DNA of 64,000 bases from Kibdelosporangium persicum (GTDB taxonomy: Bacteria > Actinomycetota > Actinomycetes > Mycobacteriales > Pseudonocardiaceae): the NCBI RefSeq assembly GCF_013280595.1, contig NZ_JAAATY010000022.1:97111-161110 (forward strand). The letters are read 5' to 3'. The notes beneath the pieces are model-generated. The model made no database searches and was not told where the DNA came from. It saw nothing but the letters and a program-made list of their open reading frames with translations. A program made the translations under genes and the position numbers. This document shows positions 1-64,000 of this stretch, one piece after another. Position 1 is the first letter of the stretch, and each line of letters starts with the position of its first letter.

Positions 1-1531
1 GCGGCGCGAGCACCCGGTCGAGTTCCGCGGTGTCACGCAGCTTGTCCGCGGCCGGGTCCTGCGTCGACGTCGGCGCGTGCTGCAGGACCCCGATCCGCAG
101 GTGGCCGGACTGCGCGAAGCCGGCCATGCTCTGCGCGAACCAGTCCAGTTGCGCGGGACCGAGCCAGCCCGGCTCGTCGAGCGACAGGTGGGTGTGCGAG
201 ATCGTGGAGTTGAGCCCCGCCACGGCGATTCTCAGATCGGCGACGGCGTACAGCGTCCACGGCAGGCCGTCGACGAACACCGGGCTGTCGACGTCCGGGT
301 ACAGCTGGCCGAACAACCGGCTGAAGTGCCGCCACTTGCGGAAGTACGGCGCCTGCGGCTCGATTCCGTCCGCCCGGCAGTCGGCGAAGTACGCTTCACA
401 CGCCGCCACCGTGATGTCGCCGATGCCGGGAACGACCACGACCCGGTTGGCTTCGAGGCCGAGCATGGAGCGCAAGCCGGTGATGAAGCTCATCGCCTGC
501 TCGAACTGCGCGGGCGATCCGGACTCCGTCAGGCTGCCGCCCACCACGATCAGATCAGGGTCAGCCGCCTCGTCGAGCGCGGACCGCAACTGCGCCAACC
601 GTTCGACCGGTCCGTCCGGTCCGGCGCCGAACCGCGGGGCGGCGACATGCAGGATGCTCACCTGCTGCCGCTCGCCGGACGTGTGCGCGATCGAGGGCGG
701 GAACCGCGTCGCCTGCGTGGGAACCCGGTTCACGGCAGGCGGTTCCGTCTGCGGCAGCCGTGGATACCTGGGGGTGTCGTCCGGCTTCGCGCGGCCGGAC
801 AACGCATGCCGGATGCGGTCGAGCAGCCGGGCCCGTGCCACGGCGGGATCGGTCAACCCGACCAGGTCGACAAACGTGATCGGCGCCAGCAGCCCGTCGA
901 GCACGACTTCCTCGATCCGGACAGGCAGCAGCTTGGTCGTCGAGTCGTTGTGCGCGGCCTGTAGCGCGGCGATCCACTCCATCTTGCCGTACTTGGAGCC
1001 CAGGTAGTTCTGCGACAGCACCGCGATGACCGCGGACGCCTCCCGGATGCCCCGGTCGATGAACTCGAAGAAGTTCGTGCCCGGCACGAAGTCCCAGGAC
1101 TGGATCATCACGTGGTAGCCGGCGTCCTCGAGTTCGTGGGCGATCCACGTCGCCCAGTCCTCGTTGGCCAGCGAGTAGCTGATGAAGAAGTCGACCGTGC
1201 CCGAGTCGGGCGGGCGCGGCGCCCTGGCCGGGAGGACCACCGCGGCACCAGGGTCCACATCGGACGCCTGGTCGGCCGCCTTCGTGGTGACCGACGCGGT
1301 CAGCGTGGCCGCTTCGTCCGCGGGGACACCGAAGACGTGCGCGAGCACTTTGAGCTCGTGCACACCGACCGGCCTGAGCTGGTTCTCGATCTCGGTGAGC
1401 GCGTCCTCGGTCAGGGAATGGCCGCCCGCCACCTCGCATTCACGTGCCAGGCGCGTGAGCGACCAGCCAAGCCGCTCCCGTCGCGTGCCGACCCAGGTCG
1501 CCAGCGTCGCTTTGTCCGGCTGCTGTCGCAC
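1..1531 (-). CDS. HTH-TIR-degenerate metallophosphoesterase fusion protein, 3' end cut by the window edge
   Basis: Translated from a GTG at 1531 preceded by GGGGAGGT. Residues about 5-65 form an XRE-like helix-turn-helix. Residues about 110-245 are a TIR domain: it opens DFFISYS, and the glutamate in KMEW (about residue 184) sits where bacterial TIR NADases carry their catalytic Glu. From about residue 285 the chain follows the calcineurin-like phosphoesterase pattern, but the metal ligands are gone: the usual DxH motif reads AAPRF, GDLT reads GSLT and GNHD reads GIGD. The gene lies 34 bases after the 2H phosphoesterase gene on the same strand, so the two may be co-transcribed. Bacterial TIR proteins act in NAD+-linked immune signalling; that role here is inferred. 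The C-terminus is outside the window. Confidence 0.8.
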   Translation of the reverse strand, partial: MRQQPDKATLATWVGTRRERLGWSLTRLARECEVAGGHSLTEDALTEIENQLRPVGVHELKVLAHVFGVPADEAATLTASVTTKAADQASDVDPGAAVVLPARAPRPPDSGTVDFFISYSLANEDWATWIAHELEDAGYHVMIQSWDFVPGTNFFEFIDRGIREASAVIAVLSQNYLGSKYGKMEWIAALQAAHNDSTTKLLPVRIEEVVLDGLLAPITFVDLVGLTDPAVARARLLDRIRHALSGRAKPDDTPRYPRLPQTEPPAVNRVPTQATRFPPSIAHTSGERQQVSILHVAAPRFGAGPDGPVERLAQLRSALDEAADPDLIVVGGSLTESGSPAQFEQAMSFITGLRSMLGLEANRVVVVPGIGDITVAACEAYFADCRADGIEPQAPYFRKWRHFSRLFGQLYPDVDSPVFVDGLPWTLYAVADLRIAVAGLNSTISHTHLSLDEPGWLGPAQLDWFAQSMAGFAQSGHLRIGVLQHAPTSTQDPAADKLRDTAELDRVLAP

Positions 1532-1565
1532 GGTACCTCCCCGCCCGTTGACACGGACACACCGA

Positions 1566-2285
1566 TCAAGCTCCGTCGTCCACGGCGACCGCGGCGCCTA
1601 ACTGTGCTGTCCCGTACAGAGTCGTGCATGTGCCATAGGGACTCATTCCGTACACGGCCAGTTCGGTCAGCGTCCCGCTGAAGTCCCGCGCCGGTGGCAG
1701 GCCGCTGAGATCCACCCGGAACGTCGGGTCGACCGGCCACGCCAACGTCACATGCGGGTTGAACCGGTCCCGTCCGTCGTCGTCGGTCACTTCGTCGTAG
1801 CCGAACCGCCGCAGTTGCGCCCGCTGGCCAGGATCCGTGCGCGGGTCGTCGATCAGGTCACGGAGCCGCAGTCCGGCCGGGTCTGTCTCGCGAAGACGTC
1901 CCTGCCGCAGCGGCTCCACCTCCGCGATCACCGCGCGTTGCAGATCGATCCATTTCGCTGTCTTGCGAAAAAACAGTTCCGGCGCGCCGAACGGATTGTG
2001 CCGATACTCCTGCCCTTCGGCGGGCAGAACCGGGAGCGTGCCGGCGAGCCGCCGGGTCGCGTTCACCACTTCGCCGATTTCGTCCTCGGCGACGGCGAGC
2101 ATGAAGACCGAGACGTGCGGCTCGCACACCCCGGCCCCCACCGAGGTGAACGGCTGCCCCAGCCGGAAGTGCGCGGCATGACCGTGTTCGGCCATCCGGC
2201 CGACCATCCGGTCACCGAGTTCGAGCGAGGCCCGCCGCAACTCCGGGGGCAGAACAACGACGACATCCAGGACCACCAGTGTCAT
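1566..2285 (-). CDS. 2H phosphoesterase superfamily (2'-5' RNA ligase-like) protein
   Basis: A 239-residue protein with the two spaced histidine motifs of the 2H phosphoesterase fold: PHVSVF near residue 56 and NPHVTL near residue 178. The family includes 2'-5' RNA ligases and cyclic nucleotide phosphodiesterases that act on 2',3'-cyclic or 2'-5' linked RNA ends; the substrate here is unknown. The ATG is preceded by AAAGGA at good spacing. It is the first gene of a likely two-gene unit with the HTH-TIR gene downstream. A cytosolic RNA/nucleotide phosphodiesterase beside a TIR NADase candidate could be a signal-handling pair, but that is inference. Confidence 0.7.
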   Translation of the reverse strand: MTLVVLDVVVVLPPELRRASLELGDRMVGRMAEHGHAAHFRLGQPFTSVGAGVCEPHVSVFMLAVAEDEIGEVVNATRRLAGTLPVLPAEGQEYRHNPFGAPELFFRKTAKWIDLQRAVIAEVEPLRQGRLRETDPAGLRLRDLIDDPRTDPGQRAQLRRFGYDEVTDDDGRDRFNPHVTLAWPVDPTFRVDLSGLPPARDFSGTLTELAVYGMSPYGTCTTLYGTAQLGAAVAVDDGA

Positions 2286-2477
2286 CGATGATTCCTTTCC
2301 GAACGGAAGAGCGACTTCAGCGGCAAAGGAGCACGGCGGCTTCGGGCGGATAGTCTAGCTACTTACCACTAGCGCAGGAAGCGGGTTTTCGTTTCGCATT
2401 CGACTGGAAGTACGGTCGATATTCATGCATTCGGGTGAGTGACGCATTCTGAGGCGTGGGCTAGCGCTTACCATGTC

Positions 2478-2491
2478 GGTCAGAACTGACC
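2478..2491. promoter_or_regulatory. Perfect palindrome GGTCAGAACTGACC, operator candidate
   Basis: Two 6-base arms around AA, just upstream of the ion-transporter gene. It overlaps the most upstream possible ATG (2473) of that gene, which argues that translation starts further down. No cognate regulator is recognised. Confidence 0.35.
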
Positions 2492-2526
2492 AAGACGCGC
2501 TCACAGCCGAGGGTGGCTGTGGGACG

Positions 2527-3819
2527 ATGACGGCTATGCCAACGCCAGGAAGGCGGTCAGCTGCCCAGATCAACGAGGACGAGGCCGCGGAACCATCCGG
2601 GGAGCCGCCCTCCTCGATGACGCGCTCCCGGTGGCGTTTGCCTCGCCTGCATGCTCTCGACTGGATAGCGATCGGACTGCTGCTCGTCGGCTGTCTGTGT
2701 GTCGCCTTCGGCGCGTTGCCGGTGGCCGACGCGCGGGCCACGGTCGTCCGGCTCGTGCCGTTGTTGCTGTTCCTCGGCTCCGTGATCATCCTGGCCGAGC
2801 TGACCGCGGCGGCCGAGGTGTTCGACGTCGTCGCCATCCGGCTGTCGATCATCGGCCGCGGCCGGTACGTCCTGCTGTTCCTGCTGTGCGTGACGCTGGC
2901 GTCGGTCACCACGATCACGCTGAACCTGGACACCACGGCGGTGCTGCTGACGCCGGTCATCCTCGCGCTGGCGTCCACATTGGGCATATCGCCGCTGCCG
3001 CTGGCGATGACCACGGTGTGGTTGTCGAACACGGCCAGCCTGTTGCTGCCGGTCTCCAACCTGACGAACCTGTTGGCGGCCGACCGGGTCGCGCTGTCGC
3101 CGTCGGAGTTCGCCGCCAAGATGTGGGCGCCGCAACTGGCCGCGATCGTCGTCACGGCGGCATGCCTGTGGATCTGGTACTGGCGGCGAGGCCGGCGCGG
3201 CGGGCAGCTCCGCTATGAGCTGCCGCGCAGGCGGGAGCCCGCGGACAAGCCGTTGTTCACCGTGGCCGCGGTGGTCTGCCTGGTTTTTGTGGTCGGGATT
3301 CTGGTCGGCGTGCCGATCGGGGTGGCGTCGTCGATCTCGGCGGGCGCGCTGCTGATCGCGTTTCTCGTGCGCAGGAAGTCGGAGCTGCGCTGGGCGCTCA
3401 TCCCGTGGCGGCTGCTGGTCTTCGTGATCGGGCTGTTCCTGGTGATCGACACGATCAGCCTGCACGGCCTGGACGCGCTGCTGCACGGCCTGATGGGAAC
3501 CGACGACAACGCACTCGGTGCCGCCCGCGCCGCGGCAGCGGGCGCCGGGCTGTCGAACGTGGTGAACAACCTGCCCGCGTACGTCGCGGGTGAGTCCGTG
3601 ATCCCGGTGGACAACCACACCCAGTTGCTGGCGCTGTTGGTCAGCACGAACGTCGGGCCGGTGATCACGCCGTGGGCGTCATTGGCGACGTTGCTGTGGT
3701 ACGAACGGTGTCACGCTTCCGGCGTGAAGGTGCCGATGGGGCGGTTCATGTGGACCGGAGCGATCCTCGCGGTGACCGCACTCGTCGCTTCCGTCGGCGT
3801 CCTGGTGGTGATGAGCTAG
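2527..3819 (+). CDS. ArsB/NhaD (SLC13-type) ion transporter
   Basis: An integral membrane protein of about 430 residues with roughly ten hydrophobic segments. It resembles the ArsB/NhaD superfamily, with repeats such as NLDTTAVLLTPV and SNTASLLLPVSNLTN that form the substrate-binding hairpins of SLC13-like anion/Na+ carriers. The first ~40 residues are hydrophilic and cytosolic. I start at ATG 2527; ATGs at 2473, 2536 and 2617 are also in frame, and 2473 falls beside a palindrome. No arsR or arsC is nearby, so arsenite export is unproven. The stop codon lies just before a MITE-like element. Confidence 0.75.
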   Translation: MTAMPTPGRRSAAQINEDEAAEPSGEPPSSMTRSRWRLPRLHALDWIAIGLLLVGCLCVAFGALPVADARATVVRLVPLLLFLGSVIILAELTAAAEVFDVVAIRLSIIGRGRYVLLFLLCVTLASVTTITLNLDTTAVLLTPVILALASTLGISPLPLAMTTVWLSNTASLLLPVSNLTNLLAADRVALSPSEFAAKMWAPQLAAIVVTAACLWIWYWRRGRRGGQLRYELPRRREPADKPLFTVAAVVCLVFVVGILVGVPIGVASSISAGALLIAFLVRRKSELRWALIPWRLLVFVIGLFLVIDTISLHGLDALLHGLMGTDDNALGAARAAAAGAGLSNVVNNLPAYVAGESVIPVDNHTQLLALLVSTNVGPVITPWASLATLLWYERCHASGVKVPMGRFMWTGAILAVTALVASVGVLVVMS

Positions 3820-3820
3820 G

Positions 3821-4013
3821 TTAGGTCGTGTTTCGAATGTCCCGGTCGATGAGAGTCTGCCCCGGCCGGAGGCCGGAATCGGCTCGGTGGGGCGGTTCCT
3901 GGCGTCGCCGCGGGATCGCCGCGAATACTGGTTGTCTTTGGGCGGTCCCGCGGTGGCGTCAGGGGCCGCATCCGGCCCGGCTATCGCGATCGGGCATTTG
4001 AAACACGGCCTAG
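3821..4013. mobile_element. MITE-like element, copy 1 (193 bp)
   Basis: Imperfect terminal inverted repeats, GTCGTGTTTCGAATGTCCCG on the left and GCCGTGTTTCAAATGCCCG read inward from the right, bounded by TTAG and CTAG. Copy 2 at 21045-21212 is nearly identical except for about 25 extra bases here. There is no open frame for a transposase. An internal inverted repeat (CCGCGGGA/TCCCGCGG) adds structure. TIR style and CTAG target resemble IS5-family elements, which is a tentative assignment. It sits between two convergent genes, and its right CTAG supplies the stop codon of the cupin gene. Confidence 0.75.
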
Positions 4014-4687
4014 CCGTTGCCGGTCATGGCGTGATCGGCGATGGCTCTGCTCGCCTCCTCAGCGGCGGCTATGGTCTCCTCATCGCCGCAGGTTTCCCGC
4101 CGGACCTGGTGATCGGCGACGTCCAGGGCGGCCAGCGAACGGTCGACGGCTTCCGGGTTGGTCAGTCCGAGCGCGACCGTGACGACCAGTTCGTCGCGGT
4201 CCGGCACGACCGTCTGGTGGAAAACACCAGCCGGCAACTGGTAACAATCGCCGGAACCGTAAACGTCGACGGTTGCCGTCTCATAGCGGACCAGCCGCCC
4301 GGTCGCCCGCAACCGGTCACCGTCCGCGCTGCTGTGCACTTCGAAAACCTGGTGCGTCGGCGCCTCGGTGTCGTCGATCACCCGGATGACCTCGTTGTGC
4401 AACTCCCCGGTGAGCACACAACTCAACAGTTCCCAGCTGTGACAATGCGTCGGTAACGTTGTCAGCGATGTGTGCCACCGCGGCCCCCATACGTGAATGC
4501 ACACACCCTCATCACCTTGCCGATGCACGGGCAGGCAGAGAAAACCCAGTGGGTGTTTTACCGCCCTGATCGGGCGGCGCCCCGACGCCACCGCGCCGAG
4601 CACGTCGACAGCCCATTGTTCGACCTGGTCGACGGAACGCTTCTTGATCGCCTCGGACAGTTCGAAGTACAGCGTCATACCGTACAC
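4010..4687 (-). CDS. Cupin-fold protein, possible small-molecule dioxygenase
   Basis: 225 residues. Cupin motif 1 is seen as HCHSWE followed six residues on by TGEL, and motif 2 as GDCYQLPAGVFHQ, so the metal-binding His/His/Glu/His set of a cupin is present. Cysteine-dioxygenase-like and other metal-dependent oxygenases have this layout; the substrate cannot be read from the sequence. TATACT at 4717-4712 (minus strand) could serve as a -10 box. The TAG stop is formed by the target-site CTAG of the adjoining MITE, so the C-terminus may have been altered by insertion. Confidence 0.6.
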   Translation of the reverse strand: MYGMTLYFELSEAIKKRSVDQVEQWAVDVLGAVASGRRPIRAVKHPLGFLCLPVHRQGDEGVCIHVWGPRWHTSLTTLPTHCHSWELLSCVLTGELHNEVIRVIDDTEAPTHQVFEVHSSADGDRLRATGRLVRYETATVDVYGSGDCYQLPAGVFHQTVVPDRDELVVTVALGLTNPEAVDRSLAALDVADHQVRRETCGDEETIAAAEEASRAIADHAMTGNG

Positions 4688-4788
4688 CCGGAGAAGAGGA
4701 TCATTACGGAGAGTATATCCGACATGACGCCGCTAATACCACCGCGTTAATCGGGTGCCGTTCTGTGTCCTTTTCCCTTGACACGGCA

Positions 4789-6564
4789 TCAGCCGCCGCA
4801 GCGGCCGGTGAACACGTCGGCCTTGCCGTCACCGGTGAAATCGGCGAGGGCGAGGCTGTTCTGCGGGCACGACCCAGTCCGCAGCTGCGCCCACGACTTG
4901 GCGCCGCCGGACGAGAAGTACCAGCCGCTGCTGTCCGCACGGAACACGTCGGTCCGGCCGTCGCCGTCAAGGTCGCCGAACTTCAGCGCCGAGGCCGGCG
5001 TGCCGGAGAGCGCAAGCGGTTGCCATGGGCTGACGCCGCCTGCCGAATAACGCCAGCGACTGTCGACCATGGCGAACACGTCGGTCTTCCTGTCGCCGTC
5101 GAAGTCACCGAAGCCCAGCGATTCCACCGGCAGGCTCGCTCCGGCCAGCGGTGCCCACGATGCCCGGCCGGCCGCGGAGAAGTACCACTTTCCGTTGTCC
5201 ACCTTGAACACGTCCGTCCGGCCGTCGCCGTCGAAGTCGCCGAACCGCAGGTCGGCCAACGGCACGGCCGAAGTGGCCATCGGCTGCCATGAGGTCACCG
5301 CGCCCGAGGAGAACATCCACTGCTCTCCCTGCACGGTGAACGTGTCCGTCCGGCCGTCACCGTCGAAGTCACCGAACCGCAGGTTGTGCCGGGTCGTGCC
5401 GGACTGCGCCGCGGGAACCCAACGGCCGGTGCCGCCCGGCGAGTAGTACCAGCGGGCTCCGGTGGCGCGCAGGACGTCCGTCCGGCCGTCGCCGTCGAAG
5501 TCGCCCAGCCCGATCTCGGAGACGTCGAAGGTGTACGGCGCGAGCGGGGCCGGCGCCGCCGTTCCGCCGTCGGAAAGCTGCCACGCCACCGGTTTCGGCG
5601 ACGTGTGACAGTTGGTGGTCGTGGTGTTGTACGTGTTCGGCCCGATGTTCATGTTGCCGGTGAACAAGGTCTGCTGGATCGCGGTACTCGCGGACGTGTG
5701 CGCGAAGCAGTTGCCGGACACGTAGGCGCCGGTGGCAGGCCGGCCACGAACCTTGACCGCGGTCTCCACTTTGGACCGGAAGGTGTTGTGCTTGATGTGG
5801 ATGACGTCACCGGCGTACGGCGCGCCGTTGCCCAGGGCCTCGTCCTCGCCGTGCATGTCGAAGCCGTGGCTGCGAGCGTTGTCCACCACGAGGTTGTATC
5901 TGGCCTCGTAACGCTGGGTTCGAATCCCGTTGCCCGCGATGGCGTGGCGGTTCTGCGTGAAGGTGTTGTACTCGATGACCGCGCTGGAGTGGCCCACCAG
6001 CACGATGCCGTACCCCAAGCCGGTGCGCCGGTTGTGGTGGACGTTGTTACGGCTGTACCGCGCCTCGATGGTGTCGCGGATGACGACGGCGCCGTGCGAC
6101 CAGGCGGACAACTCGTTGTTGTCCACGGTCAGATCGGACGCACTGACCGCTTCGATACCCCGCGAATTGTCGTACTGGTACGCGTTGTCCCTGATCTCCG
6201 AGTCGGGGCCGCGCAGCCGCAGGCCGGTGACCCGGGTGCCGCTGCCGGTCACGCGGAACTGTGCCCACGACTCGTTGCCTTGGCCAAGGTCCAGCTCGGT
6301 GTTGTACAGCAGCGCGCCTGGTGCGCCGCTCGTGCCGCGGTCGCTGGCCAGCGTCACCCCGGCCGGGATCACGATGCCCTTGTGGCCCGTCAGGTCGATG
6401 GACGCCGTACCGGCGACGAACACAGTGTCACCGGCTGTCGCGTTGGCCAAGGCCGCGATCAGCTCGTCCCGCGTGCCGACCGTGACGGTTCCGGCCGCTG
6501 TGGCCGGGGCCGCCAGCGTCGCGGTGACCAGCAAGGCACCCGTGAGCACACCCAGAATCCGCAT
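4789..6564 (-). CDS. Secreted right-handed beta-helix protein with FG-GAP-type calcium repeats
   Basis: 591 residues from ATG 6564, which has a GGGGG ribosome site; an ATG nine codons upstream has weaker support. An N-terminal Sec signal (MRILGVLTGALL...PATAAG) is followed by a pectate-lyase-like beta-helix rich in NN and H repeats (about residues 35-340). Six C-terminal repeats then carry the calcium loop GDFDGDGRTD or variants. The helix part suggests a polysaccharide lyase or hydrolase, and the FG-GAP/VCBS-like repeats suggest a surface or substrate-binding propeller. No catalytic residue was assigned. It is a single gene with no clear operon partner. Confidence 0.75.
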   Translation of the reverse strand: MRILGVLTGALLVTATLAAPATAAGTVTVGTRDELIAALANATAGDTVFVAGTASIDLTGHKGIVIPAGVTLASDRGTSGAPGALLYNTELDLGQGNESWAQFRVTGSGTRVTGLRLRGPDSEIRDNAYQYDNSRGIEAVSASDLTVDNNELSAWSHGAVVIRDTIEARYSRNNVHHNRRTGLGYGIVLVGHSSAVIEYNTFTQNRHAIAGNGIRTQRYEARYNLVVDNARSHGFDMHGEDEALGNGAPYAGDVIHIKHNTFRSKVETAVKVRGRPATGAYVSGNCFAHTSASTAIQQTLFTGNMNIGPNTYNTTTTNCHTSPKPVAWQLSDGGTAAPAPLAPYTFDVSEIGLGDFDGDGRTDVLRATGARWYYSPGGTGRWVPAAQSGTTRHNLRFGDFDGDGRTDTFTVQGEQWMFSSGAVTSWQPMATSAVPLADLRFGDFDGDGRTDVFKVDNGKWYFSAAGRASWAPLAGASLPVESLGFGDFDGDRKTDVFAMVDSRWRYSAGGVSPWQPLALSGTPASALKFGDLDGDGRTDVFRADSSGWYFSSGGAKSWAQLRTGSCPQNSLALADFTGDGKADVFTGRCGG

Positions 6565-6637
6565 CGATCCCCCAGGATCTCGAAGAAACACCCCATGTAA
6601 CCACAGCGTCGGCTACGATGGCGTCATCATCTGGATG

Positions 6638-7267
6638 TTATGACCATCTAGACTGGCCGAGGGTGGTGAGCAGGTCTTCGTGCAGGTGGAACCAGACGGA
6701 GTGGTACGAGTCCATCCGTTCGCTGAGGTAGTCCGGCTCGCCCGCGTTCGCCCTGGCCAGAGCCGAGCGGAGGCGGATCGGGTGGCGCTCGAACCGCGAG
6801 ATCGCCGACGTCAGGACCGCGCAGACAGCCTCGGCTCGCTGGTGGAACTCGTTGAACAGGCGGAGCACGCGGGCGTCGTACGCCGAGTCGGCGTGGTCGT
6901 TCAGCGTCGCGACGCCGTCGACCGAACGCATCTGCCATGCGGTGCACAGGTCGAGCAGTTCCGGGTTGAGGACGAGGAAGTCTTCGTACGCCCTGGTCAC
7001 CCTCTCCCGGGCGCCCGAGGTCTCCAGTTCCTCGGCGACACGCTCGGAGTCCGCCGCACGGCCGGCGTCGGTGACGCTCCAGCCGCCGAACCCGCCCGGC
7101 TCACGGGTGACGAGCCCGTCCACCGCGAGGTCGATGAGCTCGGATTCCACAGCGGACGGTGTGAGCCCGGCGGCGTCGGCGATCCGGCCGAGGTCCGCCA
7201 CGCCGATGCAGCGAAGAGTGTGCAACACCAAAAGATCGGACGTGGTCTGATGCGAAGAGTTCGACAC
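6638..7267 (-). CDS. Winged-helix transcriptional regulator-like protein
   Basis: 209 residues. The first ~70 residues look like a winged helix that separates by charge and wing (LGRIADAAGLTPSAVESELIDLAVDGLV then VTDAGR), as in PadR/MarR-like regulators. The rest is an acidic helical domain with no known match. It is divergent from the PPDK-like gene, with only 17 bases between the two start codons, so both may be leaderless and share one control region. A dedicated regulator of the neighbour is the simplest reading. Confidence 0.6.
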   Translation of the reverse strand: MSNSSHQTTSDLLVLHTLRCIGVADLGRIADAAGLTPSAVESELIDLAVDGLVTREPGGFGGWSVTDAGRAADSERVAEELETSGARERVTRAYEDFLVLNPELLDLCTAWQMRSVDGVATLNDHADSAYDARVLRLFNEFHQRAEAVCAVLTSAISRFERHPIRLRSALARANAGEPDYLSERMDSYHSVWFHLHEDLLTTLGQSRWS

Positions 7268-7284
7268 GGGCCCAGGTTACCGCG

Positions 7285-8520
7285 ATGAAGTGGATCCACA
7301 AGCTCACCGCGGACCTCGACGAACCAGCGGATCTCATTGGTGGCAAGGCTTTTGGCCTCGTGACACTGATGCGTCTCGGCCTGCCCGTGCCACCTGCGTT
7401 TGTCATCACGACGGAGGCATGCCGTGAATTCCTTCACACCGGACGGTTTCCTGACGATCTGACGGCCGAGCTCGCTCGCATGGACCTCAGCGGCCCTGTT
7501 TCCGTGCGATCCGGCGGCAAGATTTCCATGCCCGGCATGATGAACACGGTCCTGAACGTGCGCGACGGGTTGGAACAGGCCGTCACCGCGGTGTTCGAGT
7601 CGTGGAACACACCACGCGCCAGGACTTATCGCGCACTCCACGACATCCCTGACGACCTCGGCACAGCCGTGATCGTGCAGTCGATGGTGCACGGCGACCG
7701 CGACGACCACAGCGGCGCAGGCGTAGCGTTCAGCCGCAATCCCAACACCGGCGCTCCAGTTCCCTACGGAGATGTCCTGTTCGGACAGCAGGGGGACGCC
7801 GTCGTGTCCGGGGCCGAGCCCACGTTGCCGCTGACCGAACTGTCCAGAGAACCTCAGGTGTGGGACGGACTTCGTAAGGCACTGACGAGGATCGAACAGC
7901 ACTACCGTGACGCCTGCTACGTGGAGTTCACGTTCGAAGCCGGAGAGCTGTGGTTCCTGCAAGTACGGCCCGGCAGGTTCGTCGGGAGCGCGGCGGTTCG
8001 TCTCGCGGTCGACCTCGCGGACGAAGGAATGATCAGTCGTGACGAGGCGGTGGACAGAGTGTCCACGACAGACATCCGGAACGCCCGGACGCCTCGGGTC
8101 GTCGGGGCGAACGTCCTCGGCCGTGGGATCGGCGCGTGTCCCGGGGTGGCCGCGGGCGCAGTGGTGACCACTTCGGACAAAGCCGCCCGCGCCGAGGGTC
8201 CGGTCATCCTCGTCCGGCCTGAGACGTCCCCCGTCGACATGCACGGCCTTGCTGCCGCCAAGGGAATCGTGACCGCACGAGGTGGACCGGCCAGCCACGC
8301 CGCCGTTGTCGCACGGTCGATGGGCAAACCGGCCGTCGTGGGCGTCACCGCCCTCTCCGTCGCTGACGGCGCGATCACCATCGGCACGCGAACCATCCCC
8401 GAAGGCACGCCGATCACCATCGACGGCACCAGCGGAACGATCTTCATCGGTCACGCCGACGTGTCGACCGCCGGGAACGACCCGCACCTGAACCGTTTGC
8501 TCAGCTGGAAGCGAACGTGA
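7285..8520 (+). CDS. PPDK-like protein with ATP-grasp and phosphohistidine domains only
   Basis: 411 residues. The N-terminal part matches the nucleotide-binding domain of pyruvate phosphate dikinase: GGKAFGL, SVRSGGKISMPGMMNTVLN and GVAFSRNPNTG. The swivelling domain carries the phospho-accepting histidine in TARGGPASHAAVVAR. The third domain of PPDK, the PEP/pyruvate TIM barrel (about 350 residues), is missing, so the protein cannot do the full reaction alone. Rifampin phosphotransferases also lack the barrel, but they carry a drug-binding domain that I do not see here. It may phosphorylate an unknown acceptor or work with a partner encoded elsewhere. Confidence 0.75.
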   Translation: MKWIHKLTADLDEPADLIGGKAFGLVTLMRLGLPVPPAFVITTEACREFLHTGRFPDDLTAELARMDLSGPVSVRSGGKISMPGMMNTVLNVRDGLEQAVTAVFESWNTPRARTYRALHDIPDDLGTAVIVQSMVHGDRDDHSGAGVAFSRNPNTGAPVPYGDVLFGQQGDAVVSGAEPTLPLTELSREPQVWDGLRKALTRIEQHYRDACYVEFTFEAGELWFLQVRPGRFVGSAAVRLAVDLADEGMISRDEAVDRVSTTDIRNARTPRVVGANVLGRGIGACPGVAAGAVVTTSDKAARAEGPVILVRPETSPVDMHGLAAAKGIVTARGGPASHAAVVARSMGKPAVVGVTALSVADGAITIGTRTIPEGTPITIDGTSGTIFIGHADVSTAGNDPHLNRLLSWKRT

Positions 8521-8534
8521 CCGACCGGCGGCGA

Positions 8535-9233
8535 TCACCCAGCGGGCACGGCCACCTCAGCCCGGCCGTCCATCATGATCCGGCCGAGGTCGACGTACGG
8601 CCCGACCCGCATCTCCCGCAACAGCGACCGCCAGGCGTCCTCGGCCGCCAGCGAGACGATCTCCGTGGTGGGCATCGACACGCAGAACTGCTCGCCGTCC
8701 GTCGACCACAACACGAAGGTCACCGACTCCGCGGAAGCCTCCACCACGCGAGGACGGCGTCCAGGCGACATGACCGCACCGGTCTGCTGCACGATGGCCA
8801 GTTTGGCGACCTCGACCGCGCGGTCGTCGATGCCGGCGTCGAGCAGGCGGATCTTTTCGGCCAGCGCGTCGAGGCCGAAGACCGCCCGGACCGTGAACCC
8901 GTCGGCCTCGGCACGCAGGAAGGCGGGCGCGAGGTCGATCAGCGACTGCCGGAACACGTCCATCGGCTGCTGTTCCAGGTTGGCCCAGCCGGGTTCCATC
9001 GTGCGCGGGAACTCGCCGATCCAGCGTTTGCGGTCGAAGTCGACGTAGATCAGCGGCCCGTCCGCGCGATACTCCAGGCCGCAGCCCGCGCAGGTGAAGC
9101 ACTGGAACGTGCCCGCGACGATCGCCGCCACGATCTGCGGCACCCGCGAGCCGTGCAGGCTCATCGCGACCGTCTCGACATTCGCTGTGCCGCAGGCGGT
9201 GCAGACTATCGACTGTGGACGGAAAACGGACAT
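8535..9233 (-). CDS. CpXC domain protein
   Basis: 232 residues. Two cysteine pairs near the N-terminus, CTACG at residue 11 and CAGCG near residue 48, fit the CpXC zinc-ribbon domain. The remainder is a mixed alpha/beta region of unknown role. Its ATG lies two bases after the stop of the upstream lipoprotein gene, with GGGAGG across that stop, so the two are translationally coupled. It is the last of three minus-strand genes running from 11433. CpXC proteins have no firmly established function. Confidence 0.65.
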   Translation of the reverse strand: MSVFRPQSIVCTACGTANVETVAMSLHGSRVPQIVAAIVAGTFQCFTCAGCGLEYRADGPLIYVDFDRKRWIGEFPRTMEPGWANLEQQPMDVFRQSLIDLAPAFLRAEADGFTVRAVFGLDALAEKIRLLDAGIDDRAVEVAKLAIVQQTGAVMSPGRRPRVVEASAESVTFVLWSTDGEQFCVSMPTTEIVSLAAEDAWRSLLREMRVGPYVDLGRIMMDGRAEVAVPAG

Positions 9234-9235
9234 GG

Positions 9236-9787
9236 CTACCTCCCGCCGGGCAGTTCCTGACGTACCTCGAAGGTGCCGTCCGGTTCGCGCAGGATCCGGG
9301 AACGCCAGAAGGGCCTGCGCGAAGTCATGTTCCAGTACTCGACGACCTGCTGGCCGTCGACGGACACCAGTCTCGGCAGCGTCATCACCGCGGGATTGCC
9401 GGACTGCTCGATGGCGAAGCCGGTGAGGAACGGCGTTCCCGGGTTGCCTTCGAGTTTGCCGATCGCCCCGGCGACCAGCATCGGGTCGACCTCACGCGCA
9501 CCGTAGCCGAGGGCTCGCAGGACAAGGGCCACGTTCTCCTCGAACGAGAAGTGCAGCCTCCCGTCGAAGACCCCGGTGGCGCCGCTGCGCGGGTCCTGCG
9601 GGTCGTACGCGTGGAACACCAGCAAGCCGGGGACTTCCGGCCCGATGTCCACGCGCATCCGGTCCTTGTCCAGCCGGAGCTCGCGGTGCAACGCCGTTCG
9701 CAGCTCTGCCTCGTTCACCATTCCCGTTCCTTCTGGACCGCACGCCACGAGCAGCAGCGCGACCGTGAGTATCCTCAGTAGACACAC
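9236..9787 (-). CDS. Small lipoprotein, middle gene of the zincin operon
   Basis: 183 residues from GTG 9787, two bases after the stop of the zincin gene. A very short n-region and hydrophobic stretch end in the lipobox LLVAC at residues 12-16, so it should be a membrane-anchored lipoprotein. The mature part has no recognised domain. Reading from further upstream gives an arginine-rich extension that overlaps the zincin gene and is not believable. Coupling to both neighbours suggests that the three proteins work together, perhaps with the lipoprotein as anchor or immunity partner; this is inference. Confidence 0.6.
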   Translation of the reverse strand: MCLLRILTVALLLVACGPEGTGMVNEAELRTALHRELRLDKDRMRVDIGPEVPGLLVFHAYDPQDPRSGATGVFDGRLHFSFEENVALVLRALGYGAREVDPMLVAGAIGKLEGNPGTPFLTGFAIEQSGNPAVMTLPRLVSVDGQQVVEYWNMTSRRPFWRSRILREPDGTFEVRQELPGGR

Positions 9788-9789
9788 TG

Positions 9790-11433
9790 TCAGGGGAAGC
9801 CGGGTCCGGTGCTGCCGTCCGGCAACGCGGGTCCTGGCCCGGCCGCGCCCTCCCCACCGGTCGCCTGGTCGACGTGCACGTCGAACCACGCCTTGGTCGC
9901 CGGGTCGGCCGCGGCCAGGATCGCTCCCTTGGTCGGTGGAGCGTAGTACGCGTTGTACGCCTCGGCGATCCATTCACCCGGTGCGCGGAACTGGTACGAC
10001 GACACCTTCCTGGTCCGCGTCGCCGGGTCGTAGCTCCACCACTGGGATGCGTACGCCTCCTGGTAGACCCGGCCACCGATCGCGACACCACCGTCGTCCG
10101 CCGGGCGGTACCACGGGTTACCGGGGCTCTTGTCGGCGAAGCAGACCTGCAGCGCACGGACCGCGTCGTCGGCGAGAACCGCTGTTTTCGTGGCCGCGTC
10201 GAGGGCCGACCAGAACGGCAGCGCTTCGAGGCGCGTCTGGATCTGATCAGGGACGCGGTCGTTGATGACGTCCTGCAGCGCGTCGGTGATCGCGGTCTTC
10301 TGTTCCGGCGGCAGGCCGTTGATGGCACCCGCACTGCCCGAGACCAGCGTCGCGGCCAGCGAACCACCGTCACCGTGAGCCTGCCAGTTGCCGCCCGCGG
10401 CGTTGCCGATGCAGTACGAGTCCGACAGGCCGAGCCTGCGGTCGACGGCATGGCCGACCTCGTGCCGGACCACGCCGTCGAAGAGGTTCTGGCCCTGTAG
10501 CGGCGCCGGAACGACGCTCATGCCGCCGCCGTAAGGGTTCGCCGTCGCGTCGACAACGCCGTCACGGGCCCGCAGATCGCCGTAGCCCATGGCGATTCGG
10601 CGGTCGCTGCCGTAGTACCCGCCCGCGGGTCCGGTGTCCTGGTAGCGGTCGATCCGCAGCAGTTCGGGGTTGCCTTCGACCGCGCCAGGCGGCAACGACT
10701 GCAACACGTTGTACATCCGGCGCAGGCTGGCTCCGTCCCATTCCTCGGCGACCTCGCCGCCGGAGGTCTGGGTCCCGAACTCGATCCGGAACCGCAGTCT
10801 CATCCACAGCTTCAGCGTCTCGACTTCGGCATCCGGTGTGGCGTCGAACAACACGCGCAGCGCGCCGTGCTCGGCCTCACCGATCGCCGACGAGCGGGCG
10901 AGGTTCTCGGCCAGACGGGAACGGCTGGTGCTGCCGAGTTTCTGCGCGAGCGTGGTCTGCTGGGCCGGTTGCAACGCGACGAGGATGCGGAACACTCCGG
11001 CCGCGTCCTCATCGGTGATCGCCCAGTCGAAAACACCGTAGCTGAGCAGGCTGTCCACGTACGGCTGGACGGCGTCAGGCCCCATGGCCACGAGCACCTT
11101 GGTGAACGCGGACGTCTGCCGGGCACTGGACGGCAGGTTGTCCAGCAGGCGGGTCTTGGCGGTCTGCGAAAGCCTGCCCAACGCGGCGGTCAGCGCGGGC
11201 CCGGGAAGAGTCGCCAGGTCGTTCAACGACTCCACGGCCTCGGTGTCGGTGACCGCCCAATCCGTGACCCCGTAGGACATGCGGTCCTCGACGTCGCTCA
11301 CCACGTCGCGCTGTACCGACAGCAGCCGGGACATCGCCGCGTTGCCCGCGCCCTGCAGGCCGGCAACGCTCCTGGGTAAGGCGGATGTGGCCGGTGTCCG
11401 ATCCTCAGGCTGCTGCCCGATTCGCCTGTCCAT
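9790..11433 (-). CDS. Zincin-type metallopeptidase with an eCIS-cargo-like N-terminus
   Basis: 547 residues. The leader contains LQGAGNAAMSRLL followed by VQR, close to the LQ..GNAA..LL..QR pattern common at the start of actinobacterial proteins linked to extracellular contractile injection systems (eCIS), often next to DUF4157. Two related segments follow (SYGVTDWAVTD and SYGVFDWAITD). The zinc site is HEVGH near residue 310, within DGVVRHEVGHAVD. The C-terminal end is Gly/Pro-rich. There is no Sec signal, which fits loading into an injection particle. No tail or baseplate gene is in the window, so delivery is a hypothesis. It heads an operon with a lipoprotein and a CpXC protein. Confidence 0.65.
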   Translation of the reverse strand: MDRRIGQQPEDRTPATSALPRSVAGLQGAGNAAMSRLLSVQRDVVSDVEDRMSYGVTDWAVTDTEAVESLNDLATLPGPALTAALGRLSQTAKTRLLDNLPSSARQTSAFTKVLVAMGPDAVQPYVDSLLSYGVFDWAITDEDAAGVFRILVALQPAQQTTLAQKLGSTSRSRLAENLARSSAIGEAEHGALRVLFDATPDAEVETLKLWMRLRFRIEFGTQTSGGEVAEEWDGASLRRMYNVLQSLPPGAVEGNPELLRIDRYQDTGPAGGYYGSDRRIAMGYGDLRARDGVVDATANPYGGGMSVVPAPLQGQNLFDGVVRHEVGHAVDRRLGLSDSYCIGNAAGGNWQAHGDGGSLAATLVSGSAGAINGLPPEQKTAITDALQDVINDRVPDQIQTRLEALPFWSALDAATKTAVLADDAVRALQVCFADKSPGNPWYRPADDGGVAIGGRVYQEAYASQWWSYDPATRTRKVSSYQFRAPGEWIAEAYNAYYAPPTKGAILAAADPATKAWFDVHVDQATGGEGAAGPGPALPDGSTGPGFP

Positions 11434-11547
11434 CACGTGCCCCTTCGACGCTCCAGGCGGACGCTAGGGCATCCCCGGTGGGCCGCGACATGCCCAGAAG
11501 GGCAGACCGGCGGACGCCGTTTCGGCCGGACACGGCATGATCAGGCG

Positions 11548-12330
11548 GTGAACGCATTGATGGTCACCGTCCTGGCCCCGCTGATCCTGGTCGCCGTCGT
11601 GGTCGTGATCGTGGTGTCCACCAAGAACAAGCGGCAGGGGCCGCCGAACCAGTTCTACGGCCCGCCCGGCGGCTATCCCCCGCCAGGACCCGGGCCCCAG
11701 GGATACGGACCGCCAGGGTACGCACCGCCGCCACCCGGGTACCCCTCGCAGGGATACGCGCCGCCACAGCCTCCGGGCTATCCACCGCAGCCGCCGCTTC
11801 CTCCGCAGCAGCCGCCGCCTCCTGCCGCGATGCCGCCGGGGTACCAGCCGCAGCCGCAGGACCAGGTCGTCACCGCGGCCAACGGCTACCAGCTGTTGCT
11901 GCCGCAGTTCGCGCCCGGCCAGCAGGCGATCATCAGCCTCGCGGTGGTGGCACAGGGAAAGGTGTGGTTCCGCGCCATGCCCAACGGCACCGGCGTGTTC
12001 GGCGGCGGCCTGGACATCATCAGTGGCCGTCGGCAGCCGACCGAGGACGTGCTGACCAGCGTGCGCCGCATCCTCGCCGAGGAGACCGGCGGGCTGACCG
12101 GCCGTCCACTGGCGACGGTCGGGCACGCGCAGTGGGATCTCGGCTCGGGTCAGGAGAACGAGGTCTGTTACGCGGTACTGCTGGACATCCAGCCGGGTGC
12201 CCCGTTGCCCGCGGTGGGCATGACCACGTGGGCGAGCAGGCAGGACCTGGCGACGTTCCGGGATCTGGGGCCTCGCGCGCCGGTCGCGTGCGACTTCGCC
12301 GACAAGGCCCTGTCCGCCGCCGGGGTGTGA
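11548..12330 (+). CDS. Membrane-anchored Pro/Gly/Tyr-rich protein with Nudix-like C-terminal domain
   Basis: 260 residues from GTG 11548 (an ATG at 11560 is also possible). One transmembrane helix (residues 5-23) is followed by KNKR, then about 85 residues of repeats rich in Pro, Gly and Tyr. Residues about 125-260 look like a Nudix fold: the stretch starting GRRQPTEDVL and ending RRILAEETGG follows GX5EX7REUXEEXGU, except that the first Glu of REUXEE is Ile. The topology would place the domain outside the membrane. Loss of a metal-binding Glu makes normal hydrolase activity doubtful. A dispersed palindrome lies just downstream. Confidence 0.5.
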   Translation: MNALMVTVLAPLILVAVVVVIVVSTKNKRQGPPNQFYGPPGGYPPPGPGPQGYGPPGYAPPPPGYPSQGYAPPQPPGYPPQPPLPPQQPPPPAAMPPGYQPQPQDQVVTAANGYQLLLPQFAPGQQAIISLAVVAQGKVWFRAMPNGTGVFGGGLDIISGRRQPTEDVLTSVRRILAEETGGLTGRPLATVGHAQWDLGSGQENEVCYAVLLDIQPGAPLPAVGMTTWASRQDLATFRDLGPRAPVACDFADKALSAAGV

Positions 12331-12337
12331 TCTCATT

Positions 12338-12387
12338 CCCTCGTGAGTGTTTGTCAGTGTTAGAACACTGACAAACACTCACGAGGG
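12338..12387. repeat. Palindromic repeat R1 (50 bp, perfect 24-bp arms)
   Basis: The arms start CCCTCGTGAGTGTTTGTC and are perfectly complementary around AG. First of six members (with 19015, 23172, 29056, 61428 and 63813). It lies between two genes on the same strand, downstream of the Nudix-like gene and upstream of the P450. As RNA it makes a 24-bp hairpin. Confidence 0.9.
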
Positions 12388-12430
12388 TGCCGACGATGGT
12401 TGACGGGTCGTTGCAGGAGAGGGAGAAGAC

Positions 12431-13597
12431 ATGGCTGCCGACGGGCGCAAAGTCGATCGAGGCCCGGCACCGGCCGGCTGTCCCGTTCAGCACAATCCGG
12501 ACGGGACCTGGCAGATCAACGGATACGTGGCCGGTCGCGCGTTCTTACGCGACCACGACACAGTCCAGGCAGGTCTCGGCATCGAGACCGTGGAAGGGTT
12601 CCCTGAGAAGATCCGCCGGCCCGTGCTCTACCGGGACGGTCCTGAGCACCGGGAACACCGTAAGCAGACAGCCAGGTTCTTCACGCCCAGACGGGTGGAC
12701 GAAGCGTACCGCACGGTGATGGAGCGAGTCGCCGACGAACAGATCGCGTTGCTGCGCAAGGGCGGCGCGGTCCACTTGGCCGACATGAGCTTCCAGGTGG
12801 CCGTGGACGTCACGTCCGCGGTGATCGGCCTGACCAACAGCAAACCGGGGATCAAGCAACGGCTGGACTACTTCTTCCCGGAGAAGTTCGGCACGCCGGG
12901 TTTCACCAGCCTGCACGGCCTCTACTGGGTGTGGCGGCAGCTCAGGGGCTGGTCCCAGATCTACTTCGCGGACGTCCGGCCGGCCGTGCGGGCCCGGCGG
13001 GCGCAGCGGCGGGACGATCTGATCTCGCACCTGATCGACGAAGGCTGCTCGGCCGCCGAGATCCTGGGCGAATGCCTGACGTTCGCGGCGGCGGGAATGG
13101 TCACCACCCGTGAGTTCATCGTGATGGCCGCGTGGCACATGTTCACCAATGACGAAGTGCGGGCCACGTACGTGGCCGCCGACGAGCCTGAGCGGCTGTC
13201 GATCCTGCACGAGGTACTGCGGCTCGAACCGGTCCTCGGTCACCTGAAACGACGGACCACCAAGGACATCCAGGTCGATTCGGTGACCGTGCCGTCCGGT
13301 TCGGTCGTCCGGATCCAGATCGACCACGCCAACCTGGACACCGAAGTGGTCGGCGAGGAGCCGTTGGCGCTGCGCCCGGGCAGGTCCATGGCCCACGGCG
13401 GCAGCCCGACCGGTCTGTCCTTCGGGGACGGTCCGCACAAGTGCCCCGGCTCGCACATCGCGATCATGGAGGCGGACATCTTCCTGCACAGGATGTTCTC
13501 GTTGGACGGCATCCGGATGGTCCAGCCGCCGCGGATCACGTTCAAGGAGGACATCGCCGGGTACGAACTGCGCGGCATGCAGGTCGCGGCCGGTTAA
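12431..13597 (+). CDS. Cytochrome P450
   Basis: 388 residues, a normal length for a soluble bacterial P450. The heme-binding loop FGDGPHKCPG is near residue 335, the ExxR pair EVLR near residue 261, and an I-helix region AAAGMVTTRE near residue 220. The usual acidic residue before the I-helix Thr is not clear. Start at ATG 12431 with GGAGAGGGAG upstream. No ferredoxin, reductase or biosynthetic gene is adjacent, so the substrate is unknown. It ends convergently with the phospholipase D gene, the stops overlapping in TTAA. Repeat R1 lies in its upstream region. Confidence 0.9.
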   Translation: MAADGRKVDRGPAPAGCPVQHNPDGTWQINGYVAGRAFLRDHDTVQAGLGIETVEGFPEKIRRPVLYRDGPEHREHRKQTARFFTPRRVDEAYRTVMERVADEQIALLRKGGAVHLADMSFQVAVDVTSAVIGLTNSKPGIKQRLDYFFPEKFGTPGFTSLHGLYWVWRQLRGWSQIYFADVRPAVRARRAQRRDDLISHLIDEGCSAAEILGECLTFAAAGMVTTREFIVMAAWHMFTNDEVRATYVAADEPERLSILHEVLRLEPVLGHLKRRTTKDIQVDSVTVPSGSVVRIQIDHANLDTEVVGEEPLALRPGRSMAHGGSPTGLSFGDGPHKCPGSHIAIMEADIFLHRMFSLDGIRMVQPPRITFKEDIAGYELRGMQVAAG

Positions 13598-15018
13598 CCG
13601 TCGACCAGCAATCCGCGCAGCGGCCCTTCGAGCCGTTCGGAACGCCGTGAGACGCCGGGCAGCATGGTCAGCCGATGGGAATCGTGCTGCTCGGCGTACT
13701 GGCGCCACAGGTGGTCGACCACGTCCGCGGGATCGCCGCCCACCTCTTCCTCCGGCAGTTCCAGGTGTTCCGCCCACAGTCGCAGTCTGGTCTGCCGGAT
13801 GAGTTTCTCGTCGTCGGTGACGAGGTTGGCCTCGGTGTCGTTGAAGAGCGAATGCTCGTTGAGGTTCGCTGAACCGACGGTCATCCAGGTGTCGTCGACG
13901 ATGCCCAGCTTGGCGTGCACGTACACGGGCACCGAGTTGTCGCCGTCGTGCGAGGTCAGCGTGACCGCCAGGAGGCGGTGGCCGCCGTCGTCGGCGTCGA
14001 GCAACCTGCTGAGCTGGCCGCGGGTGGTGTCCGCGCCGTTGCTGGGTTTGCGGGGCAGCAGCAGGACCACTCGGAACCGGTCGTCGGGCGGGTCACGCAG
14101 CTTGTCGATCAGCACCTCGGTGATCTCCGGCGACCACAGGAACTGGTTCTCCAAGTACACCAGGCGTTTCGCCGACCGCAACGCACGCAGGTACGCGTCG
14201 AGCAGGCTGAAGTCGCCGCGCGGCTTGAAATCGTAGGTCTTCTCCGGGATCGTGCGGACGAACTGGACCGTCGAGTCGCCTGCCGGGTCCGGCACGCGCG
14301 GCTCCGGCAACGTCTCCCCGGCCACTTCCATCCAGCGCTGCCGGAAGTGTTCGGCGACGTCGGCGACCACCGGTCCCTCGACCCGCATCGTCAGGTCGTG
14401 CCAGCCGATCGGCCGGTCCGCCGGGTGTTTCGGGCTGTCGTGCCGGTCGCCCTCCATCGCGGTGAAGTCCATCCCGCCGACAAACGCGACCTCGTCGTCG
14501 ACGATCAGCAACTTCTCGTGATGGCAGTGCAAGGTCCGCTCACGTGAGTCAAGAACACACTGGATCTTGGTGTCCCGCATGAACTCCTCGCGGGCGAGCC
14601 GCGCTCTCTTCCTGGTCGGCTCGAACGCGGGGACCGGCGGCCCCGCCCACAGCAGCGCACGGACGTCCGCGTGCCCGGTCACGGACGACAGGATCTCCCG
14701 CAGGGTCCGCGAGTCCGGTCCACGGGTCGGCCGGAAGTCCGGGCTGGAATGCCAGCCCGCGAGATGCACGTGCGACCGTGCGCCGGTGATCGCCTCGACC
14801 ATGGCGGGCAACGCCTGCTCACCGTCCACAAGCACGTCCGCCCGGCAACCCGCACGGATCGGCGCGTGCTCGGAAAAACCGCCTCCCTTGGCGGTGTCCA
14901 TCACGTCGGCCCACCCGAGCCGCCGCAACCGGCGAGCGTGGTGCGAGCACAGCACCTTCTCCAGCCCGTCGCCGAGCCGGTCGTCGATCCAGTCGAGGAA
15001 GCCGGACACAAGGGCCAT
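13594..15018 (-). CDS. Phospholipase D-family protein (cardiolipin synthase-like)
   Basis: 474 residues with two HKD catalytic motifs: HCHHEKLLIVDD near residue 160 and YVHAKLGIVDD near residue 366, the latter followed by GSANLNEHS. These give the paired active site of phospholipase D/cardiolipin synthase enzymes, which transfer or hydrolyse phosphatidyl groups. No clear N-terminal membrane helices are seen, so a soluble or peripheral enzyme is likely. The ATG directly abuts the stop of the upstream VWA gene (TAAATG). It is therefore the last gene of the ankyrin-MoxR-VWA-PLD operon. Confidence 0.85.
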   Translation of the reverse strand: MALVSGFLDWIDDRLGDGLEKVLCSHHARRLRRLGWADVMDTAKGGGFSEHAPIRAGCRADVLVDGEQALPAMVEAITGARSHVHLAGWHSSPDFRPTRGPDSRTLREILSSVTGHADVRALLWAGPPVPAFEPTRKRARLAREEFMRDTKIQCVLDSRERTLHCHHEKLLIVDDEVAFVGGMDFTAMEGDRHDSPKHPADRPIGWHDLTMRVEGPVVADVAEHFRQRWMEVAGETLPEPRVPDPAGDSTVQFVRTIPEKTYDFKPRGDFSLLDAYLRALRSAKRLVYLENQFLWSPEITEVLIDKLRDPPDDRFRVVLLLPRKPSNGADTTRGQLSRLLDADDGGHRLLAVTLTSHDGDNSVPVYVHAKLGIVDDTWMTVGSANLNEHSLFNDTEANLVTDDEKLIRQTRLRLWAEHLELPEEEVGGDPADVVDHLWRQYAEQHDSHRLTMLPGVSRRSERLEGPLRGLLVDG

Positions 15019-16194
15019 TTACCCGGCGGACGAATCCGGCAAACTAGGGCGGATACGCACGGCCTCGATCCACGCAGGTGGCTCGGGCGGAGTGTCGCCG
15101 ACGAGCCCGGCGATCACGCGACACGAAGGGGTCTCCTCCGGCCACGGTGTGTGGCCGTCGGTGAGCACGATGACCACCTGTGGCCGGTCCGGCGCGGTCA
15201 GCGCGGCCTGGATGCCCACCCGCATGTCGGTGCCGCCACCGCCAGCCAGTTCGATGTCGGCGGTTCTGGTCACGCGTGCGACGGTGTGCACGTCGGCGTC
15301 ACAAGCGAGCACCGTGACTCGGTCACCCCGGATGCCCACCTCCCGCAGGACGCCCGTGACCTCGGACAACGCCGTGGCCAACTCGGCCTCGCCCATGGAT
15401 CCGGACGTGTCGATGACGATCGCGACTCTGGGCAACGGACGGCGCAGGCTCGGCAGCACCACACCGGGCATCGCCTTTGCTCTGCGTGACGGACGCCGAT
15501 ACGTGTAGTCCATCGCGCCGCTGGCCCACACGACCGCTTCGCGCACCGCCCCGGCGAGCACGACCCGCCAGTCGACCACCGGTTCCAGCAGCTGGCCGGC
15601 CCATCGCTGCCAGCCTCTCGGGAGGGTGCCGCCGGCCTTGTGGTGCGCCCGCATGGCCTCGGCCGTCTGCCGCCGGATCGCATCCGCCTCGACGGGGCTG
15701 ACGGCAGGACCTTCCTGGGTCTCCCACGGCGCGGCGTGTCCGTGCGCACCGGAACCGCAGTCGTGGTCCCCCTTCGTCGGCGGGATGTGCGGCAGGTACT
15801 CCTCGAAGAGCCGGCCGGCCGACCGGCCGAAGTCGCCGGGGACGACCCGGAACGCCGGCAAGGGGACGCCGTCGGTGATCAGGTCGTCGTTGATCTCGCA
15901 GTCCTGGGCGACGTTGACCCGGTGGTGGTCGCGGGTCGGCACCCGGCTCGCTCGTCCGTGGTGATCACGCAACAGGTGGGCGACCTCGTGCATCCACACC
16001 CCGGCCAGTTGCTCGACCGGCGTGCGCGCCACGAAGGCAGGCGAGACGTAACACCGCCAGTTCTTGTCCACACCCATGGTCGGCACGTTTTCACTGACCA
16101 CAATGGACAGTGCGTACATCGCCGTGGCCAGATACGGGCGGTCACTCGCCGCCCGGTACCGCGCTGCCAGCAGTTTGGTGCGGTCGAGTTCCAT
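15019..16194 (-). CDS. DUF2201-type metallopeptidase-like protein with VWA-like domain
   Basis: 391 residues. The N-terminal half carries HEVAHLLRDH near residue 69, an HExxH zinc motif typical of the putative metallopeptidase domain in this family. The C-terminal half is VWA-like with a MIDAS start DTSGSMGE near residue 263 and GGGGTDM further on. Its start overlaps the stop of the MoxR ATPase gene by one base (TAATG), the usual MoxR/VWA pairing in which the ATPase remodels a complex held by the VWA partner. The target of the pair is unknown. Confidence 0.8.
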   Translation of the reverse strand: MELDRTKLLAARYRAASDRPYLATAMYALSIVVSENVPTMGVDKNWRCYVSPAFVARTPVEQLAGVWMHEVAHLLRDHHGRASRVPTRDHHRVNVAQDCEINDDLITDGVPLPAFRVVPGDFGRSAGRLFEEYLPHIPPTKGDHDCGSGAHGHAAPWETQEGPAVSPVEADAIRRQTAEAMRAHHKAGGTLPRGWQRWAGQLLEPVVDWRVVLAGAVREAVVWASGAMDYTYRRPSRRAKAMPGVVLPSLRRPLPRVAIVIDTSGSMGEAELATALSEVTGVLREVGIRGDRVTVLACDADVHTVARVTRTADIELAGGGGTDMRVGIQAALTAPDRPQVVIVLTDGHTPWPEETPSCRVIAGLVGDTPPEPPAWIEAVRIRPSLPDSSAG

Positions 16195-17363
16195 TACAGC
16201 GCACCGGACATGTCGAGCAGGTCAAGGAACGCCTCGATCCCGCTGGGCACCGGCCATTCCGGCTTACGCATCACGGCCAGATCGGTGGCCGCCCTCGCCG
16301 CCACGTCCGGCACACCCGCGTCGACCGCCTTGGCCAGGACCGTCCAGCCCGCCTCCCACCGCTGTTGCGTGAGCCTGCCCTGCACGGCCGCCACGACCGC
16401 GGTCAGGAACGCCAACTGCCGGTCGCCACGATCCGGCAAGGCGAACCTGGCCGGGTCGGCCAGCACGTGGTCCGGATCGGGCAGGTCGAGTTCTTCCATG
16501 TACGCCAGGAACTCCATGCCGGCCGCCTGGCCGACCGCGCCGACCAACGCGGTCGCCAGCGGTTCACGCTCGGCGCCGCAGGCGTAGCCCACAGCAAGGA
16601 GTCTGAGCGCCATCTCCCATGTCCTGGGCGACGGCCATGCCCGCCCACGTGCCTCGGCATCCGACGGAAGGTGGTGCACGAGACCCGGTCGTGCGGTCAG
16701 GAAACCGGAGACCGTGCCACGTGCTTTCGCGACGGCGTTGGCCGTCCTGCTCCGCTCGACGACAGGGACTGACAGCGCGGGCCACGTGCCCGCCATGCCG
16801 CGCGCGACGACGCGAGCGTCGAACGTCCAGTCCAGGTGCACGAAACGGTTGGCCAGTGGCGGGCTCAGGTGCCACCCGTCCGCCGCGCTGGACGGCGGAT
16901 TGGCCGCCGCGACGACGCGGACCGTCTCCGGCAGCCGCAGACTGCCGACCTGGCGCTCCAGCACCACTCTGAGCAACGCTGCCTGAACGGCAGGCGGCGC
17001 CGAGGAAAGCTCGTCGAAGAACACCAGGCCTTTGCCTGCCTTGACCAGCCGCACGGCCCAGTCCGGCGGCGCCATCGTGACGCCTTCGTGCGCCGGGTCA
17101 GCGCCGACCACAGGCAGTCCGGCGAAGTCGGACGGCTCGTGCACACTGGCGATCACCGTTTCCAGCGACACACCGAGGCCGTCCGCGAGCTGCCGCATGC
17201 CCGCGGACTTGCCGATGCCCGGCTCACCCCACAGCAACACGGGCAGGTTCGCCGAGACGGCCAACGCCAGGGCCTGGAGCTGGCCGCTGACACCGGCTTC
17301 GGTCCGTGTCGCCCGGAGCATCCCGGTCAGCTCGTCGGCGGCGTCAAACCCAGTGGTGCTCAT
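16194..17363 (-). CDS. MoxR-family AAA+ ATPase
   Basis: 389 residues. The Walker A motif is GEPGIGKS near residue 45, Walker B is VFFDELSSAPP near residue 113 and sensor 1 is AAANPPSSA. The length and the short insert before sensor 1 fit MoxR-like AAA+ chaperones. It lies between the ankyrin-repeat gene (stop four bases upstream) and the VWA gene (one-base overlap). The operon suggests an ATP-driven remodelling machine with the VWA metallopeptidase as its partner. Confidence 0.85.
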   Translation of the reverse strand: MSTTGFDAADELTGMLRATRTEAGVSGQLQALALAVSANLPVLLWGEPGIGKSAGMRQLADGLGVSLETVIASVHEPSDFAGLPVVGADPAHEGVTMAPPDWAVRLVKAGKGLVFFDELSSAPPAVQAALLRVVLERQVGSLRLPETVRVVAAANPPSSAADGWHLSPPLANRFVHLDWTFDARVVARGMAGTWPALSVPVVERSRTANAVAKARGTVSGFLTARPGLVHHLPSDAEARGRAWPSPRTWEMALRLLAVGYACGAEREPLATALVGAVGQAAGMEFLAYMEELDLPDPDHVLADPARFALPDRGDRQLAFLTAVVAAVQGRLTQQRWEAGWTVLAKAVDAGVPDVAARAATDLAVMRKPEWPVPSGIEAFLDLLDMSGAL

Positions 17364-17367
17364 CGGT

Positions 17368-18993
17368 TCATCGTTCCCTACCGACCCGCGGATACCGCGA
17401 GACCAACTCCGTCATGAGGAAGTCCAGGTCGTATCGGCACATGAGGGTGATCAGGCGCCGGAGACCGAGGTTGGCGCGGTTCACCACGTCGATCCGGGCG
17501 CCGGCGTCGACGAGAGCCCTGACCACGTCGGCTGATCCGTACTCGTAGATGGCCACGAACAACGGCGTGCGGTGCTCGTGGTCGTAGGCATCCAGGTCAA
17601 GACCAACGTCGAGCAGGCGCGACAGCAACAGCTCGTGGTCAAGCAGGTGGACGTAGTGCAGCAGTGTGCGTTTCCCACTGTCGCGGACTCGTGGGTCGAT
17701 TCCCGCGTCCAGCAACTCGATCACGCCCGCGGTGTCACCATGCCGGGCACGGCCGAAAATCTCCTTGCGCAGCATGTGTAGGTGCTTCGGCAGTTGCTTG
17801 CCCTCCGCCCACGCCGTGCGGGCACGGAAACACCCGGACGCGGTCCCGCCCAGCGCTTGCAGCGCCTGCTCACGCCGGTGCTCCTGCTCGGTGTGCGGAC
17901 CGCTGAGAACGCCGTCACGTGGCGCGATCAGATGCCACACACCCTGGCACCGCACTCTGACCAGCGGCACCGTGTACCGAGGCACAGGCTCCGGCTCCGG
18001 CATCGCCGGGAACAAGGAGGTGCGGACCAACGGATGCAGCTCGCCGGGCGTCATCCGGCCGGTCCGCAGCAGGTCCAGGTCAGGCAGCAGGTGAGCGATC
18101 ACGTGCGGCAGCAGCGGCTGCCAAGCGGATGCCGCATGAACGTTCACCGCGAAGACGGGCACGTCCGCACGGAGGTCCACCGACATGCTGGAGTAGTAGG
18201 TCATGGGGTGCCTGAACTGGCTGTGCCCGGTTCGCTCCGCGAGCCCGCGTGTTTCATCGGCGAACCTGGACCACACGAAGGGCCACGTCCTGAGAACGTC
18301 ATAGGTCCAGTTCGGCCTGCCGTCCGAGAACGTCGGCCGCGTACGCACCTCGAAACCCGCCTCCGCGAACGCCTCCTCAAGGTCGCCGCGTTCCTGCAGG
18401 ACCGTCAGCCATTCCGTACGCGCCGCGGGATCACCTGTACCCGGATCGGCCGTCGGCAATTCGGCGAGCTCGCCGTCCGCGGTGAAGAACGGCGCCCGGT
18501 CTGTTCCACCGCCGCACCGCATCCGCAGCTCGTGCGCCTGAGTCGCGTCCCAGAGGTACCGGCTGGTGACCCAGCTCTGCAGGTGCGCGACGTTCTCCAC
18601 AGAACCGACCGCGAGCCGCAACCGCTGCGGCGCCCGCGCCGACGAAGGCGTCTGAAGGTACAGCTCCGGCCCGTCCGGATAACTCGCGAGCACGATATTG
18701 CGTTCGGCCACAATGGTGTCCGGGCCGGACGCGTACCTCGGCATATGCCAGCGAGCCAGATCAGGCGCCAGCACAAGCAGGTCCTCCAGCACCTGGCCCG
18801 CCACCTCGGCACCGTACTTGACCGTCACCTCGTCCAGGTCGAACGTGACGCCGACGTTGGCGGCCGCGCACGCACCCCGCCAGTCTCCCGCAACCCGCCG
18901 CTCAGTCGCCTGCCGGATCATCGAGACAGGCACCGCGAACCGGCGAACCCGCCCCCAGTTGCCCATCGCCACCGGGCCAAGCGACGCCTTCAT
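17368..18993 (-). CDS. Ankyrin-repeat protein, first gene of the MoxR-VWA-PLD operon
   Basis: 541 residues from ATG 18993, which has GGGGAGTGG upstream. An in-frame extension to 19056 is only the translated palindromic repeat R2 and is rejected. The first ~390 residues have no recognised domain. The C-terminal ~120 residues hold about three ankyrin repeats (RDSGKRTLLHYVHLLDHELL, DHEHRTPLFVAIYEYGSADV, then a weaker one). Ankyrin repeats bind proteins, so it may provide target recognition for the MoxR/VWA machine. It is probably the promoter-proximal gene. Confidence 0.75.
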   Translation of the reverse strand: MKASLGPVAMGNWGRVRRFAVPVSMIRQATERRVAGDWRGACAAANVGVTFDLDEVTVKYGAEVAGQVLEDLLVLAPDLARWHMPRYASGPDTIVAERNIVLASYPDGPELYLQTPSSARAPQRLRLAVGSVENVAHLQSWVTSRYLWDATQAHELRMRCGGGTDRAPFFTADGELAELPTADPGTGDPAARTEWLTVLQERGDLEEAFAEAGFEVRTRPTFSDGRPNWTYDVLRTWPFVWSRFADETRGLAERTGHSQFRHPMTYYSSMSVDLRADVPVFAVNVHAASAWQPLLPHVIAHLLPDLDLLRTGRMTPGELHPLVRTSLFPAMPEPEPVPRYTVPLVRVRCQGVWHLIAPRDGVLSGPHTEQEHRREQALQALGGTASGCFRARTAWAEGKQLPKHLHMLRKEIFGRARHGDTAGVIELLDAGIDPRVRDSGKRTLLHYVHLLDHELLLSRLLDVGLDLDAYDHEHRTPLFVAIYEYGSADVVRALVDAGARIDVVNRANLGLRRLITLMCRYDLDFLMTELVSRYPRVGRER

Positions 18994-19014
18994 CTCCACT
19001 CCCCGATCAGTAAG

Positions 19015-19066
19015 CCCCTCGTGAGTGTTTATCAGGGTTAGAACACGGATAAACACTCACGAGGGG
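19015..19066. repeat. Palindromic repeat R2 (52 bp)
   Basis: 19-bp perfect outer arms CCCCTCGTGAGTGTTTATC around a 14-base centre that can pair further with two mismatches. It lies 21 bases upstream of the ankyrin gene start, which does not fit a simple terminator of that gene. Confidence 0.9.
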
Positions 19067-19119
19067 GGCTGGTGATCAGTGGGGGCAGTGGACGTCATGT
19101 GGTGGTCGCTGACCTGTGA

Positions 19120-19378
19120 CAAGGAACGTGGTCCCAACTGGTCCCCGCACACGTTGCCCAGTTGCAGGTACACGCCGTGCCCGCCGGTTCCGACCGTGGT
19201 CATCCTCGCGCGATTCCCCAGCAGCTGGCCGGAGCGCTGCGGCCGGTGCCTCGCGGGTCGAATCCGATGATGTCGTAGCGATCCTTCACCTGTTGCGGCA
19301 GTCGAGTGCCGTGTCCGCCATCGCGGCCGCCGTCGTGAACAGCGCCGCGACGGCGATGAGAACCGCCGGTTTTCGCAT
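19120..19378 (-). pseudogene. Decayed remnant of a secreted alpha/beta-hydrolase (tripeptidyl aminopeptidase type)
   Basis: Pieces of one gene in order but in different frames, with most of it deleted. ATG 19378 begins a 30-codon signal peptide (MRKPAVLIAVAALF...) that ends in a stop. An overlapping frame then reads VKDRYDIIGFDPRGTGRSAP, the conserved strand and oxyanion region of these hydrolases. Next comes GGHGVYLQLGNVCGD, which matches the C-terminal catalytic-His region. The serine elbow and core are missing. It is non-functional. Confidence 0.7.
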
Positions 19379-19448
19379 GCGCCCAGGCTGGCCTTCCGGC
19401 CTGTTCCTGGCCATCAGGCCAGCCGGACGATCACCGGTGAGGACAGCC

Positions 19449-20081
19449 CTACGGTTTGCGGGCCATGTAAAAGCCCTGCGGTTGCTTTTCGTTGGTGTCC
19501 GCCGCCCGGTGCAGCCGCGCGACTTCGACAAAACCGGCTTCCTCGGCAAGAGACGCCACCCGTTCCAGCGGCATCCAGTACACGTCCAGGGAAATGTCGT
19601 GACCGTACCCGTGGGACAAATGCCTGCGCTCGTCACCCACCTTGAACGCCAGCAGCAACTGCCCGCCGGGCTCCAGCACCCGGAAGAACTCGGCGAACAC
19701 GCCCGGCAGCTGCTCGGGCGGCAGGTGGATGATCGAGTACCAGGCGACCACGCCGCCGAGCGAGCCGTCCGGCACGTCCAGCGCGGTCATCGACCCCGTC
19801 TCGAACCGGAGCCCGGGATGCGAGCGCCGGGCCTGCTCGAGCATCCCGGGCGAGAGGTCGATGCCGAACACGTCCAGTCCCAGTCCGGCGAGGTGCCCGG
19901 TCACGATGCCGGTGCCGCAGCCGATGTCGGCGATCTTGCCGTGCACACGTTCCGAGAACGCGGCCAGCATCGCCCGGTCGAAGGGCAGCCGCTCGAACAC
20001 CTCGCCCACCAGCGTGGCGTAGTTGGCGGCGGCGATGTCGTACGAATTCCGGATTTCAGCGAGGTACGCGGGTTCGGTCAC
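19449..20081 (-). CDS. Class I SAM-dependent methyltransferase
   Basis: 210 residues from GTG 20081; a longer in-frame reading adds a low-complexity His/Pro/Arg stretch and is not used. Motif I is IADIGCGTGIVTGHL near residue 48, followed by VFGIDLSPGMLEQAR and the motif IV/post region (GVVAWYSIIHLPPEQLP). The acceptor cannot be named. A second methyltransferase gene lies just upstream on the same strand, about 120 bases away, and the two may share a transcript. Confidence 0.8.
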   Translation of the reverse strand: MTEPAYLAEIRNSYDIAAANYATLVGEVFERLPFDRAMLAAFSERVHGKIADIGCGTGIVTGHLAGLGLDVFGIDLSPGMLEQARRSHPGLRFETGSMTALDVPDGSLGGVVAWYSIIHLPPEQLPGVFAEFFRVLEPGGQLLLAFKVGDERRHLSHGYGHDISLDVYWMPLERVASLAEEAGFVEVARLHRAADTNEKQPQGFYMARKP

Positions 20082-20203
20082 GAAGCCAGACCCTAGTCCG
20101 GGGCAGGCTCGGGCCGTGGCCGGATGTGGATGTGGATGTCGGCGCCGGCCCGATGTGCCACCGTGGGTGACTCGACCGGGACGGACCGTGTTCCCGGCCC
20201 GCA

Positions 20204-20989
20204 TCAACCCCGGCAGAGAATCTCACCGTGCAGAAGGCTGAACCAGCCGTCAGGGGCGGCCGCCCATTCCCGCCAGCCTTCGGAGATCCGCTCGAGATCG
20301 GCGCGCGTGGCGTAGCCGTGGCCCACGGCTTGGTCGGCGATCGCGGTCTTCAGGATGCGGTCCGCCCACATTCCGCCCCACCACGAGCGTTCTTCCGGCG
20401 AGGCATAACACCACACCGACGCACTGGCGGTCACTTCGGTGAATCCGGCCTGCCGGGCCCAGGAGAACAACCGGCGGCCCGCGTCGGGCTCACCGCCGTT
20501 GCGCCGCGCGACTTTCCGGTACAGGGCCATCCAGTCGTCCAGCGCGGGTACCTCGGGATACCAGGCGAACGCCCGGTAGTCGGAATCCCTCGCCGCCACA
20601 ACGCCTTTGCTCACCCGGCGCATTTCCCGCAGCGCACCGATCGGGTCATGAAGGTGTTGCAGGACTTGGTGCGCGTGCACTACATCGAACGTACTGTCGT
20701 CGTACGGCAACGCATGCACGTCCGCGACCTCGAACCGGACGTTGTCCTGCCGCACGAAGTCCTGCGCCAGAGCCAGCGCCTCGGCCACGGGTTCGATCGC
20801 CGTCACCTGCGCCACCAGACCGGCGAAGCCGGCGGTGATCGTGCCGGGACCGCAACCGACGTCCAAAAGCGACATCTCAGGAGTCAGGTGCGGCACCAGG
20901 TATGCCGCGGAGTTCGCCACTGTCCGGTTGCGGTGCGACCGGAGAACGGCCTCATGGTGTCCATGGGTATAGGTCGGCACATTCACCAC
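20204..20989 (-). CDS. Class I SAM-dependent methyltransferase (UbiE/Methyltransf_11 type)
   Basis: 261 residues. Motif I is LLDVGCGPGTITAGF near residue 41, the acidic end of strand 2 is AIEPVAEAL, and VHAHQVLQHLHDP is the motif IV region. The overall length and order fit small-molecule methyltransferases of the UbiE/COQ5 group. No pathway genes that would show the substrate are next to it. MITE copy 2 begins about 55 bases upstream of its start. Confidence 0.8.
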   Translation of the reverse strand: MVNVPTYTHGHHEAVLRSHRNRTVANSAAYLVPHLTPEMSLLDVGCGPGTITAGFAGLVAQVTAIEPVAEALALAQDFVRQDNVRFEVADVHALPYDDSTFDVVHAHQVLQHLHDPIGALREMRRVSKGVVAARDSDYRAFAWYPEVPALDDWMALYRKVARRNGGEPDAGRRLFSWARQAGFTEVTASASVWCYASPEERSWWGGMWADRILKTAIADQAVGHGYATRADLERISEGWREWAAAPDGWFSLLHGEILCRG

Positions 20990-21044
20990 GATAACTCCGC
21001 CTCCTACATTTTGGGAGAAATATCCCGCAATATGGACACGGCGA

Positions 21045-21212
21045 CTAGGTCGTGTTTTGAATGTCCCGGTCGATGAGAGTCGAGATCGAGGCGGTTCCTG
21101 GCGTCGCCGCGGGATCGCCGCGAATACTGGTTGTCTTTGGGCGGTCCCGCGGTGGCGTCAGGGGCCGCATCCGGCCCGGCTATCGCGATCGGGCATTTGA
21201 AACACGGCCTAG
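21045..21212. mobile_element. MITE-like element, copy 2 (168 bp)
   Basis: It begins CTAG-GTCGTGTTTTGAATG and ends CATTTGAAACACGGC-CTAG, so a clean four-base CTAG target duplication flanks imperfect terminal repeats of about 23 bases. Internal sequence matches copy 1 (3821-4013) closely but lacks about 25 bases. It has no coding capacity. It lies between the divergent methyltransferase and chitinase genes, and it keeps the internal CCGCGGGA/TCCCGCGG inverted repeat. Confidence 0.8.
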
Positions 21213-21300
21213 CTCGCCCTGCCGCCCCTCAAGCCACAGCCGCCGAGTGCCATGACGGCCCGGATCCACCGATCCTCCCCGAGACCGGGCCAGGCGCCGG

Positions 21301-21316
21301 TTTGGTCTAGACAACT
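21301..21316. promoter_or_regulatory. DasR-responsive-element-like site upstream of the chitinase gene
   Basis: TGGTCTAGACAA at 21303-21314 differs by one base from TGGTCTAGACCA, the core of the dre bound by the GntR-family regulator DasR in streptomycetes. DasR represses chitin and N-acetylglucosamine genes until amino-sugar phosphates release it. The site is about 70 bases before the chitinase start. dasR itself is not in the window. Confidence 0.6.
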
Positions 21317-21381
21317 CGCCGATCCGGTCCACACAATGTGAGTCCGGTGGCACCCTGCCTCGCCACCTGATGGAGGCCGCA

Positions 21382-23163
21382 ATGTCGCGATCCAGCCCGC
21401 GGAGGTTGTCCGCGCTGTTCACCGCGTTCGCTCTGACCGTCACGGCCCTGGTGGCCGGCGCCGCGCCGGCCGGTGCGGCCAATCTGCTGAACAACCCGGG
21501 CTTCGAGGCCGGGTCCACGTCAGGCTGGACATGCCAAAGTGGCGCCGTCGTCGCCAGCCCGGTCCGCACAGGCAGTTACGCGCTCGCGTCGACCGCGACC
21601 GGGCAGGACATCGGCAAGTGCTCGCAGACGGTTTCAGTCGTGCCCAACACGACCTACGCCGTCTCGGCGTGGGTCCGCGGCAACCCCGTGTACCTCGGGA
21701 TCACCGGCGGCCCGTCGACCTGGACCGCGGCGACCGGCTACGCCGAGCTGAAGCTGAGCTTCACCACGGGCGCGAACCAGACGTCAGCCGAGCTGTACCT
21801 GCACGGCTGGTACGGCGCCGGAACGTACAACGCCGACGACATCAGCCTGGACGGCCCGGGCGGCGGGCAACCGGGAGCTCCTGGTACGCCAGGGAATCCG
21901 AGCGTCGGCGCGGTCACGAACTCCTCCATCGCCTTGTCGTGGGGTGCCGCTGCGGGCACAGTGACGGGCTACCGCGTGTACGAAGGCAACACCGTCCGCG
22001 CGACCGTCACAGGCACGTCGACCACGATCACGGGGTTGGCGGCGTGCTCGACGCACAGCTACTCGGTGGCGGCGTACAACTCCGCAGGTGAATCGGCCAA
22101 GACTTCCCAGGTCTCCGGCACCACCACCGGCTGCACGTCCGTCGGCCTGCCGAAGCACGCGCTGATCGGCTACCTGCACGCGAGCTTCGCCAACGGCTCC
22201 GGCTACGTGCGGATGGCCGACGTGCCGGACACGTGGGACATCATCAACCTCGCGTTCGGCGAGCCGACCTCGGTCACGTCCGGTGACATCCGGTTCCGGC
22301 AGTGTCCCGCCGCCGAATGCCCGAACGTCGAACCGGAGGCCGACTTCATCGCCGCGATCAAGGCCAAGCAGGCCAAGGGCAAGAAGGTGCTGATCTCGAT
22401 CGGTGGCGCGAACGGCCAGGTCCAGCTGACCACGACCGGCGCGCGGGACGCGTTCGTCAGCTCGGTCAGCGCGATCATCGACAAGTACGGCCTGGACGGG
22501 CTGGACATCGACTTCGAGGGCCACTCGCTGTACCTGAACGCGGGCGACACCGACTTCCGCAACCCGACCACGCCGGTGATCGTCAACCTGATCCAGGCAC
22601 TGCGGACGCTGAAGAACAAGTACGGCTCGCGGTTCGTGCTGACGATGGCGCCGGAGACGTTCTTCGTGCAGGTCGGTTACCAGTTCTACGGCGGCGCGGG
22701 CGGTGGCGACAACCGCACCGGCTCGTACCTGCCGGTGATCCACGCGATGCGGGACGCGTTGACCGTGCTGCACGTCCAGGACTACAACTCCGGTCCGGTG
22801 ATGGGCCTGGACAACCAGTACCACAACATGGGCGGCGCGGACTTCCACATCGCGATGACCGACATGATCAAGGCGGGGTTCAAGGTCGCGAACACCGGGC
22901 ACACGTTCCCCGGCCTGCGGGAGGACCAGATCGCGTTCGGCCTGCCCGCCGCGGTCAGCGCCGGAAACGGCTACACCGCACCGGCCCAGGTGCATGCTGC
23001 GGTGAACTGCCTGGCCCGTAACCAGAACTGCGGCGGCTACACCCTGCGGGGCGGTGCCTCGCCTGCGTTCCGCGGACTGATGACGTGGTCGATCAACTGG
23101 GACCGTTACTACAACTGGGAGTTCCAGAACAACCACGAGCCCTTCCTCAACGCCCTCCCCTAG
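21382..23163 (+). CDS. Secreted family 18 chitinase with CBM and fibronectin III modules
   Basis: 593 residues from ATG 21382, chosen because GGAGG lies just upstream (an ATG at 21370 is also in frame). In order: a Sec signal peptide (to about residue 35), a jelly-roll carbohydrate-binding module (NLLNNPGFEAG... to about 160), a fibronectin III domain (about 165-250), then a GH18 catalytic barrel. The catalytic signature DGLDIDFEG (DxxDxDxE) is near residue 375, with Glu as the acid. The substrate should be chitin. A DasR-like site precedes it and repeat R3 follows it. Confidence 0.92.
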   Translation: MSRSSPRRLSALFTAFALTVTALVAGAAPAGAANLLNNPGFEAGSTSGWTCQSGAVVASPVRTGSYALASTATGQDIGKCSQTVSVVPNTTYAVSAWVRGNPVYLGITGGPSTWTAATGYAELKLSFTTGANQTSAELYLHGWYGAGTYNADDISLDGPGGGQPGAPGTPGNPSVGAVTNSSIALSWGAAAGTVTGYRVYEGNTVRATVTGTSTTITGLAACSTHSYSVAAYNSAGESAKTSQVSGTTTGCTSVGLPKHALIGYLHASFANGSGYVRMADVPDTWDIINLAFGEPTSVTSGDIRFRQCPAAECPNVEPEADFIAAIKAKQAKGKKVLISIGGANGQVQLTTTGARDAFVSSVSAIIDKYGLDGLDIDFEGHSLYLNAGDTDFRNPTTPVIVNLIQALRTLKNKYGSRFVLTMAPETFFVQVGYQFYGGAGGGDNRTGSYLPVIHAMRDALTVLHVQDYNSGPVMGLDNQYHNMGGADFHIAMTDMIKAGFKVANTGHTFPGLREDQIAFGLPAAVSAGNGYTAPAQVHAAVNCLARNQNCGGYTLRGGASPAFRGLMTWSINWDRYYNWEFQNNHEPFLNALP

Positions 23164-23171
23164 CGCCCACC

Positions 23172-23221
23172 CCCTCGTGAGTGTTTATCCGTGTTCTAAC
23201 CCTGATAAACACTCACGAGGG
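23172..23221. repeat. Palindromic repeat R3 (50 bp), possible bidirectional terminator
   Basis: Arms CCCTCGTGAGTGTTTATC and complement, with the centre in reversed orientation (GTTCTAAC instead of GTTAGAAC). It sits between the convergent chitinase and GH79 genes and is followed by GTTTTC on the plus strand, so here it could serve as a terminator for both. Confidence 0.9.
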
Positions 23222-23224
23222 TTT

Positions 23225-24670
23225 TCAGCGGAGGGTGATGACGACGGCGCTGCCTGCTTTCAGGTTCAGGCTGAGCGAGCCGTTGCTGACGCGGACGTTG
23301 TCCGGGCGTGCCTTGAGGTGCCCGCGACGGTCCACAGTGGCGCCTTGGATCGCGGTGGCCTCCTCGGCCAGGTTCGTGCCGGTCATGGTCAGCACTTCGG
23401 CGCCGCGGACCCGGTCACCCACCCTGATGTCCAGCTTCACCGGTGCCGCGGTGGTGTCTTCCTTCTGCACCACGGCGATGCGGGTGCGGCCGTCGTCGCC
23501 CTTCACGGCGTACGCGGTGATGTTGCGGTCGGTGGTCAGGTTCAACGGCAGGAACCGGCCCGGCCCCATCTGGCGGGCCATCCACAGGCCGTAGTAGATC
23601 GGCATGGCCTTGTAGACCTGGGCCCGCTCGTCCTCTTTGGTCGCCGCGCAGAACGGCGTGTACCGCTGGAACTTGCCGTTCCAGATCGGCTCGTTGCAGA
23701 CGCCGAGGCCGCCGTGGATGTTGATGCCGTCAACGCCGCCCTGGGCCAGTTGCAGCGCGTAGTCCATGCTCCACAGCGCCGAGGCGTACTTGTTGCTGAC
23801 GCCGTCGATGCCGCCGCTGTACGTGGAGTTGGCCTCGTCGACACGGAACGGCAGGTTCTGCGCCTTGGCCGCCGCGAGGTTGGTCTGCAGTTCCTTGAGC
23901 TGCTTGGTACGCAACTCCGGCGAGAGCAACGTCGGGATCGTCGTCGTGGCACCCGCCGGATACTGGTGCACGGTCACCATCGAGAGCTTGTCGCGCTCGT
24001 CCTTGGCGAGGTTCGCCGCCCAGGAGGACGACGTACCAGCGATGTCGGGACCCGCGATGCGGTTGTTGCCGACGGCGGCGGCACAAACGGCCCAGTCCTT
24101 GCGGTAGTCGGCGTACGCGTAACCCGTCGGCTTGTACCCGCGCATGGCCCACTGGTCGGGCTCGTTGCCGCACTCGGCCGCGGTGAGCCGGTCACCGAGG
24201 ATCCTGAACATCTCCTTGGCCTGGTCCGGGCCGAGCGCCGGGTCCCAGCGGCCGACGTTGATGCCCACCTCGGCCTGCCAGCCGGTGGCCTTGAGCAGCC
24301 GGTTGAGCCGTTCGATGTCCTCGGGGGTCAGGGTGTTGGCGACCCATTCGGGCAACGGGTTCGGTGGCTGCTGGCCGCGTGGCACCCAGAGCGTGTCGCG
24401 GTCGAGCGTGTTGCCCGCCAGGCGGATGTTGCTGTCGCGGCCCAGGGTCCTGAACATCTGGAGCACGTTGCCCTTGCTGATGTCCAGGTTGCCGATGCCC
24501 AGCTCACGGATCTCGAACGACAGGCCGACGAAGTCCTTCGGCAGTGGTCCGGCCGGGTTCGCGCCGTCGATCGTGATGCCGGCCGTCGATTCGGCCGCTG
24601 AGGCGGGCTGGCTGGCCCCGATCATCGCCACGGCGGCGGCCGCGCACACGGCCGCCCTGAACTTGCGCAT
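23225..24670 (-). CDS. Secreted family 79-like glycoside hydrolase (beta-glucuronidase/heparanase type)
   Basis: 481 residues from ATG 24670 with GAGGAG upstream; a Sec signal (MRKFRAAVCAAAAVAM...ASA) follows. A clan GH-A barrel is indicated by ECGNEPDQW near residue 194, whose NEP Glu is the likely acid/base, and VDEANSTYS near residue 282, whose Glu is the likely nucleophile. A beta domain follows. GH79 enzymes release glucuronic acid from proteoglycans or plant arabinogalactan. It converges on the chitinase gene, with R3 between them, so both hydrolases add to polymer use. Confidence 0.75.
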   Translation of the reverse strand: MRKFRAAVCAAAAVAMIGASQPASAAESTAGITIDGANPAGPLPKDFVGLSFEIRELGIGNLDISKGNVLQMFRTLGRDSNIRLAGNTLDRDTLWVPRGQQPPNPLPEWVANTLTPEDIERLNRLLKATGWQAEVGINVGRWDPALGPDQAKEMFRILGDRLTAAECGNEPDQWAMRGYKPTGYAYADYRKDWAVCAAAVGNNRIAGPDIAGTSSSWAANLAKDERDKLSMVTVHQYPAGATTTIPTLLSPELRTKQLKELQTNLAAAKAQNLPFRVDEANSTYSGGIDGVSNKYASALWSMDYALQLAQGGVDGINIHGGLGVCNEPIWNGKFQRYTPFCAATKEDERAQVYKAMPIYYGLWMARQMGPGRFLPLNLTTDRNITAYAVKGDDGRTRIAVVQKEDTTAAPVKLDIRVGDRVRGAEVLTMTGTNLAEEATAIQGATVDRRGHLKARPDNVRVSNGSLSLNLKAGSAVVITLR

Positions 24671-24780
24671 ACCGGTCTCCTCGGATGTGAAGCGTGAAAA
24701 CCGGCGGCGCGCCCGCACGGGCGGTCGAGGGGACCCTACGTGGTGGCAGACCGGGGAGGCAAGATCGCCGGAAAATGAGA

Positions 24781-24810
24781 TTGACGTTCCCGGCAGGCAT
24801 GCGCGATAGT
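24781..24810 (+). promoter_or_regulatory. Sigma-A-type promoter of the leader peptide and tRNA array
   Basis: -35 TTGACG at 24781-24786 and -10 GATAGT at 24805-24810, with an 18-base spacer. The expected start is near 24817, about 35 bases before the leader ATG. It is the best promoter match noticed in the window and points into the tRNA locus. Confidence 0.65.
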
Positions 24811-24851
24811 TTTCCCATCAAACACCGATTCGAGCAGGCGGAGGGAAAGTC

Positions 24852-24917
24852 ATGATCAGCAAGCTGGTCTGTCCGTCATCCCGGCTCGAATCGAAGCCGG
24901 AACGGCTCCCGCTATGA
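24852..24917 (+). CDS. 21-codon leader peptide of the tRNA array attenuator
   Basis: ATG 24852 with GGAGGG at 24840-24845, an ideal ribosome site, opens a 21-residue peptide ending at TGA 24915. The peptide begins MISKLVCPSS and ends KPERLPL. Of the 20 codons after ATG, ten are cognate to tRNAs of the array that follows: AAG, CTG, TGT, CTC, GAA, TCG, AAG, GAA and CTC, where CTC, GAA and AAG occur twice and one match (TGT) is by wobble. Four run consecutively (CTC GAA TCG AAG, 24885-24896). The stop lies inside the loop of the next hairpin. No independent function is expected; the role is ribosome-position sensing, as in amino-acid operon leaders. Confidence 0.65.
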   Translation: MISKLVCPSSRLESKPERLPL

Positions 24918-24978
24918 CCTGAGCGGTCATGACCAGGGAGCCGCCCGTCGGAATACCGACCAGGGCGGCTTTCTTGTT
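24881..24978 (+). promoter_or_regulatory. Attenuator-like chain of competing hairpins before the tRNA array
   Basis: Five alternating complementary segments: 1 CCGGCT (24881-24886), 2 AGCCGG (24895-24900), 3 CGGCTCCC (24903-24910), 4 GGGAGCCGCCC (24936-24946) and 5 GGGCGGCT (24963-24970). Possible pairs are 1:2, 2:3, 3:4 and 4:5. Pairing 4:5, extended by GTCGG/CCGAC inside, is followed by TTCTTGTT and looks like a terminator. Pairing 3:4, extended by ATGACC/GGTCAT, excludes it. A ribosome that reaches the leader stop would cover segment 3 and favour termination. A ribosome held at codons 12-15 would free segment 3 and favour read-through into the tRNAs. The mechanism is inferred from the layout. 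Confidence 0.6.
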
Positions 24979-24993
24979 CCAGGCCGCTCGCCA

Positions 24994-25065
24994 GGCCGAT
25001 TCGGCCAACGGTCAGGCCGCCATGCTTTCACCATGGAAACCCGGGTTCGACTCCCGGATCGGCTG
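24994..25065 (+). tRNA. tRNA-Glu (anticodon TTC), array member 1
   Basis: A full cloverleaf: acceptor GGCCGAT/ATCGGCT, D stem GGCC/GGCC, anticodon stem CCATG/CATGG with loop CTTTCAC (anticodon 25027-25029), T arm CCGGG-TTCGACT-CCCGG, discriminator G. CCA is not encoded. It reads GAA. The first gene of the array, 16 bases after the attenuator. Confidence 0.85.
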
Positions 25066-25081
25066 CGGTTCTCTGTTTCGG

Positions 25082-25153
25082 GGCGCGTTGGTCCAGCGGA
25101 ACGGACATTGGTCTCTCACACCGAAGACACGGGTTCGACTCCCGTACGCGTCA
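25082..25153 (+). tRNA. tRNA-Glu (anticodon CTC), array member 2
   Basis: Acceptor GGCGCGT/ACGCGTC with one G-T pair, D stem GTCC/GGAC, anticodon stem TTGGT/ACCGA, loop CTCTCAC (anticodon 25115-25117), T arm ACGGG-TTCGACT-CCCGT, discriminator A, which is unusual for Glu. CCA is not encoded. It reads GAG. Confidence 0.8.
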
Positions 25154-25158
25154 CCTGT

Positions 25159-25232
25159 GCGGTCCTAGCCCAACTGGGAGAGGCACCAGGCCGAGATCCT
25201 GGCCAGTGGGGGTTCGACTCCCCCGGACCGCA
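25159..25232 (+). tRNA. tRNA with Leu anticodon GAG but short variable arm, array member 3
   Basis: Acceptor GCGGTCC/GGACCGC, anticodon stem CCAGG/CCTGG, loop CCGAGAT (anticodon 25193-25195), five-base variable region, T arm GGGGG-TTCGACT-CCCCC, discriminator A, and CCA follows directly. Position 33 is C rather than the near-universal T. Bacterial tRNA-Leu normally has a long variable arm, so amino acid identity is uncertain. Confidence 0.7.
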
Positions 25233-25236
25233 CCAC

Positions 25237-25309
25237 ACCCCTGTAGCCCAACGGAAGAGGCAGCGCGCTCAGAACGCGTCCAGTGCAGGTTCGAATCCTG
25301 CCAGGGGTA
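25237..25309 (+). tRNA. tRNA with Leu anticodon CAG but short variable arm, array member 4
   Basis: Acceptor ACCCCTG/CAGGGGT, anticodon stem GCGCG/CGCGT, loop CTCAGAA (anticodon 25270-25272), variable CCAGT, T arm GCAGG-TTCGAAT-CCTGC, discriminator A. CCA is not encoded. It reads CTG if charged with Leu, but the class I body lacks the long arm expected of tRNA-Leu. Confidence 0.75.
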
Positions 25310-25316
25310 CGAGTGG

Positions 25317-25388
25317 TCCCGGTTGGTGCAACTGGCAGCACAACGGATTTTGGATCCGTTGATCCAGGTTCGAACCCTGGACCGGGAG
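25317..25388 (+). tRNA. tRNA-Gln (anticodon TTG), array member 5
   Basis: Acceptor TCCCGGT/ACCGGGA, D arm GTGC/GCAC, anticodon stem ACGGA/TCCGT, loop TTTTGGA (anticodon 25350-25352), T arm CCAGG-TTCGAAC-CCTGG, discriminator G. The body is typical of bacterial tRNA-Gln. It reads CAA, a rare codon in such a GC-rich genome. CCA is not encoded. Confidence 0.88.
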
Positions 25389-25398
25389 CGCGGGGAAA

Positions 25399-25485
25399 GG
25401 AGGATTGGCCGAGCCCGGAAAGGCAGCCGTCTCGAAAACGGTAGTCGGCGGAAACGTCGCGCAGGTTCGAATCCTGCATCCTCCG
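25399..25485 (+). tRNA. tRNA-Ser (anticodon CGA), array member 6
   Basis: Acceptor GGAGGAT/ATCCTCC, anticodon stem GCCGT/ACGGT, loop CTCGAAA (anticodon 25433-25435), a long class II variable arm of about 18 bases, T arm GCAGG-TTCGAAT-CCTGC, discriminator G as expected for Ser. It reads TCG. CCA is not encoded. Confidence 0.88.
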
Positions 25486-25534
25486 CGTCCTCGGCGCAGG
25501 TGTGTCCACGGAAAGAATGCTCCTGCGTCGCGTC

Positions 25535-25608
25535 GGGTTGCTAGCTCAATCGGTCAGAGCTGCTGACTCTTAATCAGCAGGTTCGGGGTTCGAGTCCCCG
25601 GCAACCCA
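25535..25608 (+). tRNA. tRNA-Lys (anticodon CTT), array member 7
   Basis: Acceptor GGGTTGC/GCAACCC, D arm GCTC/GAGC, anticodon stem GCTGA/TCAGC, loop CTCTTAA (anticodon 25569-25571), T arm CGGGG-TTCGAGT-CCCCG, discriminator A. It is the most canonical member of the array and reads AAG. CCA is not encoded. Confidence 0.9.
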
Positions 25609-25626
25609 CAGGTTCAGGGGACTCAC

Positions 25627-25682
25627 GTTCGCGGAAAACGCGAACGAAGTCGCCGACCTGGCGATGCCGGGCTTCGCCCGGC
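25627..25682 (+). other. Two perfect hairpins in the spacer between tRNA-Lys and tRNA-Cys
   Basis: GTTCGCG-gaaaa-CGCGAAC (25627-25645) and GCCGGGC-ttc-GCCCGGC (25666-25682). Neither is followed by a T tract. They may be RNA-processing or stability elements in the long precursor. No tRNA or gene is seen in this 82-base spacer. Confidence 0.5.
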
Positions 25683-25690
25683 AGCTGCCT

Positions 25691-25761
25691 GGCCCATGTC
25701 ACGACGGTCGTGTGATGGTCTGCAACACCATTGGTACCGGGTTCGACTCCCGGATGGGTCT
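25691..25761 (+). tRNA. tRNA-Cys (anticodon GCA), array member 8
   Basis: Acceptor GGCCCAT/ATGGGTC with one G-T pair, D stem CACG/CGTG with a small loop, anticodon stem ATGGT/ACCAT, loop CTGCAAC (anticodon 25722-25724), T arm CCGGG-TTCGACT-CCCGG, discriminator T (U73 is the Cys identity base). It reads TGC and TGT. CCA is not encoded. Last gene of the array. Confidence 0.85.
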
Positions 25762-25794
25762 CAACTGATTGACGGAAGCCGACGAGTTCAGGAG

Positions 25795-25822
25795 GAGCCC
25801 GGTGACTGGGGTGACCGGGCTC
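25795..25822 (+). terminator. Hairpin after the tRNA array
   Basis: Nine-base-pair stem GAGCCCGGT/ACCGGGCTC around a ten-base loop, 33 bases after tRNA-Cys. It has no T tract, which is common in actinobacteria. Between it and 25984 only the leader of the truncated sigma gene is seen. Confidence 0.5.
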
Positions 25823-25983
25823 CCGGAACACATCTTGCCGAGCCGGCATTTCATATCCCTGTCATCACGTTGACAGCCGTGACACCCGGCTCCTCGGTGC
25901 GCCGGGCCGGAAGCAACCTGACGTGTGGGGCATGTCGGTTTCGCGCGTCCTCGTTCGTCGTATTGGTAGACGAAGGAGGACGC

Positions 25984-26880
25984 GTGACCTACGTAGAGCT
26001 GTCCCCGGAAGACCAGCTCCGGCTGATGTACACCTGTTGTCACCCGGCGCTGTCCCTCGAAGCGCAGGTCGCGCTGACGTTGCACACGCTGGCCGGGTTG
26101 TCGGCAGCCGAGATCGCCAGGGCTTTCCTCGTCGGCGAGCAGGACATGACCGAGCGGCTGGACCTGGCACGGCGCACCGCGTGGAACGCCGAGGACGTTC
26201 CGGGGCACGACCGCACGCCGGCCGTGCTCACGGTCTTGTACCTGCTGTTCAACGAGGGCTATTCGGCGAGCCGGCGCAAGCTGGCCGACGAGGCCATCCG
26301 GCTGGCGAGGGTGATCGCCCGGTCCGATCTGCCCGAGGCGATCGGATTGCTGGCGTTGATGTTGCTGCAACACTCGCGGCGGGACGCCCGCGTGTCGGCC
26401 GACGGTGACCTGGTGACGCTGGACGCGCAGGACCGATCGCTGTGGCACCGGGAGAACATCGCCGAAGGCCTCCGGCTGCTCGACGCCGCGGACAAGCACG
26501 GCCGCCCCGGGCCGTATCAGGTCCAGGCCGCGATCGCCGCATGTCACGCGACGGCGCGCCGGGCCGAGGACACCGACTGGCCCAGGATCGCCGGGCTCTA
26601 CGGCACGCTCATGCGGTTGACGCCGTCGCCTGTGATCGAGCTGAACCGGGCGGTGGCGATCGGGATGGCCGACGGCCCGGCCGCGGGTCTCGTGCTGGTG
26701 GACGCGTTGGCCGATCGGCTCGACGGCTATCACCTGATGCACGCGACACGGGCGGATTTCCTGCGCAGGCTCGGCCGCCGCACCGAGGCCGCCGAGGCGT
26801 ACGCGCAAGCGCTTGCTTTGGCGTCCACCGCACCGGAACGGCGTTATCTGGTCCGGCGATTACGTGAGACGGGCGGCTAG
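25984..26880 (+). CDS. ECF sigma factor of the SigJ/ECF42 type, lacking its sigma-2 domain
   Basis: 298 residues from GTG 25984, with AGGAGG at ideal distance. The chain matches the middle and end of ECF42-group sigma factors: LRLMYTCCHPALSLEAQVAL, TAEIARAFLV-like sigma-4 sequence, LYLLFNEGYSAS and a C-terminal TPR-like extension rich in Ala/Arg. The usual first ~90 residues (sigma-2, which binds the -10 element) are absent, and a short segment after the sigma-4 helix is also missing. The tRNA array lies directly upstream, where the missing part would be. It is probably a broken gene; the good ribosome site means that an expressed fragment cannot be excluded. Confidence 0.7.
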   Translation: MTYVELSPEDQLRLMYTCCHPALSLEAQVALTLHTLAGLSAAEIARAFLVGEQDMTERLDLARRTAWNAEDVPGHDRTPAVLTVLYLLFNEGYSASRRKLADEAIRLARVIARSDLPEAIGLLALMLLQHSRRDARVSADGDLVTLDAQDRSLWHRENIAEGLRLLDAADKHGRPGPYQVQAAIAACHATARRAEDTDWPRIAGLYGTLMRLTPSPVIELNRAVAIGMADGPAAGLVLVDALADRLDGYHLMHATRADFLRRLGRRTEAAEAYAQALALASTAPERRYLVRRLRETGG

Positions 26881-27252
26881 GTCGCCCGGCGGGCACGCCG
26901 GGCCGTACCTGTCGCCGATCGCGAAGTCGGCGCCGGCCATGGCCCACCAGTCCGCCTGCTCGTCGGTGTGCACGCCGTCGACGATGACCTTCGCGCCGGA
27001 GCGGTGCACCAGCGGTACGAGCGTGGTCAGCGCCGCGGTGAGTGGCGAGTCCGTGGCCGACTGTGCCTGGCGCTCAACGAGCCTGCGGGCGAAGCGGACA
27101 CAGCTGACCGAGACGTCCTCGAGCGCGGCCAGTTCGTCCGGTGCCGTGCCGAAGCCCTCCAGCATCGTCCGGATGCCCATGTCGGCGAGGGTGTTCAGGT
27201 TGTCGACGACCTCAGGCGAACGCATCGCGCTGACCGGGAACCCGACCATCCA
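26860..27252 (-). pseudogene. C-terminal EAL fragment shifted out of frame from the GGDEF/EAL gene
   Basis: This stretch of about 130 residues (MVGFPVSAMRSPEVVDNL... to LAARLT) continues the EAL domain of the gene at 27212-28972 but in another frame. The junction reads CAGTTGGATGGTC, and removing one G would restore DQLMVGFPVS. The segment has LEGFGTAPDELAALEDV where an active EAL domain would have DDFGTG, so it was already degenerate. Its 3' end overlaps the convergent sigma gene by 21 bases. One extra base in the genome or in the read would explain it. Confidence 0.7.
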
Positions 27253-28972
27253 ACTGGTCCGCCGCGCCGACCGTGCGCAGGATTCGCGAGACCAGGTCCG
27301 CGTCCGCGGCTTGGTTCGTGGTCAGGCCGACGACGAGGTGGAAACCCCGGGTGGCTCGCTGCCGCCACCACCCGGCCTGCCTGCTCGCGGTCCGCAGCAG
27401 CCACTCGCCCAACGGCAGGATCAGCCCGGTGTGCTCGGCCAGCTCCACGCACTGGTCGTGCCCCAGCACGCCGACATCCGGCCGCTCCCAGCGCAACAGC
27501 GCTTCCACGTGCACGATCCGGCCGTCCTCGATCGCCGCCACCGGCCGGTACACCACGCTGATCTCGCCGATCTCCCACGCGCCCGGCATCGCGGCGGCGA
27601 GCGTGTACTTCCGGCGGTCGCGCTCGTCCTGGTCGGCGTGGAACAGTTCCCACTGGCCACGGCCGGCCGCCTTCGCCCGCCGCAGGGTGAAGTCCGCCGC
27701 CCGCAACAACTCCGACGGATCCATCGCGGGTGACGGCTTGTGCACCACGCCGATGCTCGCGGACACCGCGACGCCGTGACCGTCCACATAGATCGGTTCG
27801 GCGAGTTCGCTGTTGATGTCCTCGACGAGGGTGGCGACGCGGGGCGTGTTCTCGGTGTTCTCGACCAGGATGCCGAACTCGTCGCCGTCGAACCGGGCGA
27901 CCATGGCCTTCTCCGCCGCGACGACCGCGCGCAGCCGCTGGGACACCGAGACGAGCAGCTGGTCACCGACCCGGCGGCCGAGGCCGTTGCAGATCATCGC
28001 GAACGCGTCGAGGTCCAGGTGAAACAGTGTGACGCCGTACCGCGGGTCGGCCCGGCGCAGCGCGATCTCGACGTTCGTGCTGAAGTACTGGCGGTTGGGC
28101 AGGCCGGTGAGCACGTCGTGCAACGCCTGCCGGTTCAGTTCTCCTTGCAGCAGCATCAGTTCTGTGCCGTCTTCGATGACGGTCACGAGATGACTGGGTC
28201 CGTGTTCGTTGCGCAGCACCGAGGCGGTGAGGGTGATCCGGGCGACGTCGCCGTCCTTGCGGATCAACCGCTGCGCTTGCCTGACGCGGTCCTTCCGGCC
28301 CGCGAGCAGATCGCGGTAGTCGTCCCGCAGGATGGTGGCGAGATCCGGGTGGATGAGGTCGAAGAGGGTGCGGCCGGCCAGTTCCTCGGAGGTGTAGCCG
28401 AGGATGTCGGCGATGGCGCCGTTCGTGCGGACCAGTCTGCCGTCCGGGTCGGTGATCAGGATGCCGCTCGCCGACGACATCGCGACCTCGTCGAACCGGG
28501 CCTCGCTCTGCCTGAGCCGCCACTTGGCGTCCCTGACCGCCTTGAGCAGCGAGAGCTTCATGGTCTCCTGCTGGTCCAGGGTGGCCTGCCGGTTGGCCTT
28601 GCTGAAACCGCCGGACAGCGCGCCCAGGGCGAGCACGATCGGTTCGGCGTACCGGGTGACCGGCTGGAACTCCGGCAGCGCCAACAGCCCTTTGCCCAGG
28701 GTGTCCATCGTGCACGGCAACGCTTGGTCGCTCGTGCAGCCGAGCTCGACCAGCCGCGCCCCCGCCTCACTCGCGGGACCCACATCGAGCGGCTCACCTC
28801 GCACCACGTCGCACAGCACGTCGAGCACCGCGGACAGTTCACGTTCCAACTGGCCCTGCTCGAACGTGAGAAAGACGTTGCTGTGCAACACATAGGCCCA
28901 CTTGCGTGCCAGGATCAGCCGATCACGAGCGCGCCCGCGCGGCTGGTTCTCCCTGTGGACAGGCTCTGGCAT
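27212..28972 (-). CDS. PAS-GGDEF-EAL c-di-GMP signalling protein, EAL part truncated by a frameshift
   Basis: 586 residues from ATG 28972; the in-frame extension to 29098 is translated repeat R4 and is not used. In order: a helical N-terminal region, a PAS domain (about residues 165-285, ILITDPDGRLVRTNGAIADI), a GGDEF domain with signature FDGDEFG near residue 388, then the first part of an EAL domain (HVEALLRWERP). A one-base insertion near 27250 ends it early. DGDEF rather than GGDEF may still make c-di-GMP, as other substituted signatures do. It should be cytosolic. c-di-GMP controls development in streptomycetes; that role here is inferred. Confidence 0.75.
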   Translation of the reverse strand: MPEPVHRENQPRGRARDRLILARKWAYVLHSNVFLTFEQGQLERELSAVLDVLCDVVRGEPLDVGPASEAGARLVELGCTSDQALPCTMDTLGKGLLALPEFQPVTRYAEPIVLALGALSGGFSKANRQATLDQQETMKLSLLKAVRDAKWRLRQSEARFDEVAMSSASGILITDPDGRLVRTNGAIADILGYTSEELAGRTLFDLIHPDLATILRDDYRDLLAGRKDRVRQAQRLIRKDGDVARITLTASVLRNEHGPSHLVTVIEDGTELMLLQGELNRQALHDVLTGLPNRQYFSTNVEIALRRADPRYGVTLFHLDLDAFAMICNGLGRRVGDQLLVSVSQRLRAVVAAEKAMVARFDGDEFGILVENTENTPRVATLVEDINSELAEPIYVDGHGVAVSASIGVVHKPSPAMDPSELLRAADFTLRRAKAAGRGQWELFHADQDERDRRKYTLAAAMPGAWEIGEISVVYRPVAAIEDGRIVHVEALLRWERPDVGVLGHDQCVELAEHTGLILPLGEWLLRTASRQAGWWRQRATRGFHLVVGLTTNQAADADLVSRILRTVGAADQLDGRVPGQRDAFA

Positions 28973-29055
28973 AGCGGTATGCGGCCTCACAGCTGCCGGG
29001 AACACCTCGTCATCTCGCGAAAGCCTAGAGCTTACCAAGCGGGCACCCCCTCCCT

Positions 29056-29101
29056 CTCGTGAGTGTTTATCAGGGTTAGAACACCGATAAACACTCACGA
29101 G
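29056..29101. repeat. Palindromic repeat R4 (46 bp core)
   Basis: Arms CTCGTGAGTGTTTATC and complement with centre AGGGTTAGAACACC. It lies between divergent genes (the GGDEF protein and the quinone oxidoreductase), directly before a SoxR-like promoter, so it cannot be a terminator of either. Confidence 0.9.
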
Positions 29102-29105
29102 GGGG

Positions 29106-29136
29106 TTGACCTCAACTTCTGTTGAGGTTCGAGACT
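29106..29136 (+). promoter_or_regulatory. SoxR/MerR-type promoter with operator CCTCAACttctGTTGAGG
   Basis: -35 TTGACC (29106-29111) and -10 GAGACT (29131-29136) are separated by 19 bases, the stretched spacer used by MerR-family activators. The inverted repeat CCTCAAC/GTTGAGG (29110-29127) lies between them and closely resembles the SoxR box. The downstream start codon is only seven bases after the -10, so the transcript would be nearly leaderless. soxR is not in the window. Confidence 0.7.
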
Positions 29137-29142
29137 GGCGGT

Positions 29143-30078
29143 ATGCGAGCGATCGAAGCAGCCGAACACGGCGGCCCCGAGGTGCTGAGGACCGTCGAGG
29201 CGCCGGACCTGGTCCCGGACGCGGGCCACGTCCTGATCGACGTGGCCGTGGCCGGGGTCCAGTCGTTGGACACGTATCTGCGCCGCGGTCTCTGGACGGA
29301 CTTCTTCCCCGTCAAGCCGCCCTACATCCCCGGCATGGAGGCCGCCGGAGTCGTCACGGCCGTGGGCGAGGGCGTCGATCCCGGCTGGGTGGGCCGGAAC
29401 GTGGCGGCCAGCGTCCAGAACGGGTACGCGACCCAGGCCGTCACCGAGGTCGGCAAGATCCATCCGGTGCCGGACGGCCTCGGCCCGCGAGAAGCCATGG
29501 CACTGCTGCACGACGGCAGCACAGCCTATGCCCTGCTTGAGGAAACGCCGGTCAAGGAAGGCGAATCCGTCCTCGTGCAACCGGCAGCGGGCGGTCTGGG
29601 CAGCGTTCTCGTCCAACTGCTCAAGGCGGCTGGCGCCCGGGTGGTCGGTGTGGCGCGTGGCGACACAAAACTGGCGCTGGTGAAGGAACTCGGCGCCGAC
29701 GTCGTGGTCGACTACAGCTCAGCGGACTGGCTCAGCCAGGTCGGCACCGTGGATGTCGCGTTCGACGGCGTCAGCGGACCGCTTGGCCAGGCGGCGTTCA
29801 GTGCTGTGCGTGACGGCGGCCGATACTCCAACTACGGCAACGCGAGTGGCTCGGCCGAAAGCGTTTCGCCCGGGCGCGGCATCACCACGCGAGGCATCGA
29901 ACAGCTCTCGACGTTCCACGCCGACGGCCGCCGCCGGATCGAGCGCGTGTTCGAACTCGCCGCGACCGGGAAGATCCGTCCGGTGATCGGCCGGACCTTC
30001 CCGCTCGACCAGGCGGCCGAGGCACATCGGGCGATCGAGGCGCGGGAGGTGCTGGGCAAGACGCTGCTCATCCCTTGA
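29143..30078 (+). CDS. NADPH:quinone oxidoreductase (MDR/zeta-crystallin type)
   Basis: 311 residues of the zinc-independent medium-chain reductase fold. IPGMEAAGVVTAVGEGV marks the N-terminal domain and VQPAAGGLGSVLVQLLKAAGARVVG the Rossmann NADPH site; AEAHRAIEAREVLGKTLL closes the chain. The catalytic zinc ligands of alcohol dehydrogenases are absent. The enzyme should reduce quinones or related redox-active compounds in the cytosol. The SoxR-like promoter directly upstream fits, because quinone reductases belong to the SoxR regulon of Streptomyces coelicolor. It converges with the ABC permease gene, the two overlapping by 11 bases. Confidence 0.88.
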   Translation: MRAIEAAEHGGPEVLRTVEAPDLVPDAGHVLIDVAVAGVQSLDTYLRRGLWTDFFPVKPPYIPGMEAAGVVTAVGEGVDPGWVGRNVAASVQNGYATQAVTEVGKIHPVPDGLGPREAMALLHDGSTAYALLEETPVKEGESVLVQPAAGGLGSVLVQLLKAAGARVVGVARGDTKLALVKELGADVVVDYSSADWLSQVGTVDVAFDGVSGPLGQAAFSAVRDGGRYSNYGNASGSAESVSPGRGITTRGIEQLSTFHADGRRRIERVFELAATGKIRPVIGRTFPLDQAAEAHRAIEAREVLGKTLLIP

Positions 30079-30895
30079 GCCCGGTCTGGGCGAGTCCTTC
30101 CACGAAATGCCGTTGGGCGATGACGAAGACGGCCAGCACCGGCAGAACGGTCGTGACCGACGCGGCCAGCTGGACGTTCCAGATGTTGCCGCCGTAGACG
30201 TCGACGTACTGGGTGAGCGCGAGCGGCAAGGTGAACATCTCCTTGTCGCTCAGGTACACCAGCGGTTCGAGGAAGAAGTTCCACGTGTTCAGGAAGGTAA
30301 AGATGGCCACGGCCGCCAGGGCCGGCCTGGCGATCGGCAGCGCGATCCGCCGGTACAGCCCGAACCGGCCGAGGCCGTCCAGCCTTCCTGCCTCTTCCAG
30401 CTCGTCCGGCACGGTGATGAAGAACTGCCGCATCACGAACGTGGCCAGCACGCTCGGCGCGCCGAAGATCGGGATGACGATCAGCGGCCAGTGCGTGTCG
30501 GTCAGCCCGAGCGAGTCGACCATCCGGAACAGCGGGATGATCGTCACCTCACTGGGAATCAGCAGTCCGATGAGGACGATCACGAACAGCTTGTCGCCAC
30601 GGAACCTGATCCTGGCGAACGCGTATCCGGCCAAGGACGCCACGAGCATCGTGCTGACCGTGACGATCGCCGCGATGTAGAGGCTGTTGAAGTACTGCCG
30701 GGCCAACGGGTAGTCGGCGAACGCGGTCGCGTAGTTCTCCCAGCGCGGCGAAGCCGGGAACAGTTTCGGTGGGTAGCTCAGCACTTCGTTGGCGGGCAAC
30801 AGCGATGCCGTGATCATCCACCACGTCGGGAAGACGAACGGCACCGCGAGCAGGACCAGCAGCGGGTACAACATCCAGCGACGGCTACGCCTCAT
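30068..30895 (-). CDS. Carbohydrate ABC transporter permease (MalG type)
   Basis: 275 residues with six hydrophobic segments. The coupling loop EELEEAGRLDGLGRFGLYRRIALPI (residue positions about 163-187; key EAA...G pattern) fits the cytosolic helix that docks with the ATPase. It is the last gene of the LacI-controlled operon and overlaps the other permease gene by 11 bases. Together the two form the inner-membrane channel. No ATPase is in the operon; actinobacteria often use a shared MsiK-type ATPase for sugar importers. The solute is not identifiable. Confidence 0.85.
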   Translation of the reverse strand: MRRSRRWMLYPLLVLLAVPFVFPTWWMITASLLPANEVLSYPPKLFPASPRWENYATAFADYPLARQYFNSLYIAAIVTVSTMLVASLAGYAFARIRFRGDKLFVIVLIGLLIPSEVTIIPLFRMVDSLGLTDTHWPLIVIPIFGAPSVLATFVMRQFFITVPDELEEAGRLDGLGRFGLYRRIALPIARPALAAVAIFTFLNTWNFFLEPLVYLSDKEMFTLPLALTQYVDVYGGNIWNVQLAASVTTVLPVLAVFVIAQRHFVEGLAQTGLKG

Positions 30896-31826
30896 AGAAG
30901 ACCCACCGCTTCCGCATCCGCCACTGCAACGTGGTCAGCAACGCGATGATCACGAACAGGACCACCGCCAGCACGGCTCCGTAACCGAAGTCGTGGTTGC
31001 CGAACGCCTGCTGGTAGAAGTAGAAGACCAGCACGTTCGTGCTGTCCGCGGGCCCGCCCAGCGTCAGGATCTGGATCTGCGCGAACACGTGCAGCGCCCC
31101 GCTCACCGTGATGATCGCGGTCAGCAAGGTGGTCGGGCTGATCATCGGCAGGGTGATGGTGCGGAACCGCCGCCACGGTCCGGCACCGTCAAGCTCGGCA
31201 GCCTCCAGAAGCGACCGGGGCACGCCTTGCAGCGCGGCGAGGAACAGCACCATGTTCAGGCCGACGTTCTTGACGACCTGCACCACGATCACCGAGACCA
31301 TCGCGGAGTTCTCGCCGCGCAACCAGTTCGGGCCGTCGATGCCGACCGTCCGCAGCATCGCGTTGATACTGCCGTTGTCCTGCAACATCAGGTTCCACGC
31401 GATCGTCCACGCCACCAGCGAGACCACGACCGGCGAGAAGAAGATCGTCCGGAACACCGTGGTGCCACGGAGTTTCTGGTTCAGCAGCACGGCCAGCAGC
31501 AACGCCAGGCCGAGGTTGAGGACCACGAGCCCGACGCAGAACAACGCGGTCGCGCGGGCGACGGACGGCATCACCGGGTCGTCGAGCAGGTGCTCGTAGT
31601 TCTTCAGCCCGGCGAACTCCGTGGTCCCGGCGAGCAGGTTGGTGCTCTGGAAGCTGTACCAGATCACCGCGACCAACGGCACCAGCACGAAGAACACGAA
31701 CCCGAGCGCCTGTGGCGCGATGAACGCCCAGCCGACCAGCGCGTCCCGGCGGCGGATCGTCCAGAAGGGCTTGGCGACCGGCGGCTCTGGCGGTGCCGCC
31801 GGGCGTGCGGGCGCTCGCACGGTCAT
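30885..31826 (-). CDS. Carbohydrate ABC transporter permease (MalF/UgpA type)
   Basis: 313 residues from ATG 31826, which overlaps the stop of the binding-protein gene (ATGA). A proline-rich cytosolic N-terminus is followed by six membrane helices. The EAA loop is recognisable as LLEAAELDGAGPWRRF. It pairs with the MalG-type permease encoded just downstream. The start at 31826 is preferred over one ten codons upstream because of the ATGA coupling. Confidence 0.88.
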   Translation of the reverse strand: MTVRAPARPAAPPEPPVAKPFWTIRRRDALVGWAFIAPQALGFVFFVLVPLVAVIWYSFQSTNLLAGTTEFAGLKNYEHLLDDPVMPSVARATALFCVGLVVLNLGLALLLAVLLNQKLRGTTVFRTIFFSPVVVSLVAWTIAWNLMLQDNGSINAMLRTVGIDGPNWLRGENSAMVSVIVVQVVKNVGLNMVLFLAALQGVPRSLLEAAELDGAGPWRRFRTITLPMISPTTLLTAIITVSGALHVFAQIQILTLGGPADSTNVLVFYFYQQAFGNHDFGYGAVLAVVLFVIIALLTTLQWRMRKRWVFYEA

Positions 31827-33067
31827 TGGCTCAGCACCGGGTTGATCGCCTTGCACACGCCGTCAAGCACGGCGGGCACGTTCGCATCAGGCTTCCACAG
31901 CGGGTCCAGTGCGGACTGAACCAGGCTGTTAATCTTCGCGCTGTTGGTGTGCGCGGGCAGCACCTCGCCGGTCCTGATCCCGTTCACCACGACGTTCTGC
32001 AGCTGTTCCGCGCTGAACAACGGGCTCACCTTGGCCAGGCTCTGCGCGTTGACCAGGCTTTCCCGTGCGGGCGGGAAGAACTGGCTCAGCTTGGCCGAGT
32101 TCTCCGGGCTGGTGAAGAACTTCAGGAAGTCCGCGGCCGCCTCCTTCTGCTTGCCCTTGACCGGAACGCCGATCCCCGCCTGGCCGATCACCTGCGCGTT
32201 GGCCTTCGGGCCCGCGGGCAGCGGCACGATGCCCCACTCGAACGGCTTCTCCTTGAGCAGTCCGGCCCGGCTGATCTGCGCGACCGTCATGCCGGACTGC
32301 CCGGCGAAGAAGTCCGCGGTCGTGCCCGGCCCCGGCAGTGCCTTGTCGGTGAAGATCGCCTTGTGCAGGAAGGTCATCGCCGTGACCATCTCCGGCGTGG
32401 TGAAGCCGCACGCCTTGCCGTCCCGCGGCCACGCGTCCGCGCCGAAACCGCGCCACACCGAGGCCAGCGTGACCCACATCTTGTACTCGAAGTCCCGGAT
32501 CACCAGGCCGGACTTGCCCGGCACGCGGGCGACGACCTGCGCGGCCATCCGCATCGCGGTCTCCCACGTCCACCGGCCTGCTGCCTGCGCCTGCTCAGGT
32601 GTCTCGGTGATCCCGGCCTGCGCGAACAGATCCTTGTTGTAGAACATGCCGAACGGGGACGTGGAGAACGGATACGCGTACAGCTCGCCGTTCTTCTGCC
32701 ACAGCTTGGTGGCCGCGGGCGTCAGCTCCTGCGGGTCGGTCAGGACCTTGCTGAGGTTCACCAAGGCGCCGGACTGCACGAAGTCGGGCGCGTCCCGTTC
32801 CAGAATCCACGCCAGATCGGGCGGGTTGCTCCCGGCCAGCTGGGTGGTCAGTGCGGTGTTGTAGCGGTCGAACGGCACCACGTCGAAGGTGATCGACTTG
32901 ACGTCCGGGTGTTGCCGTCGGTACTCGCCGGCGATCTCGTCGAACAGGGCCAGCTGGGTTTTCTCGCTGGTCCACACCGTCATCCGGAGGTTCACTTCGC
33001 CGTTGCCGCCACCACCGCCGGAGCATCCGGCGACGACGAGGAGCAAGGCCAGTAAGGCGACTCTCAT
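31823..33067 (-). CDS. Sugar ABC transporter solute-binding lipoprotein
   Basis: 414 residues. The lipobox LLLVVAGCSGGGGG gives a lipid anchor at Cys near residue 14. The mature part follows the family 1 sugar-binding pattern (LRMTVWTSEKTQLALFDEIA, ITFDVVPFDRYNTAL, PDLAWI, YNKDLFAQAGI, FLKFFTSPENSAKL). ATG 33067 lies two bases after the stop of the FAD gene. The same frame remains open far upstream through that gene, and that extension is an artefact. It delivers the solute to the two permeases encoded downstream; the solute is unknown. Confidence 0.9.
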   Translation of the reverse strand: MRVALLALLLVVAGCSGGGGGNGEVNLRMTVWTSEKTQLALFDEIAGEYRRQHPDVKSITFDVVPFDRYNTALTTQLAGSNPPDLAWILERDAPDFVQSGALVNLSKVLTDPQELTPAATKLWQKNGELYAYPFSTSPFGMFYNKDLFAQAGITETPEQAQAAGRWTWETAMRMAAQVVARVPGKSGLVIRDFEYKMWVTLASVWRGFGADAWPRDGKACGFTTPEMVTAMTFLHKAIFTDKALPGPGTTADFFAGQSGMTVAQISRAGLLKEKPFEWGIVPLPAGPKANAQVIGQAGIGVPVKGKQKEAAADFLKFFTSPENSAKLSQFFPPARESLVNAQSLAKVSPLFSAEQLQNVVVNGIRTGEVLPAHTNSAKINSLVQSALDPLWKPDANVPAVLDGVCKAINPVLSQ

Positions 33068-33069
33068 GG

Positions 33070-34671
33070 TCAGTATCCTTTGATCTCCGGCCAGGCCAGC
33101 TCGACGCCGCGCTGGGTCAGCACGGACTGGAAGTCGGTGAGCAGGTCGGGCTTCTCGCGGACCGCGTGCGGAGGTTCCCCGGTCTGGACACACCGGGCGG
33201 CGAGCGCACCGGCGGCCTCGCCGATGTTCCACTCGACCGGGTGCAGCCGGTAAGCACCGTTGGTGATGTGTGTGGTGCCGATGTTCTTGTTGGCGGGCAA
33301 CAGGTTGCGCATCCTGATCGGCAGCAGCGCGCCGAGCGGGATCTGGAACGGCGTGGAGGCCACGTCCAGGTAGTTGTCGCCGCCGGTCGACGGATGCAGG
33401 TCGATCCGGTACATCCCGACACCGACCGAGTCGTGGTACCGCGTGGCGCCGTGGCCACCACGGATGGCCAGCGACACGTCGGTTTCCTTGATCGTCTCGA
33501 CTGCCTTGATCCGGCGTGACTCGCGGATGTACGGCTCCTGCGCGAGCCCGTCCGGTGAGCCGAGGATGTCCGGGCGCAGCCGCAACCCGGGGAATCCCGT
33601 GCCGCCGTCCGGCCGTGGCGCCTCGGTCTGCATCCAGTACAGCGCCGACAGCGACAGCTGCCGCATGGCCTCCCGGTGCCGCGCGGCATCGTCCACTTCG
33701 AACACCGGGCCGTCCAGGTAGTCGATCATCGGCCAGTTCACCAGGGTGATGTCGCTGGCGTACGTGCCCGGCTCGAAGACGTTGCGGGCCGCGATCCGCC
33801 GGAACCGCCACAGGTCCAGGGTTCCGGGGTTCTTGCTCTGGTCGGCGACCACCGCGAGCGGGTCGTCGTCCGGGTTCGGGTCCAGCCAGCCCTCCGCGGG
33901 TTCCAGCGTGCGCGGGTCCGGCCAGCGGAACGCCAGCAGGTCGCCCGGCCAGACCTTCGGCCGTGCGGCACGCCAGTAGTCGTAGCCGGCCGGGCGGTCG
34001 ATGACATGGTGACCGTCCACATGCTCCATCGTGAAGCACCACGACGCGGCCTGCATGTTCAACGGCTGGGCCTCGGCCGGCGCGCTGGGCTCCCCGGTGT
34101 CCCGCTGGGACTCGAAGCCGGTCACGTACTCGACTTGGGCGAGCGGTAGCAGGTCGCCGGTCTCGGTGGCGTCGATGACGTACTTCGCCGTGACGGTCAG
34201 ATCGTTCGTGAAATGCACGGCTTTGACCTGGTCGTGGTCCACATCCGTCCCGATCGGACGGTGCGGCTGCAACAGCTCGATCCGCCCGGAGGCCCGGTGC
34301 GGCGCCAACATGGCCTCCAGCACGGCCACAGCCACCCGTGGCTCGTGGCACAGCGGGCTGACCAGCCCACCGCCCGGGTTGAGCCTGCGGTGCCGCCGTG
34401 CTTTCGCGGTCAGCGGGTAGTGCCTGCGGTAGTAGCTGCGGATGCCGTCCCTGAGCGCTCGGTACGAGGCCGTGACGCCGAACTGCTCGCTCCACGGGTG
34501 TTCGTCCGGCGGCACGGCCTGGGCCGTGAGCTGGCCGCCGATCCACCGGTCGTCCTCGACGAGGACCACCCGGGCTCCGGCCTCGGCCGCAGCCAGCGCG
34601 GCGGCGACACCGCCCAGGCCCGCGCCGACGACCAGGACATCCGTACCGCGTTGTGCCACGCTGCACCCCAT
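33070..34671 (-). CDS. FAD-dependent oxidoreductase (FAD_oxidored family) in a sugar-uptake operon
   Basis: 533 residues from ATG 34671; an ATG 13 codons upstream lies in the promoter region. The N-terminal dinucleotide fold VLVVGAGLGGVAAALAAAEA is followed by VLVEDDRWIGGQL, the FAD-binding pattern of PF12831 proteins. ATETGDLLPLA and the C-terminal LLPANKNIGTTHITNGAYRL are also typical. Members of this family are often encoded with sugar importers and polysaccharide enzymes and probably oxidise the imported sugar or a derivative; the exact reaction is not established. First gene of the operon with the binding protein and two permeases. Confidence 0.8.
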   Translation of the reverse strand: MGCSVAQRGTDVLVVGAGLGGVAAALAAAEAGARVVLVEDDRWIGGQLTAQAVPPDEHPWSEQFGVTASYRALRDGIRSYYRRHYPLTAKARRHRRLNPGGGLVSPLCHEPRVAVAVLEAMLAPHRASGRIELLQPHRPIGTDVDHDQVKAVHFTNDLTVTAKYVIDATETGDLLPLAQVEYVTGFESQRDTGEPSAPAEAQPLNMQAASWCFTMEHVDGHHVIDRPAGYDYWRAARPKVWPGDLLAFRWPDPRTLEPAEGWLDPNPDDDPLAVVADQSKNPGTLDLWRFRRIAARNVFEPGTYASDITLVNWPMIDYLDGPVFEVDDAARHREAMRQLSLSALYWMQTEAPRPDGGTGFPGLRLRPDILGSPDGLAQEPYIRESRRIKAVETIKETDVSLAIRGGHGATRYHDSVGVGMYRIDLHPSTGGDNYLDVASTPFQIPLGALLPIRMRNLLPANKNIGTTHITNGAYRLHPVEWNIGEAAGALAARCVQTGEPPHAVREKPDLLTDFQSVLTQRGVELAWPEIKGY

Positions 34672-34680
34672 CCGCTGATT

Positions 34681-34724
34681 ATTCGAATTAGCGAACGGTA
34701 AACACCACACTTCGGCCGTGTCAA
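34681..34724 (-). promoter_or_regulatory. Promoter and operator-like site of the FAD-ABC operon
   Basis: On the minus strand, -35 TTGACA (34724-34719), an 18-base spacer and -10 TACCGT (34700-34695). Just downstream is an ATTCGAAT palindrome (34688-34681) centred on CG, like many LacI-family operators. The LacI gene ends five bases upstream of the -35. Confidence 0.55.
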
Positions 34725-34728
34725 CAGG

Positions 34729-35754
34729 TCAGTTCCTGGCGGCGGCCGTGGCACCTTCGTGGATTTCACACGGCAGCAGCACGGACTTGGGCCTGCCGCC
34801 CGCCACCAGCTCGATCAGCATCCGCACCGCCCGCGCCCCCATCTGCCGGCGAGGGATGCGGAACATCGACCAGTCGGTGTCCGACCGCGGCACGGGATGC
34901 GCGGACAGCCGCTGCGTCGGATCGGGGTCGCCCAACAGGACCATGGACAGGTCCTTCGGCACCTCGATGCCCCTGGTCTCGGCGTACGCCTTGACACCGT
35001 CGGCCATCGCGGTGCTCTCCACCAGCAATGCCGTCGCGTCTCCGGCCTTCCGCAGGGCGACTTCCGGATCGTCCTCGACGACGATCAGCGGAGTCTTCCT
35101 GTGCCTGCGCGCGGCGGCCTGGTAACCGGCCCGTCTGTCCACAGTGGGCTCGTGCTCTTCGGGCACGCTGAGCAGCGCGATCTTGCGGTGGCCCAGGCGC
35201 CACATCCACTCGTAGACGTCCTTCGTGGACGCGACGTAGTCGGCGCCGACGTAGCTGACCGCCCCCGACGGCGATTCCCGGCGGCCGATGAAGACGAACG
35301 GGAACTTCTCCTCGACCAGCCGCGCCAGCTCAGCGGGGTCGTTGTGCCTGCCGAGCAGGACGCAGCCGTCCGCGATGCGCAGCCGGTTCGTCTCGCCCTC
35401 GTAGACGCGCCTGCGCCCGTCCTTCCGGCCAGGGCTGGTGAACAGCAGCAGGTCGAACCCCCGCGCCTCGGCCTCCTCCTCGATGCCGAGCAGGAACGGC
35501 CGGTAGAAGTCGGCGACGCCGGACGGGAAAACCGACTCGTAGGTGAAGACCCCCAGGATCTGGTTGGTCTTGCCGCGCAGTCGCCGGCCCATGATGTCGA
35601 CCGTGTACCCGGTCGACCGCAACGCCTCTTCCACGCGACGGCGGGTCTCCGGCGACACCCGGACACTGTCCGACCCGTTGAGCACCAGGGAGACGATCGC
35701 CTGCGACACCCCGGCGATCCGCGCCACCTGCGCCTGCGTGACACGTCCCGCCAT
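34729..35754 (-). CDS. LacI-family transcriptional regulator
   Basis: 341 residues. The N-terminal HTH reads VTQAQVARIAGVSQAIVSLVLNGSDSVRVS with the hinge region after it (stretch about residues 5-34; recognition helix SQAIVSLVLNG). The rest is a periplasmic-binding-protein-like sensor domain (LGVFTYESVFPSGVADFYR..., PFVFIGRR). It is encoded upstream of, and in the same direction as, the FAD-ABC operon and should repress it until a sugar ligand binds. A promoter with an ATTCGAAT palindrome separates the two. Confidence 0.88.
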   Translation of the reverse strand: MAGRVTQAQVARIAGVSQAIVSLVLNGSDSVRVSPETRRRVEEALRSTGYTVDIMGRRLRGKTNQILGVFTYESVFPSGVADFYRPFLLGIEEEAEARGFDLLLFTSPGRKDGRRRVYEGETNRLRIADGCVLLGRHNDPAELARLVEEKFPFVFIGRRESPSGAVSYVGADYVASTKDVYEWMWRLGHRKIALLSVPEEHEPTVDRRAGYQAAARRHRKTPLIVVEDDPEVALRKAGDATALLVESTAMADGVKAYAETRGIEVPKDLSMVLLGDPDPTQRLSAHPVPRSDTDWSMFRIPRRQMGARAVRMLIELVAGGRPKSVLLPCEIHEGATAAARN

Positions 35755-35834
35755 GGCCCCACCCTCTCACCGGTCCAGCTCACGACCAGTATTCACGACC
35801 GCGTCCGGACGGCGGTGCGCGCGGCTGCGGCAGG

Positions 35835-36584
35835 TCACTGGGACCTTCTTTCGATGTGCGCCTCGACGCCGTCGAGGTAGAGCTGGAGGCTGAAGTCGAA
35901 CTCGGTGTCCTGATCCCCTTCGTCCCACAGTGATTCCGCGTCGAACACGCCCGCGGCCACGAGTTTGGTCAGAGCCGGGAACTCGCGCGGATCGAGCACC
36001 CGGGTCAGCACGGTGTGGTACTGACGGCTGAAGGCTGCCGGGTTCTCCTCGAAACCGGCCCGCAGGCTGATGCGCAGCTGCGTTTCCCCGCGTACGAACG
36101 TGAGCAGCCCCATCACGATGCCCGCCTTCTCCTGTTCCGACAGGCCCGTGTCGGCCAGGACCGCCAGGCCGCGGTCGAACCACATCAGGTTGTGCGGCCC
36201 GAACGGTGGCGCGTTCACCGGAATCTCGGTGTACCAAGGGTGTTTCGCGAGCGCGGCCATGATCGCGTGTCCCCAGTGGACCAGGCCGTCGCGCCAGCCG
36301 GCGCCCGGGGGGAACTCCGGCGGCGGTTCCAGTGCCGCGTCGGCCATCAGCATGATCAGTTCGCTCTTGCTCTTCACGTGCCGGTAGAGCGCCATGGTCG
36401 AGTTGCCGAGGTGCGCGGCGACCTTGGCCATCGAGACGGCGGCGAGGCCTTCGGCGTCGGCGACCGCCACCGCGGCCCTGATGATGTCCTCGACCGTCAG
36501 CGTCGGTTTCGGGCCGCGCCGTGGCGTTTCCCGCATGCCCCACAGCAACGCGACCGGCTCGGGCAGTTCGGTGTCGTCGGCCAT
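35835..36584 (-). CDS. TetR-family regulator of the DrrAB-type efflux operon
   Basis: 249 residues. The N-terminal HTH reads LAAVSMAKVAAHLGNSTMAL then YRHVKSKSEL, the TetR pattern, within a longer tail starting MADDTELPEP. The C-terminal domain (PPFGPHNLMWFDRGLAVLA, ETQLRISLRAGFEENPAAF) fits the TetR_C_1 ligand-binding fold. It is divergent from the ABC efflux genes, and a 16-bp perfect palindrome lies in the shared 109-base region. It most likely represses both transcripts and is released by a drug or metabolite. Confidence 0.85.
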   Translation of the reverse strand: MADDTELPEPVALLWGMRETPRRGPKPTLTVEDIIRAAVAVADAEGLAAVSMAKVAAHLGNSTMALYRHVKSKSELIMLMADAALEPPPEFPPGAGWRDGLVHWGHAIMAALAKHPWYTEIPVNAPPFGPHNLMWFDRGLAVLADTGLSEQEKAGIVMGLLTFVRGETQLRISLRAGFEENPAAFSRQYHTVLTRVLDPREFPALTKLVAAGVFDAESLWDEGDQDTEFDFSLQLYLDGVEAHIERRSQ

Positions 36585-36647
36585 CCACTCCCTCTCCTCG
36601 CGACCAAGTTTAGAGACGTGACTTGCGCGGCCTCACTGCGTGCGTGC

Positions 36648-36663
36648 TACGCTATTTAGCGTA
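36648..36663. promoter_or_regulatory. TetR operator candidate TACGCTATTTAGCGTA
   Basis: A perfect 16-bp palindrome between the divergent TetR and ABC transporter genes, 30 bases before the ATPase start. Outer TGCGTG and CACGCA extend the symmetry imperfectly. Binding here would block transcription of drrAB-type genes. Confidence 0.65.
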
Positions 36664-36693
36664 TCTCACACGCAGTTAATTGGGGAGGGGTCG

Positions 36694-37626
36694 ATGATCG
36701 TCGAGGTGACGGGCCTCAGAAAGGCCTACGGCGACAACGTGGTGCTGGACGGGATAGACCTGCACGTGCCGGCGGGATCGGTGTACGCGCTGCTGGGGCC
36801 CAACGGCGCGGGCAAGACCACGACCGTGCGGATTCTCACCACGCTGACCCGGCCGGACGCCGGGAAAGTGCTGGTCGCCGGGCACGATGTGGTCCGCGAA
36901 GCGGCCAAGGTCCGTGCCGCGATCAGCCTGACCGGGCAGCACGCGGCGGTCGACAACGAGCAGACCGGCCGGGAGAACCTGGTCATGATCGGCCAGCTGA
37001 TGCACCTGGGCCGGCCGGCCGCACGGCGGCGCGCCGACCAGTTGCTGGAGCGGTTCGACCTCGTCGACGCGATGCACCGCCGGGTCAAGACCTACTCCGG
37101 CGGCATGCGCAGGCGGCTGGACCTGGCGATGAGCCTGGTCGCCGAGCCGCGGGTGATCTTCCTCGACGAGCCGACCACCGGCCTGGACCCGGCCAGCCGG
37201 ACGACCATGTGGGACGCGATCAAGGAACTGGTCCGCGCGGGCACGACGATCGTGCTGACCACGCAGTACCTGGAGGAGGCCGACCGGCTGGCCGACTGGA
37301 TCGTGCTGATCGACAACGGGCACGTGTCCATGTCCGGCACGGCGGACACGCTCAAGGCACAGGTCGGCGGCGAACGCCTGGAGCTGGTCTTCGACGACGA
37401 GGGCGGCGTCCTGCGCGCCGCGGACCTGCTGGGCGGCATCGTGGATCGCGAACGCCGGACGCTCACCATGCCGTCCGACGGCACCGCCGCGCACGTCCAC
37501 TATGTACTGGGCAGCTTGTCCTCCGCCCACGTCCCGGTCGCCCGGGTGTCGGCGCACCGGCCGACGCTCGACGACGTGTTCATGGCCGTGACCGAGAACC
37601 GCACCCGTGAAGGAGTGTCGGCATGA
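36694..37626 (+). CDS. ABC transporter ATP-binding protein (DrrA-type drug efflux)
   Basis: 310 residues from ATG 36694, preceded by GGGGAGGGG. Walker A is GPNGAGKTTT, the signature is YSGGMRRRLDLAMSL and Walker B is VIFLDEPTTGLD; the H-loop TTQYLEEAD follows. The C-terminal extension is of the DrrA/daunorubicin-resistance type. It energises efflux together with the membrane protein encoded immediately after, whose ATG overlaps its stop (ATGA). TetR repression from the divergent gene is likely. The exported compound is unknown. Confidence 0.9.
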   Translation: MIVEVTGLRKAYGDNVVLDGIDLHVPAGSVYALLGPNGAGKTTTVRILTTLTRPDAGKVLVAGHDVVREAAKVRAAISLTGQHAAVDNEQTGRENLVMIGQLMHLGRPAARRRADQLLERFDLVDAMHRRVKTYSGGMRRRLDLAMSLVAEPRVIFLDEPTTGLDPASRTTMWDAIKELVRAGTTIVLTTQYLEEADRLADWIVLIDNGHVSMSGTADTLKAQVGGERLELVFDDEGGVLRAADLLGGIVDRERRTLTMPSDGTAAHVHYVLGSLSSAHVPVARVSAHRPTLDDVFMAVTENRTREGVSA

Positions 37627-38411
37627 CGACCATAACGATCCGGCACGGCGGATTCGGCAACGCCGTGAGCGACGTGTCGACGATGATCGGCCGCAGCATC
37701 CGCCTCAACCGGCGCAACCTGGACACGCTGATCATGGCGATCCTGTTGCCACTGATGATGATGGCGTTGTTCGTGTACGTCTTCGGCGGCGCGATCAACA
37801 CCGGCGTCGAGTACATCAACTACGTCGTTCCGGGCACAATCCTGTTGTGTGTCGGCTACGGCGCCGCGGCCACCGCGATGTCCGTCGCCGACGACATGCA
37901 CAACGGGATGATCGACCGGCTGCGGTCCATGCCGATCAGCGGCTTCGCCCTGCTGACCGGGCACGTGATCGCGAGCATCGTCCGCAACGGCCTGTCGACG
38001 ACGGTCGTGATCGCCGCCGCGATCGCGATGGGCTTCCGTCCCAACGGTTCCGTCGTCGACTGGCTGCTCACCGTCGGCCTGCTGGCGTTGTACGTCCTCG
38101 CCCTGTCGTGGCTCGCCGCCGGCCTCGGCGCGGTCGCGAGCAGCGTCGAGTCGGCCAGCGCGTTGAGCTTCTTCATGCTTTTCCTGCCGTACCTCAGCAG
38201 CGCTTTTGTCCCGACCCACACGATGCCGTCGTTCCTGCGGGCGGTGAGCGAGAACCAGCCGATCACGCCGATCATCGAGACCACCCGTGGCCTGCTGACC
38301 GGCACGCCGATCGGCGACAGCGGCTGGATCGCCCTGGTGTGGGCCGTCGGTCTGCTGGCTTTCTCGTTCGTCCTGGCGACTTTGCTGTACCGGCGCCGCA
38401 CCGGCCGTTGA
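37623..38411 (+). CDS. ABC-2 type transporter permease (DrrB-type drug efflux)
   Basis: 262 residues with six hydrophobic segments, opening with a cytosolic stretch and the first helix LDTLIMAILLPLMMMALFVY. The MPISGFALLTGHVIAS region fits the ABC-2 permease coupling helix. The start overlaps the ATPase stop by four bases, so the two proteins are made together. A GC-rich hairpin at 38429 follows the stop. Role: the membrane half of a drug or metabolite exporter. Confidence 0.88.
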   Translation: MTTITIRHGGFGNAVSDVSTMIGRSIRLNRRNLDTLIMAILLPLMMMALFVYVFGGAINTGVEYINYVVPGTILLCVGYGAAATAMSVADDMHNGMIDRLRSMPISGFALLTGHVIASIVRNGLSTTVVIAAAIAMGFRPNGSVVDWLLTVGLLALYVLALSWLAAGLGAVASSVESASALSFFMLFLPYLSSAFVPTHTMPSFLRAVSENQPITPIIETTRGLLTGTPIGDSGWIALVWAVGLLAFSFVLATLLYRRRTGR

Positions 38412-38428
38412 GCCGCCGAAGCGACGGC

Positions 38429-38461
38429 GGGGCGCGAAAGGCCCCACGACATTCGCGCCCC
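38429..38461. terminator. Bidirectional hairpin between the DrrB-type and PobA-like genes
   Basis: Ten-base-pair stem GGGGCGCGAA/TTCGCGCCCC with a 13-base loop, placed between two convergent genes. It can end transcription in both directions. Confidence 0.7.
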
Positions 38462-38510
38462 ACCGTTGCTTTGAGTGTCACACCGGCGAATCGGTTCCCC
38501 AGCGGGACGG

Positions 38511-39668
38511 TCAGATTCCGACGTAGTTCTCGGCGAAGTGGTCCTGGTGCGCCCGCGAGTCACGCAGGCTTTCCAGCCGTGCCCGCTGCAACGAGCGGAG
38601 GAACACCGCATCGTCGTCGTTCCCGGACGGGCTGTGCAGGAGGTTGATCATCCAGTGGGAGAACTCCTGCGCACGCCAGATCCGCGGCAGCACCTCGGCC
38701 GAATAGCTCTTCAACGGCACCGAGTCACCCAGGTTGATCTGCCCCGCCAGTGCCTTGGCGAGCGTTTCCGCCGCCATCAGCGCGAGGTTGGCGCCCTTGG
38801 CCGCCGACGGGCTGATCAGACTGGCGGCGTCCCCGGCGAGGAACAGTGACGCGTGCTGGATCGGATCCATCACATGGGACGTCATGTGCACGATCCGGCG
38901 TTCCACGAACCGGCCGGTACGCAACGGCCCGTACTGGTCGGTCCGCATCCGCAGCCGCAACTCGTCCCAGATCCTTTCGTCCGGCCATGAACGCGGGTCG
39001 AAGTCCTTGGGCACCTGGAGGTAATACCGGGTGATCGTGGCGTTACGCGCCATGTGCCCGGCGAAACCGTTGGGGTGCATGGCGTACAGCACGGCTGACA
39101 CGCTCGGTCCGGCCTCGGCCAGCAGCGCGAACCACGAGATACCGTGGTCCCGTTGGTACACCCGAGCGGGAACGGCGCGGCGCGAGACACCGTGCTGGCC
39201 GTCGCACCCCGCCACGAACTGACCTGTCAACCTCGAACCATCGCCGAGCAGGAGCGACGCGCCCTCGGCATCGATCTCCGAGACTTCCGTGGAGAACAGG
39301 ATTTCTCCGCCCCGGTCGAGGAATTCCTTGACCAGGTCACGGACCAGGTCCTGCTGCGGGTACACGGTGTGCATCTCGCCCCGCCCCAACCCGCTGTACT
39401 TGAGTTCGAACTCGCCGTGGTCGCCCCGGAACGCACACGTGTCGTGCGTCAGTCCGTTGGCGTGCAAGCCATCGGCGAGTCCGTTCTCGGTCAGGATACG
39501 TACGCTGTTCGCGGCGAGGAAGCCGGCACGGGCGCGCTGTTCGACGTGGGCACGGCTCTGCCGTTCCACGATCAGGCAGCGGATCCCCTCCGCCCGCAAC
39601 ATGTTCCCCAGTACCAGGCCCGCGGGCCCGGCGCCGCAGATGAGCACGTCCGCGCTCAACGTGGCCAT
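38511..39668 (-). CDS. PobA-like flavoprotein aromatic hydroxylase
   Basis: 385 residues, close to the ~390 of 4-hydroxybenzoate 3-monooxygenase. The FAD fold is VLICGAGPAGLVLGNML, RARAGFL follows the second strand, the DG motif is FVAGCDGQHGVSR, and the third motif reads LFLAGDAASLISPSAAKGANL. The overall pattern is PobA-like (NADPH- and FAD-dependent ring hydroxylation, beta-ketoadipate pathway). Canonical PobA has GDAAH at the third motif, and GDAAS here makes the natural substrate less certain. No pca genes are adjacent. It converges with the efflux operon. Confidence 0.75.
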   Translation of the reverse strand: MATLSADVLICGAGPAGLVLGNMLRAEGIRCLIVERQSRAHVEQRARAGFLAANSVRILTENGLADGLHANGLTHDTCAFRGDHGEFELKYSGLGRGEMHTVYPQQDLVRDLVKEFLDRGGEILFSTEVSEIDAEGASLLLGDGSRLTGQFVAGCDGQHGVSRRAVPARVYQRDHGISWFALLAEAGPSVSAVLYAMHPNGFAGHMARNATITRYYLQVPKDFDPRSWPDERIWDELRLRMRTDQYGPLRTGRFVERRIVHMTSHVMDPIQHASLFLAGDAASLISPSAAKGANLALMAAETLAKALAGQINLGDSVPLKSYSAEVLPRIWRAQEFSHWMINLLHSPSGNDDDAVFLRSLQRARLESLRDSRAHQDHFAENYVGI

Positions 39669-39727
39669 AACAACCCCCAGTCGTCCTCACCACCGTACAT
39701 GCGACGGCGAGGAAGACTGAACGGCAG

Positions 39728-41341
39728 TCAACCTGCTTGCGCAGGCAACACGTGCTCTCCGGTCCGGTCGGTGCTCAGGCAGAGCGAGCAGATCACGCCG
39801 CCCCGCGCGCTCGCCAGGACGTCCGGCCGTTCGTAGCTCTGCTCGCAGACCTGGCAGGTGTACCGCGTCGCGCTCGGGTTGCCGTCGGAGTCCAGCATCG
39901 GCTCGTCGATCCCGTCGTCGGTGCGGCGCAGGTAATAGCGGCCACGCGTCACGACCGCCATCAACGGCGTGAGCACGAGCGCGATCACCACCGCGGCGAC
40001 CGGCGAGAACGGCTGGATTCCCGCGCCGAAGGCACCGAAGTAGATCGCGATGGAGATCCCCGAGGACAGCAGGAACGCGGTCAGGCCAACCGGATTGGCC
40101 GCGTACAGCATGCCGCGCCGGAACTCCGGCTGTTTCGGCGACAGGCCGAGCAGGAACTTGTTCACCATGATGTCGGTGGCCACGGTGACCACCCACGCGA
40201 TCGCGCAGTTGGAGTAGAAGCTCAGCAACGAGTTCAGGAAGCTGAACATGTCGGCTTCCATCAGGATCAACGCGAACGCCAGGTTCACCAGCACGAACAC
40301 CAGCCGTCCCGGATACCGGCGGGACACCCGGGTGACGGAGTTGGTCCACGCCAGCGATCCGGAGTACGCGTTGGTGACGTTGATCTTGACCTGGCTGAGC
40401 ACGACCAGCAGCAGCGCCAGCGGGACCACCAGCCACACCGGCATCATCTGCTTGAACGCGCCGGTGAACTGCTCGATCGGTTCGACCGCGGCGGCCGCGC
40501 CGACGGCGTCCAAAATGTACACGGCGAGGAAGACGCCGATGATCTGCTTGGCCGCGCCGAAGAACACCCAGCCCGGCCCGGCCGCGATCACCGAGATCCA
40601 CCACGAGCGCCTGTTCGCCGCGGTCTTGGGCGGCATGAACCGCAGGTAGTCGATCTGCTCACCGATCTGTGCCATCAGCGACAGGCAGACGCCCGCGCCG
40701 AGCATCACCGCCGCGAGGTCCACACCGGACTTGTGGGACAGGAACCGGTCCACCGAACCGGGATCGGCCACCACCAGGTAGCCGATCGGCGCGACGATCA
40801 GCACCAGCCACAGCGGGTTGGTCCACGTCTGCAGCTTGGCCAGTGCCTTCATCCCGTAGATCACCAACGGGATGATCACCAGGGTGGAGACCAGATAGCC
40901 CAGCCACAGCGGCATTCCCAGCCCGTAACGCAGGCCCTGCGCCATGATCGAGCCTTCGAGCGCGAAGAAGATGAACGTGAAGCTGGCGAAGATCACACTG
41001 GTCAGCACCGAGCCGTAGTACCCGAAGCCGGAGCCGCGCGTGATCAGGTCGAGGTCGATGTTGTACCGGGCCCCGTAGTACGCCAACGGGAAGCCGGTGA
41101 TCAGGATGATGACCGCGGCGAACAGGATCGCCAGCAGCGCGTTGGATGTGCCGTGCGTCAGGCCGATGCCCGCACCGATGGAGAAATCGGCCATGTAGGC
41201 CATCCCGCCGAGCGCGGACGCGCCGACGACCGCGGGAGACCAGCGCCGGTAGGAACGCGGCGCGAACCGGAGCGTGTAGTCCTCCAGCGTTTCGCGGGCG
41301 ACACCGCCGTGCTGGGTAGGTACTGCCTGGTCGAGTGCCAT
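39728..41341 (-). CDS. NCS1-family purine/cytosine-type permease with C-terminal zinc-ribbon
   Basis: 537 residues with about twelve membrane helices and the opening pattern APRSYRRWSPAVVGASALGGMA of NCS1 (nucleobase:cation symporter-1) carriers. After the last helix, a cytosolic tail holds two cysteine pairs, CQVCEQ and CSLCLS, about 22 residues apart, which would form a zinc ribbon. That tail is not usual in NCS1 transporters and may be regulatory. The substrate could be a nucleobase or hydantoin-like compound. A 50-aa membrane protein is encoded just upstream on the same strand. Confidence 0.85.
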   Translation of the reverse strand: MALDQAVPTQHGGVARETLEDYTLRFAPRSYRRWSPAVVGASALGGMAYMADFSIGAGIGLTHGTSNALLAILFAAVIILITGFPLAYYGARYNIDLDLITRGSGFGYYGSVLTSVIFASFTFIFFALEGSIMAQGLRYGLGMPLWLGYLVSTLVIIPLVIYGMKALAKLQTWTNPLWLVLIVAPIGYLVVADPGSVDRFLSHKSGVDLAAVMLGAGVCLSLMAQIGEQIDYLRFMPPKTAANRRSWWISVIAAGPGWVFFGAAKQIIGVFLAVYILDAVGAAAAVEPIEQFTGAFKQMMPVWLVVPLALLLVVLSQVKINVTNAYSGSLAWTNSVTRVSRRYPGRLVFVLVNLAFALILMEADMFSFLNSLLSFYSNCAIAWVVTVATDIMVNKFLLGLSPKQPEFRRGMLYAANPVGLTAFLLSSGISIAIYFGAFGAGIQPFSPVAAVVIALVLTPLMAVVTRGRYYLRRTDDGIDEPMLDSDGNPSATRYTCQVCEQSYERPDVLASARGGVICSLCLSTDRTGEHVLPAQAG

Positions 41342-41398
41342 CCAGGAAAACTATGAACGGGACGTTTCGGCAGCCCTTACCCAGTTGTGACGTACGTG

Positions 41399-41551
41399 TT
41401 AAGGCGACAGGATCGGGTGCGTCCTGGTCGTGTCACGGACGTCGAAGTCCGTGTTGCCCGCCAGCTGCTTGCCCGGCTGGCGGATGTGGTTGCGCTGCAG
41501 TCCGTAGACCAGAGCCGCCAACAGGATCACGAGGAAGAGTGTCTCAGCCAT
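41399..41551 (-). CDS. 50-residue single-pass membrane protein upstream of the NCS1 permease
   Basis: ATG 41551 to TAA 41399. A hydrophobic helix (ETLFLVILLAALVYGLQR, residues 3-20) is followed by a basic patch and a polar tail ending THPILSP. It lies 57 bases upstream of the permease gene on the same strand and is likely co-transcribed. The ribosome site is weak, so expression could be low or leaderless. Small partners are known for other bacterial transporters; this pairing is suggested by position only. Confidence 0.5.
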   Translation of the reverse strand: MAETLFLVILLAALVYGLQRNHIRQPGKQLAGNTDFDVRDTTRTHPILSP

Positions 41552-41637
41552 GGCAGTAATTTTGCTCTGATCAATTTTCCGCCAACAGTGGCAGTACCGA
41601 CCTTGTCCGACAAAATCCTGCCACCTACCATGGCGGC

Positions 41638-42606
41638 ATGCTCAAAACCGTGGCCGCGGTGCTCGTGGACGAGTTCGCACCCTTCGAGTTCGGCGTCATC
41701 TGCGAGGTCTTCGGCATCGACCGCACTGACGACGGCGTGCCGCCGTTCGAGTTCCGGGTGTGCGGCGAGCGGGCGAACGAGCCGCTGCGGACGACCGTCG
41801 GCGTCTCACTGACCCCGGACCACGACCTGGGCGCGCTCGCTGACGCCGATCTCGTCGCGATCCCCGCCGCCAACATCCGCGACGAGTACCCCGAAGCCGT
41901 TCTGGACGCCATCCGTACCGCCTCGGCGCGCGGCGCGACCCTGCTGACGGTTTGCAGCGGTGCGTTCCTGCTCGGCGCCACCGGCTTGCTGGACGGCAGG
42001 TTGTGCACGACGCACTGGCGGCACGCGGACCAGTTCGCGAGCCGTTTCCCGGCGGCCAAGCTCGATCCGGACGTGCTGTTCGTCGACGACGGCGACATCA
42101 TCACCAGCGCCGGCACGGCGGCCGGAATCGACGCCTGCCTGCACCTGGTCCGCCGCGAACTCGGCTCCGGCCCCGCCGCCGCGATCGCCCGCCGGATGGT
42201 CGTCCCGCCGCAGCGCGACGGCGGGCAACGGCAGTACGTCGAGCTGCCGATGCCGCAGACCGGCGACAGCCTCGAGCCCGTGCTGACGTGGATGCTGGAG
42301 CACCTCACGGTCGAGCACACCGTCGCTGACCTGGCCAGACGCGCGCAGATGTCCGAGCGGACGTTCGCGCGCCGGTTCGTGGCGGAGACCGGGACGACAC
42401 CGTTGCGCTGGTTGTCCACGCAGCGGGTCATGCACGCCCAGCGGCTGCTGGAGGAGACGGCACTGAGCGTCGAGGAGATCGCCCAGCAGTGCGGTTTCGG
42501 CAGCGCCGCGCTGCTCAGGCACCATTTCCACAAGGTCGTCGGGGTCGGCCCGAAGGACTACCGGCGGACGTTCGCCGCGAGCCCGAAAGGGCAGAGATCC
42601 GGGTGA
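41638..42606 (+). CDS. GlxA-type AraC regulator with DJ-1/PfpI domain
   Basis: 322 residues. The first ~190 residues are a DJ-1/PfpI-like domain with TVCSGAFLLGATGLLDGR and HWRHADQF, where the Cys in TVCSGAF sits at the nucleophile-elbow position. The C-terminal ~95 residues are an AraC DNA-binding domain with two HTHs (VADLARRAQMSERTFARRF; SVEEIAQQCGFGSAALLRHH). GlxA-like proteins sense small molecules, often amines or purine-related compounds. It is divergent from the small membrane protein and NCS1 permease genes and is the best candidate to control them. Confidence 0.85.
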   Translation: MLKTVAAVLVDEFAPFEFGVICEVFGIDRTDDGVPPFEFRVCGERANEPLRTTVGVSLTPDHDLGALADADLVAIPAANIRDEYPEAVLDAIRTASARGATLLTVCSGAFLLGATGLLDGRLCTTHWRHADQFASRFPAAKLDPDVLFVDDGDIITSAGTAAGIDACLHLVRRELGSGPAAAIARRMVVPPQRDGGQRQYVELPMPQTGDSLEPVLTWMLEHLTVEHTVADLARRAQMSERTFARRFVAETGTTPLRWLSTQRVMHAQRLLEETALSVEEIAQQCGFGSAALLRHHFHKVVGVGPKDYRRTFAASPKGQRSG

Positions 42607-42715
42607 CGGCGGCCACTGCCCGACACGTTCGAGTGATCATCGTGGATATCGGCATCAGACAGGCCCTGGGGAGGCGTCTCATCGCCGCAAGGCCCAGAAG
42701 CTGGAGGAGGCAGCG

Positions 42716-43132
42716 ATGACGCGCGAGGACCACACCGAGATCACCACGACGGTCACGTTCGACCTGGCGTCGGACCATCCGGTGCCGGTCGACGTCGAAC
42801 TGCGCTACGACACCCGTGACCCGTTCGCGGTGTACGCGCTGTTCGAGCCGGAAGGCGCCCGGGCCGTGCAGTGGATCCTGTCGCGTGACCTGCTGGCCGA
42901 CGGGCTGATCGTGCGCACCGGCGACGGCGACGTGCGGATGTGGCCGGACAAGAAGGACAACGAACTGGTCGTGATCGAGTTCGTCACGCCGAAGGGCCAG
43001 GCCCGGTTCGAGGCGCACGCCCAGGACATCGCCGACTTCCTGGACACCACCTACGAGGTCGTGCTGCCCGGCGCCGAGGACGAGTGGTTCGACTTCGACG
43101 CCGAGATCGCGCGGATGATCGCCGCGGGCTGA
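42716..43132 (+). CDS. SsgA-like (SALP) sporulation/cell-division regulator
   Basis: 138 residues, the normal size for SsgA-like proteins. The sequence fits the family throughout: TFDLASDHPVPVDVELRYDT, DPFAVYALFEP, WILSRDLLADGL, GDGDVRMWP. GGAGGAGG precedes ATG 42716. These proteins recruit or position FtsZ and peptidoglycan enzymes during septation and spore formation in filamentous actinomycetes, so the gene supports a mycelial, sporulating host. It is a monocistronic gene ending at a bidirectional hairpin. Confidence 0.88.
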   Translation: MTREDHTEITTTVTFDLASDHPVPVDVELRYDTRDPFAVYALFEPEGARAVQWILSRDLLADGLIVRTGDGDVRMWPDKKDNELVVIEFVTPKGQARFEAHAQDIADFLDTTYEVVLPGAEDEWFDFDAEIARMIAAG

Positions 43133-43164
43133 CGCCCCGGCGCCCCGCGTTGGCCGCCAATGTG

Positions 43165-43187
43165 CTGCCAGAGGGCCCTTCTGGCAG
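43165..43187. terminator. Bidirectional hairpin between the SsgA-like and XRE genes
   Basis: Stem CTGCCAGA/TCTGGCAG with loop GGGCCCT, between two convergent genes. It should act as a terminator for both. Confidence 0.65.
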
Positions 43188-43211
43188 TCGCATCGACAGG
43201 TGGGACCGCGC

Positions 43212-44432
43212 TCAGATCCTGGGGACGGCCACGCCGACACCGGCGAGCTGGCCGTACAGCGTGCGCACCGAGAGGTCGTCGCCGTACTTCGACAGCCGAC
43301 GCACCACCGAGGTCAGGCACACCTGGTCACGGACCGGGCGGATCGGCGCGACTCGCGGCACCACCTGGGAGGTGGTCGCGCAGGCCTCCTCGATTTTGCG
43401 CTGGTCGGCCAGCGCGGAGGCGAGCAAAGTCCTTGTGCAGACGCGTACTCCGGGCCAGCGCTCGCTCAGTTTGACCGCCGTACGGGCGAATCCCTCGGCC
43501 TCGCGCGGCCAGCCGAGGAACCGGAACGACAACGCGCACCCCGACGCGAGGTAGAGCCGGTCGGTCGGGTCCGCCGAGGCCATGCTCTCCAGCGACTTCT
43601 CCGCCTTGCGCAGCACCTGCAGGCACGTGTCGCGGTCGCCCATCATCGCGTAGCAGGACGCCGCCATCGAGGCGACCTCCACACGCAACAACGTGAGCCC
43701 TGTCTTCTCCGCGGCCTGTTCGGCCATGCGGATCACCGGCACCGCTGATTCGAGCGTGCCGTGGAACAGGGACTGGAAGCTCAGTGCCGCAAGGATCTCC
43801 GCGGACAACGCCAGTTCGCCGGACCGCCTGCTCAGGTTGAGCGCGATCCGCATCCGCTGGCTGCCCAGCGTGACCTCACCTTCGTCGTAGGCGTACCAGC
43901 CGCCGCGCAGGTACGACTCCGCCGCCGCCCGGAAAACGTTCTCGGTCGGCGCCTCGGTTTCCTCGGTCGCCTCGTTGCCCAGCCACCGGAACAGCTGCCG
44001 CATCCCGAGCCCGACCTGGTCGTCCGGCCTGCTCACGGTGCGCAGCGCGGTGAAACCGCCCTCGCCGCCCGCGAACTCGGCCTGGCGGGACCCGGAGAGC
44101 TGGAACCACAACAGCCGCTGCGGGATCTTCAGCGCCTTCGCCCAGCGCTCAAGCTTGTCCAGGTCGTGCACCTGACTTCGGTCACGCTCGATCCTGCTGA
44201 TCTGCCCCTGGCTCACCCCAAGCCAGTTGGCGACTTCCGCCTGACCGACGTTGCCGGCCCGCCGGTACTCGCGCAGCAGCTGGCCGAAGTGACGTTCCGC
44301 GGCCGCCGCACGCATGGGGGCGGCATCCCAGAACTCGTCCGGCCGGGCCGGCGCGCCGGCCCTGCCAGACCGGCGAGGGGTGGTGTCCACCCCGCCGTGA
44401 GCGCTGGTCCGCCCACCTGGTTGCTGCTTCAT
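43212..44432 (-). CDS. XRE-family regulator with C-terminal TPR-like domain
   Basis: 406 residues. A basic N-terminal stretch is followed by an XRE HTH (residues about 46-110: GQAEVANWLGVSQGQISRIE). About 270 residues of helical repeats then resemble TPRs (ALSAEILAALSFQSLFHGTL, AASCYAMMGDRDTCLQVLRK). Proteins with this layout are numerous in Pseudonocardiales and regulate development or secondary metabolism through peptide or protein partners. It converges with the SsgA-like gene. The small membrane protein gene upstream may share its transcript. Confidence 0.8.
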   Translation of the reverse strand: MKQQPGGRTSAHGGVDTTPRRSGRAGAPARPDEFWDAAPMRAAAAERHFGQLLREYRRAGNVGQAEVANWLGVSQGQISRIERDRSQVHDLDKLERWAKALKIPQRLLWFQLSGSRQAEFAGGEGGFTALRTVSRPDDQVGLGMRQLFRWLGNEATEETEAPTENVFRAAAESYLRGGWYAYDEGEVTLGSQRMRIALNLSRRSGELALSAEILAALSFQSLFHGTLESAVPVIRMAEQAAEKTGLTLLRVEVASMAASCYAMMGDRDTCLQVLRKAEKSLESMASADPTDRLYLASGCALSFRFLGWPREAEGFARTAVKLSERWPGVRVCTRTLLASALADQRKIEEACATTSQVVPRVAPIRPVRDQVCLTSVVRRLSKYGDDLSVRTLYGQLAGVGVAVPRI

Positions 44433-44478
44433 CTTCAGAACTCCGCTCCTTCATCGCGGCCGAGGATCTGGGGTTTGC

Positions 44479-44817
44479 TCAGCAGTCCACCCGGAGCGCC
44501 ATCGGATCGCATTTCGTCCCGCTCGAGGATCCTGACCCAAACGAGGACCAGTCCGAGTACCAGGTTGTCGCTGGCCTGATCGCCGACTGCGGGGTTCCGG
44601 CGCTGGCAGGGGCGGGGGCCTGGTCACGCCCCATGATCGTCGTGGTACCTGAATTTGTCTCGTTTTTTGTCTCGGCCGCGCCGGCGAGACCGTTCAGCAG
44701 CGTCGCGGCGACGGTCGCCGTGGCGATGCCCGTCGCGGTCAACACGATGATCCGGGTATCGAGGCGCTCACTCGTCGCGCGGGACCGGCCACCGGTCGCC
44801 CTATGCCGTGCGCGCAT
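44479..44817 (-). CDS. Small single-pass membrane or secreted protein, unknown
   Basis: 112 residues from ATG 44817 (an earlier GTG is possible). A basic N-terminus and one hydrophobic segment (IIVLTATGIATATVAATLLNG, residues about 23-42) precede a Ser/Thr/Gly-rich tail with Cys near the end (GTKCDP, VDC). The ribosome site is only moderate (GAGAGG). The gene lies 46 bases upstream of the XRE-TPR gene on the same strand. No family is recognised. Confidence 0.5.
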   Translation of the reverse strand: MRARHRATGGRSRATSERLDTRIIVLTATGIATATVAATLLNGLAGAAETKNETNSGTTTIMGRDQAPAPASAGTPQSAIRPATTWYSDWSSFGSGSSSGTKCDPMALRVDC

Positions 44818-45031
44818 ACACGGAACCTCTCTATCAGCTCGAACCTGCACCCTGGTCTGGCTGGCGGCGCTTACACCACGACTTCAACTGGCGTAGGAGA
44901 TCTGGTGGATCACCCCCAACAGGAGTAGAAATACGCCGACCGGAGCATAGGGGTGCGACGCACAGTGTTCAACCCTTACCTGAGTGTTTCGAATGGGTAC
45001 ATTTTCGACGCGATTGAGTGAGGAGGGGGAT

Positions 45032-45733
45032 ATGACCCGTGTCGGGGAGGGTCTGTTCGCCGCGGTCCTCGACGACCTCTGCCGCCATCCGCCGGCAAGG
45101 CGCAGGCGGCTGAGCAACGTCGAGCTCGCAGCGGCGATCCGCGATCGCGGCGGGGACATCGGGCACGCGTACATCGCGCAGCTGCGCAAGGGACAGAAGG
45201 ACAATCCGACCCGTCAGGCGATCGAGGACCTGGCGGGCGCACTGGGGGTGCATCCGGCCTACTTCGTCGGCGGACGGCGGGAGCTGGCCGAAGGCGAGAC
45301 GCCGCGCTGGCGGCACGAGGCGTTGAAAACACTGTTCGACACCGCGCACGGAACGGTGTCACCGGAGGACGTCGCGGCCGCCATCAGCGCCAACGGCCGG
45401 TTCGGTTCGATCTCCGCGAGCTACATCCGGGAACTGCTCAACGGTGTCAGCGACAACCCCCGGTTGAAACACATTTTGGGTCTGGCTGAACACTTCGACG
45501 TGCCTCCCGCGTACTTCTTTGATGACAGGCTGGCTCGCTGGGTCGACAGCGAACGCGCTGACCTGGTGCAACTCCGGGAGCTTGGTGTGGTCGAGTTCGT
45601 GACACGACTCGCGGGCAAGGTTCCGGAGCTGTCCCAGCAGACGCGGCGGGCTACGATCCAGGCGATCGCCGACGCGCTCGAGCCCGGGAAGTACGAGGGC
45701 TGGTTCATTCGGCGGGACCAGGAGTCAAGATGA
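45032..45733 (+). CDS. EspR-like regulator with two tandem HTH domains
   Basis: 233 residues from ATG 45032, preceded by GAGGAGGGGG. It contains two similar HTH halves: LSNVELAAAIRDRGGDIGHA then YIAQLRKGQKDNP, and VSPEDVAAAISANGRFGSIS then YIRELLNGVSDNP. Each is followed by VHPAYF or VPPAYFF, the pattern of mycobacterial EspR. The C-terminal helix (LRELGVVEFVTRL) is also EspR-like. EspR is an architectural regulator of ESX-1 genes. Here the gene overlaps the start of an ImmA/IrrE peptidase gene (ATGA), so the pair may be a repressor with its protease. Confidence 0.75.
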   Translation: MTRVGEGLFAAVLDDLCRHPPARRRRLSNVELAAAIRDRGGDIGHAYIAQLRKGQKDNPTRQAIEDLAGALGVHPAYFVGGRRELAEGETPRWRHEALKTLFDTAHGTVSPEDVAAAISANGRFGSISASYIRELLNGVSDNPRLKHILGLAEHFDVPPAYFFDDRLARWVDSERADLVQLRELGVVEFVTRLAGKVPELSQQTRRATIQAIADALEPGKYEGWFIRRDQESR

Positions 45734-46275
45734 ACAGACGCACCCGCCGTGCACTGGTCAACCGCGTCATCGGTGAGCTGGGACTCGCCCCGGACGCCAC
45801 CTACCAGGAGGCTGCCCGGCGAGTGTGCGAGCTGATGGGCCGGCACCTCGGCAAACACGTGGAAGTGCGCTTCGCGCCGCTGCCGGACGCACGGCTCACC
45901 GGCGTCTCCGCGTTGCTGGAGAACGGCAACTACCTGGTGATCTGCGCGGACTCACCCCGCTGGTACCACCGGCTGCAGATCCTGCTGCACGAGTTCGCGC
46001 ACCTGATGCTCGGTCATCAGCCGGTCACCCTGACCAAGTCGGAAAGCCTGCGCCGGCTGGCTCCGAACCTGCTGCCGGACATGGCGCGGTACGTGGCCGG
46101 CCGCACTTCCTTCAACGACCACGAGGAACGGGCCGCCGAGGAACTGGCGGACGAACTGCTCGACGCGATCACCGACCAGCGCTCGTTCGACGAGCCGGGC
46201 ATGCCCGGGCACGTGCGGCGGATCGTCTCGTCGTTCTCCACCGACCACGAGGCCGCCCATGACGTCCACCTTTGA
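45730..46275 (+). CDS. ImmA/IrrE-family metallopeptidase
   Basis: 181 residues. The zinc motif LLHEFAHLMLGH (HExxH) is near residue 85, followed by EERAAEELADELL, the third-ligand region of this family. ImmA/IrrE enzymes cleave cognate XRE-type repressors to switch on mobile-element or stress genes. It overlaps the stop of the EspR-like regulator gene by four bases and its own stop overlaps the next gene by 17 bases, so all three proteins are made together. The regulator is its likely substrate. Confidence 0.85.
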   Translation: MNRRTRRALVNRVIGELGLAPDATYQEAARRVCELMGRHLGKHVEVRFAPLPDARLTGVSALLENGNYLVICADSPRWYHRLQILLHEFAHLMLGHQPVTLTKSESLRRLAPNLLPDMARYVAGRTSFNDHEERAAEELADELLDAITDQRSFDEPGMPGHVRRIVSSFSTDHEAAHDVHL

Positions 46276-47488
46276 CGTCATCTTCCTGACCGGCGCCCTG
46301 GTCGGCGGGCTCGCCCTGACGTACAAGGCGATCCGGCTCTACCGGCACGGCGGGCACGCCCGGTCGTGGGCGTTGACCATCACCATCGCCTACGCCGTGG
46401 GCACCGCGGTCATGTCGGCGCCGACGTTCGCCGTCTGGTTCGACGAGTTCGTCGGCATCGACAGCTTCTCGACGCTGCTGGAAGCCTGTATGGAAGCGGG
46501 TTTCGCCTGCGGCGCGCTGTCGTTGGTGACGTACTGGCGTTACCCGCTGGGCCGCGCGTGTGAACTGGTGTGGCGGTTCAGCAAGATGTTCTTCGGCCTC
46601 GTCGCCGTGATGGTCGTGCTGTTCGCCGTCTCGTCGTTCCCCGGCAGCCACGAGGTGGACTTCATCAGCAAGTACGCCCACCAGCCAACGGTTTCGGCGT
46701 TCGTGCTCGTCTACCTGATCCCCACCACGATCGCCACGGCGGCGTCCACCCGCGGCTGCGGCCGGGCGGCCAAGGACCCGGCGATCGCGGAGTTCCCGTG
46801 GCTGCGCCGGGTGTTGCGGTGCCTGCAGATCGCGGTCGGCTTCGCGATGGTGCACCTGGTCGGCGAGTACGTCGCGTTGGCCGCGGCCTGGTTCGGCTGG
46901 CATTCCCTGGACTGGGTCTCACCCGTGGCGTCGGCCGCGTCCGCGTTCGGCTTCATCCCGGGCGCGTTGGCGGCGGCGTTGCCCGGCATCGAGCGTCTCA
47001 AGCCACGGCTGCACCTGGCGTGGGAACGCTGGCAGGTGTTCGTGCTGCTGCGGCCGTTGCACCGCTCGCTGCGGTTCGTCAACCCGGAAGTCGTGTTCGT
47101 GGCACGGGGGAAGCGCTTCTGCCCGCACCACAGAGTGCGTCGGCAACTGCTGGAACTGAGCGAATGGCGCTGGACACTCGCGCCCCGCTTCGACCCGGAC
47201 GTCCGCGCGGCGGCCGAGCGGATCGGGAGCATCCGCGGGCTGACGGGAGCGGACCTCGACGCGACGGTGGAAGCGGCCCAACTGAGAGCAGCGATCAACC
47301 ACTCCCGCAAGGTGTCCGGAACGGTGTATCCGGAAGCGACACATGACGGCTCCGGTTTGGACAGTGAGTACGCCTGGTGGGTCGCTGTGGCGCACGCGTT
47401 CCGGAACTCGAGCGTGGTGACAGCCGCGCTGACGGAGGCCAGGGTGCATCGCGTCCGCGGCTTCCTGTTCACGTCGTCCGGTCGCTGA
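46259..47488 (+). CDS. MAB_1171c-type (DUF6545) membrane protein
   Basis: 409 residues. The N-terminal ~250 residues contain about seven hydrophobic segments (GALVGGLALTYKAIRLYR, VAVMVVLFAVSSF, ATAASTRGCG...). The C-terminal ~150 residues are cytosolic and contain RPLHRSLRFVNPEVVF and RRQLLELSEW, features typical of the MAB_1171c family. Its function is unestablished. It is the third gene of the EspR-like/ImmA/membrane cluster, a set found repeatedly in actinobacteria. It converges with the ECF sigma gene, overlapping it by 20 bases. Confidence 0.75.
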   Translation: MTSTFDVIFLTGALVGGLALTYKAIRLYRHGGHARSWALTITIAYAVGTAVMSAPTFAVWFDEFVGIDSFSTLLEACMEAGFACGALSLVTYWRYPLGRACELVWRFSKMFFGLVAVMVVLFAVSSFPGSHEVDFISKYAHQPTVSAFVLVYLIPTTIATAASTRGCGRAAKDPAIAEFPWLRRVLRCLQIAVGFAMVHLVGEYVALAAAWFGWHSLDWVSPVASAASAFGFIPGALAAALPGIERLKPRLHLAWERWQVFVLLRPLHRSLRFVNPEVVFVARGKRFCPHHRVRRQLLELSEWRWTLAPRFDPDVRAAAERIGSIRGLTGADLDATVEAAQLRAAINHSRKVSGTVYPEATHDGSGLDSEYAWWVAVAHAFRNSSVVTAALTEARVHRVRGFLFTSSGR

Positions 47489-47960
47489 GCGCCCGCCGCA
47501 GCGCCCGAACCCCGTGGTACATCCGGGACTTCACGGTCCCGGGCGGCACTCCCAGCATGTCCGCGACCTCGTTGACCGTCCGGCCGCGCAGGTACGTCTC
47601 CTGGATGACTTCTCGCTGCGCCTGCGGCAACCTGTCCAACGCCCGGTGCACGACCATGGCGGAAACAGTCTGGTCAGCGGGGTCCGGCACGCTGACGTAG
47701 TCCTCATGCGCCTCTTCGACCTCGAACGGCCGCGCCTGTCTGCTCCGCCGGTCGTCGATGACAACGCGTCGCGCGACCGTGCACATCCAGGCGCGTAGGA
47801 GTTGTGGCCGCGGGTCGAGCCTGCTCGCGTTGCGCCACGCCCTGATCAGGGTCTCCTGCACCACGTCCTCGGCCCAATGCCGGTCGTAACCGGTCAACCG
47901 CAACGCGTACGGCATGAGCGAGACGCCCATCTCCTGATACAGCACGTGACCCATGCCCAC
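47469..47960 (-). CDS. ECF sigma factor
   Basis: 163 residues. Sigma-2 (YALRLTGYDRHWAEDVVQETLIRAWRNA stretch, residues about 18-45; key DVVQET) and sigma-4 (LPQAQREVIQETYLRGRTVNEVADMLGVPPGTVKSR region, residues about 105-145) are both present. The length is normal for a compact ECF factor. No anti-sigma gene with a zinc motif or membrane helix is adjacent. The 3' end overlaps the convergent membrane gene. Confidence 0.85.
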   Translation of the reverse strand: MGMGHVLYQEMGVSLMPYALRLTGYDRHWAEDVVQETLIRAWRNASRLDPRPQLLRAWMCTVARRVVIDDRRSRQARPFEVEEAHEDYVSVPDPADQTVSAMVVHRALDRLPQAQREVIQETYLRGRTVNEVADMLGVPPGTVKSRMYHGVRALRRALSDRTT

Positions 47961-48565
47961 ATCGTCTTTTGTTGCGGCACAAGGGTCCAGCCGCTAATCC
48001 CAGAGCGCATACCGCCGGCAACGGTTATCAGAACCCAAGCAGGACAAGCGAACTACTTGCCGGGCATGGCGCCCCACCTCTCCGAGGCCGCTTTCCCCGC
48101 AAAGGACACAGCGGTGACCGAACCGGCACCGTGGCCCGCGTTGTCCGCACCGCCAACCTGTTGACCGACTGCCAACAAAGGATTCGTAGAGATCGGGCCG
48201 TGCTCTATCCACAGGCACGCCTACCCTGGGAGGGCTCCCGGCGACCCGGGGCACACTGGCGGAAACCGCGAACGAAAGGGGGGAGGGACATGGTCAGCTT
48301 GGGGGTGAAACTGACCAGGCCCCTCCCTCAGGTGGCGGCTGGTGCTGGGGACACCGGAATGCCGCCGGCCACCTCGCAGCCGTCAGGCCGGGGCGAGGGG
48401 TCGTCATGCCAGGCGAGCACTACCGGCGTGGGTAGTACTGCCGTTGCCATAGGCCCCAGCCGATTGGCACGCTTGTGCTCACAACTATCACTGAGGGACA
48501 TCCACGGCGGGAGTAGTTGACTGTTGCCTTGTCAGCAGGCAACGAGAGTCGACCAGGAGGGGCGA
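47961..48565. other. 605-base intergenic region, no convincing gene
   Basis: It lies between the divergent ECF sigma and STAND-regulator genes, so promoters for both should lie here. A 76-codon frame (48290-48520) starts after GGGGGGAGGG but is Gly/Ser/Pro-rich without a domain and is doubtful. I see no RNA gene or repeat. Confidence 0.4.
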
Positions 48566-50749
48566 GTGTCCGCGTTCGGCAAGCGACTGCGGGAGGCCAG
48601 GCAGGCCGCCGGCTGGTCGTTGCGCGAACTTTCCGCCCGGGTGCACTACAACACCGGCTATCTCAGCAAGATCGAGAACGGGCTGCGGCCCGCGTCGATC
48701 GAGCTGGCGAAACGCTGCGACGCCGAGCTGGGCACGACGCTCGCCCGGCTGATCCCGCCGTCGGTTCCCCGGTCGACGCAACGGCCTTCGCCACGGCAAC
48801 TGCCCGCGCACGACCCGCGGATCGTCGACCGGGCCGAGGACATCAAGGCGTTGGACGCCATGCTGGACGGCGACCGGATGACGATCGCCGTGCTCTCCGG
48901 CACAGCGGGCGTGGGCAAGACCACATTGGCCCTGCACTGGGCACATCGCATCCAGCACCGCTTCCCGGACGGTCAGCTGTACGCGGCCATGCGTGGTTTC
49001 GGTTCGCAACCACCGCAGGACGCGAGCCGGATCCTGCGCGGCTTCCTCCAGGACCTGGGGGTGGCGCCGCAGGCCATCCCGGCCGAGGAGGACGAGCGCG
49101 CCGCGATGTTCCGCAGTCTGGTGGCGGACAAACATCTTCTTGTCGTGCTTGACAACGCCAGGGACAGCGAGCACGTGCAGTCACTGCTGCCCGGCAGCCC
49201 GACTTGTTGCGTGATCATCACGAGCCGGGACCGTCTTGACCGGTTGGTCGCCCTTGAGGGCGCACAACGCCGCACGCTCGAGCTGTTCGATGTGGGCAGA
49301 AGCCAGGAGCTGCTGGCCATGCGGCTCGGCAAGCGGGCCGTCGACTCCGAGCCCGGGGCCGCGACCGAACTGGCCCGGTTGTCCGCCGGGCTCCCGCTCG
49401 CGTTGAGCATCGTGGCGTCCCGGGTCAACACGGACTTCGCGACACCGCTGCGCGACCTGGTCGACGAGCTGACCGAAGCCCGGCTCGACGGGCTCGATCT
49501 CGGCGACACCCTGGACCTGCGCACGGTTTTCTCGTGGTCGTCCGAACGGCTCTCCCCCTCCGCCGCCCGGATGTTCCGGCTACTGGGCGTGTTCCCCGGC
49601 CCGGACATCAGCGTGCACGGTGCCGCAGCCCTCGCCGGGCAGGACATCGGCCACGCCAGGCGTGATCTCACCGAACTGGTGCGGGCACACTTGTTGCGCG
49701 AGCAACGTCCCGGCCGGTTCGGTTTCCATGACCTGCTCAAGGCCTACGCCGCCGAGCAGGCCGCCCAGGAGTCCACACGGGACGCCGTCGGCCGGGTGCT
49801 CGACCACTACCTGCACACCGCGATCAGCGGCGACAAACAGCTGTACAGCAACCAGACGGGCATCGAAGCCGACCCGCCCGCGGAAGGTTCGCAGCCACGC
49901 GAACTGGCCGACTACCCCAACACGCTCCGGTGGTTCGACGAGGAACACCACGTGTTGATGGCGTGCGTGCAGCTCGCCGCGGACGACGGCTGGGACAGGC
50001 ACGCCTGGCAGCTTCCCCGCGCGCTGGCGGCTTTTCTCCGGCTACGCGGGTACTGGCAGGACTGGGCCAACACGCAGCGGGTCGCTTTGCGCACCGCCCA
50101 ACGGATCGGCGCCAAGGCCGCGGAGGCGGACGCGCATCGGCTGCTGTCCCAGGCGTATCACAACCTGTGCGAGTACTCCGAAACCGTGCACCACGCCGAG
50201 CAGGCGATCGACCTGTACGGGCAGCTCGGTGATCGCAGCGGCGAAGCGTTGGCACACCGCCATTTGGCGTGGACGTACCACGAGAAGACCGACTACGAGA
50301 GGGCAATGGCGCACCACCGCCAGGCACTCGCGTTGTTCCGGTGGAGCAACCACCGGCTGGGTGAGGCCAGCAGCCTCAACGGTCTCGGGTGGACGACCGC
50401 GCACCTCGGCGACCACCGCGCCGCGCTCGGCTTGTGCGAACAGGCGTTGCGGATCGCCGATCAGTTGCGGGACAAGCACATGCAGGCCTCGGTACGAGAC
50501 AGCCTCGGCTTCATCCACCACCAGGTCGGATCACTCGGCCAGGCGGCCGAGCACTACCGGCAGGCCATCGCCGCGTTCCGTGAGCTGGGAAGTTCGTACT
50601 ACGAAGCGTTGTCCCTCAACAGTCTGGGTGACGTCCAACAGGCCGAACAGGATCTGGCCGGCGCGGCGGAGTCGTGGACCGCCGCCAAGGCCATTTTGGA
50701 CTACCTGCGTCACCCGAAAGCGGCCGAAGTGGCCGTCAAACTTGCCTGA
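48566..50749 (+). CDS. STAND regulator: XRE HTH, NB-ARC ATPase and TPR repeats
   Basis: 727 residues from GTG 48566, preceded by AGGAGGGG. Residues about 5-60 are an XRE HTH (GWSLRELSARVHYNTGYLSK). NB-ARC follows with P-loop GTAGVGKTTLALHW near residue 116, DNARDS and CVIITSRDRLDRL (Walker B and sensor). The C-terminal ~270 residues are TPRs (EALAHRHLAWTYHEKTDYER, LGEASSLNGLGWTTAHLGDH). The order matches AfsR-like regulators but with an XRE domain in place of the SARP domain. Ligand binding to the TPRs probably triggers ATP-dependent oligomerisation. Part of such proteins act in development, antibiotic control or defence. Confidence 0.85.
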   Translation: MSAFGKRLREARQAAGWSLRELSARVHYNTGYLSKIENGLRPASIELAKRCDAELGTTLARLIPPSVPRSTQRPSPRQLPAHDPRIVDRAEDIKALDAMLDGDRMTIAVLSGTAGVGKTTLALHWAHRIQHRFPDGQLYAAMRGFGSQPPQDASRILRGFLQDLGVAPQAIPAEEDERAAMFRSLVADKHLLVVLDNARDSEHVQSLLPGSPTCCVIITSRDRLDRLVALEGAQRRTLELFDVGRSQELLAMRLGKRAVDSEPGAATELARLSAGLPLALSIVASRVNTDFATPLRDLVDELTEARLDGLDLGDTLDLRTVFSWSSERLSPSAARMFRLLGVFPGPDISVHGAAALAGQDIGHARRDLTELVRAHLLREQRPGRFGFHDLLKAYAAEQAAQESTRDAVGRVLDHYLHTAISGDKQLYSNQTGIEADPPAEGSQPRELADYPNTLRWFDEEHHVLMACVQLAADDGWDRHAWQLPRALAAFLRLRGYWQDWANTQRVALRTAQRIGAKAAEADAHRLLSQAYHNLCEYSETVHHAEQAIDLYGQLGDRSGEALAHRHLAWTYHEKTDYERAMAHHRQALALFRWSNHRLGEASSLNGLGWTTAHLGDHRAALGLCEQALRIADQLRDKHMQASVRDSLGFIHHQVGSLGQAAEHYRQAIAAFRELGSSYYEALSLNSLGDVQQAEQDLAGAAESWTAAKAILDYLRHPKAAEVAVKLA

Positions 50750-50758
50750 CACAGCGGC

Positions 50759-50791
50759 GGAGGGCCCGCACCGATCCGGTGCGAGCCCTCC
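50759..50791. terminator. Bidirectional hairpin between the STAND regulator and cspA
   Basis: GGAGGGC-cCGCACCG...CGGTGCGa-GCCCTCC, a long GC-rich stem between two convergent genes. It should end both transcripts. Confidence 0.75.
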
Positions 50792-50808
50792 ACGCGACTA
50801 AGTGCTGA

Positions 50809-51012
50809 TCAGATCGCACGCACGCTCTGGGCCTGCGGGCCCTTCTGGCCCTGGCCGATCTCGAACTCAACACGCTGGCCCTCGTCCAACGACCTGAAGC
50901 CGGAGCCCTGGATCTCCGAGTAGTGCACGAACACGTCGGCGCCCCCGCCGTCCTGCTCGATGAACCCGAAGCCCTTCTCGCCGTTGAACCACTTAACGGT
51001 GCCTTGCGCCAT
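50809..51012 (-). CDS. cspA: Cold shock protein, CspA family
   Basis: 67 residues starting [20 protein letters not shown], with the RNP1-like motif KGFGFI and RNP2-like motif VFVHYSE. The length and sequence are those of a single-domain CspA. It binds single-stranded nucleic acids as an RNA chaperone in the cytosol. ATG 51012 is the family start; the 12-residue upstream extension in the same frame is not used. The stop is followed by a bidirectional hairpin. Confidence 0.95.
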
Positions 51013-51158
51013 ACCACTATCTCCCTGAAATACGACCCGGGTCCTCACAGCGATGACCCGCGGCCAGCATCCATACTGCCATCAGTTGGCCTGGCTGGCA
51101 TAGCGGACCGGGCCAACTGATCGAAAAAGCATCGCTGACCTGCGGTGTAGGAAAACCC

Positions 51159-52043
51159 CTATCGGGCCTTGACGGCGAGCGCCGCCGCAGCACGGCGTTG
51201 TCTCAGGCCGTCGAACGTCAGCAGCGCGAGCGCCAGCCACACCAGTCCAAAGCCGAGCAACCGGGCCGGTGGCATGGCCTCGCCGAAGACCGTGATGCCG
51301 AGGGCGAACTGCAGGACCGGGGTGATGTACTGGAGCAGGCCCATCATCGTCAGCGGCAGCCGCCGCGCCGCGCCCGCGTACAACAGCAACGGGATTCCGG
51401 TGACCGGGCCCGCCAGCACCAGCAGGACGGTGTGCCAGACGGAGCCGGACGTGAACGTGCTGCCGTCCGGACCGGCGAAGAACCACGTGTATACCAACGC
51501 GATGGGCGTGAGCAGCAGAGTTTCCACGGTGACGCCCTCGGTCGCCGGCACCGTGACGGACTTCTTGAGCAAGCCGTACGTTCCGAACGCCACTGCCAGG
51601 GTGATCGCGATCCACGGGAACCGTCCATACTCGACAGTGAGGACCACGCCCGCGGCCGCGCCGATGCCGACCGCCGCCCACTGCGGGCCCCGTAACCGCT
51701 CCCGCAGCACAGTCACGCCGAGCACTACGGTGAGCAACGGGTTCAGGAAGTAACCGAGTGAGGTTTCAACCACCTGGTTGGTCTGCACGCCGTAGACGTA
51801 GACCAGCCAGTTCACCGCGATGACGACCGCGGCGAGGACGAGTTTCGGCTGGAACGCGGCACGCAGCCCGCGCAGGCGCCGCAACGCGGCGAGCAGGAGC
51901 ACGCCGAAGACCGCCGTCCACACGCAGCGGTGCACCAGTACCTCGATGGCGCCCGCGGGTTCGAGTGCGGCGAAGTAGAGCGGGAACAGCCCCCACAGCG
52001 CGTACGCGGCGATCGCGTAGCCAAGGCCTTGACGGATCTCCAC
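51159..52043 (-). CDS. rarD: RarD protein (EamA/DMT superfamily)
   Basis: 294 residues from GTG 52043, matching the usual RarD length; a longer frame to 52178 adds a non-family stretch. Ten hydrophobic segments with GLGYAIAAYALWGLFPLYF at the start, LVHRCVWTAVFGVLL, NWLVYVYGVQTNQVVETSLGYF region (residues about 98-119) and LLQYITPVLQFALG fit RarD closely. RarD-type proteins are inner-membrane exporters of the drug/metabolite transporter superfamily, and their natural substrate is uncertain. It is a single-gene unit, divergent from the HAD-like gene. Confidence 0.85.
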   Translation of the reverse strand: MEIRQGLGYAIAAYALWGLFPLYFAALEPAGAIEVLVHRCVWTAVFGVLLLAALRRLRGLRAAFQPKLVLAAVVIAVNWLVYVYGVQTNQVVETSLGYFLNPLLTVVLGVTVLRERLRGPQWAAVGIGAAAGVVLTVEYGRFPWIAITLAVAFGTYGLLKKSVTVPATEGVTVETLLLTPIALVYTWFFAGPDGSTFTSGSVWHTVLLVLAGPVTGIPLLLYAGAARRLPLTMMGLLQYITPVLQFALGITVFGEAMPPARLLGFGLVWLALALLTFDGLRQRRAAAALAVKAR

Positions 52044-52603
52044 CGGGTCAGTGTCCCCCGGCCGGGTGCCGTACGACGAATCGTCCAGGCCCGCGCCGTT
52101 TCGCGGGAAAGGAGCTCGCCGTCCCTCGCCGGCGAATCGAAAACAATAACAGTGAACCGGTCGAGACGTACCCCACACATGGGTATAAATCCGTCTTCAT
52201 GCGCCGGTGGATCGTACGGGTATGCGACCAACCGGCGTATGCCGCATGCGTCCGCATGACTTCGAGTACGTCCACCGAGGCCGAGGTGATCCAGCGCACG
52301 GGAATTCATGCAGCGCAGCTATAGAGGGTGGATCCGAGCGGCTCGGCCACAGCCGCGTCATCTGGTGACGCCGGGTGCGACCACCGGCACGCCGAGCGTT
52401 GCGGCAGCTCACAAGCCTCGTCGACGATCTCCGGCCGGCGTGCCGCGACCCCGGTCGACCGCAGCTCCGCGATCCTCCACTTCGGACGCCCGCACACAGT
52501 ATGCGAAAGTAGGGTATTCACCCGGCCGGTTCCTTGTATGCTCCTCTACTGAGAGTAACGTCTCCTCCAGTGTCCCGGTTCAGCGAAGAAGCCGAATAGT
52601 CAA
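52044..52603. other. 560-base intergenic region, no gene seen
   Basis: It separates divergent rarD and HAD-like genes and is less GC-rich than its surroundings, as promoter DNA often is. Short frames on both strands show no domain or coding pattern. I see no RNA gene or family repeat. Confidence 0.5.
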
Positions 52604-53332
52604 ATGCCCACGCTCGCCGACATGTACGACGGATTTCTGTTCGAACTGGAAGGGATACTGGATCCGCACACACAGGCAATCCCTTTCACGTCCGAAACGG
52701 TCGATCATCTGTCTCCGACGGCTTTCGTCAGCGCCACCCGGTCCGCCGCCGCGGTGGCGTCGTTGCTGAGCGGGCTGGGCGTCGACACCCGCCAGGCCCA
52801 GGTCGTGACGCGGTCGCAAGCGGCGGCGCGACTGCTGCCCGGCCTGGTTCCCGCCCAGCGGGACGAGTTCGTCCTCGGCACCGCGGCGGTTGCCGGGGAC
52901 GAGCCGTCCCACCCGGTGCTGCTGCGCGAGGCGATCCGGCGCACGGGCGCGCGGTATCCGCTCGCGATCAGCCAGTCGCTCGACTTCGTCGCGGCCGCGC
53001 GGCTGATCCGGATCCCCAGCGTGCTGGTGCTGAACGCGTCGACCGACCTGCGCTCGCTGCTGCGCACGTCACCGGACCGGCGGCCGACGTTCGTGGCGAC
53101 CGACCTGCGGGACCTGTTCCGTCTCCAGCCGATCGTGGACGGCGACGCGCGCTACTGGGAGTGCGAAGGCTGGACGGCCACCGTGACCAACGGCAGGCTA
53201 CGGCTGTATCCAGGCCCGCTCTCGACGCTCGCCGCCGGCGCGCGTGTGCTGTGCGCGGCGGCCTGGAACCACCGAGGACCGGACCTGGACATCGAGTCGG
53301 CCGTCCGGTTGCTCACTTCCCTTGCTGTGTGA
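52604..53332 (+). CDS. HAD-superfamily protein with substituted catalytic aspartates
   Basis: 242 residues. The start YDGFLFELEGILDP aligns with the NagD/PGPase-type HAD opening (YDGFLFDLDGVL), but both active-site aspartates of DxD are Glu (ELE). Later regions (SLDFVAAARLIRIPSVLVLN, FVATDLRDLF) keep the general shape of the fold. The substitution should disable normal phosphatase chemistry, so the protein may be a regulator or binding protein. ATG 52604 lies at the edge of a gene-poor region. It converges with a lipoprotein gene, overlapping it by 20 bases. Confidence 0.6.
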   Translation: MPTLADMYDGFLFELEGILDPHTQAIPFTSETVDHLSPTAFVSATRSAAAVASLLSGLGVDTRQAQVVTRSQAAARLLPGLVPAQRDEFVLGTAAVAGDEPSHPVLLREAIRRTGARYPLAISQSLDFVAAARLIRIPSVLVLNASTDLRSLLRTSPDRRPTFVATDLRDLFRLQPIVDGDARYWECEGWTATVTNGRLRLYPGPLSTLAAGARVLCAAAWNHRGPDLDIESAVRLLTSLAV

Positions 53333-53732
53333 ACACCACGAAGCTGTCCTCGTCGTCGCACAGCACCAGCCGGACGTCGCCTCGCAGCCCGCTCGGGCTC
53401 TCGTAGGTCAGCGTCGAACCGTTGTCGCCCTTCGCCGACCAGCCACGGGCGCTGACCGCCCGGGCGATGCCCTGCTTGACCACCTCGGGCTCGTCGTCCA
53501 GGACCGCGGCGACCTCCACGGTGTCCCCGGTCTGCTTGCCTCTCGGGTCCTGCACGCTGTCGTCCGGCAACGGCGGCACCGGATCGGGCTTGAACTCCTC
53601 CACCGGCAGGCCCGTCGCCATGACGTCCTTGGCCCCCTGGCACTTCTGTGTCTTGTCCGGATCGCGCACCGGCGCCGAGCACCCAGCCAGCACCACTGCG
53701 AGCACGATCCCCAGTAACCACCCTCGGCTCAC
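53313..53732 (-). CDS. Predicted lipoprotein, unknown function
   Basis: 139 residues. MSRGWLLGIVLAVVLAGCSAP gives a lipoprotein signal with Cys about residue 18. The mature chain is acidic, with a proline-rich hinge (PDPVPPLPDD) and an alpha/beta C-terminal part (DVRLVLCDDEDSFVVFTQQ). No family is recognised. It is a monocistronic gene convergent with the HAD-like gene, and the outside of the cytoplasmic membrane is the expected location. Confidence 0.65.
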   Translation of the reverse strand: MSRGWLLGIVLAVVLAGCSAPVRDPDKTQKCQGAKDVMATGLPVEEFKPDPVPPLPDDSVQDPRGKQTGDTVEVAAVLDDEPEVVKQGIARAVSARGWSAKGDNGSTLTYESPSGLRGDVRLVLCDDEDSFVVFTQQGK

Positions 53733-53777
53733 GGGCCGACCTTATCCGGATGATCAAGCCCGTGCCGGCGTTTCCGA

Positions 53778-54788
53778 TCACCTCGATGCGGACGAATCGG
53801 GCAACTTTCCCTTATTTGCCACCTGATCCAAAGGTCTACAAAGGATCAGGTTGGGTACAACGTCAACCCTGTCGAAGGCGCCACTTGCTGTGGCATAGAC
53901 GCAACCCATCCCGCACGAAGTGATGAAGTCGACAAGGTCGTCCGACGGCCGCTCTGGTAGCAGGATCGTCATCTGCTGCAACCTCACATCGATGTGTCGG
54001 CGGTAGTCCAGAAGTTGCCCGACGGCCATCCGAATGTCGTCGCGCTCAGCCGCCCCCTTCGCTTCGTAAAGCTCCCCATCAGTAATGTCGTAGATGTCCG
54101 TGTACAGCGGGCGAAGATCGCCTGGAGGCCGCAGGCACAACCGCCCAACGGCGTGCTGTTGCGCTTCTAGCCAAGCCTGATAGCGACTGGTCAAGTCAGC
54201 TTCGCGCCGTTGCGCACTGCCGCGTTCACGTGGCGAAACGTCAAATTTCTTGACATTCGCCCGTTCAACAGGCACGACACTGCACTCAGCGGTCGGGGAG
54301 ATGTCGTCCGTCGCCGCCTTGTCGCCATCTCGGCGTTCCACCCTCCCCAAGGGCTTCAGCCGGAACACGATGGCACTACGCATCTTCTTGGTCTTGTCTG
54401 GGCAATCCGCGCGGACGTAAGGACGATCTTTGTCGAGCTCGAACGCGCCGACGTAGTAGTGGACCTTGCCGCCAGGCTTGAGTTTGCGGCCAGTTGTCCG
54501 GAACAAGCGCAAGGTACGACCGGCCTCAACGTGGTCACGGATGGACCTGTTGCCCCCAGTGAACTCCTGGCGACCGGCGCCTTCTCCGGTGTAGAGGTAC
54601 ACATCCCCATCTTCTGACCAGCCGTCGAACGTATAGCCGTGCTTCTCAGCCTCAATGGGATCCGAGTAGACCAACACGTTCGGTGTGCTCTTCGATGGCT
54701 CGATGCCGCCGAACTTGGATCCGCCGTAGAGGTCCGAGATCTCGGCCCGTGTCACCTCGGCGCCAACCGCAGTACTCCACCTCACCAC
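53778..54788 (-). CDS. Probable modification-dependent (type IV) restriction enzyme: ScoMcrA-like SRA plus PD-(D/E)xK nuclease
   Basis: 336 residues. The N-terminal ~115 residues resemble the SRA-type domain of ScoMcrA from Streptomyces (YGGSKFGGIEPSKSTPNVLV, HGYTFDGWSEDGDVYLYTGE and GNRSI), which binds modified cytosine. The C-terminal half has DIYDITDGELYEAKGAA near residue 245, read as a PD-(D/E)xK core (Asp, then E-A-K). Such an enzyme would cut foreign DNA carrying modified bases. Codon use is less GC-biased than in its neighbours, suggesting recent transfer. No methylase is adjacent, as expected for type IV. Start at GTG 54788 lacks a clear ribosome site. Confidence 0.65.
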   Translation of the reverse strand: MVRWSTAVGAEVTRAEISDLYGGSKFGGIEPSKSTPNVLVYSDPIEAEKHGYTFDGWSEDGDVYLYTGEGAGRQEFTGGNRSIRDHVEAGRTLRLFRTTGRKLKPGGKVHYYVGAFELDKDRPYVRADCPDKTKKMRSAIVFRLKPLGRVERRDGDKAATDDISPTAECSVVPVERANVKKFDVSPRERGSAQRREADLTSRYQAWLEAQQHAVGRLCLRPPGDLRPLYTDIYDITDGELYEAKGAAERDDIRMAVGQLLDYRRHIDVRLQQMTILLPERPSDDLVDFITSCGMGCVYATASGAFDRVDVVPNLILCRPLDQVANKGKLPDSSASR

Positions 54789-54851
54789 GGAGAGACACGA
54801 TATCGCTCAATGGGGTGACACTCGACAGGGCGGACCGGCGAGATCGCCCAC

Positions 54852-55769
54852 TCAGAGTGCGCAGTGCAGTGGGCCGCCGTTGTACGTCATGGCGTCGGTC
54901 ATCGCGGCCAGCAGGTTCATCTCGGTGTTGGTGGCCTCGGCGTACGCGCGGTGCAGGTTGAGCACGATGCGTTCGGCGTCAGGCAGGCTGGCGAACTCGC
55001 CGAGGTCGCAGTCCCTGGCGGCGTCCAGTGGCGTCCAGCCACGGTCGAGGCCCGCGGCCGCGGTGGCCTGCACCAGTTTGTAGTACCGGGCGTGGGCGTC
55101 GAGGACTTGGGTGAAGTCCGCGCCTGCGAGCAGCGGGCCGTGGCCGGGCACGATGTGGGACGCCTCGAACGTGCGCAGCCATTCGATGGACCGCTGCGCT
55201 CCGGTCAACGAGCCCATGAAGATCAGTGGCGTCACCTGGTTGAAGATCAGGTCGCCGGTGAAGAGCACCTGGGCTGACGGCACCCACGCGACCGCGTCGC
55301 CTGGGGTGTGCGCGCTGTAGCCGGGGTGTTCGAGCATGACGGCGGTGCCGCCCGCGTACAGCGTGAGTGACGAGTCGAAGGTCACGGTGGCCGCGCGGAT
55401 GTCGGCGATCTCCCAGTTCGGCGCCGGGTCCCACACCGGGGGCGTGTGCTTCAGGATGAAGTCGGCGAGCAGGCCCTCACGGGTCTTGGTCTGCGAGACG
55501 ATCGTCGTCGACGCGGGCAGCAGGGCGTTGCCGTACGTGTGGTCGCCGTGCAGGTGCGTGTTCACGGCCAGATCGATCGACGCACCGTTGGTCGCGGCGG
55601 CGACGGCGTCCAGGAACAAGGTGGTGCGGCGGCGCGTCGCGCATGTGTCGACGACGATGACCGACGAGCCGTCGTGGATCACGCCCGCGTTGTTCAGCCA
55701 CCACGAGCCGTCGGGTTGAACCCACGCGTGGACGCCGGGAGCCACCTCGTGCAGTGCCGGTTCGCTCAT
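54852..55769 (-). CDS. Metallo-beta-lactamase-fold hydrolase
   Basis: 305 residues. The zinc-binding HLHGDHTYGN is near residue 72, the Asp region GDLIFNQ near residue 170, and VPGHGPL near residue 207, which together make the MBL metal site. The order fits class-B-like hydrolases acting on lactones, thioesters or similar bonds. No signal peptide is seen. It starts just before the stop of the PHP-UvrD gene on the same strand, 11 bases downstream of it, so the two may be co-transcribed. Confidence 0.85.
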   Translation of the reverse strand: MSEPALHEVAPGVHAWVQPDGSWWLNNAGVIHDGSSVIVVDTCATRRRTTLFLDAVAAATNGASIDLAVNTHLHGDHTYGNALLPASTTIVSQTKTREGLLADFILKHTPPVWDPAPNWEIADIRAATVTFDSSLTLYAGGTAVMLEHPGYSAHTPGDAVAWVPSAQVLFTGDLIFNQVTPLIFMGSLTGAQRSIEWLRTFEASHIVPGHGPLLAGADFTQVLDAHARYYKLVQATAAAGLDRGWTPLDAARDCDLGEFASLPDAERIVLNLHRAYAEATNTEMNLLAAMTDAMTYNGGPLHCAL

Positions 55770-55780
55770 GCCTGAAGAAC

Positions 55781-58840
<3,060 letters not shown>

Positions 58841-58942
58841 CGCCGGATACTGCCATGAGCGCGGCAAAAACCCACGGAGGGGCGGCCGCACGGCACGCCG
58901 GACGCCCGGATGATCATGCCGGTTCCACGTGGATCAGCGGAT

Positions 58943-58987
58943 ATCCACCGATCAGCCGACCGGTCGGTGGATGCGGCGGTACCGCCG
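58943..58987. promoter_or_regulatory. Two inverted repeats upstream of the GH29 gene
   Basis: ATCCACCGA/TCGGTGGAT with a 12-base centre (58943-58972) and CGGCGGTACCGCCG (58974-58987). Both lie in the 166-base region shared with the divergent PHP-UvrD gene. They are operator candidates; no regulator is adjacent. Confidence 0.4.
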
Positions 58988-59006
58988 ATCCGGTGACGAT
59001 CGAGGC

Positions 59007-60416
59007 ATGATCAGCCGTCGCACACTGCTCGGGGCAGCCTCAGCCGGAGCGTTCACCCTCGCCGCCGGCCGCGCCGCCGCGGCGGACCCACGGCGAAGGC
59101 CCCTGCCGCCCTGGTTCGACGAGGTCAAGCTGGGCGTTTTCGTCCACTGGAACGCGGCGGCCATCCCGGCGTTCGCACCCGTGCACCTGCTGCGCGATCT
59201 CGCTCCGCCCAGTGACCCGGACCTGCCGCTGTGGCAACAGCAACAGATCTGGCGCACCCTGCCTTACGCGGAGATGTACCAGAACACGATGGCCGTCCCA
59301 GGCAGCGAAACAAGCCGCTACCACGCCGAACGGTACGGCGACGTGCCCTACGACGGCTTCGTGGAGCAGTTCCGCGACAGGATGATCCCGGCGTGGGACC
59401 CGCGCCCGTGGGCGGAGTTGTTCGAGCAGGCGGGTGCCGGTTATGTGGTGCTGACCACGAAGACCGAGGACGGGTTCCTGCTCTGGCCGAGCGCGCACAC
59501 CAACCCGGGCAAGCGCGGCTGGCAGTCGGCCCGGGACGTGGTCGGCGAACTGGCGAACGCGGTGCGTGCCCGCGGCATGCGGTTCGGCACGTACTACTCG
59601 GAGGGAATGGACTGGACCTTCGGTGGGCTGCCGATCACGGACAACACCAAGCTGGTCGAAGCGCTCCCGCGAGGCGAACGGTACGCGAAGTACACCGACG
59701 CGCACTGGCGCGAACTGGTGGCACGTTACCGGCCGAGCGTGCTGTGGAACGACTACGGCTTCCTGCCGAACCTCGACGCCGAAGCGCTGTTCGAGACGTA
59801 CTACGCCGCCGTGCCGGACGGAGTCGTCAACGACCGGTTCGACATGGGCCGCCCACTGCCCGCGGACTTCGTCACGTTGGAGTACGCCGAGACGACCGGC
59901 CCGGCGGACCGCAAGTGGGAGGCGTGCCGGGGCATCGGGACGTCGTTCGGCTACAACCGGTTGGAGTCCGACGCGAGTTGTCTCAGCGAGACAGGGCTCG
60001 TGCGGATGTTCGCCGACATCGTGGCGCACGGCGGGAACCTGCTGATCAACGTCGGCCCCACCGGCTCGGGGCAGATCCCGCCGGAGCAGCGGCAGCGCCT
60101 GCTGGCTTTGGGGAAGTGGTTACGAACCAACGGTGACGCGATCTACCGGACACGGCCTTGGGAACGTGCCAAGGGAATCACCACGATGGGCCAGCAGATC
60201 CGTTACACGGCTTCGGAGACGTCGATCAACGCGATCGTGTTCGACACGCCCGGGCCGGTGGTCGAGATCGACATGCACCCGGCCGCGAACGCACGGGTGA
60301 CGTTGGCCGGCAGCAAGGACCAGTTGCGGTGGGAGCCGACGACACACGGCGCTCGTGTCCACCTGCCCCGGGGCTCGGCGCGTCAACCGGCGTTCACCCT
60401 GCGGATTTGGCACTGA
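59007..60416 (+). CDS. Exported GH29-like alpha-L-fucosidase
   Basis: 469 residues from ATG 59007. The N-terminus MISRRTLLGAASAGAFTLAA carries a twin-arginine signal (SRRTLL), so the protein should be exported folded. WFDEVKLGVFVHWNAAAIP, YVVLTTKTEDGFLLWPS and NLLINVGPTGSGQIPPEQ are GH29 hallmarks. The nucleophile region reads SVLWNDYGF, with the Asp in the expected place. The last ~70 residues form a beta domain. It probably removes alpha-L-fucose from glycans outside the cell. Two inverted repeats precede it. Confidence 0.85.
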   Translation: MISRRTLLGAASAGAFTLAAGRAAAADPRRRPLPPWFDEVKLGVFVHWNAAAIPAFAPVHLLRDLAPPSDPDLPLWQQQQIWRTLPYAEMYQNTMAVPGSETSRYHAERYGDVPYDGFVEQFRDRMIPAWDPRPWAELFEQAGAGYVVLTTKTEDGFLLWPSAHTNPGKRGWQSARDVVGELANAVRARGMRFGTYYSEGMDWTFGGLPITDNTKLVEALPRGERYAKYTDAHWRELVARYRPSVLWNDYGFLPNLDAEALFETYYAAVPDGVVNDRFDMGRPLPADFVTLEYAETTGPADRKWEACRGIGTSFGYNRLESDASCLSETGLVRMFADIVAHGGNLLINVGPTGSGQIPPEQRQRLLALGKWLRTNGDAIYRTRPWERAKGITTMGQQIRYTASETSINAIVFDTPGPVVEIDMHPAANARVTLAGSKDQLRWEPTTHGARVHLPRGSARQPAFTLRIWH

Positions 60417-60419
60417 GTG

Positions 60420-61112
60420 TCAGCGCTCCAGGGCGTCCTCGATCCGGCTCATCACGTTGGCGAGCGGCATCCCCCGGCGCATCACCGCGACCACGACGTC
60501 GTCGACCTCTTCCGAGCGGGCCGCCGTAACACCCAGCGTCTCCCGGATGTACCGGAAAGCGCGGTCGGCTTTGCCGAGGACGTCGCCCTTCCCGCCGGCT
60601 TTCAGGTACTGCCGCAGCACGTGGTTGTGCGCGGCGACGACGGCCGATCCGGCCACCTCGGCCCATAGGGCGCCGTCGGGTTCGTCACCGACGCGGTCGA
60701 CGAGATAGCGCGTGACGGCGATGTGGTAGCTGTGCGCGCTCGCGATCTCGCGGGCCCTCAACTGGGGGAAGTCGCGCGTCAACCGGTACCGCTGTACTGC
60801 GATGACGCCTTCGTCGAGATACGCCTCCAGCACGCCGTGCACCGCCCGGCAGGCGACCGACAGCGGCGGCTCGTCGTGCGGGGCCGTGGCGAAGACCTCG
60901 GCGACGCGCAGCAGCCGGGCCTCGTGGTCCGGGAAGATCACGTCTTCCTTCGACGGGAAGTACCGGAAGAACGTCCGCCTGCCCACCCCAGCCGCCGCGG
61001 CGATCTCGTCGACGGTGGTCTCCTCATACCCCTTGGTCAGGAAAAGGTCGATCGCGGCCGCGGTCAGCGCCTCGCGGACCCGTCTCCTGCGGTCGGGCAC
61101 CCCGCTCGTCAT
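60420..61112 (-). CDS. TetR-family regulator
   Basis: 230 residues from ATG 61112; a longer frame is not used. The HTH region reads TVDEIAAAAGVGRRTFFRYF followed by PSKEDVIF, a clear TetR pattern. The C-terminal domain (RYRLTRDFPQLRAREIASAH...) fits the ligand-binding part of TetR proteins. It converges with the fucosidase gene and is divergent from a small Cys/His-rich gene. A 15-bp palindrome in the shared region is its likely operator, so it should control the small gene and itself. Confidence 0.85.
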   Translation of the reverse strand: MTSGVPDRRRRVREALTAAAIDLFLTKGYEETTVDEIAAAAGVGRRTFFRYFPSKEDVIFPDHEARLLRVAEVFATAPHDEPPLSVACRAVHGVLEAYLDEGVIAVQRYRLTRDFPQLRAREIASAHSYHIAVTRYLVDRVGDEPDGALWAEVAGSAVVAAHNHVLRQYLKAGGKGDVLGKADRAFRYIRETLGVTAARSEEVDDVVVAVMRRGMPLANVMSRIEDALER

Positions 61113-61143
61113 GACCGAAAAAGTAGCACGGGGTGTTGCGCGA

Positions 61144-61158
61144 TGGCACTGAGTGCCA
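61144..61158. promoter_or_regulatory. TetR operator candidate TGGCACTGAGTGCCA
   Basis: A perfect 15-bp palindrome (TGGCACT-G-AGTGCCA) between the divergent TetR and small Cys/His-rich genes, about 30 bases from each start codon. Confidence 0.65.
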
Positions 61159-61195
61159 TTAGTGTGTTGAGTCACGCTCACCAACGGAGGTCGCG

Positions 61196-61417
61196 ATGAA
61201 CCCCAGCACCGCTTGCCTGTGCGTTTGCGCCCCAGCCGGTCACCACCACAGCACGTGCCAGTCCACTGCCGAACCCGGGCTGAGCGTGGCCTTGAGCCAG
61301 TCGGTGACCAGGCCCATCCGGGTGCCGGCCTGCCGCCCCTGCTACGAGGCGGTCCGGCGCGCACTCTGGGCGGGCGTCGGCCTGCGGCTGCACCCCGCCA
61401 CCGCCGCCACCGCCTGA
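61196..61417 (+). CDS. 73-residue Cys/His-rich small protein, unknown
   Basis: ATG 61196 with CGGAGGTCGCG upstream, a strong ribosome site. The sequence has CLCVCAPAGHHHSTC near the start and ACRPCYEAVRRALW near the end, giving five or more Cys and three His that could hold a metal. There is no signal peptide or membrane helix. A divergent TetR gene and a shared palindrome suggest that it is the regulated target. No family is recognised. R5 follows its stop. Confidence 0.5.
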   Translation: MNPSTACLCVCAPAGHHHSTCQSTAEPGLSVALSQSVTRPIRVPACRPCYEAVRRALWAGVGLRLHPATAATA

Positions 61418-61427
61418 ACCCCCAGCT

Positions 61428-61481
61428 CCCCCTCGTGAGTGTTTATCGGTGTTAGAACCCTGATAAACACTCACGAGGGGG
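61428..61481. repeat. Palindromic repeat R5 (54 bp), possible bidirectional terminator
   Basis: 20-bp perfect arms CCCCCTCGTGAGTGTTTATC and complement around a 14-base centre. It lies between convergent genes (the small Cys/His protein and the response regulator) and is followed by TTTTC on the plus strand, as at R3. Confidence 0.9.
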
Positions 61482-61484
61482 TTT

Positions 61485-62117
61485 TCAGAGGAGGCCGTGG
61501 TCCTTGGCGTAGAGGGCCGCCTGGGTGCGGTCGCGGAGCCCCAGCCGGCCGAGGATCCGGGAGATGTGGTTCTTGACCGTTCCCTCGCTGAGGTAGAGGC
61601 GGGTCGCGATCTCACGGTTGGTCGCACCGGACGCGATCAACCTCAGCACATCGGTTTCCCGCTCAGTCAACGCATCGACCCGATTCGGCGCCGGATGTGA
61701 GGACAACGCCGCGGCGACGTGGTGGGCCGCCGCATCATCAAGCTGCGTGACGCCCGCGTGCGCCAGCCGCACAGCCTCCGCGAGCTTGGCCGCAGGCAGG
61801 TCTTTGAGCAGGTAACCGGCCGCGCCCGCGCGCAACGCCTGCACCACGTACTCCTCGTCGTCGAACGTCGTGAGCATCACGACACGGCAGTCCGGCGCAC
61901 GTTTCCGCAGCACGGCAACAGCATCGACGCCGTCCATCTCGGGCATCCGCACGTCCATCAGCACCACGTCGGGGCACAGCGAGAGGACCTGGTCGATGGC
62001 TTGCTTGCCGTCGGCGGCCATGCCGACGACCGCGATGCCCGGCTGGATGTCGAGCAGCGAAGCGATTCCTTCGCGCACAAGCCTTTGGTCGTCGACGACG
62101 AGCACCCGGACGGTCAT
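61485..62117 (-). CDS. NarL/LuxR-type response regulator
   Basis: 210 residues. The receiver domain has VLVVDDQRLVREG, the phosphorylated Asp in DVVLMDVRMPEMDG and the switch Lys in LLKDLP. The C-terminal HTH (LTERETDVLRLIASGATNREIA then LYLSEGTVKNHIS) is of the LuxR/NarL type. Its ATG overlaps the stop of the histidine kinase gene (ATGA), so the two form a two-component pair. The genes controlled are not visible; the divergent membrane-protein gene is a candidate. Confidence 0.9.
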   Translation of the reverse strand: MTVRVLVVDDQRLVREGIASLLDIQPGIAVVGMAADGKQAIDQVLSLCPDVVLMDVRMPEMDGVDAVAVLRKRAPDCRVVMLTTFDDEEYVVQALRAGAAGYLLKDLPAAKLAEAVRLAHAGVTQLDDAAAHHVAAALSSHPAPNRVDALTERETDVLRLIASGATNREIATRLYLSEGTVKNHISRILGRLGLRDRTQAALYAKDHGLL

Positions 62118-63154
62118 CTCGGCACCGTCACCGCGACCCGCGTGCCCGCCCCGGGCGCACTGTCCACAGTGACCATTCCGCCGACCAGCGCGGCACGTTC
62201 CTTCAACCCCAGCAGGCCGAAACCACCGCGAGCTGATTCGGTCCGGAAACCACGGCCGTCGTCCGTGACGACCAGGCGCGTGTCGGCCTTGCCGAACGTG
62301 ACTGCCACCGCGACCTGGTCGGCGTCACCGTGACGGCGGGCGTTGGTGATCGCCTCCTGCGCGGCCCGGAACAACGTCGTGACGGTCGCACTGTCGAGGT
62401 CCGGCTCCTCGCCGTCCACGGACAGCGCGACATCGAGCCCGGTCAGGGCGTCCACGAGGGTTCGCGGGCGCAAGGTCCGCACCGACGTCCGGACGTCATC
62501 CAGGGCGTTCGCCACCGACTCCCGAGCGTCCGCAAGCGCTTGCTCGGCCACCGCGGGGTCCCGTCCGGCGAACGCGGACGCCTTCTCCAGCTGGATCGAG
62601 ACCGCTGTCAGGTGGTGGCCGAGGCTGTCGTGGATGTCCCGGGCGAGCCTGGTGCGTTCCGCCGCTACGGACAACTCGGCGATCCTCGCGGACGCGCGGC
62701 GTTCCCGGGTCGCGACTTCCGCCATGGCGAGCGCCAGGATCAGGCCCATCGCGAACATCAGGACGTCGGACACGTAGTCGGCGTCCTGGTACCAGCCCGG
62801 CACCCACACCATGAAACCCGTGACCAGCAACGCGAGGCACAGTCCGCCGAGCACGAGCCCGGCCGTCCGCCCGAACGCCAGGTAGGCGGCGAACGGCACC
62901 AGCACGAACAGCACCCGCGACAGACCGGACTCGTCCAGCGCCACCACCACGAAGAACAGCGCCGACTTGGTGATCAGCAGCCAGAGGCCGGGATGGCGGC
63001 GCTCGATCGCGTCCAGCGCGAACAGTGCCGCGATGCTCGCGACGAAACCGGCGACACGCGGCGGATCGGACTCGCCGAGACCCGCGAAGACGTAGTAGAG
63101 CCCAGCCAGCAGGACGACGCCGTAGACCGCGCCGGACACCCACTGCATTCTCAT
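62114..63154 (-). CDS. Sensor histidine kinase (HisKA_3/NarX type)
   Basis: 346 residues from ATG 63154, preceded by GGGGA. The N-terminal half has about five hydrophobic segments. The dimerisation helix carries the phosphorylated His in ARDIHDSLGHHLTAVS near residue 200. The HATPase domain follows with FRAAQEAITNARRHG (N box) and VTDDGRGF and GGFGLLGLKERA (G boxes). It signals to the response regulator encoded directly after it. The stimulus is likely sensed in the membrane, since no large extracellular domain is present. Confidence 0.88.
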   Translation of the reverse strand: MRMQWVSGAVYGVVLLAGLYYVFAGLGESDPPRVAGFVASIAALFALDAIERRHPGLWLLITKSALFFVVVALDESGLSRVLFVLVPFAAYLAFGRTAGLVLGGLCLALLVTGFMVWVPGWYQDADYVSDVLMFAMGLILALAMAEVATRERRASARIAELSVAAERTRLARDIHDSLGHHLTAVSIQLEKASAFAGRDPAVAEQALADARESVANALDDVRTSVRTLRPRTLVDALTGLDVALSVDGEEPDLDSATVTTLFRAAQEAITNARRHGDADQVAVAVTFGKADTRLVVTDDGRGFRTESARGGFGLLGLKERAALVGGMVTVDSAPGAGTRVAVTVPR

Positions 63155-63301
63155 TCCCCGAGCGTACGGCCGCTGGGCCACGGGATGAGCAACGTTTGGC
63201 CAAAGGTCATGTGTCCCGGCCATGACCGCGGGCACTTCTGCCGCAGCTCGCCGCGCTCCTACCGTTCACGGCAAGAACCGCTTCTCTGCCAAGGAGTTCC
63301 C

Positions 63302-63823
63302 ATGCTTGCTGTGTGGTCTGGCATGGCCGCCGGGCTGTGCATCGTGCTGACCGGACTGGTCGAGGCCGTCGCCGGGGAGACCGGGCCGACCAGCTTCGTC
63401 CTCGGGCTGTCCCCGGCGCTCGCGCTCCCGCTGCTGGTGGCGCTGCACCTGCGTCAGCGCGACAACACCGGCGAGGTCGCGTTCACGCTGAACCTGATCG
63501 GGCTCGGCCTGTTCGGGGGCGCCGCGTTCACCCTGAACATGGTGCTCTTCCACCTCGACGAACCGGTCCTGCCCGCTCCGGCCAGGATCGCCTTGCTCGG
63601 CAGCGCGGCGGTGTTCGCCCTCGGCACGGTTCTCTTCGGAGTGACGATGCTGCGTGCTCGAATCCACCCCCGCATCCCCACTGTGGCCTACATGGTGGCG
63701 TTTCCGCTGCTCGCCCTTGCCGCGCGGTTACCGGACACCCCACTGACCAGCGCCGTGCACGTCGTGGCAGGTGCGTCGTTGGTGTGGCTGGCCACTGCGA
63801 TGGTGACCCCAACCCCCTCGTGA
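63302..63823 (+). CDS. Five- or six-helix membrane protein, unknown
   Basis: 173 residues from ATG 63302, with AAGGAG upstream. It has about five to six hydrophobic segments (LCIVLTGLVEAVAG, SPALALPLLVALHL, LIGLGLFGGAAFTLNMVLF, FALGTVLFGVTML, VAYMVAFPLLALAA). No family is recognised. It is divergent from the histidine kinase gene, 147 bases away, and is the natural candidate target of that two-component system. Its TGA stop lies inside repeat R6 (CCCTCGTGA). Confidence 0.6.
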   Translation: MLAVWSGMAAGLCIVLTGLVEAVAGETGPTSFVLGLSPALALPLLVALHLRQRDNTGEVAFTLNLIGLGLFGGAAFTLNMVLFHLDEPVLPAPARIALLGSAAVFALGTVLFGVTMLRARIHPRIPTVAYMVAFPLLALAARLPDTPLTSAVHVVAGASLVWLATAMVTPTPS

Positions 63824-63845
63824 GTGTTTATCGGTGTTAGAACCC
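63813..63845. repeat. Palindromic repeat R6, left half only
   Basis: CCCCCTCGTGAGTGTTTATC plus the centre GGTGTTAGAACCC match R5 base for base, then the sequence changes to unrelated GT-rich DNA. The right arm is absent, so something inserted or recombined at the centre. Confidence 0.8.
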
Positions 63846-64000
63846 AGATCCACCGATGGGTTTTGTTGGTGATCTTGGTCGTGGGTGGTTGTGTTGGTGG
63901 GCCGGTGGTTTCTGTCGTGGGCGTGCGGGAGCCGCTGGTCTGCCCAGCTTTTCCACTGTGAGTTGTTGGGGCGGGGGTGCCTTGGTGGGTGGTCAATGCT
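63846..64000. other. GT-rich stretch at the window edge, next to broken repeat R6
   Basis: No gene, RNA or known mobile-element end is recognised. On the minus strand a Thr/Pro-rich frame is open. The sequence starts sharply at the breakpoint of R6 and is much richer in G and T on this strand than its neighbours; an inserted element may begin here. Confidence 0.3.

Follow-up and report, generated by a model that had tools for sequence, protein, structure and literature searches.

The 21-codon leader and the two mutually exclusive hairpins that precede eight spare tRNA genes in this DNA most probably form a ribosome-controlled attenuator that senses a shortage of its own product tRNAs (probability roughly 0.8). 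The original prediction had proposed an attenuator with leader codons tuned to its own tRNAs, and this core was supported by the leaders, by covariation, and by the codon match. Positions refer to the window, that is, the whole stretch of 64,000 nucleotides that was analyzed. L and G labels denote loci and genomes of the analysis, with G000 being the window's genome.

Promoter, leader, and switch hairpins

The locus consists of a minus-strand glycosidase-like gene, a promoter, a GGAGG sequence, a 21-codon reading frame, two overlapping hairpins, and eight tRNA genes; the promoter, leader, hairpins, and tRNA genes lie on the plus strand. The promoter TTGACG-N18-GATAGT (24781..24810; −35 at 24781-24786, −10 at 24805-24810, spacer of 18 nt) was confirmed as predicted and is the only sigma-70-like site in 24700-25850, where 0.1 was expected in shuffles. 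TTGACG and ATAGTT are invariant across six aligned congeners, and sites resembling TTGAC(G) N17-18 (C/G)ATAGT with a score of at least 9 were present at 58 of 74 non-redundant loci (0.78) versus 0.16 of shuffles. The predicted leader with its ribosome site was also found: GGAGG (24840..24844; Shine-Dalgarno match of 5) lies 7 nt 5' of the ATG (24852-24854) of the frame MISKLVCPSSRLESKPERLPL (24852..24917), which has 21 codons and a TGA at 24915-24917. Of the neighboring frames, the glycosidase-like gene (23225-24718, minus strand) and a sigma-factor-like frame that overlaps tRNA-Cys (25696-26880) have, by eye, no apparent connection to tRNA.

Segment 3, the 5' arm of the putative antiterminator (24903..24910; helix 1 in the covariation analysis), pairs with 24936-24943. 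Within this pairing, an inner stem-loop (24914..24930; 24914-24919 with 24925-24930; helix 2) holds the TGA, so that the leader stop lies within 3:4 as proposed. Segment 4 (24936..24946) is common to the antiterminator (24936-24943) and the terminator (24939-24946). The terminator 4:5 (24939..24978) pairs 24939-24946 with 24963-24970 and has an inner stem of 24947-24951 with 24956-24960; the tail TTTCTTGTT (24970-24978), read from the sequence, follows the 4:5 pairing. Five alternately complementary segments had been proposed, and their exclusive part, 3:4 versus 4:5, stood and is conserved. Segments 1:2 (CCGGCT..AGCCGG, 24881..24900) do pair in the window as a local hairpin within the leader, but an alignment of 24881-24900 with five congeners revealed no conserved 1:2 pause hairpin; its role is doubtful, and we did not take it as obligatory. 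The region 24812-24985 folded at −82.7 kcal/mol (z −5.0), with 1 of 200 shuffles as low. A simple terminator scan of 24700-25850 did not report 4:5, in which a bulge interrupts the stem, but folding did show it.

Both 3:4 and 4:5 are kept with compensatory changes. Ten loci aligned independently showed changes on both sides at 7 of 21 pairs, versus 1.7 in shuffles. When 96 rows, seven of them weak secondary matches, were aligned by fitting to the model, 15 of 20 pairs had changed on both sides versus 6.4, with slid controls reaching at most 8. The full 4:5 stem was paired in 98.7% of cells.

The states of the switch were modeled by partition functions for the full RNA and for a snapshot before segment 5 exists. 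In the full RNA with a ribosome at the stop, 4:5 formed in 59/59 leaders. The probability of 3:4 in the full RNA exceeded 0.5 in 30/59 without a ribosome, 22/57 with a ribosome at the last own codon, and 25/57 at the middle own codon. In the snapshot, 3:4 formed in 69/70 free leaders, 65/68 with a ribosome at the middle own codon, 45/68 at the last own codon, and 16/70 at the stop; the corresponding probabilities for the window were 1.00, 1.00, 0.49, and 0.003. In these calculations the off state, in which a completed leader gives the terminator, is well supported. The full-length switch at equilibrium is bistable rather than clean in the same model, and the on state needs kinetics. Folding predicts that a ribosome finishing the leader would sit on the stop inside 3:4 and hide segment 3, leaving 4:5 to terminate transcription; prompt reading of the codons would keep the eight spare tRNA genes off. 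With a ribosome stalled earlier, segment 3 would be free, 3:4 would form before segment 5 is made, and polymerase would continue into the tRNAs.

The element family and its arrays

Leaders ahead of related arrays, which the attenuator reading called for, were found. By blast with the window leader against 100 relatives, the same leader with the same kind of array was detected in five of seven congeners (L002-L006), and shared upstream sequence places the window array at the same chromosomal position in five congeners. The 3:4:5 part matched further places, ahead of other tRNA arrays. Model R1, a covariance model, was built from 10 loci, none orthologous to the window and all first found by blast with the window. 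Among 200 host-family genomes, it matched 75 at E≤0.001 (the window's and 74 others; window E 5e-17). In 84,980 species genomes, a pattern scan yielded 62 stretches; the titles of almost all of them name Amycolatopsis, Saccharothrix, Lentzea, Kibdelosporangium, or other Pseudonocardiaceae, the family to which most of these genera are presumed to belong. One record, JOAA01000007.1 (L173), is titled Rhodococcus rhodnii NRRL B-16535 and is apparently a mislabeled congener of the window; that of Nocardia sp. NRRL S-836 (L158) may likewise be mislabeled.

The set analyzed comprised 124 elements, of which 122 are distinct; these were the stronger of the matches listed by blast and the R1 search. Leaders were assigned from three features, a start codon, a Shine-Dalgarno match, and a stop codon lying within the element, with no criterion of codon content. 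Among these stronger matches, a leader with start and ribosome site was present in 123/124, both leader and tRNAs behind it were present in 117/124, and the leader stop fell 13-16 nt into the element in 98/123. Leader length was 11-48 codons (median, 33). The tRNA content of the arrays differs widely between loci. Four elements lie in the window's genome, and a divergent array follows every one of them (that of the window; L091, with Gly, Gly, Gln, Leu, Gly; L136, with Arg; and Asn, Met).

No tRNA was called behind 7/124 of the matches listed, and at least one of these (L066) precedes a protein gene. At L066 and L191 (Amycolatopsis saalfeldensis), the attenuator has the leader MPGKAMHQARSNERASLCDELCPLCALATPGSPP and, in place of a tRNA, is followed by an HNH-like frame, which by eye resembles the HNH frames inside the second-family arrays described below; the frame of L323 matches Pfam HNH. 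L074 has a leader, and ARAGORN at default settings called no tRNA there; a tRNA-like sequence ~20-150 nt past its element has normal acceptor and T arms and an insertion of tens of bases in the anticodon region.

True cases were few in class-wide model searches, which matched 6/394 genomes at E≤1e-4 and 35/394 at E≤0.003. Of 27 class-wide loci checked, just four had tRNAs close behind: L289, which belongs to the host family, and L293, L303, and L312. L297 and L313 were rejected as attenuators and are plain terminators, since the tRNA precedes the element. In a second family (that of G085, of the same order as the host), 24 of the 101 genomes searched matched. Of the 27 places found there, L316 (identical to L312), L335 (no tRNA nearer than 534 nt), and the five that lack a tRNA (L331, L334, L337, L338, and L341) were excluded from the test of 21 array loci. 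Leaders of the 21 loci span 31-43 codons and specify 10-20 different amino acids, with all 20 present in three of them; random genomic stretches of equal length hold about 13. The G539 family has tRNAs directly behind 4/16 places (L142, L303, L344, and L347), with leaders at L142, L303, and L344 (the last by eye, with 19 amino acids).

Plasmid arrays have leaders as well. The fetched stretches of Curtobacterium pS16 and D40 and of the Arthrobacter caoxuetaonis plasmid contain 32, 33, and 35 tRNAs, and their leaders specify 20, 20, and 19 distinct amino acids, respectively. C. pusillum pCPAA3 has a homologous leader with tRNAs behind it, and the 23-tRNA array of a Mycolicibacterium plasmid has no leader by the Shine-Dalgarno rule. 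RNA ligase (ATP) genes lie inside the 32-33-tRNA Curtobacterium arrays (L355, 10147-11208; L358, 13836-14897); the L355 copy matches PF09414, and the L358 copy is assigned by annotation only. Viral contigs contained no exact match to the element pattern, and tblastn with one Curtobacterium leader found no phage leader. By annotation, the array of phage Bonray (MK112533.1, 92073-99280) has tmRNA, peptidyl-tRNA hydrolase, and HNH genes among its tRNAs. A motif like TTGAGAACTCCACAGCGGATGGCAT recurs between tRNAs in L326, L340, L342, L347, and L354; it presumably resembles the boxA/processing sites of rRNA operons and may help polymerase cross long arrays.

These plasmids bear on where the arrays came from. 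They may have arisen on plasmids or phages as cargo against host immunity that cleaves tRNA and later been domesticated with their switch, a tentative account that we would not favor at present. The 19- and 20-amino-acid leaders of the Curtobacterium and Arthrobacter plasmids and the RNA ligase in an array are consistent with it, as are phage tRNAs reported to avoid anticodon nucleases by loop changes (PMC10264068). Against it, the window array keeps one chromosomal place in five congeners and the exact pattern is absent from viral contigs. This account concerns origin and is compatible with the attenuator.

The window's eight tRNA genes lie within 0.77 kb (24994-25762): Glu(TTC), 24994..25066; Glu(CTC), 25082..25155; Leu(GAG), 25159..25235; Leu(CAG), 25237..25310; Gln(TTG), 25317..25389; Ser(CGA), 25399..25486; Lys(CTT), 25535..25609; and Cys(GCA), 25691..25762, the last having the lowest tRNA score in the array (34 bits). 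For each of the eight anticodons, the genome contains a further gene outside the array, which is therefore redundant. Array tRNAs of the family are also divergent. Compared with the housekeeping isoacceptor of one reference genome, that of the window, the anticodon loop was the same in 141/534 and the anticodon stem in 4, with a median identity of 0.63 (534 of 541 distinct tRNAs were comparable). In the housekeeping tRNAs of another genus (G040), a control drawn from the best-scoring 30 tRNA loci and thus biased toward sameness, the loop was the same in 31/32, the stem in 16/32, and the median identity was 0.96. Typical loop changes are CTACGAA in 60/67 array Arg(ACG) versus the housekeeping CTACGGA, CTCAGAA in 28/35 array Leu(CAG) versus TTCAGGT, and C at position 38 of Glu tRNAs; the loops of Ser(CGA), Pro(TGG), Thr(CGT), and Cys(GCA) are mostly as in housekeeping tRNAs.

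Two further observations concern tRNA genes of the window's genome. The housekeeping tRNA-Leu(CAA), (TAG), and (TAA) genes (L247, L248, and L249), like array Leu tRNAs, are 74-77 nt long with short variable arms, as opposed to 84-85 nt for the housekeeping Leu(CAG) and Leu(GAG) genes. L256 (G000:C39, 795-955) holds two divergent low-scoring tRNA genes, Trp(CCA) and Ala(TGC); no comparable leader was seen upstream of this pair, which is immediately preceded by an oxidoreductase-like frame.

Leader codons and the proposed signal

We measured the share of leader codons before the element that are read by the leader's own array and compared it with arrays dealt to other leaders. At 74 non-redundant loci (pruned at 0.6 similarity), the share was 0.268 for own versus 0.137 for swapped arrays (z 14.4, 0/5000), and frames +1 and +2 and the reverse strand gave z 0.6, −0.7, and 0.2. 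Addition of the 62 pattern-scan loci (61 with tRNAs) gave a pool of 178 rows, many of them shared, which was pruned to 91, 43, and 25 loci; the seven elements without a called tRNA (outside the 117) and L191 (outside the 61) were excluded. At 91 loci, own and swapped shares were 0.294 and 0.153 (z 17.1, 0/5000), and stricter pruning to 43 and 25 loci gave z 12.4 and 8.8 (each 0/5000). Two rules of leader choice gave z of about 16-17 with either, and the own leader was within the top tenth for its array at 52/91 loci. At 18 pruned loci of the second family, array amino acids were present in the leader in 118/120 cases and others in 187/240, and own versus swapped arrays gave z 3.0 (7/5000) with negative values in other frames. 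These results indicate that, beyond chance, leader codons track the anticodons of their own array over many differently composed arrays and in one frame only.

In the window, ten of the 20 leader codons after ATG had been counted as read by the array; the number is nine (AAG CTG TGT CTC GAA TCG AAG GAA CTC). This leader has no Gln codon, with CCG replacing the CAA of all five congeners. For the window array, 7 of 90 other leaders equaled or beat the window leader, so the strong statistics are those of the family and not of this locus alone. The leaders of the congeners L003 and L005 were equaled or beaten by 2/90 and 1/90.

Relative to swapped arrays, enrichment was lowest (1.27) in the two codons nearest segment 3, rose to 2.5 at codons 3-6, and was 1.6-2.3 farther upstream. 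Segment 3 would be covered by a ribosome that stalled within the two nearest codons, so this profile is the one that the attenuator model predicts. Examples of leaders are LLLLLLLL before Leu(GAG) and Leu(CAG) (L100), CCC before Cys (L131), RRCC before Arg and Cys (L038), and QQQ before Gln (L127). Such runs of one or two codons are the form expected of leaders of short arrays, and the one leader of a long array, with almost every amino acid, could act as an OR gate for "any tRNA missing."

An amino acid served by the array was present in the leader in 211/219 cases versus 669/1261 for unserved ones (Mantel-Haenszel odds ratio, 22). Trp was present in 15/15 leaders with a tRNA-Trp array versus 17/59 others, Cys in 10/10 versus 39/64, Tyr in 8/9 versus 10/65, and Lys in 6/6 versus 26/68. 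Asn was the exception (3/7 versus 28/67; 4/10 Asn arrays failed in a further count), although a rival frame in the L136/L137/L140 group, MT(K/N)RNRMH.., does contain Asn. This match, strongest at the amino-acid level, is what would be seen if the same attenuator responded to amino-acid starvation through uncharged tRNA, with the extra tRNAs helping translation recover; any uncharged tRNA stalls ribosomes alike. Among loci with the same amino acid, however, 587 synonymous codons fit the isoacceptor of the array versus 531 expected (z 6.3, 0/3000; z 5.0 and then 2.6, 18/3000, with stricter pruning). This signal comes mostly from Arg and Leu, then Gln, Val, and Ser, so that codons of these five follow the isoacceptor beyond the amino acid; among the pooled loci, Ala, Glu, Gly, Lys, and Pro do not show it, and these five are as starvation would have them. 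Starvation is also not relieved by extra tRNA, starvation for one amino acid is a poor fit to leaders with all 20, and array tRNAs carry altered anticodon loops. We consider starvation an unlikely signal.

Equally improbable, in our estimate, is a general translational-stress switch, in which antibiotics or ribosome trouble turn on a silent tRNA operon and the codon match merely sharpens the response. A ribosome-free leader forms 3:4 before segment 5 in 69/70, as such a switch would require, and a silent redundant tRNA array of Anabaena is reported to be induced by translation-targeting antibiotics (PMC10272220). General stress needs no agreement between codons and anticodons, yet swapped arrays fit half as well. 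An ordinary intrinsic terminator with a fortuitous reading frame ahead of constitutive tRNAs is very improbable: short frames come easily in GC-rich DNA, and beyond the family many weak model matches prove to be plain terminators that no tRNA follows, but here the match is frame-specific (z 14 versus about 0, on which a chance frame was rejected), the stop register is fixed (98/123 among the matches listed), and the 3:4 helix, needless for a terminator, covaries.

For the codon-sensing attenuator, loss of tRNA is a sensible signal because its product is tRNA and not an enzyme of amino-acid synthesis. We infer that the natural trigger is tRNA damage, most likely by anticodon-cleaving nucleases; cleavage by VapC/MazF-type toxins is another way in which usable tRNA could be lost. 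Four points argue for such a trigger: added tRNA cures tRNA loss and not starvation; the codons follow isoacceptors; the loops are altered as reported for phage tRNAs (PMC10264068); and a plasmid array contains an RNA ligase. Divergent array tRNAs with altered anticodon loops would then be replacements that escape the same attack. With modest confidence, we lean toward the wider view that these elements are a widespread class of actinobacterial alarms for tRNA loss, which test-read the codons of the tRNAs under their control and release nuclease-resistant replacements when any one of them fails. Short arrays would have sensors of a single tRNA, and long arrays, on chromosomes and plasmids, one universal sensor of 40-50 codons in which nearly all 20 amino acids are represented. 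If true, this would be the first case in which tRNA genes are under feedback from their own decoding.

Such control bears on how bacteria, among which toxins and phage defences that cleave tRNA are common, notice and repair the loss of particular tRNAs, and it suggests a purpose for the puzzling tRNA arrays of actinobacteria and plasmids. Each leader spells out the tRNAs it would guard, so the question is testable with one reporter per leader, and the leaders may be usable, as they stand, as biosensors that report when a chosen tRNA is lost.

Comparison with known systems

The trp, his, leu, and ilv leaders are ribosome-mediated transcription attenuators with a translated leader that contains regulatory codons. 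The present element resembles them in its short translated leader, in the choice between antiterminator and terminator, and in the proposed role of ribosome position. It differs in that it regulates tRNAs and not biosynthetic enzymes, its codons match the anticodons of its own products, one leader may cover up to all 20 amino acids, and 1:2 is unconserved. T-box riboswitches bind tRNA directly, without a leader peptide, and control a terminator. They thus sense the state of tRNA and control a terminator, as proposed here, whereas the present element uses a leader peptide. A T-box was rejected: none appeared in the window at gathering score or in 24781-24995 to E 1, and the element matched no other known RNA family in Rfam.

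The original prediction knew of no described system of this kind, and no description of leader-peptide control of tRNA arrays was found in the open-licence PubMed Central literature, a scope that leaves subscription papers and preprints mostly outside. In Anabaena PCC 7120, the trn operon is a set of 26 megaplasmid-borne tRNAs controlled by the repressor TrcR (PMC10272220). Like the window array it is redundant, and it is normally silent, turned on under translational stress, and an aid to survival. Unlike the window element, its control is by a protein, with no codon-specific sensing in the text available, from which "leader" and "attenuat" are absent (PMC10272220). The tRNA array units of mycobacteria and of their plasmids and phages, defined as at least 20 tRNAs at a density of at least 2 per kb, likewise pack divergent tRNAs closely together and include genes for HNH endonucleases; the window array, with eight tRNAs, has the density but not the number, and the available text contains neither "leader" nor "promoter" nor "terminator" (PMC5966550). 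Some phage tRNAs, which escape anticodon nucleases and have been proposed as substitutes for host tRNAs that were cleaved, are also extra tRNAs with changes in the anticodon loop (PMC10264068). The available part of that report describes no codon-sensing switch for them, whereas the array studied here is chromosomal and appears inducible (PMC10264068). The present switch would work like trp-type attenuation, and the genes it controls and the signal it would sense are new among the literature searched; if the proposed signal is right, the known uses of attenuation would extend to feedback on tRNA genes by their own decoding.
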